Source of the DNA: Galaxea fascicularis
Taxonomy: Eukaryota; Cnidaria; Anthozoa; Scleractinia; Euphylliidae
Length of the DNA stretch: 64,000 nucleotides
Assembly (NCBI GenBank): GCA_948470475.1
Contig: OX419338.1
Coordinates: forward strand, 35,569,595 to 35,633,594
Direction: 5' to 3'
The notes below the pieces were generated by a model. That model had not been told where the DNA came from. It searched no databases and saw only the letters and a program-made list of their open reading frames with translations. Shown here one piece after another: positions 1-64,000 of the stretch. Position 1 is the first letter of the stretch. Every line of letters starts with the position of its first letter. The translations under genes were made by a program, and so were the position numbers.

Positions 1-440
1 TGATCAAATCCGCTACTGCATTCTTCCGTTTGGAGCTGAACCAACCTCTGAAACAGGATTTGGAGAAGAGTTTGACAGTTTGGACAAACTTATTGAATAT
101 GTTATGAACATTCCTCGACCACCTGGGCGTCCAGATGTTGTAAAGGCACTTAAAAGAGCGGAGGAATTGTTTGACAGTGCTCCACCGAGACCCAGAGTTA
201 AGAGGTTTCTGGTTGTTTTTGTGGGTAGCAAGTCTGGAAATGATCCGAAAATTCTTAAAGAAGCTGCGAAACCACTGGAAGATAAAACGATCAAAGTAAT
301 TTCTGTGGCTGTAGGACCCGAATCAGATCCTAAAGAACTGACTAAGATTGTTCCTAACAAAGGAAATCTTATAAAAGACGATACAATTGACGATGACCCA
401 GACAAGTTAGGGAACAAAGTTATGGCTACCGTGTTGAAAG
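1..440 (+). CDS. VWA domain 1 (C-terminal part; exon cut by window edge)
   Basis: Open from base 2 with no start codon needed; the exon continues upstream of the window. The visible part covers the second half of a VWA fold, with the helix [14 protein letters not shown] and the strand [10 protein letters not shown]. The usual MIDAS Asp after this strand is replaced (VGSKSG). The donor GTGAAG follows base 440 in phase 1. Confidence 0.85.
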
Positions 441-3400
441 GTGAAGTGTTAAGTTTTATGTTACCTTCCAGAACACCTTTAAATTGACCTTCTGATTCAG
501 GGTTTCTTTCATCCTCTTTTCAATCATCCACATTTATCCCTTCTATTAACTCTTCAAAACTATGTTTGTCGCAATTCCGGTCGATAACCTTTTAGGGGAC
601 TGGGTGGGGGTGTACAGTTTCATTCTAAACGAAGCAGGCTTCTTTCTGTCCAGTTGTGACGCTGATTTCTTTACCTTCGCTTCTTTACCTTTCTTTACAC
701 ACTTGCCCGCGTCCTTCGAACCTTAGTAACCTTACATAGTTTTGTGGGGTTCGTATCCTCATTTTTAAATTGTATTTTGATACAGATTTGCCAATCATCC
801 CAGAAGTCGATCTTGCCTTTGCCATCAGCGCCAATTCTATCCAATCAGAGGCGAACTTTCTAAAGATGAAAGATGTCATCACTGAAGTAGTACACGTCTA
901 TGGCAAGGAGAGAATTCATTACAGCCTCATCATCTTTGGTTCTACCCCAGCTGTAAAGATCAACTTCAGCGATGAATTTGCAAGCGATGAACAGTTGAAA
1001 ATGTTTATAAAGTCAATCCCTAGTGCAACCAGTTCGGCGCTTGGTGCTGCGTTGCAAACGGTGAAGGAAGTTTTCGAGGGGCATGCACGACCTGGAGTCA
1101 AAAGGGTTCTGGTGGTGATTACAGACAAGAAATCCGACAGTGATGAAGACGAGGTTCGTGATAAGGCGTCCCTTCTGGAGAAAGCGAAAGTCAAGGTTAT
1201 ACCAGTTGGTTTGGGAGACGAGGTTGACGATACTGAACTGGAGACAATAACTCCACGGAAGGATGATGTTATCAAGAAACCGTCCAATGTGCCAGCTAAG
1301 GATCTCGCTAAAGAAATCATGATGAAAGTTGTGGAGGGTAAGTTAAGAACTTTTGTTTTCGTTATTCACTGGTGTTACGATCGTCACATTTTTTAAGACT
1401 TGTTATTTCCGTCAGGTGTTGCTTTATTTTATTCATTTTGACTTTGATTTTTCAGTAGTTCGTATTTCAGTACCAACCGTCTCCGGCCGATGATGGTGTT
1501 GTTTTCCTTGATATTGTTTTACCAAGTGTTAATTAAGTTTTACGGTCTTCTCTTCTAAATTCTATATTGTTTCTCGTCATTTACTTCTTGCCAGAAACTA
1601 TTTTCGTGCCAGAAATGGACCTCGCTTTTGTCATCAGCACCACAGCTGTGGACCAGGACAAGAACTTTGAGAAGACGAAAGAAATCGTGAAGAAAACTGT
1701 TCACAAGTTTGGCTTGTTCCGTGTAAGGTACAGCCTCATAACCTTCGGCGAGACTCCTGATGTGAAGATAAGATTCGACAATGCATTTGACTCTGAAGAG
1801 GATCTTGGAAAACTGGTCGACAATGTGAAGAAAGCTCTCGGGAATGCTGCCCTTCATAAAGCCCTCGAAGAAGTACGTTACCTTTTCGCTGTGGCTGAAG
1901 ACACCCGACCAAATGCAAAAAGGGTTGTGGTTGTCATCACAGACAAAAGGTCAGACAGCACTGTAGATGATGTCCAATTTGCCGCCAGGAAGCTGAAGGA
2001 CGATGGTGTTAGAGTCATCGCCATAGCTCTTGGTGACGAGTACGATCCTGTTTCAAAGGAAGCTATCCAACCGGAAAAAAAGAGCAGCCCAGAGGAGGTT
2101 GTAAAACATTTGGTGGACACTGTGCTTAATGGTAAGAAGCCTGCACAGAACTCAGCTTGTTTAAAGGGAACATCCACTCTTACGACAAATTGATGCTAAC
2201 CTGTTGGAAATGATTACTAGATTCCAAAATTTAATTGAAAACGTGGAAATATCTTTTCAGTTTACAAAAAGTGGCTATCATAAGCGTCTATTTCCATTTT
2301 TAAATTTCTCGGGCGCCGCCATTTTGGATTTTATGACGTAAATTGGTTGCAGCCATTCTTTAACACAAAATATTTTCTGCTTCATTGGCTTCCTGACAAT
2401 AGCTGCAACCCATAGGCGTCACGAAATCCAAAATGGAGGCACCCGGGAAATTTAAAAATGGAAGTAAGCGTTAAGGATACCCAATTTATGTACACTGGAA
2501 ATATATTTTCACGTTTCAATGTAAATTTTGGAATCTAGTTATCATTTCCAACAATTAGCGTCAATTTGCCCTAAGAGTGGAAGTTCCCTTTAATGTGTGT
2601 CTATAAAGTGAAAGTTCGAGTTTTTTACCCTTGCGATCAAGAGCTCAGTAACCTCATCTGATTAAAGATCTGCAAATACAGTTACCCATTCACTTGACAA
2701 TATGAACGTTTTGAGACCAGACATATTATTATTCATTTTTCTGATCTTGGATTTAAAAGGGTAAATTGGAAAAACTTTGGCTGGTTTAAAATGTTTTGAC
2801 TCCCCTTTATAATCTCTCGCCATCGTCCGAAATTGTACATTGATGTAACACTGCTTTCTTTCTTCTTCAGATTCAGTTATCACCGAAAAGATCGACCTGG
2901 GATTCGCTGTAAGTGCAACAGCTGTCAAGGCTGCCAAAACGTTCGAGAAGATGAAAGAGGCGGTTAAGTCTATCATCGCGAAATACGGTGTCGGTAACCT
3001 TCGTTATGCCGTAATCACTTACGCCTCAGACGCGAAGCTAGTTCTTAGCTTCCAGCCTAACTTTTCCGCTCCTGAATATTGGCTGAATACAATTGATGCA
3101 CTACCGCTTGAGCAAGGAACACCTGCCTTGGAGAAGGCGCTGCAAAAGGCCAAAGAATTGTTCCGGTCTAATGCTCGCAGCGATGCCAAGAAGGTACTGG
3201 TGGTCATTGCCGACAACTCGCCCACCGGCGACAAAAATACCACAGAGAAAAAAGCCCAGGAACTTGATTTTGATGATATCAAGGTTGTTCCTGTCGCCAT
3301 AGGTGGTGACGTTGATCCTAAAGAAATGGAGGAGATTTCTCCGTATAAAGATGTGCTAGTTGATGTCCCCAAAGACGTCGATCCCAAAGATCTCGCTGAA

Positions 3401-6400
3401 GCTGTCATGAATAAAGTTCTAAAAGGTATTCTGTTTAATTTTATGCGGTTTTGTTTCAGCATTTCATCATGGTGCTTTCAGATATGCATTCTTTGAAACT
3501 GTTAGGCAAAAACCAGGGTACTTTTTACAGATTTTAAATGACGCTTAGAATAGCCATAAACCTATACTTTAATTGAACTTTCAGTGACCCCCAAAGTGCC
3601 CAAGTTAGACCTTGCGTTTGCTATCAGTGCGTTACCGAGTGACAACAACTTTGGATTAATCCTGGATGTCGTTAAGGAAGTCACGGAGCGATTTTTCAGT
3701 GATAGGGTGAGATACGGGCTTATTGTCTTCGGCAAGGATGCTTCGATAAAGGTCCATTTCAGAGATAAGTACAGCGACCCTAAAAAGCTGGAGAAATACA
3801 TTGGTTCTATCGCGTCCAATAACGAGGAGCCTGCCTTAGAAAAGGCCCTTGTTTTGGCCAAGAGTTTGTTTGAAAGTGAGGCCGCCAGGAAAGATGCGCA
3901 CAAGGTAAGTGCTTTTTTTGGAATAAATGGCAAGGCCCCTTCTTGAATTTAACAGAAATTGAATTTTAGTACACTCGAAATGAGACTGGGACTGGGGCGC
4001 AAGTTAGTTTAATAATAGTTAAATAATGAAAAAAATCAAATAAATACAAAAAGTTACAGTCCTGAAAATAAGCTCAAAAGCTTTGTTACCTTTACTTGAG
4101 TAATTTGGAACGAATTTTGAAATCCTTTTTGATTTAGTTTTTTTCGTTAAAATTCGAGTCGGAGCTTTAAGTTTGATATTTATTGTATCCTTCTTGTTTA
4201 TTGGTGTGTCTTAATTATCAAAACGTGAACATCGGTCACTCGCCGGACACTTCTTTCTATGCCCCAAGTCAAGTCAAGTCATTGGCTGTACGGTGGTATG
4301 AAACCATTTTTTAAATATTTTTTTCAAACAAGAAGGAAAGAAATTTCTTGGTCATTTTTTATGCAGCTCCTCTAAAACGAACGAAACGTGCTTTTTTGGG
4401 GGGAGGAAGCTCTTTCTCGTTCGTTCGATGCGGTTTTTTGAGTGGAGTGATGTACCCTGACAGAATTCCGTCACGCCAGCTTACGAAACAAGGGGCTTGG
4501 GGATAGGCCCAGGTAAAGTAGGAGACGAGTTTCCTCCGTACGAGTAAGGTACGTAAGAGTAATCTGTTGCTATTCAGGTTCTTGTGGTAATTACGGATGC
4601 CACAACTGGTCGCGACAAGGCAGCTATCGAGAAAGCAGCCAAGAACTTGATAAAGGGGCTTATAGTTGCAATCCCTGTTGCCATTGGTCCTAAGCCTGTT
4701 CCAGATCTGGAGAAAGAGTTCCCGGATGAGGAAGTAATAACGGCAAATGACACAGATCATCCGATAAAGATTGCTGACAAGATTCAGGACAGGTTGCTTT
4801 CAGGTAACTTTATTCAAGTTATCAATAAATTTCCAGTCCACTAAGACAACAACTTTTAAATGACAAAACTTTTCCCTGCTGTTGCTTATTTTCGTCGCGC
4901 AGTACTAAGTTCTGTACTCTCAAAAAGCAAAAAGCAAAAGCCGGCGAATTCCAGCACGGCAGGCATTTTTGTTCAATGTAAACTCAATGATTTTTATTTG
5001 TTCTTCAACCTAACAGTTTCGTTAGGTTGAAGAACAAACACGCACACACAGAAAAATGGAAATTTCCAATCGAAGTCCGGCTGATTACCGGTATTGTTTT
5101 GAAAAAAATACGAATGTTTATAGTGAAAGTGTACTTCACTTGGTAAATCAGCTAGTTTACAGGCACTCCACTTAAATACCTTGAAAGAAATTATTCAAAT
5201 AAACATAACATAATAAGAATCCAACTGACCGGAGGTAAACCAGTTGGCTATTTACAAGGATGACCAAGGAGTTGAACCAGGGATTACGCAGAACAACACC
5301 AGCAGGAGCAGGATTTGAGCCCGGGATGACCGCATTGAAATCCAGCGCTCTTAAACCACTCGGTCATCCTGCCTCCTCGAATTATCCTTAAATTATCCTT
5401 GAATATTCCTTAAATTTGAATTTAATAATCATGTGATCGTGGCCTGTCTAGCAGCAGTCTGTAGTCACAAACTATATTTTTTCTTTATTGGAAGTGACTA
5501 CTGGGAAGCCCAGAGAGTCCTCACTGTGTCATTTAAATTCGATCGCGCTTTGCATTTATTATTTTCTTATTTATTTCAGGAACAACGAGGTTCCCGAGGC
5601 TTGACATCGCTTTTGTAGTTAGCGCAACAGCTGTCACTGCTGATAAAAACTTTGAACTCATAAAATCCACCATCGAGTCCATCATTAAAGAACATGGCGT
5701 TAAAAAGCATCATTACGCGATGGTGGTCTTCGGTCAAAATAGCAAAACTATTCTTCGTTTCCAAGAAATCAAAGAAGGCGACCTAATTAGCACAATAAAA
5801 GGAGCGCAGCTACCCAGCGGCTCCCCAGATGTGGTTCAAGCACTGGAAACTACGAAGGAGCTCTTTTTCCTCCCTGGTGGAGGAGCGCGGCCAGATGCAC
5901 GGAAAATAATCGTTGTAATGATTGACCGTAGGACTGTTAACACATTGGGTGAAATTGAGAACATGGCGATGGAGTATGAGGAGGGTAAGGTGAAGTTTGT
6001 CACTGTGGTTATTGGAAATGACACGGATCCGGATAAACTGGTTCCTCTCACTCCAGACAAGGACAAAGGCGACGTTGTGAAAACTGACAAGGATTCCAAT
6101 CCTAAAGTAGTTGCAAAAAAGATTTGGCTTGTAATGGCGGCAGGTACGGTTGTCTTCATTCGTTTTTGACACAATTAATGGCTGATCAGCACTTAATTAT
6201 TGCTTTGCTTTGTTTTCGAGTACGAACGCATATTTGGTAACATCGCCACCAAGGTTGTTCTTCTCACCGCCCTGTGGCCCTCTGTTTAAGTTCTTGTGCC
6301 AGGTGTTGCTGAAGAGCAATGACAATGATAATGATTTGGGAAACAGGGTTGGCGCAGTGGTGAGAGCGCTCGCCTTCCACCAATGTTTCTCGGATTCGAT

Positions 6401-7039
6401 TCCCGGCCTCGGCGTCATAAATGGACTGAGTTTGTTGGTTCTCTACTCTGCTCCTAGAGGTTTTTCTCCGGGTACTACGGTTTTCCCCTCTCCTCCAAAA
6501 CCAACATTTGATTTGATTTGAGTTGATTTACAGTCTCCCCAATTAGTAGAGCACCTGTGCTCAGCTAGAAAGATTTGAGACTTAAATAAAGTTATTATGA
6601 CAATGAAAATGTGTGGATGCCATATAGATCCCTATCCAGCCAACCTGAGGCGTTGAACGTAACCCAGGAGGCTCTAGGGCTAACAACTCTGTAAAAAAAA
6701 AAAAAAAGAAAAGAAAAAACCCAAGATTACTAAAAATGTTTCTGTTCGCTATCCTCTATCATCTGCTATCCTCAAGACATCACTTTCAGCGTGCGAATAA
6801 TGTTCAGGGTGTGCGAGATGACGGCTCTCTGTATCCGGAGTAGAATCTCTCCCTCTCGAGCCCCTCATAGCCTCGTCCACCTCACCGGACCACCCTCCTA
6901 GAACATCTATGATGATGTTAAACTGCCGAATGTCATATCCTGGGAACTCCTGCTTGAGTTCCCAGCGGAGGGGGCCATATTTGGTGGTCTTCTCTTCTTG
7001 TTTCTTTTCTCTGTTCTCCTTCCGCAGGCAGCTCATTTC

Positions 7040-7075
<36 letters not shown>

Positions 7076-10000
7076 GTCGTGCGGAGAGGTCGCCCAATCT
7101 TTGGAACACGTGGCTCTTTTCAAAACTTTTCGCCAGATGTTAATGTTCTTGTTGTATTTATTTTTTTCTATCGTAGCTTTGCTTGACCCTTGTTTGACCA
7201 AGGAATGTGATTACAATGGCAAGTGTGTCAGGTACCCCAACGGCACGGCGGGCTGTGTATGCCGGGAAGACTGCCCCCCTACCTACAGTCCCGTATGTGC
7301 AAGTGATATGAATACGTACCCTAACAACTGTAGTATGATGGCTGAAGCCTGCAGAACAAAGACGAAGCTCACGGTTGAAAGTGCTGGTGTTTGTGAAGGT
7401 ATGACGTATTAAATAATCCTTCAAAGTTTCAAAACTCAGAAGGTAAAGTTTTTCCCCAGTTTTGAGTTTGAGGACGTGAAAAGTCATACCCCGACGGAAA
7501 TTCAGGTTACGTCAAACTCAAAACCAAAACTTAATGGCGCAAATCTTTTGGGAATATCTCTATTGAATAGTGATTAAACTGGAATCATGGTCACGCTAAC
7601 CCGGGATCTGGTTAATAGTTTTATGAGCAACTCTAGTAGGCCCTGGAGGGTAGCACTCAAAAGCTTTCACTTAAATGGTCACACTATAGAACTTCTTTTA
7701 CAGACTGAAAACTTGGGCCATTTGTAAGGAATAATGAACCACTCCAACGAGAAGCCAGTAATTTACTGCCCAACTTTTACATTTAACTGGCCTCCCCTGA
7801 GAGATTCTCACGCAGGCTCATCCACAACTGAGCCCCTTTTTCCAGGGTATTTGTTTTTTATATTATAAACAACACTAGAGAACGTCAGGCGAGTATTACT
7901 GAACTTCGTCGCTTAAAGTGGATGTTGTAAATTCTTGAAGAAATTCATCAGGCTAGTAAAGATAATATCTATTTAAATATTCTTAAAACATAGCCAAGAA
8001 AAGTCTTAATGATGCTGACAGTTTCGATGACTGTCAGCCATCTTTATCAAAACTTGAAAATCGTTAATTATTGCGATAAACGTGCAAAGTCACTCTATAG
8101 ACGCCATCCCCCATAAAGCTACGAAATGGCGCATTAAAAAAGAACTTACCGGGCCTGTGATGCGCCCAAGCCGCGAAACAGCTAGTAAAATATACACTAC
8201 CTTGTAAAAAAGGATTCCAATTTGTAAAATTTTCAGTTTAATGACGAATAAACAAGCGAAAAACCACGGTGCCTTTGCTCTTTGATTCCCGTTTGCTTCA
8301 ATTTTGTCCCCAGATCCTCAACTCGGACTTTACTTGCAAACGAGGTTCTTGCTCGGAGTTTCGTGTGCTTTTTTTTATTGGCCTCAATTGTTTAACTATC
8401 CTAATGGCCCAAACGTTTTATAAATAGCCCATAACTTTCCAATGACAGGGGCCATAGGCTCATTTGCCTGTTTTTCTTCGTAATCCCTGTGTATCTTATA
8501 TATATGTATTTCTTTTTCAGTTTGCGAAAACTCTGTTGAGTTGCTGTTTGCCATAAGTGGAGGACATATGTCAATAAAGATGAACTTCATAAAGTCTATA
8601 ATGGATAAATTCATCGTTGGCAAGAATAATACCCGAGTGTGGATTCTGGCAGTGGGCCTAATCAATGACACTGTACTTCCTTTGGACCTGTTCGAAAGGC
8701 CTGAATCACTTCAATCCACCATCGAAAATAACAATGGTTCTTTGCCTAGTGTCAAAGAATTGCTAAGGCACGATATGGTGAAGGTAGACTAGTCTTTCTA
8801 TTCTACAGGTCTATATCCATGTTCGACTGAAATTACTTGCTATCGATCTAAAGTAAGGACTAACACTGGCAAGTTTACTTTGCGTTTGCTGCTTTGCGTA
8901 TAGTGCGTATAAAGCTACGTGTAAAAACATGTAGCCTTATCTGCCTATTATACTTCATTGTTGTTGTTTGTTCTTTTGTTGTAATTATGTGGACAGCATG
9001 ATTCAAGAAGTCTTTAAATAAACCGTTGTAGATACGAATTTTTTTTTTTTTGGAATAAAGAAGAAAAATCACTCTTGATTACTGTGGTTTCTACGCCTGA
9101 ATTCTTTTGAAAACGTTTGAAGGAAGGTTCGTCAGAAATGTTTAAAGGAAGCAGTTGCTGATTTACAGACCCTATTGAGAAGTTTGGACGCATGCAGACG
9201 TAAGAAGTTGAGAAAAATTTAAAGTTCTGGGCATGTTTGCCAGATAAGCGTACAAGCGAAAGATATCGTCAAAGTGGCCACTGAAGCTTGCCCTACCGTG
9301 AAACTTAGAAAACCGTGGATACGAGAAATATTTTTAGCATGCTGGTTTCTTCTTGCAGTTTCATCACGCGTCTGACTGTTTGTAGAACAATAAACATTTC
9401 AGAAATAATTCTTGGTGTTCACGGTTTTCTGATTTTCTCAGTAAGTCACTGCATTTTCTATACATTCTGTGACTGAATTGTAAACCGTGGGTTCAAAGTA
9501 GTTTGTGTTAATTCATCTGGTGTCACCCTCTCTAAATAATGTCTATTTTTTTTATCTCTTGGTGTAGGCCGTAGTTGCCTTTGCAGAAGACGCCGAAGAT
9601 AACGTCGCCTTGTTACAAAGATTATCGGGGACTTTAAAAGCTCTTGATGCCACCATGTTTGTTGTGGGTGTGGGCAGTGGTATGAATGACCCCAGTGTCA
9701 AAGAAATCGCCTCTAAGGAAGACTTCGCGTATCACGTGAATTCCCTCAGGGACATTATGATCGTCTCTTCAAATATCTCAGACCAGATCTGCAGCTTAGA
9801 AGGTATGTTTTTGCAATGTATAGGAATCCATTTTTAGGAATAAGAGCACGTGTGGAACTACGTACCTGCATGAGGATGTTAAAAAGGTTTAGGAAAAACG
9901 AGTTGAAAAAAACCAAAACTGACCCACCAAATACTTACTCCATTTGTAAAAGACACCTATCTTTGTACCCCCTTTGTTATCGATAAAGGCATATTGTGTA

Positions 10001-11051
10001 ATGCGAATTCCACTCACTGTTTGTTTTCATACAACCAATTACATCCATTTAGCTGTTTCAGTCGTGTGTTGAGCGACCTGGCCTTTTGAGTGGAAGCGAG
10101 GCTCGGGGTAACCTTGGTTTGATACAGACCTCACTGCTTTTCTCGTGTAAATCATGTTGTTGTTATGCCAAGTAGTCCCATTTGCACGAGAAAGATAGAG
10201 AGGTTTGTATCAAAACAAGGTCACCCCTAGCCTCGCTTCTACTCAAAGGCCAGGTCACTCAACACACAACTGTAGTTGGTGTTGTATTATCTGCTCTACT
10301 TTTTCACACACGTAACTGCCATTCTCTCTTACTGACGTTCACTTTCCTCTGATTATCTCATTACAGTGGTGATCGCGTATCCTATCGACATCGCTTTTGC
10401 TATTTCTGCAACCAGCACCAATGCCGGTGAACTCTACGACTACATGAAGGATGCCATAAAGTACATCATCGATAAATACGGCATGTACTATGTGCATTAC
10501 GCATTTATGGTGTTTGGAAGTGACCCGGACGTGAAAGTTACCTTTGGAGATAGTTTCAGTAGCCCAGACAACCTGAAGACATTCTTAGATAATGTTGCAC
10601 GCCTCAGAGGCCAGCCAAACCTGGAAAAGGCTCTGGAGAAGGCTGCCGAGCTTTTTGAGCCTGGATATCAAGGGGAGAGACCTGGGGTGAGGAAATTCTT
10701 GGTGGTAATTGTGGACAGAAATACTGTTGGAGACGAAGCATCCGTCATTCGCCATGCAAAGAACTTACAGAATGTAGGAGTGAAGGTAGGTGATGCCCAA
10801 CATCCATTATGTAACTAAACAGATTCACTGTTAAAACAGAACAATAATTTTCTCTATTTCTTTCGGGCAAATAAGAATTGCCATAAATAAATAAGTAGAT
10901 TGAATTCAACGGCGTGAATTAAACAGTTTTGTAGCATACGTTTTCAAGGGCTATGCAGGGGACCAAGGGTAATGGCTAATAGTTCACTTCTTAGAAGGAC
11001 CCATGTTGATATAGCAGTTTTTATAACTGAAATGGTCATCCTGCATAAATA

Positions 11052-11129
<78 letters not shown>

Positions 11130-14100
11130 GAAACAACAGCCTTGGCGTCTGGACAACACTGCTTATTTTTAGTTGGCAGACGGAGGCTTGTAGCTTGTAG
11201 CTTAGCTTTTCTTTCATAGCTCCACTGTAAGATATTCGGCTATAACTTTAAGTAGGCCAACTGCAAAATATTTTTACCTTTCGTAAAACATTCAGAAAAA
11301 CGATTTACACTTGACGAACAGGGCGAATAAACATGTTGTTATCATTTGAAGGTGATACCAGTTGCAGTTGGACAAGAAGTGGATCCTGATAGCGAACCAC
11401 TTCCATCCGTCATTACTGACCCGGTTCCAGAAGAAGGCAAACCGGACAAACTTGTCAGCAAGATCATGGCTCAAGTTTTTGTTGGTAAGTTAGACTGAGG
11501 CGAAAACGATCTCGAGTGTGAAAAATCAACATGAAATGCTAAATGCTTCTGGAACGAATAGGTATGGGATGTGACTACGAGACTTGATTTAATCACGCGT
11601 GGTTACTAGTGATCGAGTATTCTACAAGATGGGCTGACTGAAAGTGCAAAATACAGAAAATGCAAATAATACTGCTTGAAGTGGAGTGGTCACGAAATTG
11701 ACACTATTCTTCGGCAGCATTTTTGACCAAAGGCACTGTTTCCTTAACTTTAATCTAATCCTTCTCTCTGCTCATGTTCCTCTGTGAAATACAAACTAAT
11801 TTGTTCTTGAAAGCTCTATCAGATGGTGTTTTTCATACTTAGACCTATTCAGTCGAATCAGATTTCAGTGTACGCCCCCGTCCCCCATAGTTTCTAGAAT
11901 GGGAAATTAATATACCTGGCAAACTCTCTGCCACTAACCAGTCGTCGCAGCTTCTGTGTTGTTATTTTTAGTATCAATATGACTTGCTCTAATTTACTTC
12001 CCATGACAATGATCTTTTCTCCTGTCCCTCTCTGTTCTCCATCCGTTGCCGTAGATCCGTGCAGTTTCACCGAGTGTGCGTTCTACGCTACGTGCATCTT
12101 TCAACGGAGAGACGGGACTGCGCGGTGTGAATGTTCTGATCTGTGTCCGACAGCTTTCTCTCCTGTGTGTGGCTCTAACTTAAGAACTTACTGGAACAAA
12201 TGTTTTCTCAAGCGAGAGGCTTGTTTCATGAAGCAGAACACTTCTGTCTCATCTATAGGGCCTTGTAGTAAGTTTTGCCGTCCATCATGCTTGCCGATCT
12301 TTTCTTTCTATAACTACTTTTTTAAAGGGAAACTAAGCACTAATACAAATACCCTTTGCTTACATCTACGATGCAGCTTTCAGGCTATATGTGTCATAAA
12401 GTGTTGGCTCACACCTTGGTTCTCTCAATGATGTTTAATTTGAATCTCACACAACGTAGATACGTTAAAAGTGTTGTACGACTCAACTCACTTCATCTTG
12501 ATTTTCCTTATCCTTTCACCCACGAAGTTTCGGAAAGTCAAACAGTCGTGGACCCACTTTTCGCACAGTTTTTGAATTTTTGATTCTTGGCATGCATTTG
12601 TTAACTATTAACAAATCAAGACTTAGGCAGTCGGTATTTAATGTAAAAGAAGATTGCATTCTGCAATTACCTCACTTAAATTTTTGTCTTCGCTTTCCTG
12701 ATAGTGTTTCTTGTTGCATTTTCTTTACTTTCTCTTATCTCTATCCTCTACTCTTTACCACATTAAAGATCTAAGTCCTTGCTCTCGAGTCACGTGTCCA
12801 TTCTACGGTATTTGCCGATTTAAGAAGGGTGGAACGCGCTACTGCGCATGCCCAAATTCCTGTGTCGAGGTTTACAGGCCTGTGTGCGGCAGTAATGGAA
12901 AGTCTTACTTCAGCGAGTGTTTTCTTCAAAGTTATGCCTGTCGTCTGCGTAAGAAAATTACTGTGAAGTACAGTGGACACTGCAGTAAGTCTTTTTGTCT
13001 TTTCCACTTTCTTCTTTGCTTGCTGAAACTTACTTGGTTCACTTAACCCTACATAGTTATCATCACCGAGCAAACGGTTGTTGCAATTGGCGTGACACTC
13101 ATACTAATGATCTGGATTACGTCCTCCACAATAACCTCAAAACTTCTCTCGTAAATGACAACAGGGCGATTTTAAGGTTCACACAGCAACTTTACTCTTA
13201 CGTTGTTATTAGAGATTAGAGGAAAGGATAACTTAAAAAAGATGTCCTGACATTTCACTTTATTATTATGCGTAATATATTGTGCTTAACACGAATTTGA
13301 ACCGGCGCGGTGTGCCATTTGTTGATTTGAAACATAAGCTGACGTTTGATTCTCGTGTGTTTTGCAGATGCGTGCCAGAACATCAGTTGTGACTATCATG
13401 CCAAGTGTTATGCGCTACCCAATGACACAGCTGTATGTAAGTGTGTGGATGACTGTTCCTCGGAGCCCGTTAATCCAGTTTGCGGAAGTGACATGGTGAC
13501 TTATCCAAATGAATGTGCTTTGAAGGCAAAAGCTTGTAAGGAGAAGAAAATGACCACGGTGAAATCCACAGGAATTTGTCGTAAGTCCGGAAATGTAGAA
13601 GCAGAAAGAAATCTATGAAACACGTCCGTGTTAGTTAGGTTTATTAGCGTTAATGTTCATTGAAAAAAACGAAGTATGTTCCTCTATAAGGTATGTGATG
13701 GGCTTCTGGTTTTATAGCAGTAGATTCGAATAGAGCGTTTTCACATGACGCCACGGCGGCCATGTCGGTATACCAAACCAAATAAACAGCGGCCACATTG
13801 GCGTACCAGTCTAATCCTCTAGGAATTGAACTTTATTCTTATGCAAACACTTTCTTTGGTTCATAAAACCAATATGGCCGCTGGTCACGTGTGTGAAAAC
13901 GCTCTTGATGTGTAACAGCAGGGTTGTCAAAAAGATTTTAAGTAGAAGGAGAGTCTAGGAATGAAGACGGTACCGAGGGGGTAACAAAACCATTCCCCCC
14001 CCCCCCCCTACATTATCTCTTTTTACCGGCACATCGTAGCCGGCGAAACTAAGAAAGTAACCGGCGATATCGCAGGTCGCAGGCTCTTTTTGATAACTCT

Positions 14101-17100
14101 ATAACAGTTTATTTACAACTCTTGGTTAAATTTCTCGTGGTGTTTGTTCACTACACATTCTCTTTGCAGAGAAAGCTGTTGATCTCGCCTTTGTTATTGG
14201 TGCCTCCAGACCTAAAGCTGCCGCCAACTTTGCAAGGATGGTAACAGTACTAAAGAAAATCGTGGATGCGTACGAAGTGTCGCCCAACAAAACGCTACTC
14301 GCTCTGGTAGACTACAACGGCCCAGCCAATACTAGGGTCTATTTTGGAGATAAGTATACGAAAGAGGAATTTAAAAGCACTGCAGAAAATATTCCTGGCC
14401 CTGCGTCTAGACCAGGGTCACTTAGCGGTGCTTTGAAAAAAGTGCGCGAGGACGTGTTTGTAGCACGGCGAGGTGAACGACCATTTGCGGAGGATATCCT
14501 CGTTGTGTTTATTGAAGGGGAATTCGACGAAAGCTCACTAGAGCTTAAAAACGAGGTCAGCAAGTTAAGAGCGAAGCCGGTCAAGGTCATTCCTGTTGTT
14601 ATTATGGATAAAGGGGATACACCTGACATGGTTAAGATCGATGGCATTGCATCAGGAATTAACCTTCCGGTGACATGTGAACCCACAGAAGAGGAGGAAG
14701 TAGGGGGAAAAGTACCTATCATAGCTAGTCAAGGTTGGTTCACCATTTATCTTTGATGATAGGTGATACATGGTAAGGTAATCTGTGATGAGAATACATA
14801 ACTAAAGCTGATGTTCGGTTTTCTGGTAGGCATTCGACTTACTATTACTGATTAGATATAAGTTGAGTTTAATATATATCTTTGGCATATTATTATTCCG
14901 CCAACTTTCGTCAATTTCAACAGAGTACCACAATTGCGCAGAAGTGGAAGAAGCGGGTTATTCAACTGATGGTCATTACTTTGTTCACGTGACGGAAAGA
15001 TGTAAAGATCCGATCAGAGTGTACTGTCACAATATGGACTCTGGTAGGCCTAAAGAGTATATTACACTGGAGTATGGTGCCGCAAACAACTTCGCTGTTA
15101 TTTACCAGGAGCGGCTACAGGACAGGTTTAGCTGCAGTGGGCCTGCGCGAATAGAGATGTACGCTGAACGGGGGGCTACGAATTTCACTAAAGTGGGAAT
15201 AGATCTTCTCGCCATGAAACTTGTGAGCGATGATTTCACCTTTGCGCAGACAGGAGAGGGAAAAGATGTTGACTATGGCACTGCGGGAGACTGCTATTCG
15301 CTTAACCCGGGTAAATGTAGGAAGGGGTCTTTCAAAGTTGATTTGCGCGGGACGAGGTTGCGGGTTCGGGACGATGTGACCTGGTCCCTCCAGGGATTCC
15401 CAAAGGGTTTGCAGATTCAGGATTACAGTAGGTCCGATGACGGGGCTGTGGTGTCTGCCAAGTGTGGAGGTTGGTGTGGTCGATGTAAACCAACCAGGGG
15501 AGCCATTGCCGTGGAGTCTATATGTTCAAATCCAGCAGGTATGTGCCTTCGTTATTGAGGTTTACTCGCTATTTTGGCACGTTTGTCACCATATATCACC
15601 ACATATAACAACAACCAATATTGTGTTACCGTGGATACTTTTCAAGATCTCAGGAGAGACGGTAAGTGGGGTAGTGGCTTATAGCATAGGTGAGTACTGA
15701 CGCCCACTTGTTTGAACTTTATCGCAGGAAATTCATGGATTTTTAGTAACTTTTTAGATTTGATTTTACCCGGAGAATGGGTTAGCAAATCGCACTTAAA
15801 TTAACAAAGCCAATATCAGGTTTAACCTTACCCAACAATTATTTCCTCTTTTGTTTTAGCTTGTCCATTCCCCATGGATGTTGTATTCGCCTTGGACTCT
15901 TCCTACGGATTGAAACCGTCGGACTTTGAGCAACAGAAGGGTTTTATTATCACTATGATAGATGGCTTTACAATTTCGGACTCCAAAACACACGTTGGCC
16001 TCATCACTGTCTCGGAGACTGCTAGGAAGAATAAGGAACTCACTGAAAACAATCAGCTAGAAACACTGAAAGATACGGTGAACAAGCTGCAAACCGAGGA
16101 AGTTCCACCCTCAGCTCCGACGAGAAGGCTCAGAGACATGAGTCGAAAGGCTTTTGAAATATTTAAGAGCGGAGGAAGAAGCGGGGTAAGAGAGTTGATT
16201 CCTCATCTTTTTCTTCTGTTTTTTGTCATTATGAACCGGGATAAGACCGCTGGAGGTCGAAACCGAGTGTTGTTAAGAGTAGGGGAGCTGACTGGAACAA
16301 TACATACATATCTTTTATTTTATACCATGCCGAAGAAAATACCGCCAATCAGAATGCAGGAAAACCTTTGTATTCGTCGGTATTCCATCGAACCTTCTAA
16401 TCGTGTATCACATTGATTGTGTAGGGCTATGTATTTCTATGACATGGTATAAAGTAGTTAAGCAAAGACTTACGGTGATGTCAACAAAGAAAACATAAGT
16501 GAGGAATATTCCATCCTGATGTGCCTCACAGCATGGTATATAATATTGTGGGGTGAGGTGGGGTGGTTAGGCCACCATTAGGGTCCTACCCAATCCTCAG
16601 CTCTATGACACTTCACCAGTGGCACCTGTCCTTACTAGAGGGAAGTTTGGCTGCTGCGACCTAACCTTGGCCCAAGAGAGTTTTCTTACAAGCTGCATCG
16701 ATCGTTTGACAGGACTTAGGCAGGACACTTATATTAGTACGCTTTATAACAGAGGGTGTCCCTATTGATTTTTGCGAAAACAATGTTTTGAAAGTAGAAT
16801 GTGTCTTAAGAGGTGGTCAAATCGCAAAGAGACAAGCCTTTTAGTTTCCCTTACTTGATGACTATCTTCTGAAATTGTCAGTTTCCGCCTTTAAGGCGCA
16901 AGTAAACGAGATCGTGTTTTTCTTTATTAGGTTCCCCAATCTTTTATTGTAATTATTGTCGGTAACATCACAGAGGATCTACAGACAGCTGTTGCTCCAC
17001 TGAAAACCAGAGGAATACAGGTATTCGTTCTCGCCGTTGGTGTGGACACGCCCTTTTCTCGCCATGTTGCTCTTGCCAGTTCAAGAGATCACGTTCACAC

Positions 17101-20100
17101 AGTAAACTCGGCGGAAGAACTTGTTTCTTTGAGCGCCACACTTGTTAAGGACACTTGTAAAGGTAAGATGTTAAAAGGTCAGGACTGCGGAATAGTATCG
17201 AGACAATCTCGTTGGTGGTCAAGATTCAGCGTAGATGTATGAAAATCGTACGGAAATTTAAGTTATGCAAATCCGAAAACACTGCCTCTTTAGCACAATG
17301 ATGTGTTGCTATCAGAAGTAAACTTTTTCTCAATTTATTGTGGCATTATGCAATTTGAAGAGTTACTAATTCCACCTGACCGTCTGATCTTAACGACCAT
17401 GCGACCTAGATTACACAGCCATAAACCTTAAAAATACGTTAAAAAATACCTCAGTGAGTTTAGGAGAGTCATATTTGTTTTATTGTAGACCCTTGTGCCA
17501 AGAGGGATTGTGAGTATTACGCTCGTTGCAAGGCAATTGATTACAGAGACCCTGAGTGCGTATGTCCAAAGATGAGCGACTGTTCACCCACTAAAAATGA
17601 AGTATGCGGCAGTGATGGTAAAACATATTACAATGACTGTGCTTTAAGAGTGGAAGCTTGTGCCAAAGGAGAGGAGATTACTGTCACTAACCTTGGGCCA
17701 TGTGGTAGGTCATCAGCGGATGTTCGTAAGTTGTATTTCTTACCACTCCGTTTTGGAATACTCGGAGCACTCTTTGCCTTACTATGCTCTACAATCATTT
17801 AGGATCATCTGCGCTCACTGAACCCAGAGCCAGCCTTTGATACGTGATTTTAAAATAGTTCTAGCCCTTCAGCTCTCTTTATTTCTTTGTTTGAAGGTTT
17901 ATGCGCCGGAGTGGAGTGTAAGGAGCATGCTCGTTGTGAGGTGAAGGATGGCAAGGCTCAGTGTTTGTGTAAGGATGTCAGGGAGTGTCCTCAAATATCT
18001 GCGCCTGTGTGCGGGTACGACAACAAAACGTATATAAACCAATGTTATCTGGATGTGACAAATTGTTTGGTGAATGATACCATTGATGAGGAAACACCTG
18101 GAAAGTGTGGTAAGTCATACTTCTTACTAACCGAGTTCGAGGTCCGTACTGTAAGTTACGGACCGAGTTTTTTTCCCGTTCGCTTATGGCCTAAGCGTGA
18201 AGCGCGCGGGCCATAAATCAACGGGAAAAAACGAGGATTCGTAACTTACAGTACGGACCGAGAAAAGGAGGCTAGTAAGATATTTATTATATCTCTGAGG
18301 TTAATCAGGCGCGGAGAAAAGGAACTCTCAAATTCAGCGGGCCGTACAGTGAAGTACGGCCCGCTAAATTGACCAATCACAGCGCGCGTACTAACTGAGA
18401 GATATAATAAAGAGGCATATTTTCGTGTTATTTTCATGCTCTCGGACGTTTGAAGAAAACAGCACGAGATCTTTCTTAAACGTTCATATTTCAAATGCGA
18501 GTAATATGAAGTATGAGTAGTATGAAGTCTAGGTAAGGAAACTATTTTCGCTCTCTCCATGTTTAGTAATTAGGGTTGTTGGGATGTTTTCACACCTCAG
18601 CACGTATAGTTATAAGCGACGTACCTAAAACAAGCTTTACAGCAATAGGAAGAATATTTCTCTGTTAATAGCCTGGTACTTATTCGCTCTTTCTGATATA
18701 CTTCAAGTAAAACATGTCTCAGTCCTCGAAGAGGCTTGGTAGAAATAGTCTCACACAGTGGTTATAAATGGTCTTTCAGATCCTTGCGCCGATGTCACGT
18801 GTAAGGAACCTAAAAAATGTGTGGCTGACTCTCAAGGTAATCCTCGATGCGCATGCCCCGATGAAAGGGATTGTCCAACGACTGTTAACACTGTTTGTGG
18901 CAGCGATGGCAAAACGTACCTAAACGACTGTGTCATGAAGGCAAAGGCTTGTGAGAAAGAGATGCCTGTTTACGTCGTCATGGATGGCTATTGTGGTAAG
19001 TAGTGCGCTGTGCATGCCATTATGCAAAACTTCCTGAAAACTGAACCGTTGCCAGTCATGCATCTCTCATTTTGAAAAAACGCAAGTGACACGGACAGGG
19101 AATTGCAACATTTTTTCGTCTGTCAGTTTTTGGCGTTGCTGATTCCAGGAGAAATGCGGAGCGTCGGTCACGCATGAACCCAATAAATGGCCAATCTCGT
19201 CCACAGTGACACAGTAACTGATTTTACTGGTTCGATCTGATTCTGTTGGAAAATTTAGATTTTTTTCATTCCACCCTAGCCCTTGTGGCATTTGAATCTG
19301 ACTGGACTTCACCAATGTTTAACTTTATACCCTCTCAGCTATTGTTGCTGTATTATTTTTTTGTTCCTTCAGGTCCGTGTGACCTCGCTAAAGGCTGTAC
19401 AAACAACGCCGCTTGCACAGGAAACTTTGATGGCTCGATCACGTGCAAGTGTCGCACAGCAGACGAGTGTCCAAGTGACGGTGACGGTGTGTGTGGCTCA
19501 GACGGACAGACGTACACTAACAAATGTCTGTTAGATGTCACGGCTTGCGCCAATAGTACAGAAATACAAGTGAATCATACGGGACCTTGCGGTAGGATAT
19601 TTAGGATTGTAATATCTCTTCATTTTTGGTGCATTCTGATTAGCTGAGACCAAGAGATTACCTTGATAATCTCTTACTGAGACCTGTTTGAAGATAAACG
19701 GTTTTTCAAAGGAGTCAGTTCGTAAATGAGCAAGCAACAAACCACCAATGTCCGCAATGACGAGTTTGCAATTAGTTCCCATGAACGAGGCTTAAAAAAA
19801 AAAAAATAATTACGTAATTGACCACTCCCCTAGAGGGGCTCTTCAGGGACAATGAAACAAATAATACAAATGAACACAACAGACTTAAGAATCCCAATTG
19901 GTGGGACGCAGACCAGTTGGCTATTTACAAGGATGACCGAGGAACCAGGCACGAACTCAGAACAACACCTAGTGGCCAGAGCGGGATTTGAACCCGGGTC
20001 AACGCATTGAAATCCGGCGCCCTAAACCACTCGGCCATCCTGCCTTAAACTGACTAGGTTTCTGGTAGGAGATAATTTCGCGCGACCGCGTGTGTCGTGT

Positions 20101-23100
20101 TGTGCGTGATTGCTGATAATCTATGAACGTTCAAGTAATTATGCCAAAGTTAGCCGTTTTGCAGTCGTAAGATGAAGCACAGCGAGTACCTTTATTCCTT
20201 CTTATGTCACTGTTAGGAGACTACGACCCAATCGTTTTGTTCATCGACGTTTCAGTGTTTTAGATGACTTTCAGACTCACAGAGTCATAGAAGATTTTTA
20301 AGGGGTCAGTAGACATGGGTCTTCCCAAATTTTCTTACTCAACAATTCAGTGTGTCGGATCAGGTAGCCAGCTTTTTTGGGTTTTCGACCCGAAAACCCA
20401 CTCTTATCTTGAAAACTCTGTTTACTTAGTCAGTTTACATCGATAGTTTCAGTTTTCATATTTTTTTTAAAGGTGTAGCTGGTTTTGTTTCTTTTAGGTG
20501 CCTGTAACTCTGATAGTTGCCGTGACAACGAAGTGTGTGTTGGTCTTAAGGACGGCAAAAAATCCTGCAAGTGTATTGAAATGAAGGACTGCCCTAAAGA
20601 GAAGGACCCTGTGTGCGGAACTGATGGGAAAGAATACCTGAATGAGTGCATTCTGAAAGCAAAAACATGTGCCACCAACGCGACAGTTGGAGTGAAACAC
20701 GCAGGGCCTTGTGGTATGGATGAGCCTACAGCAGATTTCCATTCCTTGTCGACACCTGAAGTGAAAATAAAGATAACTAAAGCACCATTTAGATCAAAAG
20801 AGGTTTAAGAGTAAAAGAGTCAGCTCTAGATAACGCTAAGAGGTTCATTGTTCAACGAATTTCGAAGTTTTGTTTAGTTTGTTTTCGAGCCGGGAGATAG
20901 AGCATCATGGTGTAAAAACCTTGTTCTTCCGTTCTTCTGATCTGACTCATAGTTTGGCTTAAACGACACTGTATAACCGTTTTTATGTTCGTGAGTTGGA
21001 GGAGCGATGGTTTATATTACGAATTGCATGTAAGGCATATATTCAGATTTTACGAACATTTGCGATGAGTTGGTTATTTATCGTTGCTCAATGGTGACAC
21101 TAGGATCTTATGTATTGTAGTGATCTGTGAAGACACTCGCTGTTCTGACGGTAAGAAGTGTGTGCCTAGCATTCTAAAGCTACCCAGCTGCCAGTGTCCG
21201 ACAGAAGATGACTGTCCCAGAGACTACGAACCAGTGTGTGGCAGCGATACAAAAACCTACATCAACCCTTGCAGACTGAGAGTGGAGGCTTGTAAGACAG
21301 GACAGGCAATTGATGTGGACAGAACAGGAGTTTGTAGTGAGTAATACAGTGCATGGGATATTGCTTTCTCTTTCGTTTCTTAATCTTCCAACCAATTTTC
21401 GACATTATAGTAGTCTCTTCATAATTCTGCTTCTAAAACTGAACTTTGAATTGTGACTTCATTAACCCTTTAAACCCTAAAAGTGATCAACATCAAATTT
21501 ACCCTTGTCATTATCAACGCTTAATAAAACAGTGATCATGAGAATTAAGGACTGGATCACAGAAGACGAATTTCCTTGATATTTTAAAAAGTTCTCTCAG
21601 CTTCTCCTGTAGGAATCGTGTAGGGGCAACAAATGAGAATTTACATTTTCATCTCAGGGTTTAACGGGTCAAGTCAAAATAATTCCTTTTCATTTCTGTA
21701 ATTGCGTGTGTCCTGTAACATGACTTCCTCCTTCCTCCTTCCTCCTTGTTCCTTCTTCCTTCTTCCTTCCTCTTTCCTCCTTCCTCCTTCCTTCTTCCTT
21801 GTTCCTTGTTCCTTCCTCCTTCCTCCTTCCTCCTTCCTCCTTGTTCCTTCCTCCTTCCTTCTTCCTCCTTCCTCCTTCTTCCTTCCTTCTTCCTTCCTCC
21901 TTCCTCCTTGTTCCTTCCTCCTTCTTCCTCCTTCCTCCTTCCTCCTTCCTTCTTCCTCCTTCCTCCTTCTTCCTTCCTTCTTCCTTCCTCCTTCCTCCTT
22001 GTTCCTTCCTCCTTCTTCCTCCTTCCTCCTTCCTCCTTCCTTCTTCCTCCTTCCTCCTTCTTCCTTCCTTCTTCCTTCCTCCTTCCTCCTTGTTCCTTCC
22101 TCCTTCTTCCTCCTTCCTCCTTCCTCCTTCCTCCTTCCTCCTTGTTCCTTCCTTCTTCCTCCTTCCTCCTTCTTCCTTCCTCCTTGTTCCTTCCTCCTTG
22201 TTCCTTGTTCCTTCTTCTTTCCTCCTTTCTCCTTCCTCCTTCCTTCTTCCTCCTTGTTCCTTCCTTCTTGTTCCTTCCCCCTTGTTCCTTCCTCCTTTCT
22301 TCTTCCTTCTTGTTCCTTCCCCCTTGTTCCTTCCTCCTTCCTTCTTCCTCCTTCCTTCTTCCTCCTTTCATCTTCCTCCTTCCTCCTTCCTCCTTCCTCC
22401 TTCTTCCTTCTTCCTTCTTCCTCCCTCCTTCTTCCTCCTTCCTCCTTCTTCCGGACTAACCGGCAAAGAAATCGTCCGTTGTTTTGCTATTAAACAGGAC
22501 ATGAACAGTTAAAAAACATTAAAATCTTCTCGTTGACTCAGAATCAGAAAAAAAAAGACTTTGCAATTTGTTGTACTTGATCAATTTCCAGATCCTTGTG
22601 ATGCTACTCAGTGTATGTATCATTCAGTATGCGAAAACAAACGCAATGGCTCCACAGCCTGCGAGTGCCCACGTACTGAGGAATGCCCAGATGTAACAGA
22701 CCCCGTGTGTGGTTCTGATGGCATGACGTATGACAACGAATGTAAGCTAAAGACTCAGAGCTGCGTCGCCGGTAAAGATGTAACCGTGAAACACAAAGGA
22801 AAATGCGGTACGCAAACGCTACAATGTTACTGCCATTACCAGTATGACGAGTGGTAGGGCTGTCTATTCTTTGAACAGTCCTCTTGACTCAAGTGTTTTT
22901 TCTTTCTTTGTAGGGGAAGGGGGGTGAGGGGCGGGCGGTGGTGCACCGAATTAAAATTGACGTGATGATATTGGATTTATAACTAAAGCGGCTGCTTTTC
23001 ATTTTTATGCCATGCAAACAAATCATACTAGTTGGTCACGGGACGTTGCGGACAAGACTCGTTTGAAGCGAGCATCGTTTGAACTTAATTACAACGAGGT

Positions 23101-26100
23101 CAACAATCCTCTTCGCCTATGTTTGATTATTAGCTGTAGATTATTTGTCACTTTCGCTTTCAGACGGCTAATAAGCAAGCAACCTTGAAACAGTCTTTCG
23201 AATGTTGAAAAAGTGAGGAGAATATCATCATTCTCACGGGCATATTACACCAGTACCATCATTAATAATCATGAGGAGAAATATGTTGCCTTCAAAGATT
23301 ATTACTTCTTTTAGCTGTTATAAGTCAGTGGTGGAACACTGAAAACGGTTGTGAGCACAAGTTCACTTCTTATTCAATGTAATTGTTTCCAGGTCCCTGC
23401 TCGTTCTCAGATTGTCAGAAGTACTACGGTACGTGTACTGTGGCACAAGACAGCTCTGGTACGGCGCAATGCCGGTGCCCGTCCGCTGACCAGTGTTCTA
23501 GCAGGACCAGAGCCGTCTGTGGGGATGACGGAAAGACCTATCTCAACAGGTGTCAGCTGGAAGCGGCGTCATGTCGGATGAAAAGGAAAATCGAAGTCAA
23601 GCACAGAGGGCGGTGTAGTAAGTACAAAGGCGCCCAGAATGACGACCGGGGTGGAATCCACACTGTCAGACAAAATGCAGTGAAAACCTCCTTCTTTAGA
23701 ATAGTAAACACCATCACATCAAGGCACTGCTCAATAGACGAACTTTATTTGTTATCCATGATTCAAGTGTTTGTCACGTTCGAACGATTACCTTTCGCAG
23801 CTGTTAAAGTTGCGTTCAGTGTTTAACAATGTGTTCAATGTTACTTCTTACAGAAAACCACTTTGCTTGTTTATAGTATAAACGAACAGTACGAACACTA
23901 ATCTACTGCTAAACACCTCCAACTCCTGCCATGTCAAACACTACTTGGCCATCATAAGATGATGAGATTTATTTGAGTGATACATGATATGTGTACATTG
24001 ATGTCTTATTTACCAAATGCTTCTCTTCAGCCCCATGCTCCAAGCCTACTTGTCCGAGTGACCAGGACTGTTCAGTTGATGCCCAAGGAAAAGCTGTGTG
24101 CGCATGTCCTAAACAGTGTGACAGTTTCGGAGAACTCGTATGTGGTAGCGATGGCAAAACCTACGAAAATAGATGCAAAGCTAGAAAGGAATCTTGTGAG
24201 AAGAAGAAAGGTCTCTTCATTAAATCTGGTGCTTGTGGTAAGAAAACGTCACCTTCTTGTTCTTCTTCCAGAACCAGAAATTTATAAGGCGTTCAGCCGA
24301 GTTCTGTTGCTGGACGATCGCAGTGTTTGTATTTTATTGATCCAATGACTCTTTCATTTACATTTGTGATCAAAAGTAGAATGATTAAGTGTCAAGTTTC
24401 AATTGTTTTATTACTATTTTTCAAAACACCAGAGAACAGTTACTACACTTAGTCTTCATAAACGTTCGTCTCGATACCACAAAACATCTCTAGCGCTTAA
24501 GGAATTTGTGAGCAGACTCGTGACTTAAAAATTGCCACGTATGACATAGTAAACAGCACCAACAGAAAGCTATGATCACAAGCTCTCCTGTGCCTGGTTA
24601 TACTTCCTTGTGATTAATTGGCTCTGAACATGGCAGGTTGGAACAAATATCTGTTGTTATTGAACCTGCGCAGATATTCAGCTCTCTCTCTGCATTTCGT
24701 TTTCATCAAACTGTCTGTAAATTGTAATGTGAGTAAAATAAAACCCCGGTGTTTTAACAGGATTTGTGGTTGATCCTTGCTCATTAAAAAGTTGCACCAA
24801 CAATGCTTCGTGCGCATTCAAGTCGGGCTCAGTGGAATGCCGCTGTCCGAATGTGAACGACTGCTCAACCGTGTCGAACCCGGTCTGTGGCAGTGATGGT
24901 ACCACACATAAAGTGTACAACAACACATGCTACATGGAAGTCGACTCTTGTAAGATGGGAAAGACAATAAGTCCAGTCACCTCCGACAAATGTGGTAAGT
25001 TTTTCCCTTTAAAATGATTTAAAATTCGTTGCATATCAGACTAAGCAGTTTTTGTTTTCCACAACAGCCATCAGTCAAAGTTGAAGCCAGGCAATCGAAA
25101 CAGAAGATGCAATTGAATATCAAAGTCATCAGTTTGTAATTTATCAAACATGATGGTCATACATTTCTTAAGGCGGCTGGATTTTACATTGTTGTTTTAG
25201 TGACCGGTAGATTTTCTGTTACATCCAATAGTAGAACTGTAAAATTCCGCACGGTCCTGAAGTTGATTCCCATTAACAGTATTGGGTCGCCTTAATTTCC
25301 AGAACACTTTCTAAAGCTGGTGATAGCCCACTTTGGAAAAGATTGGGTTGGAGAGTACCGCGCGAGTGATTGTGGGATTGTTGGGGGGGGGGGGGGAGAC
25401 ACTATTACTTTCCTTTTATTTTCTGTTCTGTAAAATGTTTAATCTGGAGAGTTTCTGACATTATTCGTGCACAAACGCTAAGCATACAGCCGTGTACACA
25501 TTTCGGTATTTAATTCGCACTTCACTCTCTTCCACCAACTCCCCCCCCCTCCTTCCACACACACAAAAATTCCTCAATCACAGCTTACGCAGTAACTGTA
25601 TCCCAGGCTGCCACTCTTCTTAAGTGAGCTTTTGATGATGACTTGGCGCTAGTGGACTGGGGAAAACAGAATTCTTGATGGTAATGTCGTTAATTCTGAG
25701 CCTCACCCCACATTCTAGCCCCAGATGGCATATGTGGCACGTTTGGTCAACTCTTTGTCATGATGAGTAGCAATCGGAAGCAACTAGTTTCATAAGAAGG
25801 TAAAAGGTTTCTTGAGGTCATTATTATCGATTATTTTGCAGATCCGTGTGATACCGTCAACTGTGTCAACTATGCTACCTGTAAAGTGCAGGACGGCAAG
25901 GCCGTGTGTGTGTGTCCATCTGAAGACGACTGCTCATGGAAAGTGGATTTAATCTGTGGTTCTGATGGTCAAAGTTATTTGAACGAGTGCATTATGAAAG
26001 CCAGGTCGTGTAAGGCAGGGAACAACGTTTATCGCAGACGGAAGGGATATTGCGGTGAGTAGACATTTGTGGGAAACTAAAGTCACCAGTTTAAACGAAG

Positions 26101-29100
26101 AACCTCTGGTTGGCTGACATGCAGATCACATTTCATTACTTTTCTTTGATGGTTTTTCCTAGTTTCACTAGATACTCATACTAGACTAGACACTTATACT
26201 AGACTAGATACTCATACTAGACTAGATACTTATACTATACTAGATATTCATACTAGACTAGGTACTCATACTAGACTAGATACTTATACTAGACTAGATA
26301 CTCATACTAGACTAGATACTTCCACTAGACACTTAACCAGGTACTTTCCCTTCCAGTTTTGCTTTTCTTTTCATGAGATTTGCTGAGTACCTGTTTTACA
26401 CTTCTGTTGCCAAAGTGTTTATGAATTATGATTCCAAGTTTCTACTGTCTTCAGGCATTTGTGATTTAGTCAAATGTCCGGGAAACTCTCAATGTTTCCT
26501 GAAACAAAACGGTCTGCATGAGTGTCGCTGCCCGTCAGAGGAAGAGTGTCCTTCGTCAGGAGAAAAAGTCTGTGGGAGCGATGGAAGGACGTACGATAAC
26601 GAATGCAAACTTAAGGCAGAGGCCTGCAAATCGAACAGTGGACTGGTGCTCATGAAGGAAGGAAGCTGTGGTAAAAACATTTACTTGATCATTCCTCCTA
26701 TATCATTCCAACTGTACTCTTTTACTACGTAAAAAACTTAAATGTAATTACAGCTGTTCACAAACAACAGATCATTGCTCGCATATGGGTAATTTACTGA
26801 ATAATCGGGTCATCACTGAACATCTTGGAGAAACTAAGTGGGTGCCCAGATGCAAGCAGCAATTTTTTCGCAGTTCTGGTTTTGGTGGCATCAGCAATTC
26901 TTTGATGTTACCCGGTGCTCTTTTGGAAAACGGTGGTTATCAACTTTTTTCTGTCAGCTGTTTCTGTACTTGTATAAGTTTACTTGTGTTATATGTAGTA
27001 TGCCATTGGCATCTTTGGAATAGATATTTATTACAGTTTTACAACACAGACATCAGATGTCAATTTGACCCTGTTTATTCCTTTGCCAGATACGTGCACC
27101 GGAATGAAATGCCGACCTGACCAAGTGTGTAAAGTAGTGAAAGGCAGAGTGACTTGTCAGTGTCCAGCGCTAAGCGACTGCGGTTACAATCCAGCGACGG
27201 TCTGCGGCTCAGACAAAAGTGAATACGTAAATGAATGTTTCCTCAAGGTCAAGGCCTGCTTGGCCGCGTCTGGAGGCGGGAGACTGGTGCTGCTTAACAA
27301 AGGGAAATGCGGTAAGCCAATCGTCTTATTTACTGTTGCTCTTGTTTTAGGGGTAGATAAAGGGGGTTCAAAGTGGAATTTATATCACGTTTCACGGAAA
27401 ATAAAACAGTCATTTCACAATTCACAAAAACTAGAACAGACATAATGAAAATAACGGTTCACGGCGAATGAAGCATTTATTTTTCGTTTCATGGAAAATC
27501 CTTTTGCAAAATCACGCTTCACTATTATTATAGGCCGTTTCGGAGTTGCGCAGGGAACTGGGGCGAGTTTTAAATTTGAAGTAATCGATAAATTGATACC
27601 GTCACATGAAAGATACTGTTGAGGTTGGTCGTTCGTCCAAGTTTGTTTCTTTTAGGTTGAACAGAGACCAAGTTATGGACTTTGAAAAATCGTTCAAAAT
27701 TCATACAAACGTGTTTAATTTTGAGGCTGCGTCCCCCAAAACCATATCAACAAAATTAAAAATATTATTCAGTTCTCTGACAAGTGCCAAAAAAAAAACC
27801 GTCATCCACCTACTATTTGGAAATAACTGAGGTGAAAATCAATGTGTTTGCCCATTTTTAAGAATATCACAGAAATCGTAAAAAATACAGAGTTTGTATG
27901 GTTTTGGGAGAAGCAGCTTCACGAGTCACGAAAATACCCTTTACCATCCTCTAGATAGTGATTTACCAATGTGCGCCGATCTTATTTTTGCATTTCTTGA
28001 AGTTAATGGTGTTTTTTTACGAAATCTTTGCGTTGTGTGCTGGTGAATCAAGATAAAGACAACTATACCAAAGATCTGGTAAAGTTCAACAACACTTTTT
28101 GAAATTTGGATTTAAATTCTTAGAAATCTACACTTGAAGCCACTCAAGATGGGACAAAAATCAAAACTACAGTTGGGCTAATTTAGACTTAAGCTGAAGA
28201 AGTTCACGACATTAGTGCACACTGTTTACTAAGTCGGCTTATTGTTACATTTACTTGGTATTTTCGTGTTTTTTTAGTTGGTGGCTGCAGCCTAATCAAG
28301 TGTCCAATGTACGCCATCTGTCATAATTCTCCTGACGGGACACCCACATGTGTGTGTCCAAAGAGAGACGATTGTCCAACCTCCGTGAAGCCAGTGTGTG
28401 GGTCTGATGGCAAAACGTACATCAATGAGTGTCTAATGAAGGTCATAGCTTGTGAGAGTAAACGAAACACGATGAAGGCAAAGGATGGGCTCTGCGGTAA
28501 GATCATACACGAGATATTCGAGGGTAAAACACGCCACAAACAAACGTTCCTCTTCATTTGCTTTCATTAACCCGGTCTCGCTCATTTGTTACCTGAAATT
28601 TTCTTCCAACATGATAACTTGCACTAAATTCACATAAACGGCGTTTGCGGATTTTTTTAATGTCTTTCTTTGCAGCTATTAATTCTTCATTGAGTATTGT
28701 GTCAGAGGATTACTAGGAAATTTCGTTGACTGACGTCTGAACATTCGTAATGATTGCTTTGCATCAGTTTTTGAAACGTAGGATTTGTTCCGGTTGCAGT
28801 TTGTCTGAATAAAGGAAGTTGAGGGGTCAGGTGTGAAACAGACAATACAGTTAGAAAATAAACAGGGATAAAGTGTACTACTTTGCATTGCATTGCATTG
28901 CAGTCCTTTGCGTTGTATTGCATTGCCGTCTTGGGGAAAAAGATTTAAAAAAAGACATGAGAAGTGGTATTTACCTTCAGGCGCACACTCAACTAACAAT
29001 TTTGTACTTTGTTCCCCAGACCCGTGTAAGTTCGTGGCTTGCACGAATCACACAAAATGTGTGGAGGAAGCTGGCGGGTCTACAAAATGCGTGTGCCAGG

Positions 29101-32100
29101 CCGAAGAAGACTGCCCGAGTGCAGTAGAACCCGTATGCGGTAGTAATGGGAGGAGTTATGGTAACGAGTGCTTGTTTAGGGCCGACGCGTGCCGGACTGG
29201 CATGACTTTCAAACAAGGAAGATGTGGTGAATAGTTTTTGTCTACTGTCTTCTTACGTAAATTCAGTGTACAGCGCTACATTCCTCCGTTACATTGAAGA
29301 TATTATTTACAAATGTTTTCAGATAACGTGAATAATATGCTGATTTTCAGTTCCTTTTTCTTTGAAAATATTTTAGGTATTAGGCGAATGTTTCACCTCC
29401 ATTTAAAGATCACAGAGTTAACTCTAATGTCATGCCATGTCATGTCATGTCATGTCAGGTCATGTTGTGTAGTGTAGTGTAGTGAAGTGTAATGTAATGT
29501 AATGAGTTTCAAATTCTGCTTTGTTTTTACCCAGATGCATGCACGTTCCATCAATGCAAGTCATACCAGGATTGCGTGGTAGTGAATAATGCTGCTAAAT
29601 GCCAGTGTCCCAATTGCTCAAGTACCGGAGACCGCGTGTGTGCCAGTAATGGAAAAGACTATCAAAGCGAGTGTAATATGAGGATCAAGGCTTGTAAGCT
29701 TAAAAGAGAGCTTGTGGTAGTGCAGAAAGGATATTGTGGTAAGTTCGTATTCCAACTTGAGGTCGAACTCCCGTCTGAAATCCGTATTCAGCTCAGTCCC
29801 AGATTCTGTTTGGGGAAGGAATGGAACTATTCCAACCTGTTTGTTACAGGTTTTCTGTATCATCTTTTTCACCGAATTCGCAGACCAGAAGGGCCATTTG
29901 CTACGCCAGAAATCGGTTAAATAGACCTTTATGTGTCCTCCGAATTAAAACCGGTTATTATTGTGACCTCAGCAAATTTGCAAGTTGTGACTGAAGCAGA
30001 GCGCAGAGAAGCAACGCACCTTGAATTTGGAAATATCATTGTCAATTGAAACTGCCAAAGTCTTTACAACATGTTTTGATAGCCAAATAACGCCTTGCAC
30101 GGACCTCTTCGTAGCCAATAAAACTATGCCATCATGTTGACAAATCTTGTTTTTAGATGCATGCTCCCGGAGGAGATGTGCACTGTACGAGAATTGCATC
30201 ATTGATTCCAACACTCAGGCCAGATGCGTGTGTCCCTCCCCGCTCGCGTGTCTGCGTTTAAAGAGAACCTCGCCTGTGTGTGGCAGCGACGGCAAGACGT
30301 ACTCCAGTGAGTGTGCGCTGAGAGCAGAGAACTGTGCGAAACGACCGAAGGCCCGTCTGCAGTTTAAAGGAGAATGTGGTTAGTATTTGACTGCGCATAC
30401 TATTATATTTTTAAACAAAACTGTTAAGTTATGTTATAACGGGAACTACATTGTATAGACAATGTTCAGCTCAGTTAAAAAATGTCTTACAGAGAGGTGG
30501 TATCACAGAGAATCAAACAAGACACTCACTTCTTCAGTCTAATTTTCAGGAACCGCTGGATTTGTACAAGCTCGCTTGCAAAGCACATCTTCATTTTCGC
30601 AGAAACAGCTGATGTGCTCCGTTGCTCATTAACACTGTTCCTATATTGTGTGTGACATCTCTGATGTGCTCCGTTTCATGTTACCAGTGTCCCTATATTG
30701 TATATGACGTCTTCTTTGTACCAATACAGGTCTAGTTGTACTTCCCTGCTCCAGTACTTCATGTAGGTATGGCGCGAGGTGTGGTTTCACGAGAGGCTAC
30801 CCAGAATGCATATGTCCGTTGGAGAGTGATTGCCCGGCTGAAGACAGACCCGTATGTGGCAGTGATGCACAAAACTATCCCAACACATGCGTACTGACTG
30901 CTAGAGCGTGTTTGATGCGAAAGGATGTCATAGCAGAATATGATGGTCCATGTGGTATGAAATGCTCCTGTTGTTGATCCTAGATAATTCTAATGCGAGA
31001 TGAAGAATAGAAACAATGGCTATTTTTCTTTCAAAGCGTTTTCATTTTCTTTAGTGTTTTTTAATGTCCGTTTGACATAAGCTAATTGATTAACGTACCC
31101 AACAGTCCAGGACAAGAAAACAACGTGTACAAGATCTGCTTTTCACGGCAGTGTAAGATGGACGTAAGCGCTCCTATTACCATCACGAGGCAACAATTTT
31201 GTTCAGACACTGTTTTATTGATGTTAATATTTTGGTCTCTGTGCAAAATATTACACTGATCATCATCACTGGTCTAACTTTTAGGAAAAAGTTTGTTAGG
31301 CTGCTTTATGGGATAGATTTCCTCTAATGTAAATTTTTGCAGAATATCAGAGTTGAACAACGTTTGAGATGGAGAAATAAACTCCCCGGTTAACTTTTAA
31401 TCTTGGATTAGCGTTAATCGGCTTTTGAACAACCTTGCCGCTCACACACTCTAATGCCCTTTCCCCTCAGTTGCGTGTCTGTTGGCGAACTGTGACAGAT
31501 TCTTTGCCCGCTGTGAGACGACAGCAGCGGGAGTGGCTCGGTGTGTCTGTCCTGTGGTAGCGAGGTGCCCTGTGACACCTGATGAGGTTTGCGCTAATGA
31601 CACGAACACGTACGACTCTGAATGCCACATGAGAGTACAAGCGTGTCAGCAACGAACCCCACTCAATGTCGTGAAAAAGGGACCGTGTGGTAAGTGTGGC
31701 ATAAGGAATCTTGTGTAGTATACTGGTAGTTATTATATCTCTCAGTTACTACGCGCGTTATGATTGGTCAATTTTGCGGGCCGTATTCTACGGTACGGTC
31801 CGCTAAGTTTTAAAGTTTCCTTTCCCGCGCGCCTGATTAACCTCAGTGATATAATAAATATCTTACTAACCTCGTTTTTTCGGTCCGTACTGTAAGTTAC
31901 GGATCCCCGTTTTTTCCCGTTGATTTATGGCCCGCGCGCTTCGCGCTTGGGCCATAAGTGCACGGGAAAAAAACTCGGTCCGTAACTTACAATACGGACC
32001 GAGAAAACGTGGTTGGTAAGATATTTATTATATCACTGAGGTAAATCATATCTCAAATAGTAATACAACACTGCAAATTACACAAAAGGTCTTTCTTTTG

Positions 32101-35100
32101 CTTTGGTAAAGTTTGGTCTGAATAGTTCGATTAGGATAGAAAAAATATGTTGACTTCTGCCTTTCAGTTGAGTGGAGTTTGGCAAGATTTTGGCTGTTAG
32201 ACCTAGCCTTATTGGTGAAATAAGAATAGTGATCAGAGGAAAAGAGAAAGAGTTTGTCATGAAACTTCATGGGTCTTCGTCTTGTTATCAGTAAATAAAA
32301 TCAAGTAGGATAACACAAAATAAAAGGAGTACAGGGGAATATTATCTTTGAGACCTTATGTTGATTATATGTTAGTCGCGTCTCTTAAAAGCGTCTGTCT
32401 TTTTACTTAGCAACATGCGAGGAGTTGAGTTGCGCAAACTACGCCACGTGTGTGGTTATTAACAGTCGACCCTATTGTCAGTGTCCCAGGGCGAGTGACT
32501 GCTCCTCCAAAAGAGATCCAGTGTGTGGTAGTGATGGAATGGTATACTTGAGTGAATGTCACATGAGGGTGGCTTCGTGCGAAGCAGGGCTGCTGACCAC
32601 AGTGAACAACAAAGGCGTCTGTGGTATGTTGAATCGTTTGTTGTACAAGAATTTTTTTTGAAGCGTTTGTTTTGAATGTCGGAGTAACAAGCACAGTTGA
32701 CCCGAGGAACGTATATAATTCGAGAGACAGAGTGTGCAGTCGATGAAAAAAAGCACGGGAAAATCTTCGACCGGTGTTTAAGACAGGAAAACGTGAAATT
32801 ATTGGCGAGAGTACGGAAAGGGTTATACTATAATTAGCTTCAGTGAAGCTGTTAATTCTGTAAAGAAACTTCACTGCGTAAAAGTTGTTACGAATTGAGG
32901 AAGAACGTTCTGTGACATTCTTGCACAAATCTCAAACTTCTTGGACTTTCACCAAACTTAACATGATTTGTTGAATAGTGCATACTATGTTTACTGTTCT
33001 TTGTTTGTGATTTTTTTCTTGTTTTTGTCCTTGCTAAGACACAACCTCTCTTTTCTTTTCTTTTTCTATGAAAATGGCGTCAATATCGTTTGGAACAGCT
33101 CAAGGTAAGTTTTACAGTTCGCATTCTAACGCAAGGAAGAAGAAGCATGAATTACGAGCATTGACGTCGCTTTCATTCGGAGAGGCCGATCGATACCCGA
33201 GAAGTTCCGAGTTCGAAATTTAAGACACTCTGGTAGAATAACGTAGCGTCTTTAAAAGGTGTTTCCGACTTGATCCTTATTAGGGTTGGTATAGAACGAT
33301 ACACAAATAGGAGGTCCAAGGTTCACTCCCGCAGGCTGGTAAACTAATGCCAAATAACTGGGAAATGGGAACAACGAGGACATTCGCTCTGGAGGGGTGG
33401 GGATCTCATCTCCAGTTTAGGGAGGTAGCTAGTGAGTGTGAAGCTTCCCCATGCAGTAAGGTACTGTCATTTCAGTACGTGTGAAATCCTATAATGGAAG
33501 GTTTTGAGTAGTTCTTGCAGCTTGTCTAGTCGTACTTCGCAGTTCTGACTTTTGCGTTTTTGATGAATTCACAATCTGTAAAACTATTAAATAGCAGTGG
33601 CGTCACTTGATTATTCAGGACAAGGTGAGTTTTACGTTTTGTGTGAAAATCTAACATCTAACCATTGATGCTAACTTTATTTTACGTAATAGTAGTTCAC
33701 AGGTATTTTTTCATGGGGAATTACTTTTCGTTTTGTCGAATTTGCGCTTTCGTACTTCTACAAAGAAACTGATTGTTTTATCTCCGAGTTTGTTCTTTGT
33801 TCTTACTCACACAGATGACCCTTGTTCCAACAAGACATGCCCTTTTTACTCTGAATGCTCTTTGAACGAAAAGTTTGAAGCTCAGTGCACGTGCGTACAG
33901 AGCTGTCCTCTGGCCTTTGACCCTGTCTGCGCCAGCAATGGTGAAACCTACCCCAACGAATGTGTGTTTAGGATTCGAGCATGCGCATTCAATGGAAGTG
34001 TCACTCTCTTACATCGGGGTTATTGCAGTGAGTGCTTTTAGCTTTAACTTCTATTTTCTTTTCCTTTTTCGTGTCCTGCTTTATCTTGTACAGCCTACCT
34101 GACTTTCTAAGATTGCCTGATGTTTTTGTATGTCAAAAGCAACGTGTATATTCCACTCTTCTCCTCCTTCATCAGCTCCATGCTCTACGGCTACCTGCCA
34201 GCGTTATGCTGAGTGTGTGTCCAATAATGACACAACTGCAGTGTGTGTCTGTCCAAACGACTGTCCTTCCAAGTCCAGCACTGTTTGTGGCAGTGATGGA
34301 AGCACTTATGACAGTGATTGTCACCTAAGAGTTGATTCGTGTAAGCGCAAAGCTAGCGTGTCTGTTCGCCACGCGGGGAAATGCAGTAAGTTGTCGTTTC
34401 TTAAGTCCTCCTATTCTGTATTTTGCTTTCATCTTATCTTATCTTATCTTATTCACACTAAAGAAACTTTAGATGCGCCAGTTTTTCCAGTTTTGTGCGT
34501 CAGCTTCGTGCTAAAAGATATTCCCACGAGCACCCCTCAGTCTTTGTTTTACTTGGTCCATCCCATTATTTTTAATTTATAAGTCTTGATCTTTATCGGT
34601 ATCATTATCCTCATCAACATTATCAACATTGTCGTCATCATCAACGTCATCATTATCATCATCATCCCCTTCACCACCACCACCATCATCATCATCATTC
34701 GTAACCATCATTCATCGTCGTCACCAACGCTTTCTTTATCGCGGTCATCGTCGCAGTCATTATCATTATCGTTCCAAATATCACTGCTATGGTTTGGTAA
34801 TCACTATAAACATCGTAATCATCATCATCATCCTTATTATGATTATTAATTCTTGTCATCCTTAACATTGTCATCATCATTCTAATCACCCCTTTATGTC
34901 AGTTTTTGTCGCTTATTCTTTTACTAATTTTCTCGATGTCTTCAAAGATCCTTGCCTTTCTAAAAAGTGTCCACCATACGCTCAGTGTGTGTCTCATTTC
35001 AAGACGTACGCTCGGTGTGTCTGTCCAATCAAGTGTCCACTTGTGTATGACCCAACATGTGGCACAGATCGCAAAAGCTACTTCAACTTGTGTGCTCTAC

Positions 35101-38100
35101 AAGTGACAGCTTGTCAATCAAACTTGATGATCAGAGCTGCATACAAGGGGACTTGCGGTATGATGATGTTATCTGTTATTACTGTTTTAGCTTGCTAGTT
35201 ATTTGTTTCCTGGATAACGCTTGAAAGAGGTTGATACTTGGTACTTCAAAAAGGTGAAGCCTTAACGGGTTCGGTTATAATAAACAAATTGTGCAACGGA
35301 AGCGACTCCTCAAGTGTGAACTGTTCTATTTGCAACTGTTTGATAAAGCCTTTTTAACCTCACATGTCCTTTGTAACTACCTTTCTTGTTGTTAACATTC
35401 TCCTTTCTTTCTTTCGTTGTGTTTTCTCATTTTCTTGCAACTGATTGACGAAGACAGACAGCCCCGCAACTCCTTGCGTTCGCATGAGTTGTCCTCCAAA
35501 CTCCAGGTGCATTGTCACAGCGAACGGTACAGCTGAGTGCACATGCGCCAAAGCATCATGTTCGCAAAACAGTAGCGTTGTCTGTGGTAGTAACGGGAAG
35601 ACGTACAAGAACACTTGTGAAATGAAGCATGAATCTTGCGAGACAAACGAAACCATTACGGTAGCGCATAATGGCCACTGCGAAAGTAAGTGCTGCATTG
35701 TTTAAACATGCGCCTTTTTTTAACTTTGATTATCCCAGTCGAGCGTCTCCTCACTAAAACGAAACTTTCAATTTTCTGAAAGGCACATACCTAGACTCTG
35801 TCCACTAAATGACATAGGGAATTCTTCCAGATTTTAACAACCTTTCGCATGTTGACTCTTTAACATTGAGCCCTCTCCGGCCGCCATGGCTTGTCTCTCG
35901 CCATTTATTTTGTAACCAAGTTCCCTACTTCTCCTTGGTAGAATAGTAATCTATCTTTTTTTTAATTTGCCCTTAAATATCCAGTATTTTCTGGAAAACA
36001 GCCTCTTGACAGACGGTATAAAGTGCCCCGGCCCCGAGGAGTTTAGCTTACTTGTACCCGACCAATTAAGACTACTACTTACATCGCGATCGCAAATTAC
36101 ATTTAGATGGCCTCTGGGACGGAAACCGATAAATCGCGGTAGAATACTCTCAGGCGGATCAGACTAACGGTTGATTTGTTATTCTAGTGCCCATATAAAT
36201 TGCTCCATCTTAAAACAAACTCTCTAACATTCACCACCGTTTCTTAAATCTTTCTTTAAGCTCCTTGTTACAAAGGAAAATGTAAATATGGTGGACGGTG
36301 CGAGCTACTCTCAAACACAACGGCTCGTTGTGCATGCAGATCGTGTCACTTCAGATACAACCCTGTATGTGGCACCAACAAACGCTCTTACCTTAACCAC
36401 TGTTTTCTCAGACGTCAGGCCTGTCTTACCCAGACTCCTATCTCTGTGGTGCATCACGGTCGATGCAGTAAGTAATTAACTGCTGTTATAGAGAAAACTT
36501 CATCTCTTTTTAATGCATTATTCAAAGCATTGTTAACTAATTTAGACAACTATTTCCCTTCTTGACAGCTCAAACTTTATTTGATAGATTTTAGGGGTAA
36601 TGCCCACTACCACGTGGCCATAGTGCCCAATGTTTGGCTTTCCGCTGACCTAGACACATAAATTTGTGAGGTATTCTTGTCACAATAAGCCACATCACAC
36701 AAGCTTCACATTCTAAAATTTAATTTCCAGAAGGCCTCATCCCACAACAGCCCTTCGTTTCTCTTAAGCTGTATAGTCGAGACTAGATCACTGTCAAGTG
36801 TTGTTTATATGCTCTGATTAGTTATGCTCGAGGAGTGTTTTGTTGCAGAAGTTAATTTTCTCTTTTTGTCGTGTAATTACCTGTTGTAGCTGTTTTGAGC
36901 GTTATGAGTTATGCACACCAAATCAGGTCATCTTTAGAATCGACAAATGATCTCAAATTCTTAGTTACAAAATCTTCTTTTTCTCTCTCTTTCTCTCTGT
37001 TTATCTCTCTATATAAACTACATTTTCTAGCTTGCACTACCACGCGCTGTCCATTTGGCGGGAAATGTGTGCTTCAGGAAGATGGGACTGAGTCATGCCA
37101 GTGCCCACAGAGCTGTCCTCTTTCTTATGATCCCGTATGTGGCAACAACAAGAAAACATACATGAACCGCTGTGCACTTAATCTGGACACGTGCCGAACC
37201 AACGGAACGATAGCACTTAAATATGAAGGAAAATGCTGTAAGAAAACAATCACTCTTTCTGTCTTTTCTTTGATCTACACTCCTCTTATCCACTGTAAAG
37301 CGTTTTCACTCACGTAACCAGAGGCCATATCAGTTTAATGAAACAAAAATAGTGAAAATAGAGTTCAATGGGTTAGCCTGGTACACCAATGTGGCCCCCG
37401 TTCTTTTATTTTGGTCCACCAACACGGCGGCCGTGACGCCTTGTGGAAACACTGTATATGTTCTCTTATGTTATTTTGTTTTAATTTTGGTAATACTCTA
37501 CATTGAAAGGAACACTTCGATCTTTTTAAAACCAGGAGATAGTCGGGCTTTCTTCGGTTTTGATATACAATTAACGAGTTCTCATTAGATTTGCGACAGC
37601 ATCGCCTTAGATCTGTCTCCCTGTAACTCGTGAATGCCTTGTTCAACCTTAAATGATAACGTAGCCTTCTACCCCCCCAATTTTCGTTGTTGTTTCTTCC
37701 TTATTATTCGCCTTAATCTACTCTGGTGTCCTCGTCTTTTCTTCAATATCCCTATTGCCTCTCAGTCCCAGGCTGCACTCAAACCAAGTGTCGCTTTTAT
37801 TCCTCCTGCGTGGAGCGGCCCAACGAGCAGGCTGTTTGTGTGTGCAACGAAAAATGCAATCTGTCTTTGGATCCAGTTTGTGGCAGCAACGGAAAAACAT
37901 ACATCAACGAATGTCTTCTTCGAGCTGATGCCTGCAAGCAACGACGGAGCTTTGTTATGTTACAGCGAGGGGCTTGCAGTGAGTGGTCTTGGTTAATTTC
38001 TGTCACTGTTTCTGTGTTCTGTATGGGTCTGTTAATCATGTCATGTCTTAAGCATTCTTGGTACGTTTTCCTCTTTGTTTGGATTCATTTCCTTAATTTT

Positions 38101-41100
38101 ACTGAGCCAGAGTTTTCACCAGAGCGGTTCAGTACTAAGCGCTGTGACGTTTTTTGTTTGTTTCGTCGTAGCGACAGCTTTCGTCCTGGTACCCTTAACC
38201 AAATAATAGGAAAATCGTTGGACGTTTCCGAACATGTACCAAATAAGACCAAAGCTGTTGGATTTTGGTCATACATATTTTTCTGTGCGGAGTTTTTATC
38301 GCTATTTGTTTTAAGCAATATAGTTTCCCAGAGAAAAAATAAACAACAGCAAAACAAAACACCATATCCACATTTCCTTTCTTTTCTATCAGCTCCTTGT
38401 GCTCTTCTCAAATGTGACTTTTACGCCGAGTGTAAAGCTCAGCTGGACGGCTCTCTTGAGTGTGTCTGTCCAAGGCAGTGTCCACTGTCCTTCGCTCCTG
38501 TGTGTGGTAGTGACGGACAGACGTATCCTAACCAGTGTACTCTTCAAGTAGAATCCTGCCGAACTCAGACTCGCATCTCCGTGGCTAAGCGTGGGCTGTG
38601 TGGTGCGTAAGAGTATTACTCACCCGGAAACTAACTTCTCATCAAAAACCAGACAGTATTTTCTTCATGGACTGTGACCTCGTTCATCTTGTAACTAGTC
38701 TGGTCCAAACTGGTCGATCCAGAACTATTCTTTCTCACCGAGGATAAACAGTTTCTTTTTCTGGATAAAGCCACTTGTCGCGCCGAGACAGTTACAATCC
38801 AGTGTAAACGTCCTATTAGCTTGATTAGTATAACAGTATTTGTAAAAATCATTCGCATTCGTTAGAGTGCAAATTTAGTGGACACTTCGTAGACATGTTT
38901 GGTTTGCTACTTTTGGTAGTCACATTGGCGTTACCATGACGCCGAAATGTTGATTTTTATCGTTATTTATTACTTGTCTGTACATAAGTCGGTTGTATAC
39001 AAGCATACTGTATGTGATATACAAACAAAAATTCACATCAAACAAAATAAAATGAAGCCTCAATCGACACCTTGGCTGTTTTCTCGACCCTCACTGGAGT
39101 GGTCTCCCAGTATCCTCTCTGGCGGTCTCACCGAAGTTATCAATAGCCACGGTAGGTGGGACAGAGTTGTAATAATTGTAATCTCAATAAAATAGCGGAT
39201 ATTAAACAAAAACGTGAACGTTTACAGTTGAGGCATCCAAAACAGCACCCCTGCTTGAATTTCGGATGATGATATAGAGATGCCATGGTAAGAAAAAAAT
39301 GAGCTCGGAAAATCAGCTCAAGAGCTCCATAAGTATGTTGTAAGGGCTGTTAATAAAGAGTCCAATCAAGCTGCAGTACAGACGCAAATCGTCTGCAGTT
39401 CTCTTCAAGTTACTTCCGATTGTAGTCCTCGCCCAAAAAGGAGACGAAATATGGCGGGAAAAAGAAATAGTTATCGTGGGACAGGGTTAAACGATACGTA
39501 GATAGTGTGATCATAAATGCAAAGTTTTTTTGAGGCAGATAGATTTCTACTCTGTTGAGGTAGTGCTAATTTAGGGTTAAAAGTCTGCCTTTCCTGAAAT
39601 GAAAAACAGAATCTCCAAAACCTTGAGGTTATTGACATGTGTGGTGATGGGCTTCTTCAGCTCGTGACACACGGTTCAACATCGAGCAGCATTTGTTAAA
39701 TAATAAATGTTGAACGGAATAGAACCCGTCTCTATTTTTGTGCACGTCGTTCAAAATGTTGAATAGTCTATTTCAACATTGAACATAGCATGATACACTT
39801 TTCAACATTTGTTGATCAACAAAGGCTGAACCTTAACGTTACCCATTTGTCATTTCTATGTAGATGTATCTGTAGGATTCCGAGGTGATTCTTACATGAA
39901 GTACAAAGCTTTGGCACAAACTGACACCATTGCAGACATCCAAATGGACATTAGGCCCATCGGCCGGTCCGGAGTGTTGCTTAGCAACAAAGCCTCAGGC
40001 AGGAATGGAAATAATGATTACATCTTCATTGTCTTGAAACGCGGACGGGTTATCTTCAGGTGCGAAGCTAACTTGCAACAATAACATTAAATTGTACCAT
40101 AAACTAATTCTCTCAACTTGGCCGGTAGCTGAGCTGCAGTTAATTCTGAAAATCGGTTCTTCTGATGTGATTGGGTGTTTGTCTATCAAGCTCGCATGTA
40201 ATACAACGGAAATCATAAGAATTATGCACTGTTCTAAGATTTGCTGTCGTATTTGCCTGTTTAAGGTGGCATGTATGGTTAAAGAATGTTTCAAATAAAA
40301 TGTTAACAATCACAATCTGTGATCAAAGAAGGAAAGAGCTGCGGATAACCCTAACCTGTTTCCCAATTTTGTCATTCAAGCCTTCGTGAGGGGTCCTTGG
40401 TTTGCGTTGCTAGATGTTTCTACCGGGAGCAGAAGCTTTGAATTCCTCTTTTTGAACGCTATTTGTGACTGCTAGATTATTCTGCGTATGAATGTTTTAG
40501 TTAAGATACTGTGTGAATACCCCTTTATAATTATTGAATGCCTATATACAGCTACTATCGCAACAATGACTTGAAATGAGACCTCTGCACGCAGTACGTG
40601 CCTATATGACTCTCCTGCTATTTCTTTGTAGCTATAACCTTGGCAAAGGTCCTGCTGTTATCGAGAGTTACCTTAACCAGACCATCAGGATAAATGAATG
40701 GAACAGGATTCGCGCCTACAGAAATGGCATCATGGGATACCTTGAGGTGAACGGCATCCGCGTGGCTGGTTCTTCTCCAAAAGGCCTCTCAAAATTGAAC
40801 TTAGATACCAATATGTATTTGGGAGGAGGGGTCGAAAGCGAGTCTAGTAGGTGAGAAAACTGTTTTCTTCTCAGTGATCAGCGCCCTATAACTGGGATAC
40901 CTCTTTAAAATGGACTTTGCAAACTTGAACTTAGGAAGGAACATCTGAACAAGTTCAGAACAGTGTATGTATCTGACGCTTTGGTTTTTCCATGATAATG
41001 TTCTAACACGATGCTCCAGTTTTCGCAATACGAGCCTACGTAAAAAGACTTGCTAAAATGCCTTTTAACAATAACAACAACAACATCTTTACTTGTACCT

Positions 41101-42829
41101 TATAGTTATCTTGTTGACAATAAAAGATTATGTTAACTAATAAATAAGAAAAGGTACGGACCTTCAGAAATAACTATTTAGAGTTAAAAATGCCAGAAGG
41201 TCAATATTTGCAGGATATACAATTGATTCATGAAAAGGTCAGAGGTACACTCTCAAGAAGTGAAACACACACACACAAAACACCCATACTATTATGGGTG
41301 TTTTGCTTATGTATGATGCTTGTTATACACGAGTTTTTTTGTTCGCAAACTCCAACATTTTAAAACTCTTGCTTTGTATGATATTTAGATATATCAACCT
41401 TCTCCCAGTAAAAGTTGGATTTTTTGGATCAGTCGCCAACCTCACCATCAACGGTGAACGTTATGGCCTTCTATATCCCGGTCAATTAATTGATCATCCT
41501 TTGGAGCAGTTTAAAGCGGTAATGAACAGCAGTTACGACCTGTGTATGATGGCTCCGTGTTTCCATGGGGGCGACTGCGTGATTGAAAACGAGGTCCGGT
41601 GTGACTGCCCAGAAGGATTTCTGGGTGATCGCTGTGAATTAAGGGGTATGTATGTATAGTTGACCACCGATAGATCGTTTTCACATGACGTCACGGCGGC
41701 CATGTTGGTGCACAAAAACAAAGTAATGGCGGCCATGTTGATGCATAAAGCTAACCCTCTGAGAATTGAACTCAATATTTATGCAAATACTTTCTTTTGT
41801 TTCATTGAACCAATATGGCCGCTGGTCACGTGACTGAAAACGATCTATTGAGCCATCCATCGAGATCTATCCATCCATCAATCCATTCATCAGCCATTAA
41901 ATTCAAATGTCAGCAATGCCTTAGCTACGACGTAAAAGCAGTATTCCCGTTTGATTGTTTTGTTGATTCTCGTTACCTTTGTACTCGAGATTGTGTCGAT
42001 GTTGAAAGGAGAAAGTCAAACTTAAATCCTTACTTTTTCAACCTTTCTTCCAGCCAACGTGCCGTATTTCCGAGGTGGCGCCAGTATCGACAACTCCTAC
42101 ATTCGGTTACCGCCGTTGGTTCTGAGGAAAGATGAATTTACCGCTACTTTTGAAATACGCCCCGAGCAGAACACTGGACTCATACTGTATTCTGAAGCGG
42201 CCCAGGGGCAAGACTTTATTTCTCTGGCCATGAGGGCGGGGAAGCTGGAGCTTAGGTAGGGAGTCATGCCCAGGATTTCAAGTAACGGAAGAGACGGGGA
42301 TGATGGAATGGGGGCAAAAATTAAAATCCCTAGGGCTTTCAGCAAAACCTAAAAAAATCCCATACCAAATCTCCGAGCTTTAAAAATTTCCAGAAAGGAT
42401 TGTACTTTATTCTCAGAACTACGTGGCTGGGATAAGTGGGCATTACCCCAGGGGCACTACCACTGTTTTGAATACCCAAAAAATCCCTATGGAAATCAAG
42501 CCACATAAAAAAATACTTCCAAATTTTCCTACCTCAAAATTTCAAAGTCAAAAAAATTCTTCGATCATCCCAGACACTTGAAATCCGGTGTACCCCCTCC
42601 CCTCCTGGGGAATCATAGCCTCGACACTGATTATCGTTTTTCTATTTTCTTTTCTGAGAGCAGTTGTACATTTAAGGCGCCTGTGAGCTAGAAGGTTTTG
42701 GCTTTTTCAATCTCCGTCATCTAAATTAAATATCAGTTGGGCGTGGTTTAAATGGCCTCACAAGCATGTTTACAGCGCATTACAAGACTTGAATGAGTGT
42801 AGACTGATATCCATAACAATAATAATAAT

Positions 42830-42865
<36 letters not shown>

Positions 42866-45800
42866 CAATATTTTAACAGGATAAAAAAACATCAGTGTAT
42901 GAGACCCTGTTATCAAAGGGCTCTTGTAAAATAGATAACTAGCAGATTCAATTAATGAGGACTTTAGGTAGTTTCACAAATAATCCATTGTGCCTTGTGG
43001 CCTTTCAAAGTAGTTTTTTGAAAAAAAAACAAACAAACAAACAAGAAAAACCTGTTGAAAATCTCTGTGCCATTCCTTTTGCGCCATTGTTCCTGTTTTT
43101 GTTGTTTATGCTTTATGCAGGTTCAACCTTGGCCAAGGCAAAGCAGTAATTTCCACGGCCGACTTCACGTTGAGCCTCAACCGGTGGCATCATATAGAAA
43201 TCATCCGTGTAGGGTTGCAAGGAATCCTCATAGTAAACTATGATCGTGTATTCCTCAATTTTGCACCTGGTAAATTTACCAATCTGGATTTACAAGTAGC
43301 AGACGTGTACCTTGGTGGAGCAGTGAGCATCCTCAGCAATCAGATGTGAGTACTGACTCTTCACGTATTTTTCGTCCGGTTACAATTTGCCAGACTCGAG
43401 CAAAATTTACCTCTAGAATTCCTATAACAAGCGGTGCACTTACATTTGCCCCAAACATTTCTTGAATGAACAATGTCATGCAATTTGGGTCCGCTGTAAG
43501 ATGCTAAAAAATGTCCTCAAATCAGGAAAAAACCAAAACTAATCAAGCCGTTTATATACTCAGGACTTTGTTACGACACTGATACTATCTCCTGTTACGG
43601 ATGGCAAGGGTGGAAATGGGGTGCATTTTGAAAAAAATAGCTAAATGTTTTTCAAATTCTCGCACGTCATCTTAAAGGCATGGCCAAAAATGTACTATGG
43701 ATGACTTTTCCTGCAAAAAAATTGATGTCTTTGTCCTACATTTCAATGAATGTGTTGGCATGAGTAAAGGTCACAAGTAGCACATTTCTGTGAAGTTTGG
43801 GTCAGAAAACAGCAACACCCACATGATAGTGCCCCTTTAATTCATAATTCATACTTTTTAATTCTTAATTCATTTGCCCCATTTCGTAGAGAACATGGAC
43901 TCCCATCGTCAAATTGATAAATACAAAAAATATTCTCAGAAAAAACGAAAGGTCTTAGAGCAAACAAAGACACAGTGTAACGGGTCTACGGTTGCGTAAA
44001 AGTTCTGTTGTGTTCTAAATTCTTACAGTATCTCAATTGTGGACTCTACATTAGGAGTTTTAGTTTGACTCTGAAGCCAATTTTCTGTAACCCTAACTGT
44101 CTTTCAGTTTCCAAAGAACGGAAGTATCGGTTGGCTTCAAAGGATGCATCCGGCAACTTGTATCTGAAGACAAGGACTTCCAAGAGTTGTCAGTGGACTT
44201 AACGATCTCAGGGAGACCGGAAGTTGGGAGAGTGTTTCACAATGTGATGAAATGCGGTTGCAAAGATTTGGAATGCCAAAACGGCGGAAGCTGTGAAGAA
44301 AGAGCCGAAGACTTCCGATGCGAGTGTAGAATTGGTTTCACTGGTTCTCAATGCCAGATATCAGGTGAACCTTCTTCCAGTAACAAAAGTGTCTGGCTTC
44401 TGGAAAATACGCTAAAAGAATTAAGATCACAAGAGCTGAAGTTGGTTATTGATAAGAGAGAGGAATGGGACAATTACTTCAATACGATTTGTTGCGTTAC
44501 TAAAACGTTCGGTCTCAAAGTTAAAAAGCGAGCCTTTTTTTCGTTTATGAGAGTGTCTTTGATGGGAAATGGGGGCGGGGTTAGGGGACAGTAGGGGGTG
44601 GGGAGGGGACATGCGGGGGGAACCGATCCCTTTTCTGTTCCCAGATGTAACTGGAGTCTTTACTACACGGTCTGTAATCTTCTGTGATGCTGAGTTTGAA
44701 TGCACTTTATTTTCCAGGTTGTGGTAAGAATGTCCGCTTTGACCTAGGGTTTGCTATTGATGGCTCCAATTCCATAGACAACAACGAGTACAGGCTTACC
44801 AAGGACTTTGTTAAAGACATCATCCAAATCTTTAGTGTCTCAGAACAGGGAACCCATGTCGGGCTCCTAGAGTATGCAAGTGAAGCCTTCATCAAAGCCT
44901 ACTTTGATGAGTACGAAGGCGTAGTTGACGCAACCGATCTTCTGAGGACTGTGGAGGACTTAACTCATCCGCGTGGTGCGTCTACAAACATTGGCAGAGG
45001 CTTGCAGAGAGCGCTGGATATGTTCTCCGTTGGTTACGGCATGAGGAACGAGGTAAATGTTACAATGCAGTAACAGTTGAGTGGTTTATTGAGAGCCTCA
45101 GTAAACTATGTGCGTGGTATAAAAGTGTTTTTCTATTCAGTGTCAAAGAAGGGTAAATTTGTCTCAAGTCGCACTGATTAGAAAAAGGTGTTTCTAATTT
45201 CTGAAGAGAACTTAATCCGGCGTAGCTGATCAGAACGAAAACGTGTAAGGTGAGTTCATGCAAAACTGGGGCAGAAAAGCTATCTACAAGGGCAGTGAGC
45301 ATTTATTTAGTAATTTTGACGACAAGAAATCAAACGGTGAGAAACAGGTTTGAAAAAATTTTTTCAGCAGCTTGAGAAACGAAACCAATCTCACTTTGTT
45401 AACAAAGTCAGGTAAATTAGAGTAAAATAACATCAAATAAAGAAGTAATACAAGGTGAATTTAGCTGAACTGAGCTGAAGAGAAACGAGAACAGGGAAAT
45501 AAAGAAAAATAGCACGCATGCGCACACATCCTAATGTGCCACATAAAGTCTCAAGGCAGACTCAGACAAGTGTTCTTTTCTGTTCAACGGTTGATCGCGT
45601 TCGCTCGACCCGGACTCCCCAGAGTTGATCGCACAACAAGCTGGGTAATACTTGGGTGAGTTTCGGTGCACTTTAAAGTTGACTCCACCCTATTTACTTT
45701 CCTTTTAAGGATGATGTGCAAAAACTCTTCATTTTCTTCACTGATGGGTCCAACACAGATCGTAATGAAGATTTGACAGAGTACACTCGAGAGATCAAAA

Positions 45801-46557
45801 AGAAAGGCATCAAGACCATAGCTGTAGGAGTTGGAAGTGATATAAACGCTACCGAACTGGCAACCATTGCTTCCTCCCGGAACGACGTTTTCCGACTGGA
45901 CGAGTTCGAAGAGCTTAAACTCATTATAGAAAACTTGACTCCAGCTCAGTGTAAAGGTAACGTATCGAACAGTTAAGTGAAACCTTTTATGAGGTTCCCA
46001 GACAAGAGTAGAACAACGAACGAAACGTCGCGGATTTCAAATAACCATGCTGGACATGCTATCCCCAGGCCCCACTCGTTTTCCAGTGAAACGATTTTGT
46101 TTTTGCCATGAGGTTTTGCTTCTCTCTCCGTTGTTTCAAATTTGCGAGAGGGTTACCATACATATATTATCAAAATGTTGTTTTCTTGCACATTTCCCAG
46201 GATTTTCCAATCTTTGACGGGTTCTATGCTGACTAAGCGCACGATACGGGAGGGTGCATCCAGAACTTTTCCCGCGTTTTTCAAGTCAGTAGGTTCCCAG
46301 TTTTCCCGCGCTTGTCTAACAAACGTTCAAATCCAATTTTCTCGCCCTTTTCCTATTACCACTTCTACCATCTTTTGGTGTTTAAAGGCAACTGTTCAAC
46401 CTATTTTCCTCGTACGCTTTACGTGTTACTTGTTTCAGTTTTGGTGTACTATATTCATGGTTATAAATCATTCGAAATTCTTATTCCGACATTATCAGAG
46501 TTTAACCTTATCTAAAAATGTTATTTTGTTTTTATTTGTTTGTTTGCAGATGACTGA
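1..46557 (+). CDS. Giant secreted VWA / follistatin-Kazal / GON / LamG-EGF matrix protein (agrin-like), 3' 56 exons, N-terminus outside window
   Basis: One spliced gene. I joined 56 exons by GT-AG borders. Reading from base 2, their lengths add to 14,826 nt, exactly 4,942 codons, ending in TGA at 46555-46557. Order: VWA x6, FS (follistatin-type Kazal), VWA x2, FS x3, VWA, GON, VWA, FS x28, (LamG-EGF) x2, VWA, tail. Almost all modules are bounded by phase 1 introns, so they can be duplicated or skipped without a frame change. FS modules followed by LamG-EGF units recall agrin, but the VWA runs, the GON domain and the terminal VWA are not part of agrin. The coding exons show no hydrophobic anchor, so a secreted extracellular-matrix role is inferred. 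Introns of several hundred bases not listed separately (for example 12268-12768, 12985-13367, 20714-21120, 23618-24030, 24238-24760, 26671-27089, 28497-29019, 35686-36260, 36468-37030, 40060-40631) show no gene-like content. Confidence 0.88.
786..1337 (+). CDS. VWA domain 2 (single exon)
   Basis: Phase 1-1 exon of 552 nt, acceptor TACAG and donor GTAAGT. The first strand reads [12 protein letters not shown], where the DxSxS metal motif would be; its Asp is replaced by Ser. The central strand [13 protein letters not shown] keeps the later Asp. The upstream in-frame ATG at 770 lies in the intron and is not a start. Confidence 0.9.
1595..2131 (+). CDS. VWA domain 3 (single exon)
   Basis: Phase 1-1 exon of 537 nt. 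First strand [12 protein letters not shown] (MIDAS Asp lost), central strand [13 protein letters not shown]. Closely similar to VWA 2 over its whole length, suggesting recent tandem duplication. A TTAA-flanked foldback element begins about 30 bp past its donor. Confidence 0.9.
2161..2592. mobile_element. TTAA-flanked foldback element (MITE-like)
   Basis: The two ends mirror each other over about 190 bp: TTAAAGGGAACATCCACTCT at the left, and GAGTGGAAGTTCCCTTTAA at the right. TTAA at both outer edges suits TTAA-target insertion (as used by piggyBac). No coding content. Confidence 0.8.
2871..3425 (+). CDS. VWA domain 4 (single exon)
   Basis: Phase 1-1 exon of 555 nt after a strong pyrimidine tract (TTTCTTCTTCAG). 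First strand [12 protein letters not shown]; central strand [13 protein letters not shown]. The MIDAS Asp is again replaced by Ser. Confidence 0.9.
3585..4803 (+). CDS. VWA domain 5 (two exons: 3585-3904 and 4578-4803)
   Basis: The first half ends AAG|GTAAGT in phase 0, and the second half starts [11 protein letters not shown] at 4578. The split lies just before the strand that normally carries the second metal-binding Asp, the same place as in VWA 7, 10 and 11. First strand [12 protein letters not shown], without the MIDAS Asp. The 673-bp intron holds no recognised repeat. Confidence 0.88.
4997..5038. repeat. Perfect 18-bp hairpin, 6-nt loop
   Basis: TTTGTTCTTCAACCTAAC at 4997-5014, loop AGTTTC, exact reverse complement at 5021-5038. 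Intronic (VWA 5 to 6). Confidence 0.85.
5190..5374 (-). mobile_element. tRNA-Leu-like SINE, copy 1
   Basis: On the minus strand the head reads GGCAGGATGACCGAGTGG (A box), with a B box GGCTCAAATCC. It resembles a tRNA-Leu head followed by a non-tRNA body shared with the copy near 20 kb. The body end is approximate. Not a functional tRNA: the acceptor stem does not close. Confidence 0.8.
5580..6143 (+). CDS. VWA domain 6 (single exon)
   Basis: Phase 1-1 exon of 564 nt. First strand [12 protein letters not shown], central strand [12 protein letters not shown]. Last member of the first VWA run; a Kazal module follows after a 1-kb intron. Confidence 0.9.
6346..6530 (+). mobile_element. tRNA-derived SINE, second family
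   Basis: Head GGGTTGGCGCAGTGGTGAGA (A box TGGCGCAGTGG), B box-like GGATTCGATTCC near 6392, then a body with CTCCGGGTACTACGG and a tail of short ATTTG repeats. The type is common in stony coral genomes. Confidence 0.8.
7040..7075. repeat. (TTA)n microsatellite
   Basis: About 12 TTA units in the intron before FS module 1. Confidence 0.95.
7177..7398 (+). CDS. FS/Kazal module 1
   Basis: Phase 1-1 exon after ATCGTAG. Ten Cys as in agrin/follistatin FS modules. Core [16 protein letters not shown], three residues between the CxC pair and the next Cys (short class). Sits alone between VWA runs. Confidence 0.9.
7399..8520 (+). other. Intron FS 1 to VWA 7
   Basis: 1.1 kb. Holds a pair of inverted 13-mers (GTTTTGAGTTTGA near 7460 and its complement near 7513) and a small hairpin near 8012 (CTGACAGT, seven-base loop, ACTGTCAG). 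No coding signal. Confidence 0.6.
8521..9802 (+). CDS. VWA domain 7, divergent (exons 8521-8783 and 9568-9802)
   Basis: The first exon begins [15 protein letters not shown] and ends in phase 0 at MVK. The second begins [11 protein letters not shown] and ends QICSLE in phase 1. The MIDAS motif is degenerate, and this is the shortest and most divergent VWA of the set. The 784-bp intron at 8784-9567 shows no recognisable element. Confidence 0.8.
10059..10272. mobile_element. Foldback element
   Basis: Ends CAGTCGTGTGTTGAGCGACC and, inverted, CAGTTGTGTGTTGAGTGACC; the arms match imperfectly over about 75-95 bp with a short centre. Intronic, no coding content. Confidence 0.75.
10367..11484 (+). 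CDS. VWA domain 8 (exons 10367-10785 and 11352-11484)
   Basis: First strand [12 protein letters not shown], central strand [13 protein letters not shown]. The phase 0 intron falls later than in the other split VWAs, just before [12 protein letters not shown]. The intron contains a long (TTA)n run. Confidence 0.88.
11053..11129. repeat. (TTA)n microsatellite
   Basis: About 25 uninterrupted TTA units within the VWA 8 intron; they produce spurious poly-Ile and poly-Asn ORFs on both strands. Confidence 0.97.
11485..12054 (+). other. Intron VWA 8 to FS 2, no recognised content
   Basis: 570 bp of unique AT-rich intron sequence; no repeat or ORF of note. Confidence 0.5.
12055..12267 (+). CDS. FS/Kazal module 2
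   Basis: Starts [14 protein letters not shown] after GCCGTAG; core [16 protein letters not shown] (short class). Donor GTAAGT in phase 1. Confidence 0.9.
12769..12984 (+). CDS. FS/Kazal module 3
   Basis: Starts [15 protein letters not shown]; core [20 protein letters not shown] (short class). Acceptor TTAAAG, donor GTAAGT. Confidence 0.9.
13368..13580 (+). CDS. FS/Kazal module 4
   Basis: Starts [14 protein letters not shown]; core [17 protein letters not shown] (short class). One Asn-Asp-Thr glycosylation sequon. Confidence 0.9.
13732..13905. mobile_element. MITE with AGAKCGTTTTCACA ends, copy 1
   Basis: Inverted ends AGAGCGTTTTCACA and TGTGAAAACGCTCT, with internal ACGGCGGCCATGT and CAATATGGCCGCTGG. 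Shares this structure with copies at 37.3 and 41.7 kb. Confidence 0.8.
14170..14733 (+). CDS. VWA domain 9 (single exon)
   Basis: Phase 1-1 exon of 564 nt. First strand [17 protein letters not shown] Asp and Ser both lost, and the second-strand Asp is Glu ([10 protein letters not shown]). Ends with an acidic stretch before an unusual but legal donor GTTGGT. Confidence 0.87.
14924..15538 (+). CDS. GON domain
   Basis: A 615-nt phase 1-1 exon encoding about 205 residues. It matches the GON domain known at the C-terminus of C. elegans GON-1 and vertebrate ADAMTS9/ADAMTS20. Visible hallmarks: [34 protein letters not shown], and the Cys-rich tail [10 protein letters not shown]. Its role is unclear in any family; in GON-1 it affects protein transport. 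It lies here between two VWA domains with no protease or thrombospondin repeats nearby in the gene. The ATG at 14863 is intronic. Confidence 0.88.
15860..17162 (+). CDS. VWA domain 10 (exons 15860-16185 and 16931-17162)
   Basis: First strand [12 protein letters not shown]: the first Asp and Ser of DxSxS are present but the final Ser is Gly. The central strand is [11 protein letters not shown], without the Asp. The phase 0 split precedes [11 protein letters not shown]. The intron at 16186-16930 has a short inverted pair, TTATACCATG near 16319 and CATGGTATAA near 16442, and nothing gene-like. Confidence 0.87.
17489..17704 (+). CDS. FS/Kazal module 5
   Basis: First of 28 consecutive FS modules. 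[14 protein letters not shown]; core [20 protein letters not shown], five residues between the CxC pair and the next Cys (long class). Confidence 0.9.
17897..18109 (+). CDS. FS/Kazal module 6
   Basis: [14 protein letters not shown]; core [19 protein letters not shown] (long class). Acceptor TTTGAAG. Confidence 0.9.
18120..18412. mobile_element. Palindrome-rich MITE, copy 1
   Basis: Two nested hairpins: GGTCCGTACTGTAAGTTACG with its inverted partner, and GCGGGCCGTACAGTG against AGTACGGCCCGC. Ends near GAGAGATATAATAA. The same element occurs reversed near 31.7 kb. Confidence 0.8.
18780..18995 (+). CDS. FS/Kazal module 7
   Basis: [14 protein letters not shown]; core [20 protein letters not shown] (long class). 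Confidence 0.9.
19373..19591 (+). CDS. FS/Kazal module 8
   Basis: [15 protein letters not shown]; core [20 protein letters not shown] (long class). Asn-Ser-Thr and Asn-His-Thr sequons near the end. Confidence 0.9.
19822..20044 (-). mobile_element. tRNA-Leu-like SINE, copy 2
   Basis: Minus-strand head GGCAGGATGGCCGAGTGG with perfect A and B boxes (TGGCCGAGTGG, GGTTCAAATCC). The body ends with TGTCCCTGAAGAGCCCC. Better preserved than copy 1. Body end approximate. Confidence 0.85.
20498..20713 (+). CDS. FS/Kazal module 9
   Basis: [14 protein letters not shown]; core [20 protein letters not shown] (long class). Donor GTATGG. Confidence 0.9.
21121..21336 (+). CDS. FS/Kazal module 10
   Basis: [14 protein letters not shown]; core [20 protein letters not shown] (long class). 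The next intron holds the polypyrimidine tract. Confidence 0.9.
21464..21669. mobile_element. MITE with TAACCCTTT-type ends, copy 1
   Basis: Left end TTAACCCTTTAAACCCTAAA; the right end carries the inverted GGGTTTAACGGGT. A related element lies upstream of the NLR gene near 51 kb. Confidence 0.6.
21725..22452. repeat. Pure polypyrimidine (TTCCTCC)-type tract with 91-bp higher-order units
   Basis: About 730 bp of C/T on the plus strand, broken only by isolated G (TTGTTCC) and one A. The landmark TTGTTCCTTCCTCCTTCTTC recurs at 21908, 21999 and 22090, a 91-bp period. All long ORFs here on both strands are low-complexity artefacts. Lies in the intron between FS 10 and FS 11. Confidence 0.97.
22592..22807 (+). 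CDS. FS/Kazal module 11
   Basis: [14 protein letters not shown]; core [20 protein letters not shown] (long class). Donor GTACGC. Confidence 0.9.
22808..23392 (+). other. Intron FS 11 to FS 12
   Basis: 585 bp; a short G-rich stretch at about 22915-22940, otherwise unremarkable. Confidence 0.5.
23393..23617 (+). CDS. FS/Kazal module 12
   Basis: [15 protein letters not shown]; core [20 protein letters not shown] (long class). Very basic C-terminal part. Confidence 0.9.
24031..24237 (+). CDS. FS/Kazal module 13
   Basis: [14 protein letters not shown]; core [18 protein letters not shown]. Short-class spacing inside the long-class block. Confidence 0.9.
24761..24994 (+). CDS. FS/Kazal module 14
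   Basis: Longest FS exon (234 nt): extra residues before DPC and an insertion in the Kazal loop ([15 protein letters not shown]). Long class. Confidence 0.88.
24995..25841 (+). other. Intron FS 14 to FS 15
   Basis: 847 bp with a G run at about 25383-25396 and a C run near 25543. No other feature seen. Confidence 0.5.
25842..26054 (+). CDS. FS/Kazal module 15
   Basis: [14 protein letters not shown]; core [20 protein letters not shown]. Open across 213 nt in phase 1-1 but without an early ATG, so simple ORF scans miss it. Acceptor TTTTGCAG, donor GTGAGT. Confidence 0.9.
26166..26335. repeat. Minisatellite, ~20-bp unit
   Basis: Tandem ACTAGATACTCATACTAGACT-like units (about eight), alternating CTCATA and CTTATA variants. 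Ends about 120 bp before the FS 16 acceptor. Confidence 0.92.
26455..26670 (+). CDS. FS/Kazal module 16
   Basis: [14 protein letters not shown]; core [20 protein letters not shown] (long class). Weak donor GTAAAA. Confidence 0.9.
27090..27311 (+). CDS. FS/Kazal module 17
   Basis: [14 protein letters not shown]; core [20 protein letters not shown] (long class). A Gly-rich insertion precedes the last Cys. Confidence 0.9.
27312..28277 (+). other. Intron FS 17 to FS 18, no recognised content
   Basis: 966 bp of AT-rich sequence. A 74-codon ORF at 27606 is lysine/phenylalanine-rich and looks like chance. Confidence 0.5.
28278..28496 (+). CDS. FS/Kazal module 18
   Basis: [14 protein letters not shown]; core [20 protein letters not shown] (long class). 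Confidence 0.9.
29020..29226 (+). CDS. FS/Kazal module 19
   Basis: [14 protein letters not shown]; core [20 protein letters not shown] (long class). Donor GTGAAT. Confidence 0.9.
29428..29505. repeat. Degenerate pentamer repeat
   Basis: CATGT units passing into TAGTG and TAATG units before FS 20. Confidence 0.9.
29535..29738 (+). CDS. FS/Kazal module 20
   Basis: [14 protein letters not shown]; core [17 protein letters not shown], with only two residues between the CxC pair and the next Cys. Shortest FS exon (204 nt). Confidence 0.9.
30157..30378 (+). CDS. FS/Kazal module 21
   Basis: [14 protein letters not shown]; core [20 protein letters not shown], with a longer loop before VCG. Donor GTTAGT. 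Confidence 0.9.
30608..30712. repeat. Two-copy ~53-bp tandem repeat
   Basis: Both copies begin CTGATGTGCTCCGTT and share CCTATATTGT and GACRTCT. Ends about 18 bp before the FS 22 exon, so it may affect its branch region. Confidence 0.85.
30730..30954 (+). CDS. FS/Kazal module 22
   Basis: [18 protein letters not shown]; core [20 protein letters not shown] (long class). Supported by phase 1-1 borders (ATACAG acceptor, GTATGA donor); it lacks an early ATG. Confidence 0.9.
31471..31689 (+). CDS. FS/Kazal module 23
   Basis: [15 protein letters not shown]; core [20 protein letters not shown] (long class). Confidence 0.9.
31727..32047. mobile_element. Palindrome-rich MITE, copy 2 (opposite orientation)
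   Basis: Begins TTATTATATCTCTCAGTTAC and contains GGTCCGTACTGTAAGTTACG with its partner GTCCGTAACTTACAATACGG. It is the element of 18.1 kb reversed, and fuller at its outer end. Confidence 0.8.
32411..32623 (+). CDS. FS/Kazal module 24
   Basis: [14 protein letters not shown]; core [20 protein letters not shown] (long class). Last of the long-class block; the following intron holds two candidate 6-nt microexons. Confidence 0.9.
33815..34027 (+). CDS. FS/Kazal module 25
   Basis: [15 protein letters not shown]; core [18 protein letters not shown]. First of the C-terminal short-class block. Confidence 0.9.
34176..34385 (+). CDS. FS/Kazal module 26
   Basis: [14 protein letters not shown]; core [18 protein letters not shown] (short class). 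Confidence 0.9.
34590..34880. repeat. Imperfect (CAT/ATC)n region
   Basis: About 290 bp of degenerate trinucleotide repeat in the intron between FS 26 and FS 27. Its ORFs are low complexity. Confidence 0.9.
34948..35157 (+). CDS. FS/Kazal module 27
   Basis: [14 protein letters not shown]; core [18 protein letters not shown] (short class). Confidence 0.9.
35458..35685 (+). CDS. FS/Kazal module 28
   Basis: [14 protein letters not shown]; core [19 protein letters not shown], four residues between the CxC pair and the next Cys. Several N-glycosylation sequons. The exon runs one codon past the last Cys before GTAAGT. Confidence 0.88.
36261..36467 (+). CDS. FS/Kazal module 29
   Basis: [14 protein letters not shown]; core [19 protein letters not shown] (two-residue spacer). 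The true frame has no ATG in the exon; the ORF beginning at 36288 is in the wrong frame. Confidence 0.9.
37031..37237 (+). CDS. FS/Kazal module 30
   Basis: [13 protein letters not shown]; core [18 protein letters not shown] (short class). Confidence 0.9.
37298..37452. mobile_element. MITE with AGAKCGTTTTCACA ends, copy 2 (decayed, reversed)
   Basis: AAAGCGTTTTCACTCACGT at the left and CGGCGGCCGTGACGCC near the right. Aligns with the reverse complement of the 41.7-kb copy. Confidence 0.7.
37766..37978 (+). CDS. FS/Kazal module 31
   Basis: [15 protein letters not shown]; core [18 protein letters not shown] (short class). The 414-nt intron that follows is open in frame into module 32. Confidence 0.9.
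38393..38602 (+). CDS. FS/Kazal module 32
   Basis: [14 protein letters not shown]; core [18 protein letters not shown] (short class). Last FS module; donor GTGCGT is weak. Confidence 0.88.
38603..39863 (+). other. Intron FS 32 to LamG 1
   Basis: 1.26 kb. Around 39670-39830 several TTCAACATT/AATGTTGAA motifs occur in both orientations, possibly a decayed foldback element. No exon-like segment found. Confidence 0.5.
39864..41645 (+). CDS. Laminin G domain 1 + EGF 1 (exons 39864-40059, 40632-40850, 41389-41645)
   Basis: Phases 1-2-2-1. The LamG strands read [33 protein letters not shown] and [14 protein letters not shown]. The third exon ends with an EGF module: [12 protein letters not shown], then [12 protein letters not shown]. 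LamG-EGF units in agrin and perlecan bind matrix glycans or alpha-dystroglycan; whether this one does is not known. The last residue-coding base is a lone G before GTATGT. Confidence 0.9.
41672..41846. mobile_element. MITE with AGAKCGTTTTCACA ends, copy 3
   Basis: AGATCGTTTTCACATGACGT at the left and ACTGAAAACGATCT at the right, flanked by TA on both sides. Best-preserved copy. Confidence 0.8.
42054..44364 (+). CDS. Laminin G domain 2 + EGF 2 (exons 42054-42255, 43121-43345, 44108-44364)
   Basis: Same phases (1-2-2-1) and nearly the same exon lengths (202/225/257 nt, against 196/219/257 in unit 1), so a duplicate of unit 1. Strands [35 protein letters not shown] and [11 protein letters not shown]. 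The EGF reads [12 protein letters not shown] and [12 protein letters not shown]. Confidence 0.9.
42270..42590. mobile_element. Possible decayed foldback element
   Basis: CCAGGATTTCAAGT at the left faces ACTTGAAATCCGG at the right, with further mirrored GGGATGAT and A/T runs. The match is patchy. Confidence 0.45.
42822..42865. repeat. (AAT)n microsatellite
   Basis: About 14 near-perfect ATA/AAT units in the first LamG 2 intron. Confidence 0.95.
43346..44107 (+). other. Intron within LamG 2, no recognised content
   Basis: 762 bp without identifiable repeat or coding segment. Confidence 0.45.
44718..45956 (+). CDS. VWA domain 11, intact MIDAS (exons 44718-45052 and 45710-45956)
   Basis: Classical [15 protein letters not shown] gives a full DxSxS motif, [10 protein letters not shown] supplies the Thr, and [11 protein letters not shown] the second Asp. 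It can therefore be expected to bind Mg/Ca and a ligand, as in collagen-binding A domains. Split by a phase 0 intron before [13 protein letters not shown]. The intron at 45053-45709 shows nothing recognisable. Confidence 0.92.
46550..46557 (+). CDS. Terminal exon coding two residues and stop
   Basis: After acceptor TTTGCAG the frame reads (A)AT GAC TGA, so the protein ends CKDD. The rest of the exon is 3'UTR. No AATAAA is seen close by; ATTAAA at 46882 is a possible poly(A) signal. Confidence 0.75.
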
Positions 46558-47024
46558 CCACTCGCAAATCTTATCCAGGATGAATGCGCACCTAGACTGA
46601 CGTTGGTTGCCTAGCGCTTATATACGTAATATATTTTTGAGGCAAATTAAATTAACACCAGAAAGCATTTTGTAACCTTACAGCAAAGTATTTCTTAGAC
46701 TTCTTTTAAGTTTAGAGCAAATTGTAATATGACAGACTGGCGCGGTCTCTCGTAAAAAAATTATTGACTACGTTCAAGAATATAGGTTTAGTTCAAAGTT
46801 ACGACTAAACCAGGATTTTATACGATTTTTTTATTGTATAATTTAATCGACTATTTTTATACTTTTATAGATTTTTGTCTTATTAAAAAGAATGGAAAAA
46901 AGTGATTTGTTAGTAGTTTTTTACTGCTTATTAGTATACCAGCACATCTGAAAAACACGTATAGACACTGGAAATTTAACCGCAATTGCCATAAAAGGAG
47001 AGGAGAAGTTCTAAAAGAAATACG

Positions 47025-47273
47025 TTATTAGAGAGATTAGGCATGACGTTTACGGCCAACGGGAAACGGCAGGCTCCTGCTCATCATAAAAAGGGTGAAT
47101 ATTCGCTCATTTTAACTTGTCCCTTTCCTTTGAGAAGTTGCTTGATATCTGGAGCTAACAGGACAAAAATGAGCTAATATCAAGCAGGGTTCTTACATTT
47201 TCGGTAAAACCCTAGTTTCACTCCGACGTTTGCCGTTTGGCGTAAACGTCATGCTTAATCTCTCTATTGTAGG
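47025..47273. mobile_element. MITE with ~38-bp inverted ends
   Basis: TAGAGAGATTAGGCATGACG at the left; its imperfect complement ends CATGCTTAATCTCTCTA at the right. About 248 bp. Confidence 0.75.
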
Positions 47274-48335
47274 AAAGAGCAACGCGAGAAAGTGTGGGAA
47301 CTGGGGAGAAGAAGGCAGTTCCCTGCTCGAACCCACTCCACTCCCCACCTTCTCAGTACAGCCAATCAGGACTGGAGACTATAAACATAGGCACGCAATG
47401 CGTGCTTGAGCTATTTTGTGAAGAGTGGTAAAATGTTGATAAGATAGGGAGAAGTGAGAAAATGGTTGAATGGTCAGTCATTTATCTGTGGCGCTTTGGG
47501 TTTTTGCTATGGTATCGGAGAAGTACGGGCAAACTGTTTTTCATTTGATTTTTGTTTAGTTTTCTTATTTCTGAGACTGATTTTGAGTTTGATTTGTACC
47601 AATTACAACAAGAGTTTCATTAATTCCGCAAAAACCGATATGTAATATATTTTCTATTATTTGTTCATTTTCTTCCTCCGCACTTTCGCAAACACTACAT
47701 TCGTCCAGTCTCTCAAATTCCCAAAATATACGTACACATGCTGAAACAGTTCCAGGACCACATGAAGAAATATTCGCAAACAAACGAACCACCAAACACA
47801 CCGTAATATACAACACCAGCAAAAACAAATCAACGTTGAATACAGTACTGATAACGAATATAGATGTAATTGCCATAATTCATCAATTTCTGATTTTCAA
47901 GTGCTTTGTACTTTTTACTTCGGACAGCGATAATAGCCCGACCTAAACAAACGCTCTTATTTTAGTGTTGGGCCTTTTGCTGACAACGTCTGTGTACGGT
48001 AAGCAGATGAGCGTAACACCGCGTTATATCCCGAAATAAGGGCAATATTAAACTTAGCGACTCGAAAACAAACCACCAATTACTTCCAAAATAATCTCCT
48101 CCGAATTAAGAGCGTCAACAGTTGTACAATATAAAAAAACCCGATCAACAGACAAACAACGGATCGAAATCCGCCAATAAGAAGAAGAGAAAATTGAAGT
48201 TGAGAAAAGTAACCAATAAAAAACGCTTAAAAGTGACCAATCATTGTAACAGAAAATAAATTCAATTAGATGTTGTTGTTAACAAGTTGACTTGACCACG
48301 TGCAAATCTTGTGATTGATCAAAGGTCATGTTGGA

Positions 48336-48490
48336 TGCACGTGACCGACCAAAGTTCGGAGTCGCATTTAACCAACAGCGCTGCCTTATTCATGTGGGAA
48401 TTAACCAACGAACTTGCTATTACCAAACGTATGCACGTGATAGATCAAAGTTGAAAATCGCATTTGATAAACAGGGCTGTATGTCTTGGT
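48336..48490. repeat. Degenerate direct repeat, two copies
   Basis: TGCACGTGACCGACCAAAGT at 48336 and TGCACGTGATAGATCAAAGT near 48432, each followed by a similar TCGCATTT..AACAG.GCTG stretch. Confidence 0.7.
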
Positions 48491-50980
48491 GCCTGTTTAC
48501 ACGTAAGAGACAAAAGTAATCCATTTGACAAATGAAATTGCTAACTATCCGAAATCACCATTTTCATTGTTTAACATAATAACGGCTACACTTCAAGGGG
48601 AACAAATATCCAGATTAAGGATTCCCTTCTATAGCATTTTTCTTCCGTACAAATATCACTTGTGGAAACAACCACTTCTGATTAGACTAATATTTTTAGT
48701 TTTCAAATCCGTCAAACATATGTTTATTTTCGTCAGACAATGCTCTTCCAGTTTTAACAATGTTCTTGCAGTTTTGACAAAATTAGCAAAGGAACAAAAC
48801 AACACAAGAAAAATTACAAAACTAAGCACTCGTCCACTTCGAAACGAAATATTTGGAATTATTTAATTCCGAGAAAAATAGAACTTTTGCGAGGCTGTCA
48901 AGGAGCATTTTAAACAAAACTTTTGATTGGCTTTTCATTACACAGTAACTTAATGCTGATTGGCTCTGTAGTAATTTTTACGTGGACTTCGGCTGATCTT
49001 TGCTAACAATGGGAAAGGAATGTGCTGCTCGTTTCAGCAGACGTTCATTGGGGAGGAAAGATTGCGCGACGAACCAAAAGAGCGTCTGCGAAGGAGACTA
49101 AACACACGGTTGTTATAACCAACAAGCCGCGGCCGTAAACTTCACATACTTTCGTCCCCACCTTACTACCTTCATCATCCATCGAAACAGCACAACTCAT
49201 ACTTCATTTTAATCTGACTCCGGTATCTCACGCCTATTGTTGTCATTCACGCATGCGTTAAATATACAAACCCTTTTCTCCGGAAAGACTACCATAATGG
49301 TGGTACCCCTTGGCGTGATAGTAATAAATACATCACGCAACAATAGATGGATGACGCGTGACATTCCACGCAGATGTTCCTTTGAGCGTAATCAACACGC
49401 ATGTGTAGCTTAGTCTCAGTGCCGACCATCACTGACCACATGCTTTCAAAAACACCTTTAAAACAGGGAATTACATTGGTCGCCGGCTGAAACAATGCCA
49501 TCTAAAGATACCTTTATTTCATTGGTTCAAGGCAGAACCACCCGACCACGGAAGAATTTCTTGAGCTTCATGCTGACATAGAGCGATTTTGTTTACACAA
49601 AATAGCTCAAAAATGCAAGCAAGCATTTCCGCTTTCGATTTGCTCAAGGTAAATAAAGTTCACTTGGCAAATTATTGCTCTCTGGATTCTGAAAGCACGC
49701 TGAAAACTCCGAGACAAGACTAGGAAGAGATTAAACGTGAGTACCACGTCCTAAACTATTTCTTTCTGTTCGAAAATTTGAGATGTTACAATGGTTGTGT
49801 CCCTTTAAGTGAATTTTGTGTCGACTTATGCATGTGTCACTTGTAGCAGTCGGGAGCGCCGATTTGTGAGTAATTCGTACCGGGATCGGTAACCTTTGTT
49901 TCAAGATCTAGAGCCATAGTTGTCATAGCAAAGTAATTCCCCGTGCTGAAGAAACACATAAGGGTGCGAAAAGAGAGCAAGCAATGCACCGTAAATTTCC
50001 CTGATTGGAAGTTTCGCCACAGCTTACTCAGGCCCGAATTGTTGAATCCGTCTGTTATGGATCGCTTCAACTGAAATCACGTCCCCGGCTAGTACACTGC
50101 GTGAAGTTTACTACTCTGATAGCAATTTTCCCAAACATTTGAAAAAAGGATGCAAGTCTTTCAAAGTTCGGGAAAATATATTACGCAAGCTGTTCTTGTG
50201 TCAGTTTATCTGAAAACTTCAAGTCACGCTATATGATCACAAAATTATTCCAAAATTATTTTAGACGGAGATTTTAGTAATGCGTGGACAATCGGACTGA
50301 TTGGTGTGATTTTTTAAAATGTGCGCGGACCGTTCAACTTTCTAGCTTTGGCTTGTAAACAAATGAAAATATGTTAGATTGCAGTCATTACCGAAACCGT
50401 CGCATTCGCCTTTAAAACTTTCTTCATCCTGCAAGTCGAGTAATTATCATATCAAACCCTGAGGCTTGTTTTAAATTTTAAGTCAATAAAGGAGGGGAGT
50501 CTATTTTCAATTCATCACCAAGCCGTTAAGTTGGTTTTCCCAACTCTGACTCGTTCCTCTTGTACTTTCTTTTTGTACTTTGTGCGAAAAATGGTTTAGT
50601 GTAACTGCGCCTACATTACTAAAACATCATTATCATTTCTATGGAATGATCTGGACCAATTTGTTCCGCTGTTTGAGTCAGTCAAAATTAGAATAATTTT
50701 GGTTAATCGAAACTAAGAAGTTGATTTTTGTTACCCCATATCAATCGTCAACAAAAAGAGGCAAATATTTGCAATTTACATCACTTAACTACTAAATGAT
50801 GTGATTCTTTAAGGCTGGCTTTCACTAGTACTAGCGCATAAGCACAAGCATAAGCAGAAATATAAGGAGAATGAACCCACTTATTTGTCTTTTGCTGTTT
50901 TCACCACCAACACGCTCGATATAAGCACAAGAAAAACGAACGGTTCCGTTTTTCTTGTGGTTATGCCTTTGATGATACGC

Positions 50981-51154
50981 TTAACCCTTTGCATCCCAAT
51001 ACTGACCACTATCTAAAATCTCATTACCTTTATCACTAGTTCGTCATTAATGTAGGGGAATGAGTTTATACAGATTCTCCCAACATGTAACATGTGAAAT
51101 ATGGGAGAACTGTAAGGAGAATAAACATGTTAATATTGGGAATTAAAGGGTTTA
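50981..51154. mobile_element. MITE with TAACCCTTT-type ends, copy 2
   Basis: TTAACCCTTTGCATCCCAAT at the left mirrors ATTGGGAATTAAAGGGTTTA at the right. Ends about 120 bp before the NLR 5'UTR acceptor. Confidence 0.7.
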
Positions 51155-51278
51155 GGGCTCGCAAATTAAAAGCTGTGTATGTTTAAGGGAGCTACCCCCA
51201 CCCAGACAGTACCTCCCCTCATTCCCTCTCAAGACTTGGCAAGACTACTTAATTAATGTTGAATAATTCACATTTTAG

Positions 51279-51310
51279 GTTTACTATTACTAAGACGAAT
51301 AAGTTGAAGA
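51279..51310 (+). promoter_or_regulatory. Probable spliced 5'UTR of the NLR gene
   Basis: TTCACATTTTAG ending at 51278 is a good splice acceptor 32 bases before the ATG, suggesting that an upstream non-coding exon is spliced in. The donor was not located. Confidence 0.45.
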
Positions 51311-54300
51311 ATGGCGACGGGAGGATGGGTTGCCGACCTCGATAAAAAAGAACACAAAAACTGGGTAATGGTGGGATGTGCATTGAACATAACCAAAAAT
51401 GGAATTACACCAAAAGTACAGACAAAGATGGAAGCTTGGTACCAGTCCCTCATTTCCAGTCCTCCTCTTAACTCACTGACACCATGCGCCTGCTCATCTC
51501 GAGGTCCAAAGTGTCGTACTTGTGTTACCTGGGAATCAGAGCTTACTCGTCACCACACATCAAAGCGACCAACGATTTGCTGGGGAAATAGTGACAGAAA
51601 ACAGTGGGGTTCTCCAGCAGGGACTTGGGAGATAGCCAAAGTGTTTATGCCAACTCTTGGAAGTCGGAAAAAGGACGTTGTTGACGCCAAGACAACTGAC
51701 ATTGGTGGCCTGTTGAATTTGCTGGCGTGGTGCCCGTTCATCAAACCGCCAGTCAATGGAAAGGTATTGAGTTTAGGACGAGATCAGTGCCGGAACCACT
51801 GGGCCCATGCTCCAAACCAAGAACTCAAGGATGCCGATGTCTCTGCCATATTTCGTCATCTTAATAGTCTGCTCAGTGATCCAGTGTTTACTGCTGACAA
51901 GGCAGCTCAAAACGCGTGCAAAGACTTGCAAGACCTGTTTCGTCAGGGTCTGGTAAACATCAGGGACTTCGAGGTAGAAGCACTTCATTTGCTGCGACAG
52001 TCATTAGTTGCTGACTTGACGAAGTGCCAAGATGACTTAACTGATGTTCAAGACAAAATTGTTCAACTGGATGCGGAAACAAAGAAGGGAAACAAAATTT
52101 TTCAAAAGCATATATGTGAATTGGAAGAAAAAGAGAACACGAGCAGTGAACAAGTAAACAATTTGAGTGAAAGACTGAAAGAGATGGAAGTGGCTGTAAA
52201 AGAACAAAGTACTATAAACAAAGAAGAAATTGACAGAATAGAGGCAAACTTAACAGACGCTAAAGAAAACCTTTCCCTTGAAATATCCACAATACTGCGT
52301 GCTGTTGATGATTTCAATAAGGAATTGAACGAGAGAGATGATTTGAGAGGCACATTGAAGGTTATCCGTGAGGACGTGGACGATGTGAGAAATGGCATAC
52401 GGAGCGTTCTTGAGGAACTCACTACGACAAAGTCCCATGTGGCCAACTTGGACACCAGCATTGCAAGCGTGAAAAGTGAAGTAAAAGAAGTGAAATGTGA
52501 CTTAAAGGAAGTAGCTGATGAAGTAACTTTCAACAGAAACACAATTTCTAGTTTACAAAGCGACGTCATGGACGTCAAGGAAGAAGTGGAAACATTGAAA
52601 GATAGTTCCTCAAAAACAAACGTCGATGATGGCCACCACCTGTGCACGGCCCCGTGTCGACTGACAGCTTTCACTGGCCGCAAGTCAGCTCTGGAATGGT
52701 TAGAAAGACACCTAATCTCGCAAACTTTTGAAAAGCAACAAGGAACATCCTGCAGCACCAAAGCGATATGTGGTCTTGGAGGCTGCGGCAAGACGTCTCT
52801 GGCTGTGGAGTTTGTTTGGAGGTACATGGGTCGGTTCCCTGGTGGCGTGTTCTGGATCAACGCAGAAAGTGATGAAAATATCCAAAGATCAGTGGTTGAG
52901 ATACTTGCTCTTGAGAACATTCCTGCCTCAACATCTGAAAACATCGACGACACCTTGAACCGATTCCTTGCTTGGTTGTGCAAGAAGACAGTACCATGGC
53001 TTCTGGTAATGGACAATGCAGATGATTTGCAAGGTTCAGTGCTTCCAACAGGCGTTAAGAAGATATGCAGAGGGTCTTGGCAAAGGAATGGCAACGCATT
53101 TAAGCAAGGCCACATTCTTTTCACAACTAGACAGAATGCACAAGACACAAGGTCGTTCCTGAAGGTCTCGTGTGATGACTGTTTGGAGTTGGAGTGCTTC
53201 AGTGAAGAAGAAGGCGCACAGTTTCTCATGAAAAGAATTGAAGCAAAAGATTCCCAGGATCCAGGAGCAATTCCTCTGGTCAATGAACTGGGAGCCTTGC
53301 CTTTAGCCCTTGAGCAGGCAGCAGCTTTTATAGATGCAAGCCCTATTCCATTGAGCTTCAAAGATTACCTTGAAAAGTACCAAGCTGTAAAGTTACGTCT
53401 CTTGAGCCAACAACCTGCTACAGCGCTTAGTGTGGAGGCCCAGCATCGGTTGTCGGTTCACACAACTTGGCAGATGAATTTTGAATTTGTGAAAAAACAC
53501 TCACCAGCTGCAGCTAGCATGATGTATGTTGCAGCCTTTTTACAGTCTGAGAATGTTCCTTTTGATGTTATCAATCCTGGTTTTCCTGAATTGGATCAAG
53601 AGGACTTGAGGGAATGTGCTCGTTCAAAGCTTGATATCGCCGCTATGCTTAGAGTACTGTCCAGTTACTCTCTTTTCTCAGTATATCATCCTTCCAGAAC
53701 TTTCAGTGTCCATAAACTCGTTCAAGAAGTGGTCAGAGACAGTTTAACATCAGCAGGTAGGATAGAGGCCATGGGTGCAGCGATTCGAGTTCTTCATCGG
53801 GCTTTCATGGACAAGAGCGTTCCTTGTTTCAGATCGGTTAAGTACAATAGCTTGACAAACCCTTCAGAAATCATACTTGGAAACCTTTCTGAAATTAAGG
53901 AGGAAGAGAGAAGCATTCTTATTAATCTCGTGTTAAATTTTCACCAGTTAAAGAATCACCTGGTGGATGTATTTAATTCATCAGAAGGAAATCCTCTTTT
54001 TAATGACTACACTTTGAAATTGTGTGACCTTGTGTGCTCTTTACTACGCAATAACGTATTCTTCTGCAGACTCCAAGCTGAATTTTCTGACTTTCATTTG
54101 AAAGTTGTTCGAATCCGTGGAAATTCTGATCCAAATTGGCTTCTTCAGTTTATGGTTTCCACATGTGTTCGTAAAAGAAATTTTGCAGGCCGTGAGAATT
54201 ACGAGGAGGCGAAGAAACTTGCCCAGGAAACTGTACAGAAACTGGATGAGTTAAAAAATTCCGGTGCCGCCATAACAAGCGATACCCAATATAAAGTTCT

Positions 54301-56515
54301 TGAGCACATGGCCTCCTATTACGCTTTTGAAGGAGAGTGGGAGAAAAATTACAAGGCGTTGCTAGAGCTTGAGGATTTGCCAATAAGTGATCATAACATT
54401 GTTGGTCTGCAGATCCTTATAGGAAGAGCAGAAAATTACATGTCGACTGGTAATTTTCAGTGTGTTTTGAGGCGTCATGAAAAAGCTCTTGAGCTTGCAA
54501 GAAGAATTTACCCTTCTGATCATTGTGAGCTCATGCGTGTTTTGCAGTTCATCACTACTCATTTCCAGGAAGCAGGTAAGCTTCAGGAAGGTAGAAAATA
54601 TGCTGAAGAATTGCTAGAAATTGCCAAGAAACAACCAACCGTATCAAACCCTTATTTCAAGGGAGTAACTAGTGCTTTTTCTATATTGAGTCATTTCGAT
54701 CCGTACAGTGCTGAAGTCACTCTTCTTCACATTTTGGAAGACAGATGGCCTCTCCTGCACAGAGGCTGCACAAGCCAAATGGTTGACAGTCAAATCGATT
54801 CCTGCTGTGCAGACCTAGTTGACGAAGGAAGTGCTGACCAAGCAGCAATTGTTTTGGAAGAATTGTTAGTATGTTTCGTGAGGTCTAGCTCTCAACCGAT
54901 CGATCGGACAAATTTGGAAAACAAAGAGAAAGTAAACTTCTACCGAAGAGCTGCAGAAATTTTGTACTCCATTCAAACGAAACTGTTGGGCGATATTCAC
55001 CCACAAATGAGAGATGTGTATAACTTTCTTGTAGTCGTACACCAACTTCTTGGGAATGGGGAACAAGTCAAGAAATTCGTGGAAAAGATGACGCAATGCA
55101 TTGGATCGTCATGTAACAATTATTTCTCAAAAGCACGTGCCGATGAAAGTGTTCTTTATGCCAGACAATACAAAGATCGGGGAAACAATTTCTTCAAATC
55201 AAGAGACTATGCGAAGGCACTAGAAAACTACAACACAGCGTTAAAACTTTGTCCAAACGATGCCGTGCTATTAACCAACAGAGCTGCAACATACATGAAA
55301 CTTTCGCAAAACGGTCAAAACAAGGAAAGTGAGCAGCACAACCTTTTCAAGCACGCTCTTGAAGACTCGAAGAAGGCCATCGCTGCAGATCCCACATTGG
55401 TGAAGGGTTATTACTGGAAGGCAGTTTGTCTTGCTAAACTTAGAGAGAGAGGACCGTCGCTTGCTGCCGCTGCAATCGCCAAACATCTGTCTCCTTCACA
55501 GTGCACCCAAATACCTGCTGTTGTGGAGCAGTTTGGAGCCTACAACGCAACCGTTGTAAACACAGTGGAGGACCTCCTTTTCGTTCCTGAAACAACAGAA
55601 AGTAACCGCGTCATTTTGGTGAAAGAAGGGATATATGAGGTGCCTACCCCTGTGACAGTTCAAAAGAATGTAGTGATAGTTGGTGTTGGTGACGTACAAA
55701 TTATCTGCATCAGTGGTGTTCCATTGCAAGCTGATGAAACCGTTTACATTGAGAACATTACGCTATCGCCCACAATGGAGTCCATCAGAGAGCTGAAAAA
55801 CAGAGCTAAAGAATGTCGCAATCGCGGCCACTTCGACTCCGCCTTAACACTCTACAGCGAGGCTCTGACCAAGTGTCCAAATGATGCACAGCTTCTGACA
55901 GCAAGAGCCACAACATACTTGAAATCTGCCAACAAACAGAAAGACCTTCCCTCGGAGCGGCGACGTTTATTGGAGCTTGCCTTGAAAGATTCCGAAGCTG
56001 CCATCGTAGCAAATTCTTGTTGGGTGCTTGGATACTACAACAAGGCAGCAAGCTTAGCAGAACTTGGAAGAAAACAACAAGCTCTGGCGGCTGCCGCAGT
56101 CTTCAAACACTTGAGTTGCGGTCGAGACATTCCTGTAGTTATTCAACGATGTGGAGACGTGAGAGTTAGAGCTGTCGAGAATTCTAACGAGCTGCAAGGC
56201 GTCCTGCACAGAATCGAGGAGCTTCAAGAAGTAGATCAAGTTGTTTTACTCAAAGAAGGCGTATACCTTTTAGACAAAACTGTTGAAGTTGCACAACCGA
56301 TCGTTATAGTTGGTCACGGGAAAGTAACAGTATCTTGTCAGACTGGGCGAAGTCCTTTTAACTTTACCCAAGAACACTATGTAGAAAATGTAGAACTTTG
56401 TGAAGATTTGCAGAACTGCAGCGATTCGAACAATATACAGGCAGAAGTGATATCTTTGCCTGGACTCTCAGAGAACGAATGGCCCAACCTCAGCAGTGAG
56501 TGTAAGGTGAACTAA
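51311..56515 (+). CDS. HEPN (DZIP3-like) - coiled coil - NB-ARC - TPR - beta-helix NLR-type protein
   Basis: Uninterrupted 1,734-residue reading frame. Residues ~15-215: DZIP3-like HEPN domain with RNHWAH at 161-166, the R-x4-H motif that forms the RNase site in active HEPN proteins. Residues ~230-430: heptad-rich coiled coil. Residues ~445-810: NB-ARC with P-loop GLGGCGKTS (488-496), Walker B LLVMDNAD (564-571), sensor HILFTTRQ (601-608), GALPLALEQA (661-670) and a winged-helix HKLVQEVVRDSL near 799. Residues ~830-1270: TPR-like helices. Residues ~1275-1695: two [TPR + beta-strand] units. A cytosolic STAND/NLR-type sensor is inferred: the repeats sense, NB-ARC oligomerises with ATP, and HEPN cleaves RNA or acts as a signalling module. 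Coding by one large exon hints at retroposition or the single-exon style of such expanded families. The 419-codon antisense ORF at 52102-53361 is a shadow. Confidence 0.88.
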   Translation: MATGGWVADLDKKEHKNWVMVGCALNITKNGITPKVQTKMEAWYQSLISSPPLNSLTPCACSSRGPKCRTCVTWESELTRHHTSKRPTICWGNSDRKQWGSPAGTWEIAKVFMPTLGSRKKDVVDAKTTDIGGLLNLLAWCPFIKPPVNGKVLSLGRDQCRNHWAHAPNQELKDADVSAIFRHLNSLLSDPVFTADKAAQNACKDLQDLFRQGLVNIRDFEVEALHLLRQSLVADLTKCQDDLTDVQDKIVQLDAETKKGNKIFQKHICELEEKENTSSEQVNNLSERLKEMEVAVKEQSTINKEEIDRIEANLTDAKENLSLEISTILRAVDDFNKELNERDDLRGTLKVIREDVDDVRNGIRSVLEELTTTKSHVANLDTSIASVKSEVKEVKCDLKEVADEVTFNRNTISSLQSDVMDVKEEVETLKDSSSKTNVDDGHHLCTAPCRLTAFTGRKSALEWLERHLISQTFEKQQGTSCSTKAICGLGGCGKTSLAVEFVWRYMGRFPGGVFWINAESDENIQRSVVEILALENIPASTSENIDDTLNRFLAWLCKKTVPWLLVMDNADDLQGSVLPTGVKKICRGSWQRNGNAFKQGHILFTTRQNAQDTRSFLKVSCDDCLELECFSEEEGAQFLMKRIEAKDSQDPGAIPLVNELGALPLALEQAAAFIDASPIPLSFKDYLEKYQAVKLRLLSQQPATALSVEAQHRLSVHTTWQMNFEFVKKHSPAAASMMYVAAFLQSENVPFDVINPGFPELDQEDLRECARSKLDIAAMLRVLSSYSLFSVYHPSRTFSVHKLVQEVVRDSLTSAGRIEAMGAAIRVLHRAFMDKSVPCFRSVKYNSLTNPSEIILGNLSEIKEEERSILINLVLNFHQLKNHLVDVFNSSEGNPLFNDYTLKLCDLVCSLLRNNVFFCRLQAEFSDFHLKVVRIRGNSDPNWLLQFMVSTCVRKRNFAGRENYEEAKKLAQETVQKLDELKNSGAAITSDTQYKVLEHMASYYAFEGEWEKNYKALLELEDLPISDHNIVGLQILIGRAENYMSTGNFQCVLRRHEKALELARRIYPSDHCELMRVLQFITTHFQEAGKLQEGRKYAEELLEIAKKQPTVSNPYFKGVTSAFSILSHFDPYSAEVTLLHILEDRWPLLHRGCTSQMVDSQIDSCCADLVDEGSADQAAIVLEELLVCFVRSSSQPIDRTNLENKEKVNFYRRAAEILYSIQTKLLGDIHPQMRDVYNFLVVVHQLLGNGEQVKKFVEKMTQCIGSSCNNYFSKARADESVLYARQYKDRGNNFFKSRDYAKALENYNTALKLCPNDAVLLTNRAATYMKLSQNGQNKESEQHNLFKHALEDSKKAIAADPTLVKGYYWKAVCLAKLRERGPSLAAAAIAKHLSPSQCTQIPAVVEQFGAYNATVVNTVEDLLFVPETTESNRVILVKEGIYEVPTPVTVQKNVVIVGVGDVQIICISGVPLQADETVYIENITLSPTMESIRELKNRAKECRNRGHFDSALTLYSEALTKCPNDAQLLTARATTYLKSANKQKDLPSERRRLLELALKDSEAAIVANSCWVLGYYNKAASLAELGRKQQALAAAAVFKHLSCGRDIPVVIQRCGDVRVRAVENSNELQGVLHRIEELQEVDQVVLLKEGVYLLDKTVEVAQPIVIVGHGKVTVSCQTGRSPFNFTQEHYVENVELCEDLQNCSDSNNIQAEVISLPGLSENEWPNLSSECKVN

Positions 56516-56721
56516 GCATTTAAGTTGTAAAATTATAACAGTTATGCTTCTTCTCTGTTGGCTCGATACGGCGTCCTAAAACAACGATCAGCTAGAAAAC
56601 ATTCAAAAAAAAAAAAGGAGGGAAAGACCTCATATATTACGGTCTTAATATCAAAAGAAACACTCGCAAATTTAATTTGGAAAACTTACGAGTTTGGACA
56701 TATTCCTTTTAGATATTATGT

Positions 56722-56980
56722 ACCAGTCAATTCCAGCAGTGCCCAGCCCTGCATCCCCCCTCCCCCCCCCCCCCCTGAACCCCCACGTTTTAATTACCGG
56801 GCGTGGCATTTGAAAGTTAACAAATTTTTAGCATTAGTGTTGCTTTATGGTGGGGCATTTGCCTCCATTTTTGGTTCTCACGCCGAGAAATTTGACCAAA
56901 TCTGGGAATTTGCCATTCAAAAAACATGCTAATGCCCAGGGGTTGGCCTGGGGGTATGGGCACTGCTGGAATTGACTGGT
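56722..56980. mobile_element. MITE with 24-bp perfect inverted ends
   Basis: ACCAGTCAATTCCAGCAGTG.. at 56722 and its exact 24-bp complement ending at 56980; a C-rich run near the left end. A 124-codon ORF across it is spurious. Confidence 0.85.
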
Positions 56981-57002
56981 GCATTAGGTTTTTCGACGAT
57001 AA

Positions 57003-57122
57003 CCGAGCTGTTCAAAGCACAATAATTGTGCTTTGATTGTTAAAGTAAATCCCTTTCAAATACCATGGCGACATACAGGTTTTGATCAGTTATTAGTGCA
57101 AATCAGGCTTTGAACAACTCGT
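57003..57122. repeat. Small inverted-repeat element
   Basis: GAGCTGTTCAAAGC at the left and GCTTTGAACAACTCG at the right, with an internal palindrome CAAAGCACAATAATTGTGC near 57014. Confidence 0.65.
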
Positions 57123-58273
57123 GTTGCAAGATGAACAACCGCATCACAACATTGTATTCTAGTTGCTCGTCTGTTTCGGACGAATTGTAAACGTGTAAAT
57201 TTCAATTCAGCTAATTCCCCGCTGTCTCAAAACTTCTCGAAGTACGAAGGGGAACAAAAGGCTATCTAGGATGTTCATGGCATTTTTATCAGGGGGTGTG
57301 CTCACTTCTATTTGTTTAGAAGGGGTGAGCTCCTCTTTTGCCACTCCCACCCCCTAAAGTTGTTGTTTAGAACTTTTATGGATTCTTGCAGTTCCAGCGG
57401 AAGTGACATGCTTCTGAGCCCAAGGAGGATACATTACTGTTTTTAAGTAAGGAGTTTAAAAAAGACAAGTCTTGCTTCCTTTACTACAGTTCACTAATCA
57501 AAACTTTTAAGAGGTTTTCAATCATTTCATAGGGTTACACCATCATGAATTCCAAGTATCAATATTTGTATATTTGATATCAAGTTTGCAAAGTATATGT
57601 TTAGGTAAATAGAAAGTATATGAATAATCACAAACTTAACAGAACACAAGAAGAATCCAATGAAGTCTGTTATTTGGTATTTCTGAAGTTACAAAAAAAT
57701 GTGCCAAAAATGACACAATTGCAATGATTCAAAGCAAAGGATTGCAAATATTTTCACATTTAAGGACTTAAACATAACATGACACACAAAAGGATCCATA
57801 CTTGTGGAATTCATGTTCTATTTTCATGAATGTAAAGATAAATAAAAAACTGTCAATTCTTTGAAGTGTGGTGATTATACCATAGATCATCTGCTTGGGG
57901 TACCCCCACTCAGATACTAGCTGGTTCAACTGTAGGTGCATAGTTTCACTGAAAAAGAAAGCAATAACATTTTTGCAGTGAAGCATTTTGCATTGTGAGT
58001 GTAGTGTGTCAAGTATTAAACCAACATTTTTAAGGGGTAAATCATTGGTTTTTTTTGTTTTTTAATATGGGTTGTCTTTACTATCCATTCTCATGATCCT
58101 TGGTGGTATCAAGTCCACAAACAATCAGTACTTGTTTGTGATGCATCAGCAACAGCAGTGTTTCAATCTTAGTCCACAGGCAAGAGCACAAACCAAGATA
58201 TGGCACATCCCAATACTCCTTTGTTTAGACAGAAGAGATCCCATGAAAAAGTCCTACATGTTAAGTCCACATT

Positions 58274-58342
58274 AGCTTGTACAGGCGCCTCTGGCTGCCG
58301 ATGATAGACTGATAGCAGCAGCCAGAGGCGCCTGTACAAGCT
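58274..58342. repeat. Perfect 25-bp hairpin with 19-nt loop
   Basis: AGCTTGTACAGGCGCCTCTG.. at 58274-58298 is exactly complementary to 58318-58342. Size and stem length would suit a pre-miRNA, but a transposon relic is equally possible. Confidence 0.85.
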
Positions 58343-59116
58343 GACGTCCGATCTCACCACACAGAAAAAGCATTTTAAAGTCACACGTTTGTTGTGGCTC
58401 TCCTCAAAATTCCTTTCCTCTCCTAAAGCTGGATTCTTTCCGAACCAATTTCTGACCATTGGCTCAACGTGAACCAAGGTCTTGAGACCATTTCCTGCAA
58501 TACTCCAACCTTTAACTGGAATAATTGCCAACAGCAACGCTAATCTGGCAATGGAGCTGCCAGTAGTCGCTCAGTAAATTAATACATTAATACAAATAAA
58601 GTAACGTTGATACACAAGTGGTAATCTTTGAAAGCCTATAAGGTAGTGGACACTCTGCAGACAAATTCTGAATAGGATGCAGACCTGACAACACCAGATG
58701 GTAACACATCCCATACTGGGATCAGTCTTACATAAGCATCCAACAGGGCTGCCTTCAGTAAAGCTGTTAGAGTACTAATTGAAAACTGCATGCTCACAAC
58801 ATGCTTAGGCACTGTTTCAGTTTAAAATATAACTTCAGTTTGGGTGTATTCGTGTGAACACTCAGGGCTTCAAAGGCCTTCCTGTGTACAATTGAGGGCA
58901 GCTATTAATCAAATGTTGCATTGCTAGCCGGGGGCCATCAGAAAGCAGTTACACTATCTTGCAGAGCAGAGGCAAAGCCTGATTTGAACAATGTCTGAAC
59001 TTGTGGATGTGACATTTTTTCTGGCACAAAGGATACACCGCATCTTGGAACTGAAAAGGTTTGAAAAACACTATATCCAACAACAACAGTCAAAGATTAC
59101 TAAACCAACAGGTTTG

Positions 59117-59122
59117 TTTATT
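59117..59122 (-). terminator. RPL22 poly(A) signal
   Basis: AATAAA on the minus strand, 37 bases past the RPL22 stop codon. Confidence 0.8.
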
Positions 59123-59158
59123 TGAGACATTTAAGCAGAGTTACAAATTTGAACCAGA

Positions 59159-59309
59159 TTAGGATTCATCTTCTCCCTCCTCATCTTCGTCTTCATTATT
59201 GATCTGGAAGTAACGCAGCTCATAAGTGCTTTGCGCTGAGGACACTACTCGCAACCAGTCACGTAAGTTGTTCTTTTTGAGATATTTCTTGGTCAGATAC
59301 TTCAGGTAC
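59159..59309 (-). CDS. RPL22: RPL22 coding exon 4
   Basis: Encodes (R)[10 protein letters not shown] through the acidic tail and TAA at 59161-59159. The acceptor on the minus strand is GGCACAG. Confidence 0.95.
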
Positions 59310-62300
59310 CTGTGCCACAACAAATAAAAGTTCCAATAAATTACAGACCTGAAGATTCTCAGACTGGAGCTTACATGTATATCCAGCTGTTATATGGCAA
59401 TACATGATCAGAGCATATCTACCCATGGGAAGAACCACCAAGGGAAACCAGTTCACTTGTGTATTTAACTACACACCTCACTCCTATCCAATTCATGCCA
59501 TACGTAAACAGAGAGAGAGAGTATTAAAGTTGTCTTGGTTCCACAAATTCTTCATAATCTGTATACTGTAGCCACTTTCAAGGGGAGTGCTAGGGCTTAA
59601 GGATGTCCACACCAGAGATGTCAGCACATGCCACCAAACCGAAACATCTTTCAGGAAATCTATCTTTGAACATACAATTTGACATGCTACAGCTGTACAA
59701 TGTAGGTCAATTTTCATTCAAGCTGATGTTTACCAGGGACACCAAACTTTTGAGTGGAGGGTTTGTAGAGATTGGCATTCACTTTCTTTCAGAACCTGTC
59801 ATGCTTTTGTACTGTATCATGTTAGAGTTTGGTACAGATTACAACTTGGCAAACTCTGGTGTCTATGATTTTAGGGAGATCTTGCAAGTCAAGTTGTCCC
59901 TCAATAAAACAATTGAGACAAAATTGCCACACAATCAGATTTCATCAATAATTATTTATGACATCAAATATTACAGTTGTAGACCTTGGAAGTCTGACTA
60001 TTGTAGCTTCAGTAAACTTGGAGTTCTGAACAGATGTCTGGAATCTCGACCACAGGGTTCATAGTTTACAGAAAAAATACCTAGCCTAAATAGGGTTAAG
60101 GCAGCATCATGTAAATGTGATGTGGCACTTCATTTTTGATATGCTTTTGGTTTCAGGTTAACAACAAATAACAAGCTGAATGGGCAGACTTGCTTCACAC
60201 AAAAAAGGTAGAGGATTGGTTGAATGGCCACCTCCTTTGTTGTGTTCTCAAGTCAAAACAAATTTTAGGAAGCCAAATTTTGTTCCTACCATAAGCATAT
60301 AAATGGGTACTCAAACATATAGGTCATGGTTTGTCACTGGGGTTTTCCATCACAACATGGTCCAGTGCATGTTCCAACAACCTCCTTACCTCTTAGAGAA
60401 AGGGATGTCAGAAACAACAGTGATCTTGTTCTTCTGTCGATCTATGGACAGATCATTGCCAAAATTGTTGGTCTTCCCACCGACCTTGATTTTCTCATGG
60501 AGAAACTGCTCCTGTCAAGAGTAAAAGACGTTGGTACTTAGGGAAGGTAACCCTAAGTATGGTGCATAATCAGGCCCGGTTCTTCTCTGCTTACACTGCC
60601 TCTCTCCAGTGGAACAAATTTCATTAAAAAATTATCTGACAACATAAGATCATGCCACCGACTGCTTCAGTAACAGATGGCCTTCTCTCTCAAATATGGA
60701 TATGCACCACTCAAGGGGCAAGTTTTTCAAGCAGTTTAGTCTTGAACTGGATAATGGAATCATACCGTTCTCTGGGTCTAAAATAATGGCGATCATATAA
60801 CCAAGGCTGTGCTCCAAGACCAGGGAGCCCAAAATCTCTAAGCCCTTGAAATCCAGGGTGCCCATAAATTTGGTCAAAAAACAACCATTTCCTGGTTGCC
60901 CACAGGACAAAGTAAGTTGCAAGAGGCTACCAACACTATTTACCAGATACTAATAAAATGACTAGAAGAATTCTTTTATGGAATTCCCATCAGCAGAGAA
61001 TAGCATAAGGAGTTTCACTGTCTAACACAAGACCGGCTGTCTTTTAAAATGGTCTGATATAGAGAAATGTTCTCAGAGAGGCAATAGCACAACTCCAAAC
61101 AAATTTTAAAAAGAACTTTGAAATACTGAGAGAAGACCTTATACTTCTTCTATAGATTCACACACAAGACTCAGGACCAGATATCATATTTATTCATAAG
61201 ATGGCTGTGAGAGTGAAATAAATAAACAATAATACTCTGCCATTACTTACAAAGTTAGAAACATCCATAATGCCATCTTCGACTGGATGAGTACAATCCA
61301 CAGTGAATTTCAACTGCGTCTTCTTCTTCTGCTGTTTCTTTTTCTATAAAGAAAAACAAAAACATGGAAGTTAAATTGCTGTACACAGAGATCAAGTCAT
61401 ATTGGGTGGAAAGTCACCCACAAAATAATGTTCAAGTATTATGATTAGTTCAGTTTCAGCAGGACCTAACATGTCGATCAAAGTCGATCATCGAAAACGT
61501 AGTCGATAAGTCGATAGTACTCGATAGTTGTCGATAATTGTCAATCGACAAGTTAAATTTGTCGATAAAAGTCGATAATCACAAGATTTTTAAAACTGAT
61601 TATCGATTTTATCGACAAAAATACAGACAAATGTCACGAAATTCAAGTAACCAAACCAATAATAGCTCGAACGACTTTTTTGATGAAAGTGTAAACAGCT
61701 CTAAAGTTAATCTGTACGGCAATAAAGCTAAATAAAAACCTGAACAACCAAGTGGTCTGTTATTCATTATAGAATAGAATGTTTAAATTACCTCGAGAAA
61801 TGATCGATTAACAGTTTCAGCTTAGCGAAATCGCGATCTGTAACATAACTCGGACCAACCTAGTTCCCAGGGTCTCTCTAGGCGGGAGAGATGAGAGATC
61901 CTGTTTCTTAGGGGTACAGAACGGGCCAAAATTTAGTCTAGATGAGGGAAAATCGAGGCCAGCAAAGTAATTAAAAAGTAAACGTTCAGTTACAACAGCT
62001 TTTAATCGTTAGGGTGACAATAGGAGCCAAACAGCATACTGGGAAATGAAATTTAACTATTGAAGTTTTGATTGATAAGCGCAGGGGTTTAATCAGGTTT
62101 AACACATACGCATAAATCATTGCTTACAGTGATAACAGCTGCTAAAAAACACTTCGTCAGAAAGTATTTCAGAGATTCCATATGAAAGGATTTGCTTAAT
62201 AAAAAACTTTTGCTGGAAGAAAAGGGTACTTTCTCTGTGGTTATTCAGGTTTATACGAGCTTACAATTACAGTACAAAAGCGGTAAAATGAAGTCTTGGT

Positions 62301-63139
62301 ATAGCCAATGCTGCTTTATTGATCTTTGCTCGGCGACTGTACTCTTTTTTCCCACCATACATCGTTTTTTGTATTTCCGATACTTGTCGATTGAAATCGA
62401 TCGAAATCGATCAAAATCGATCAAAATCAATCATAATCGAACAAAGTCGATAATCACAAGAAATTGTGTGATCGACTTTTATCGATTTCCGATATTTGTC
62501 GATTGATTAATATCGACAACGATCGACAGCGATCGAGTTTTATCGACTATCGGAATTATCGACATGTTAGGTCCTGGTTTCAGGATAGACGTTGCACAGC
62601 CACTGAATGTGCTTAACCATGAATGAAGATTCCTCTGAAAAGAAGAATGCTTAAACTCATGACTAGTCGATGACACTAAATATATGAACTCTTTCCTTCA
62701 CCGCTGAGCCAAACGTGCCGCTAAACAAAATTGCCTTGATTTTGGCCCTGCATTCTGTAGTTGCTCCGGATAACTTACATTTTATAATTACCATTATTTT
62801 TTGCAGCCATTGACCGTTTTCTTATGAGATCTCGAAAATTTGAAAGCCTGTTTTACGCGAATGCATCATCAGGCAACGGCTGACAGTTACCTTACCTACG
62901 AAACAACACCAACTAAAGATCGATGGTACGTGTAGCAAAATTCCAGACATTTTGAGGAATTAAACATGTCATTATAACGAAAGAAAAACCGTAGGTTCAT
63001 CGCCTCAGCCAACGCAAAAATGTGTTCAAATTAAAGTTTAAATATTTATTTCTTTACTTCGTTAACGGTTTCGCGAGAGCAAGCTTTTAAAACATGGGAA
63101 AGCATAAACATTGGCTGTGAAGTTTCTTACCGCCGGCAT
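59159..63139 (-). CDS. RPL22: Ribosomal protein L22 (eL22), complete, four coding exons
   Basis: Coding exons on the minus strand: 63131-63139 (MPA), 61251-61343, 60390-60511 and 59159-59309, joining to 375 nt = 124 residues + stop. Family hallmarks: [45 protein letters not shown] and YELRYFQIN, then an acidic tail ending EDES. eL22 is a component of the large cytosolic ribosomal subunit. The basic N-terminus is a few residues shorter than in vertebrates. The 9-nt first coding exon ends right after three codons, so the start is fixed by its splice donor GTAAGA. Intron 1 carries a hAT-like element. Confidence 0.96.
60390..60511 (-). CDS. RPL22: RPL22 coding exon 3
   Basis: 122 nt, from [16 protein letters not shown] to SDIPFSK plus two bases of the Arg codon; donor GTAAGG. 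Confidence 0.95.
61251..61343 (-). CDS. RPL22: RPL22 coding exon 2
   Basis: 93 nt in phase 0-0: [10 protein letters not shown], then [20 protein letters not shown]. Too short and without ATG near its start for ORF scans. Confidence 0.95.
61461..62572. mobile_element. Non-autonomous hAT-like element with TCGATA-rich subterminal repeats
   Basis: Inverted ends CAGGACCTAACATGTCGAT and ATCGACATGTTAGGTCCTG, flanked by a direct repeat GTTTCAG on each side. Both ends are packed with TCGATAA/ATCGATC motifs in either orientation; the middle has no transposase. Inserted in RPL22 intron 1. Confidence 0.85.
63131..63139 (-). CDS. RPL22: RPL22 coding exon 1 (9 nt coding)
   Basis: ATGCCGGCG followed by GTAAGAAAC. 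The ATG is preceded by a pyrimidine-rich leader. Confidence 0.85.
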
Positions 63140-63257
63140 AATGGCTGAAGGAAGAAAGAAAGAGGACCCATGTGGCAATGCAGGGGGTACTTGACCGTCC
63201 GCATGCGCACAAAATAATCGCTGCTCGTCAGTTCTGCAGGCTCATGCAAGATTCAAT
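63140..63257. promoter_or_regulatory. Shared head-to-head promoter of RPL22 and MICOS10
   Basis: 118 bp between the two start codons. CCGCATGCGCAC at 63199-63210 resembles the NRF1 site (GCGCATGCGC). On the RPL22 side, TCCTCTTTCTTTC (minus strand, 63166-63154) looks like a 5'TOP start. Next to the MICOS10 ATG, CAATATGGCGCC resembles a YY1 site spanning the start codon. No TATA box seen. Confidence 0.7.
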
Positions 63258-63461
63258 ATGGCGCCCGTTCGGCCCAGCGAAGAAGAGTTGGGAAGAAAAT
63301 GGGATAGATGTCTTGTAGATACGACATTCAAAACCGGTACTTTGACATAAGCTACAAGAGGAAAGAAGCTGTCAAACTGGTCACTGAATTTTTCTAATCT
63401 GGTTCATTTGCAGTTGGTGGAGCTGTGTTTGGAGGGGTATTTTCGCTTTTGTTTTTCAAAA
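63258..63461 (+). CDS. MICOS10: MICOS complex subunit MIC10, first two coding exons (gene continues past window)
   Basis: Exon 1 is 63258-63336 and exon 2 63414-63461, both ending in phase 1. The protein begins MAPVRPSEEELGRKWDRCL, with ELGRKWDRCL as in human MICOS10/MINOS1, then a glycine-rich membrane segment GGAVFGGVFSLLFFK. MIC10 is a small inner-membrane hairpin protein that bends cristae junction membranes. The second membrane segment and C-terminus must lie beyond base 64000; I see no further exon in 63462-64000. The N-terminal lead is a few residues longer than in human. Confidence 0.93.
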
Positions 63462-64000
63462 GTAAGCTTAAGTTTTATCTAACGTACTCAATATATATAA
63501 TGTAAAAGCCTTCCAACAGAACATTGTCTGTACGCACAAGCCATTTAATTATGTTGCAAACAGGAGGTAACATACATCTTTCCTGATCACGCGTCTTCAC
63601 TGTGGTTCTAAAACATTTAACTTTACTGCAGAATAGCTTGTTATAGATGTCTACAAAAAACAGTACAGGAGCAATATATTTGCTGTGTCGTTCTGTCTCT
63701 GAAACGTTGGTCGTTTATTGATTGATGAAATAGCCGATGAAATAAACGATCACAACAAGATGGTAACTTTTGCAGATCTTAAATCTTCGTGGCTCCATTC
63801 CCAGCAGAGATCCGATCTCGTTAGTCATCTCTGTTCGCGAACACGATTTCCTTCTTAGCTGTGCTAAGCTTCAGTATGGTGTACAGCTAAAACTGGGTGA
63901 CTTTAGGTGAGGCAATCACCGACTTAGAAATGAATGACAGCAGAACTGTGGCACCTCCTCTCTAAAAATCTGATAGGGAACAAACTCTCTGGTAACATGG
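63462..64000 (+). other. MICOS10 intron 2 (start)
   Basis: Begins GTAAGC. No exon-like or repeat content recognised to the window end. Confidence 0.6.

What the first reader, a model, noticed from the sequence alone, without database searches (positions are those of the whole stretch)
51311..56515. NLR-type protein with a HEPN head carrying an intact R-x4-H motif
HEPN + NB-ARC + TPR resembles the logic of prokaryotic STAND defence proteins with nuclease effectors, and of animal/plant NLRs. RNHWAH (161-166) is a candidate RNase site. This could be a cnidarian immune sensor that degrades RNA when activated; it is the strongest candidate in the window for a poorly described system.
Basis: partly seen in the sequence, partly recalled or inferred. 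Interest (0 to 1): 0.75.

Follow-up and report, generated by a model that had tools for sequence, protein, structure and literature searches.

The report
Cnidarian NLR with RNase-like HEPN head
This is an intact animal gene for a large switch protein that probably senses trouble inside the cell through its tail and then cuts RNA with its head; the general design was predicted in 2013, but this version and its conservation make it a good candidate to test.

Summary
Window 51311-56515 (+) is one open 1734-codon frame: HEPN head, coiled coil, NB-ARC-type STAND switch, TPR region, and a duplicated TPR-plus-short-beta module. The head is not HEPN_DZIP3 but the CXorf38 family (Pfam DUF4559, E 2e-21), a Swt1-like HEPN with an inserted Cys cluster. 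R161 and H166 are invariant in 121 of 121 aligned sequences. The R-[NH]-x(1,2)-W-x-H motif is in 75 of 79 further DUF4559 proteins; the other 4 are short sequences cut or garbled there. It is intact at 9 of the 10 such loci found in the genome. The four DUF7779 switches found in the genome each have a HEPN head in front. Prokaryotic relatives of the switch carry TIR heads in 6 of 10 scanned. Best explanation: a STAND sensor whose activation pairs HEPN heads into active RNases; catalysis and immune role are inferred. CXorf38-NACHT fusions in cnidarians and bacterial HEPN-STAND-TPR proteins were listed in 2013 (PMC3710099), so this is a new variant of a known kind.

The parts
51311..56515 (+). 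Whole coding sequence, 1734 aa, one uninterrupted frame from ATG to stop
51311..52030 (+). HEPN head, residues 1-240 (Pfam DUF4559 / CXorf38 family; match 11-319)
   Evidence: most conserved part of the protein, mean pairwise identity 79%
51485..51523 (+). Cys cluster C59-x-C61-x6-C68-x2-C71 inside the HEPN domain (putative zinc ribbon)
   Evidence: C59, C68, C71 in 121 of 121, C61 in 120 of 121 sequences; a loose Cys/His pattern fits 69 of 79 further DUF4559 proteins
51791..51808 (+). R161-N-H-W-A-H166, HEPN Rx4H motif, candidate RNase site; R at the end of a predicted helix (150-164), H in the following loop
51959..52630 (+). Coiled-coil linker, residues about 217-440
   Evidence: predicted helix 217-269; coiled-coil family matches 221-434
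52631..53860 (+). NB-ARC-type STAND NTPase plus winged-helix region, residues about 441-850
   Evidence: NF040586 448-831 E 9.5e-68; DUF7779 728-814
52772..52795 (+). P-loop GLGGCGKT, residues 488-495
   Evidence: each position 118-121 of 121
53000..53017 (+). Walker B-like LLVMDN, residues 564-569
   Evidence: D568 and N569 in 121 of 121
53123..53131 (+). TTR motif (sensor-like), residues 605-607
   Evidence: 121 of 121
53291..53311 (+). GxP motif GALPLAL, residues 661-667
53708..53725 (+). VHKLVQ, counterpart of the plant MHD motif (motif equivalence recalled), residues 800-805
   Evidence: H801 and Q805 in 121 of 121
53861..55120 (+). Middle TPR-like region, residues 851-1270, the most variable part; candidate sensor
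   Evidence: TPR_12 1035-1107 just under cut-off; mean pairwise identity 47%
55160..55762 (+). C-terminal module 1: TPRs plus short beta (pectate-lyase-like, below cut-off) segment, residues 1284-1484
55784..56395 (+). C-terminal module 2, duplicate of module 1, residues 1492-1695
   Evidence: 38% identity over 204 columns, E 6e-39

Best explanation
A cytosolic STAND sensor with its own RNA-cutting head. At rest the NB-ARC/winged-helix core holds the protein closed with ADP. The variable TPR region and the C-terminal TPR/beta modules detect a ligand or a disturbed host target. Nucleotide exchange then lets cores oligomerise, and the coiled coil brings CXorf38-type HEPN heads together. Each pair forms a composite Rx4H active site that cuts RNA without metal (host RNA such as tRNA, rRNA or mRNA, or viral RNA), stopping translation and infection, with cell shutdown or death. 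Shown here: domain order, intact motifs, conservation pattern, paralogues with the same design, prokaryotic relatives with TIR and CHAT heads. Inferred: nucleotide switching, oligomerisation, RNA cleavage, the trigger, and a defensive role.
For: R161/H166 invariant in 121 of 121. R-[NH]-x(1,2)-W-x-H in 75 of 79 further DUF4559 proteins; the 4 without it are 174-208 aa and cut or garbled there. W164 and H166 are among only 8 invariant of 188 ungapped columns across eight HEPN heads of this genome. Pfam HEPN_Swt1 is the second most frequent hit among DUF4559 members (28 of 63 at E<=0.1); in the four shown the matched stretch contains the motif, one of them, P0122, over the Pfam cut-off (E 2.5e-7) and three just under. 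The AlphaFold model (mean pLDDT 86.9) is helical, with R161 ending one helix and H166 in the next loop, as described for HEPN domains (PMC3710099, passages). The switch motifs are near-invariant. Head and switch are conserved while the middle TPR region varies (79% and 71% versus 47%). The 4 DUF7779 switches found in the genome have a HEPN exon or domain in front. Five gene models of Oculina and Montipora join such a head to the switch. Prokaryotic relatives carry TIR in 6 of 10 and CHAT in 1 of 10 scanned.
Confidence: 0.55

Rival explanations
1. The HEPN head binds RNA or acts as a dimerisation and signalling platform without cutting RNA; downstream proteins execute the response.
For: One paralogue lacks the H. 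Some HEPN domains in the superfamily are non-catalytic (PMC3710099, passages). Two relatives, P0153 and P0182, join this head to a Bcl-2 domain, so it can sit in signalling proteins.
Against: R and H are kept in 121 of 121 aligned and 75 of 79 further relatives, and across head types only 19-31% identical to the window head in this genome, stronger than binding alone would require.
Confidence: 0.22
2. The protein is a STAND switch with an active RNase head, but works in stress, symbiosis or development control of host RNA rather than in immunity.
For: Only one close copy was found in this genome. No infection-linked expression data were available here.
Against: Prokaryotic relatives of the switch carry TIR and CHAT heads, which are heads of defence and cell-death proteins (recalled). 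Repeated contig lengths suggest several copies on shared contigs in other corals (inferred). The middle region evolves fastest.
Confidence: 0.15
3. A processed or dying gene copy that no longer matters.
For: It has no intron between head and switch, while the head and switch frames of the three paralogues are separated.
Against: 1734 intact codons; 107 of 120 listed relatives reach the C-terminal part in one protein; catalytic and nucleotide-binding residues are invariant.
Confidence: 0.05

Closest known systems
CXorf38 family of HEPN domains (Pfam DUF4559, PF15112), including cnidarian CXorf38-NACHT fusions (Anantharaman et al. 2013, PMC3710099, passages)
   Same: Same head: DUF4559 match, Rx4-6H motif, Cys cluster inside the HEPN domain, fused to a STAND NTPase in a cnidarian.
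   Different: The NTPase here is NB-ARC/DUF7779 with TPRs and short beta modules; the 2013 table lists NACHT, ankyrin, CARD, DEATH and dsRBD partners. Ankyrin-type fusions in this genome are a separate set on contig C1.
Bacterial Swt1-like HEPN fused to STAND ATPase, TPR and S1 (e.g. Npun_F6454, listed in the table of PMC3710099, passages)
   Same: HEPN, STAND switch and TPR in one protein, in the same table row (Swt1-like) as CXorf38; described as mostly active.
   Different: Bacterial; S1 instead of beta modules. Not compared by sequence here; whether the window gene descends from this design or from a head exchange is open.
DZIP3-like HEPN with NACHT or NB-ARC in corals and other anthozoans (PMC8260672; PMC10236652; passages)
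   Same: HEPN head on a STAND NTPase in anthozoans; PMC10236652 also reports that coral NB-ARC proteins mostly carry TPRs.
   Different: Another HEPN family: PF18738 finds 29 places in this genome, none in this window.
Prokaryotic NB-ARC-TPR proteins (NCBIfam NF040586 FxSxx_TPR; TIR-NB-ARC-TPR loci L026 and L034)
   Same: Switch core matches over 448-831 (E 9.5e-68); order of head, switch, TPR.
   Different: Heads are TIR or CHAT where recognised (one has a MinD-like ATPase), no HEPN hit in the 10 scanned; score is below the NF040586 cut-off.
RNase L (mechanism recalled; named in PMC3710099)
   Same: Sensor-driven pairing of HEPN-type RNase domains that cut RNA.
   Different: RNase L is activated by 2-5A through ankyrin repeats and a pseudokinase (recalled); here a STAND switch with TPRs.
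HEPN-NB-ARC-TPR-beta-helix-MYND paralogues (L009, L010; coral models P0214, P0215, P0261, P0319; L011 read only in part)
   Same: HEPN head, coiled coil, NB-ARC, DUF7779, TPR, beta segment.
   Different: Beta helix and MYND finger, head and switch in separate frames, and a more divergent head that Pfam misses or scores below its cut-off.

Membership tests
CXorf38-type HEPN (DUF4559) | Match to the DUF4559 profile over the curated cut-off | tested here: met
   E 2e-21, 77 bits against cut-off 27
CXorf38-type HEPN (DUF4559) | Rx4-6H motif intact and conserved | tested here: met
   121 of 121 aligned, 75 of 79 further, 9 of 10 own-genome loci
CXorf38-type HEPN (DUF4559) | Zinc-ribbon-like Cys cluster inserted in the HEPN domain | tested here: met
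   C59/C61/C68/C71 conserved; a loose Cys/His pattern fits 69 of 79 further members, 10 not. Metal binding itself not tested
[quoted passage not shown]
HEPN superfamily | Profile link to an accepted HEPN family | tested here: met
   HEPN_Swt1 in 28 of 63 DUF4559 members at E<=0.1; P0122 over cut-off, on the motif stretch. The window protein itself gave only DUF4559
HEPN RNase | Metal-independent RNA cleavage | not testable with these tools
   needs a bench assay
HEPN_DZIP3 (PF18738) | Match to the HEPN_DZIP3 profile | tested here: not met
   29 places in the genome, none in the window; not among the Pfam rows shown for the protein
STAND NTPase, NB-ARC type | P-loop, Walker B, TTR, GxP and VHxLVQ motifs in order, with winged-helix region | tested here: met
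STAND NTPase, NB-ARC type | Pfam NB-ARC over cut-off | tested here: inconclusive
   Met in relative P0001 and paralogues L009, L010; 12 of 30 proteins in A2 at E<=0.01; not among the 25 of 29 rows shown for the window protein
Animal NLR in the strict sense | NACHT plus leucine-rich repeats | tested here: not met
   TPRs, no LRR among the Pfam rows shown
Immune receptor | Responds to infection and protects | not tested
   no expression or knockout data in reach

The most novel reading that the evidence does not exclude
Cnidarians keep a class of sensors that are 'RNase resistosomes': one polypeptide in which a bacterial-type NB-ARC-TPR switch assembles CXorf38 HEPN nucleases, so that sensing leads directly to RNA destruction without adaptors or second messengers. 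The chassis that often carries TIR in prokaryotic relatives carries HEPN here (by head exchange, or inherited from a bacterial HEPN-STAND-TPR design), and the four such switches found in this genome all have one, in two forms (with short beta modules, or with a beta helix and MYND finger).
Probability: 0.4. Interest if true: 0.75.

Novelty: new variant of a known kind. Interest (0 to 1): 0.5.

Why it matters
If it cuts RNA when triggered, it would be an animal NLR-like sensor whose own head is the executioner, a direct animal parallel to prokaryotic STAND defence proteins. It would also give a function to the CXorf38 family, whose human member's function is called largely unknown (PMC12196990, passages). 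The head is small (about 240 residues) and the candidate catalytic pair is defined, so the claim can be tested with one protein and two inactive variants. It also shows that Pfam misses or under-scores the HEPN head in the beta-helix/MYND paralogues, so surveys of coral NLRs that rely on such models may undercount nuclease-headed receptors.

Tried and rejected
HEPN_DZIP3 identity: rejected. Fold searches as proof of HEPN: not usable alone. The profile of A4 against PDB sequences gave, in the 60 of 191 rows shown, TPR proteins, coiled-coil or helical stretches and AAA chaperones, no HEPN by name. PADLOC and NCBIfam scans of A4 gave mainly coiled-coil and TPR or NB-ARC hits, no family named HEPN among the 25 rows shown of 85 and 136. 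An hhalign run printed nothing and is not used; the hmmsearch in the same call is used, with 7000 shuffled sequences as control (best shuffle 8.8 bits against 30.6-46.6). A regular expression for MYND matched 0 of 120 although Pfam finds MYND, so the expression was wrong and is not used. The 419-aa antisense ORF at 52102-53361 is taken as a shadow of the coding strand. dN/dS could be computed only for the C1 paralogues (0.18-0.25 in the four of ten pairs that gave a value, three of them with dS above 1.5), not for the window gene, because no close DNA relative was in reach. Of the 16 prokaryotic loci, ten with a sizeable stretch before the P-loop were scanned; six were left out (L032, L035, L038 without a P-loop in the frame picked; L024, L027, L033 with a short stretch). 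The count of all NB-ARC domains in the genome did not complete.

Full report
What is there. The window is part of contig C4 of a 416.6 Mb, 170-contig genome. Where relatives bear organism names they are stony corals (Oculina, Porites, Desmophyllum, Orbicella, Montipora), so the host is taken to be an anthozoan cnidarian; no output names it. The reading frame 51311-56515 (+) is intact: 1734 codons, a stop one codon before the ATG. In the alignment 65 of 120 listed relatives begin with M exactly at its first residue; one named relative, P0044, has a different N-terminus.

Domain anatomy. Pfam finds DUF4559 at 11-319, DUF7779 at 728-814 and several TPRs. NCBIfam NF040586, a prokaryotic NB-ARC/TPR family, matches 448-831 with E 9.5e-68 but under its equivalog cut-off. 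The C-terminus holds two copies (38% identical, E 6e-39) of a module with TPRs followed by a short beta segment, with a weak pectinesterase match below cut-off. In paralogue L010 the matching segment lies just before the region that Pfam calls a right-handed beta helix.

Conservation of the candidate active site. Of 230 relatives found, the 120 listed were aligned with the window protein: R161 and H166 are in 121 of 121. A second search with an alignment of five heads returned 79 further DUF4559 proteins, a mix of distant and close ones (of the 50 aligned, identity to the head is either 27-38% or 62-79%). 47 have Rx4H and 28 Rx5H forms of R-[NH]-x(1,2)-W-x-H; the remaining 4, of 174-208 aa, are cut or garbled at the motif. 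The Cys cluster fits a loose pattern in 69 of the 79; among the 10 that do not fit, six have other spacing, and P0148, P0192, P0197 and P0198 lack part or all of it. Among eight heads of this genome only 8 of 188 ungapped columns are invariant, and W164 and H166 are two of them; two of the ten heads (partial L010 and degenerate L013) were left out of that count.

Family in the genome. DUF4559 is over cut-off at 7 places, all 9 candidates scored: the window gene, five on C1 and one on C2. Three more divergent heads lie in front of the NB-ARC paralogues on C7, C3 and C5; of L010 only the 3' part of the head was read. A profile of DUF4559 heads scores L009 and L011 at 44.2 and 46.6 bits and five coral heads at 30.6-34.3 bits, the best of 7000 shuffles being 8.8. 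With the motif masked, six of the seven still score 13-28 bits; P0261 is no longer reported. The motif is intact at 9 of these 10 loci; the C2 copy reads ERLWGTAP and has lost the H. The C1 set is another architecture: a HEPN, coiled-coil and hydrophobic-tail exon, followed in the three loci scanned by an exon with NPHP3/TANC1-type NTPase and ankyrin repeats. DUF7779, the winged-helix part of this switch, was found at 4 places, all 13 candidates scored, and each has a HEPN head or head exon in front. That head exon and switch exon are spliced together is inferred for this genome; of 120 listed relatives of the L010 switch (553 found), five are longer than 1500 aa, all gene models of Oculina (3) and Montipora (2), and all five begin with such a head holding RN[EK]WGH. 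The other 115 are shorter (at most 1442 aa); they were not checked for a head, and their upstream DNA was not seen. HEPN_DZIP3 has 29 places in the genome, none here.

Evolutionary pattern. Among 107 relatives that reach the C-terminal part the head is the most conserved region (79% mean pairwise identity over 1500 sampled pairs), then the switch (71%); the coiled coil (51%) and middle TPR region (47%) vary most. This fits a fixed effector and switch with a changing sensor. One close copy was found here (27 of 156 candidates scored). In other corals repeated contig lengths suggest several copies side by side (inference). A scan of prokaryotic genomes with the switch alignment gave 16 loci. Ten were scanned with Pfam at E<=1e-4: TIR in 6, CHAT in 1, a MinD-like ATPase in 1, no recognised head in 2, HEPN in none.

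How it most likely works. A STAND switch turned on by a signal read in the TPR or beta region oligomerises and pairs HEPN heads, whose R/H motif cleaves RNA. Shown: parts, order, conservation, co-occurrence. Inferred: nucleotide switching, oligomerisation, cleavage, defensive purpose. The main rival is a non-catalytic HEPN.

What is known. CXorf38-type HEPN fused to NACHT and DEATH in cnidarians, and its suggested part in RNA-virus defence, are in print, as are bacterial Swt1-like HEPN proteins with STAND ATPase, TPR and S1 (PMC3710099, passages). DZIP3-like HEPN with NACHT is reported as common in anthozoan NLRs (PMC8260672, passages); PMC10236652 (passages) reports many DZIP3-like HEPN heads among coral NACHT/NB-ARC proteins and mostly TPRs on NB-ARC ones. 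Searches for CXorf38 with NACHT (1 paper, the 2013 one), DUF4559 (2 papers, listing only), HEPN with NB-ARC and beta-helix (4 papers with at least two of the terms, none listed with all three), HEPN with cnidarian and NLR (4 papers) and HEPN with MYND (3 papers, unrelated from the listing) showed no description of this NB-ARC/TPR/beta version in what I saw. The library lacks most subscription journals, and no supplementary tables could be read. I therefore file it as a new variant of a known kind.

Noticed in passing
L013 (G000:C2 29886000-29895900), 3893-4885 (-): A DUF4559 paralogue with a hydrophobic tail whose HEPN histidine is lost (W-G-T instead of W-x-H): a natural inactive-site copy, possibly a decoy or regulator.
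   Followed up: partly
L010 (G000:C3 39293000-39302900): The 3' part of the HEPN exon is present twice in tandem and a 5' part of the NB-ARC exon is repeated, with a retroelement-like frame running on from the repeated NB-ARC piece: a duplication in progress.
   Followed up: partly
L009, L010; proteins P0214, P0215, P0261, P0319: Receptor architecture with HEPN, NB-ARC, DUF7779, TPR, right-handed beta helix and MYND finger; its HEPN head is missed or scored below cut-off by Pfam.
   Followed up: partly
L012, L014, L015, L016 (contig C1): HEPN, coiled-coil and hydrophobic-tail exons followed by a P-loop exon; in the three scanned (L014, L015, L016) this is an NPHP3/TANC1-type NTPase with ankyrin repeats, probably like the CXorf38-NACHT and ankyrin fusions of the 2013 paper.
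   Followed up: partly
P0153, P0182: DUF4559 HEPN heads joined to a Bcl-2 apoptosis domain.
   Followed up: no
window 740-44591 (+): A series of exons that look like von Willebrand A, Kazal/follistatin and laminin-G/EGF domains, perhaps one large extracellular matrix gene (by eye only).
   Followed up: no
window 21724-22452: A 7-base tandem repeat of about 104 copies that produces spurious long ORFs on both strands.
   Followed up: no
L007 2-715 (+): A retroelement integrase-like frame next to a HEPN exon on C1.
   Followed up: no
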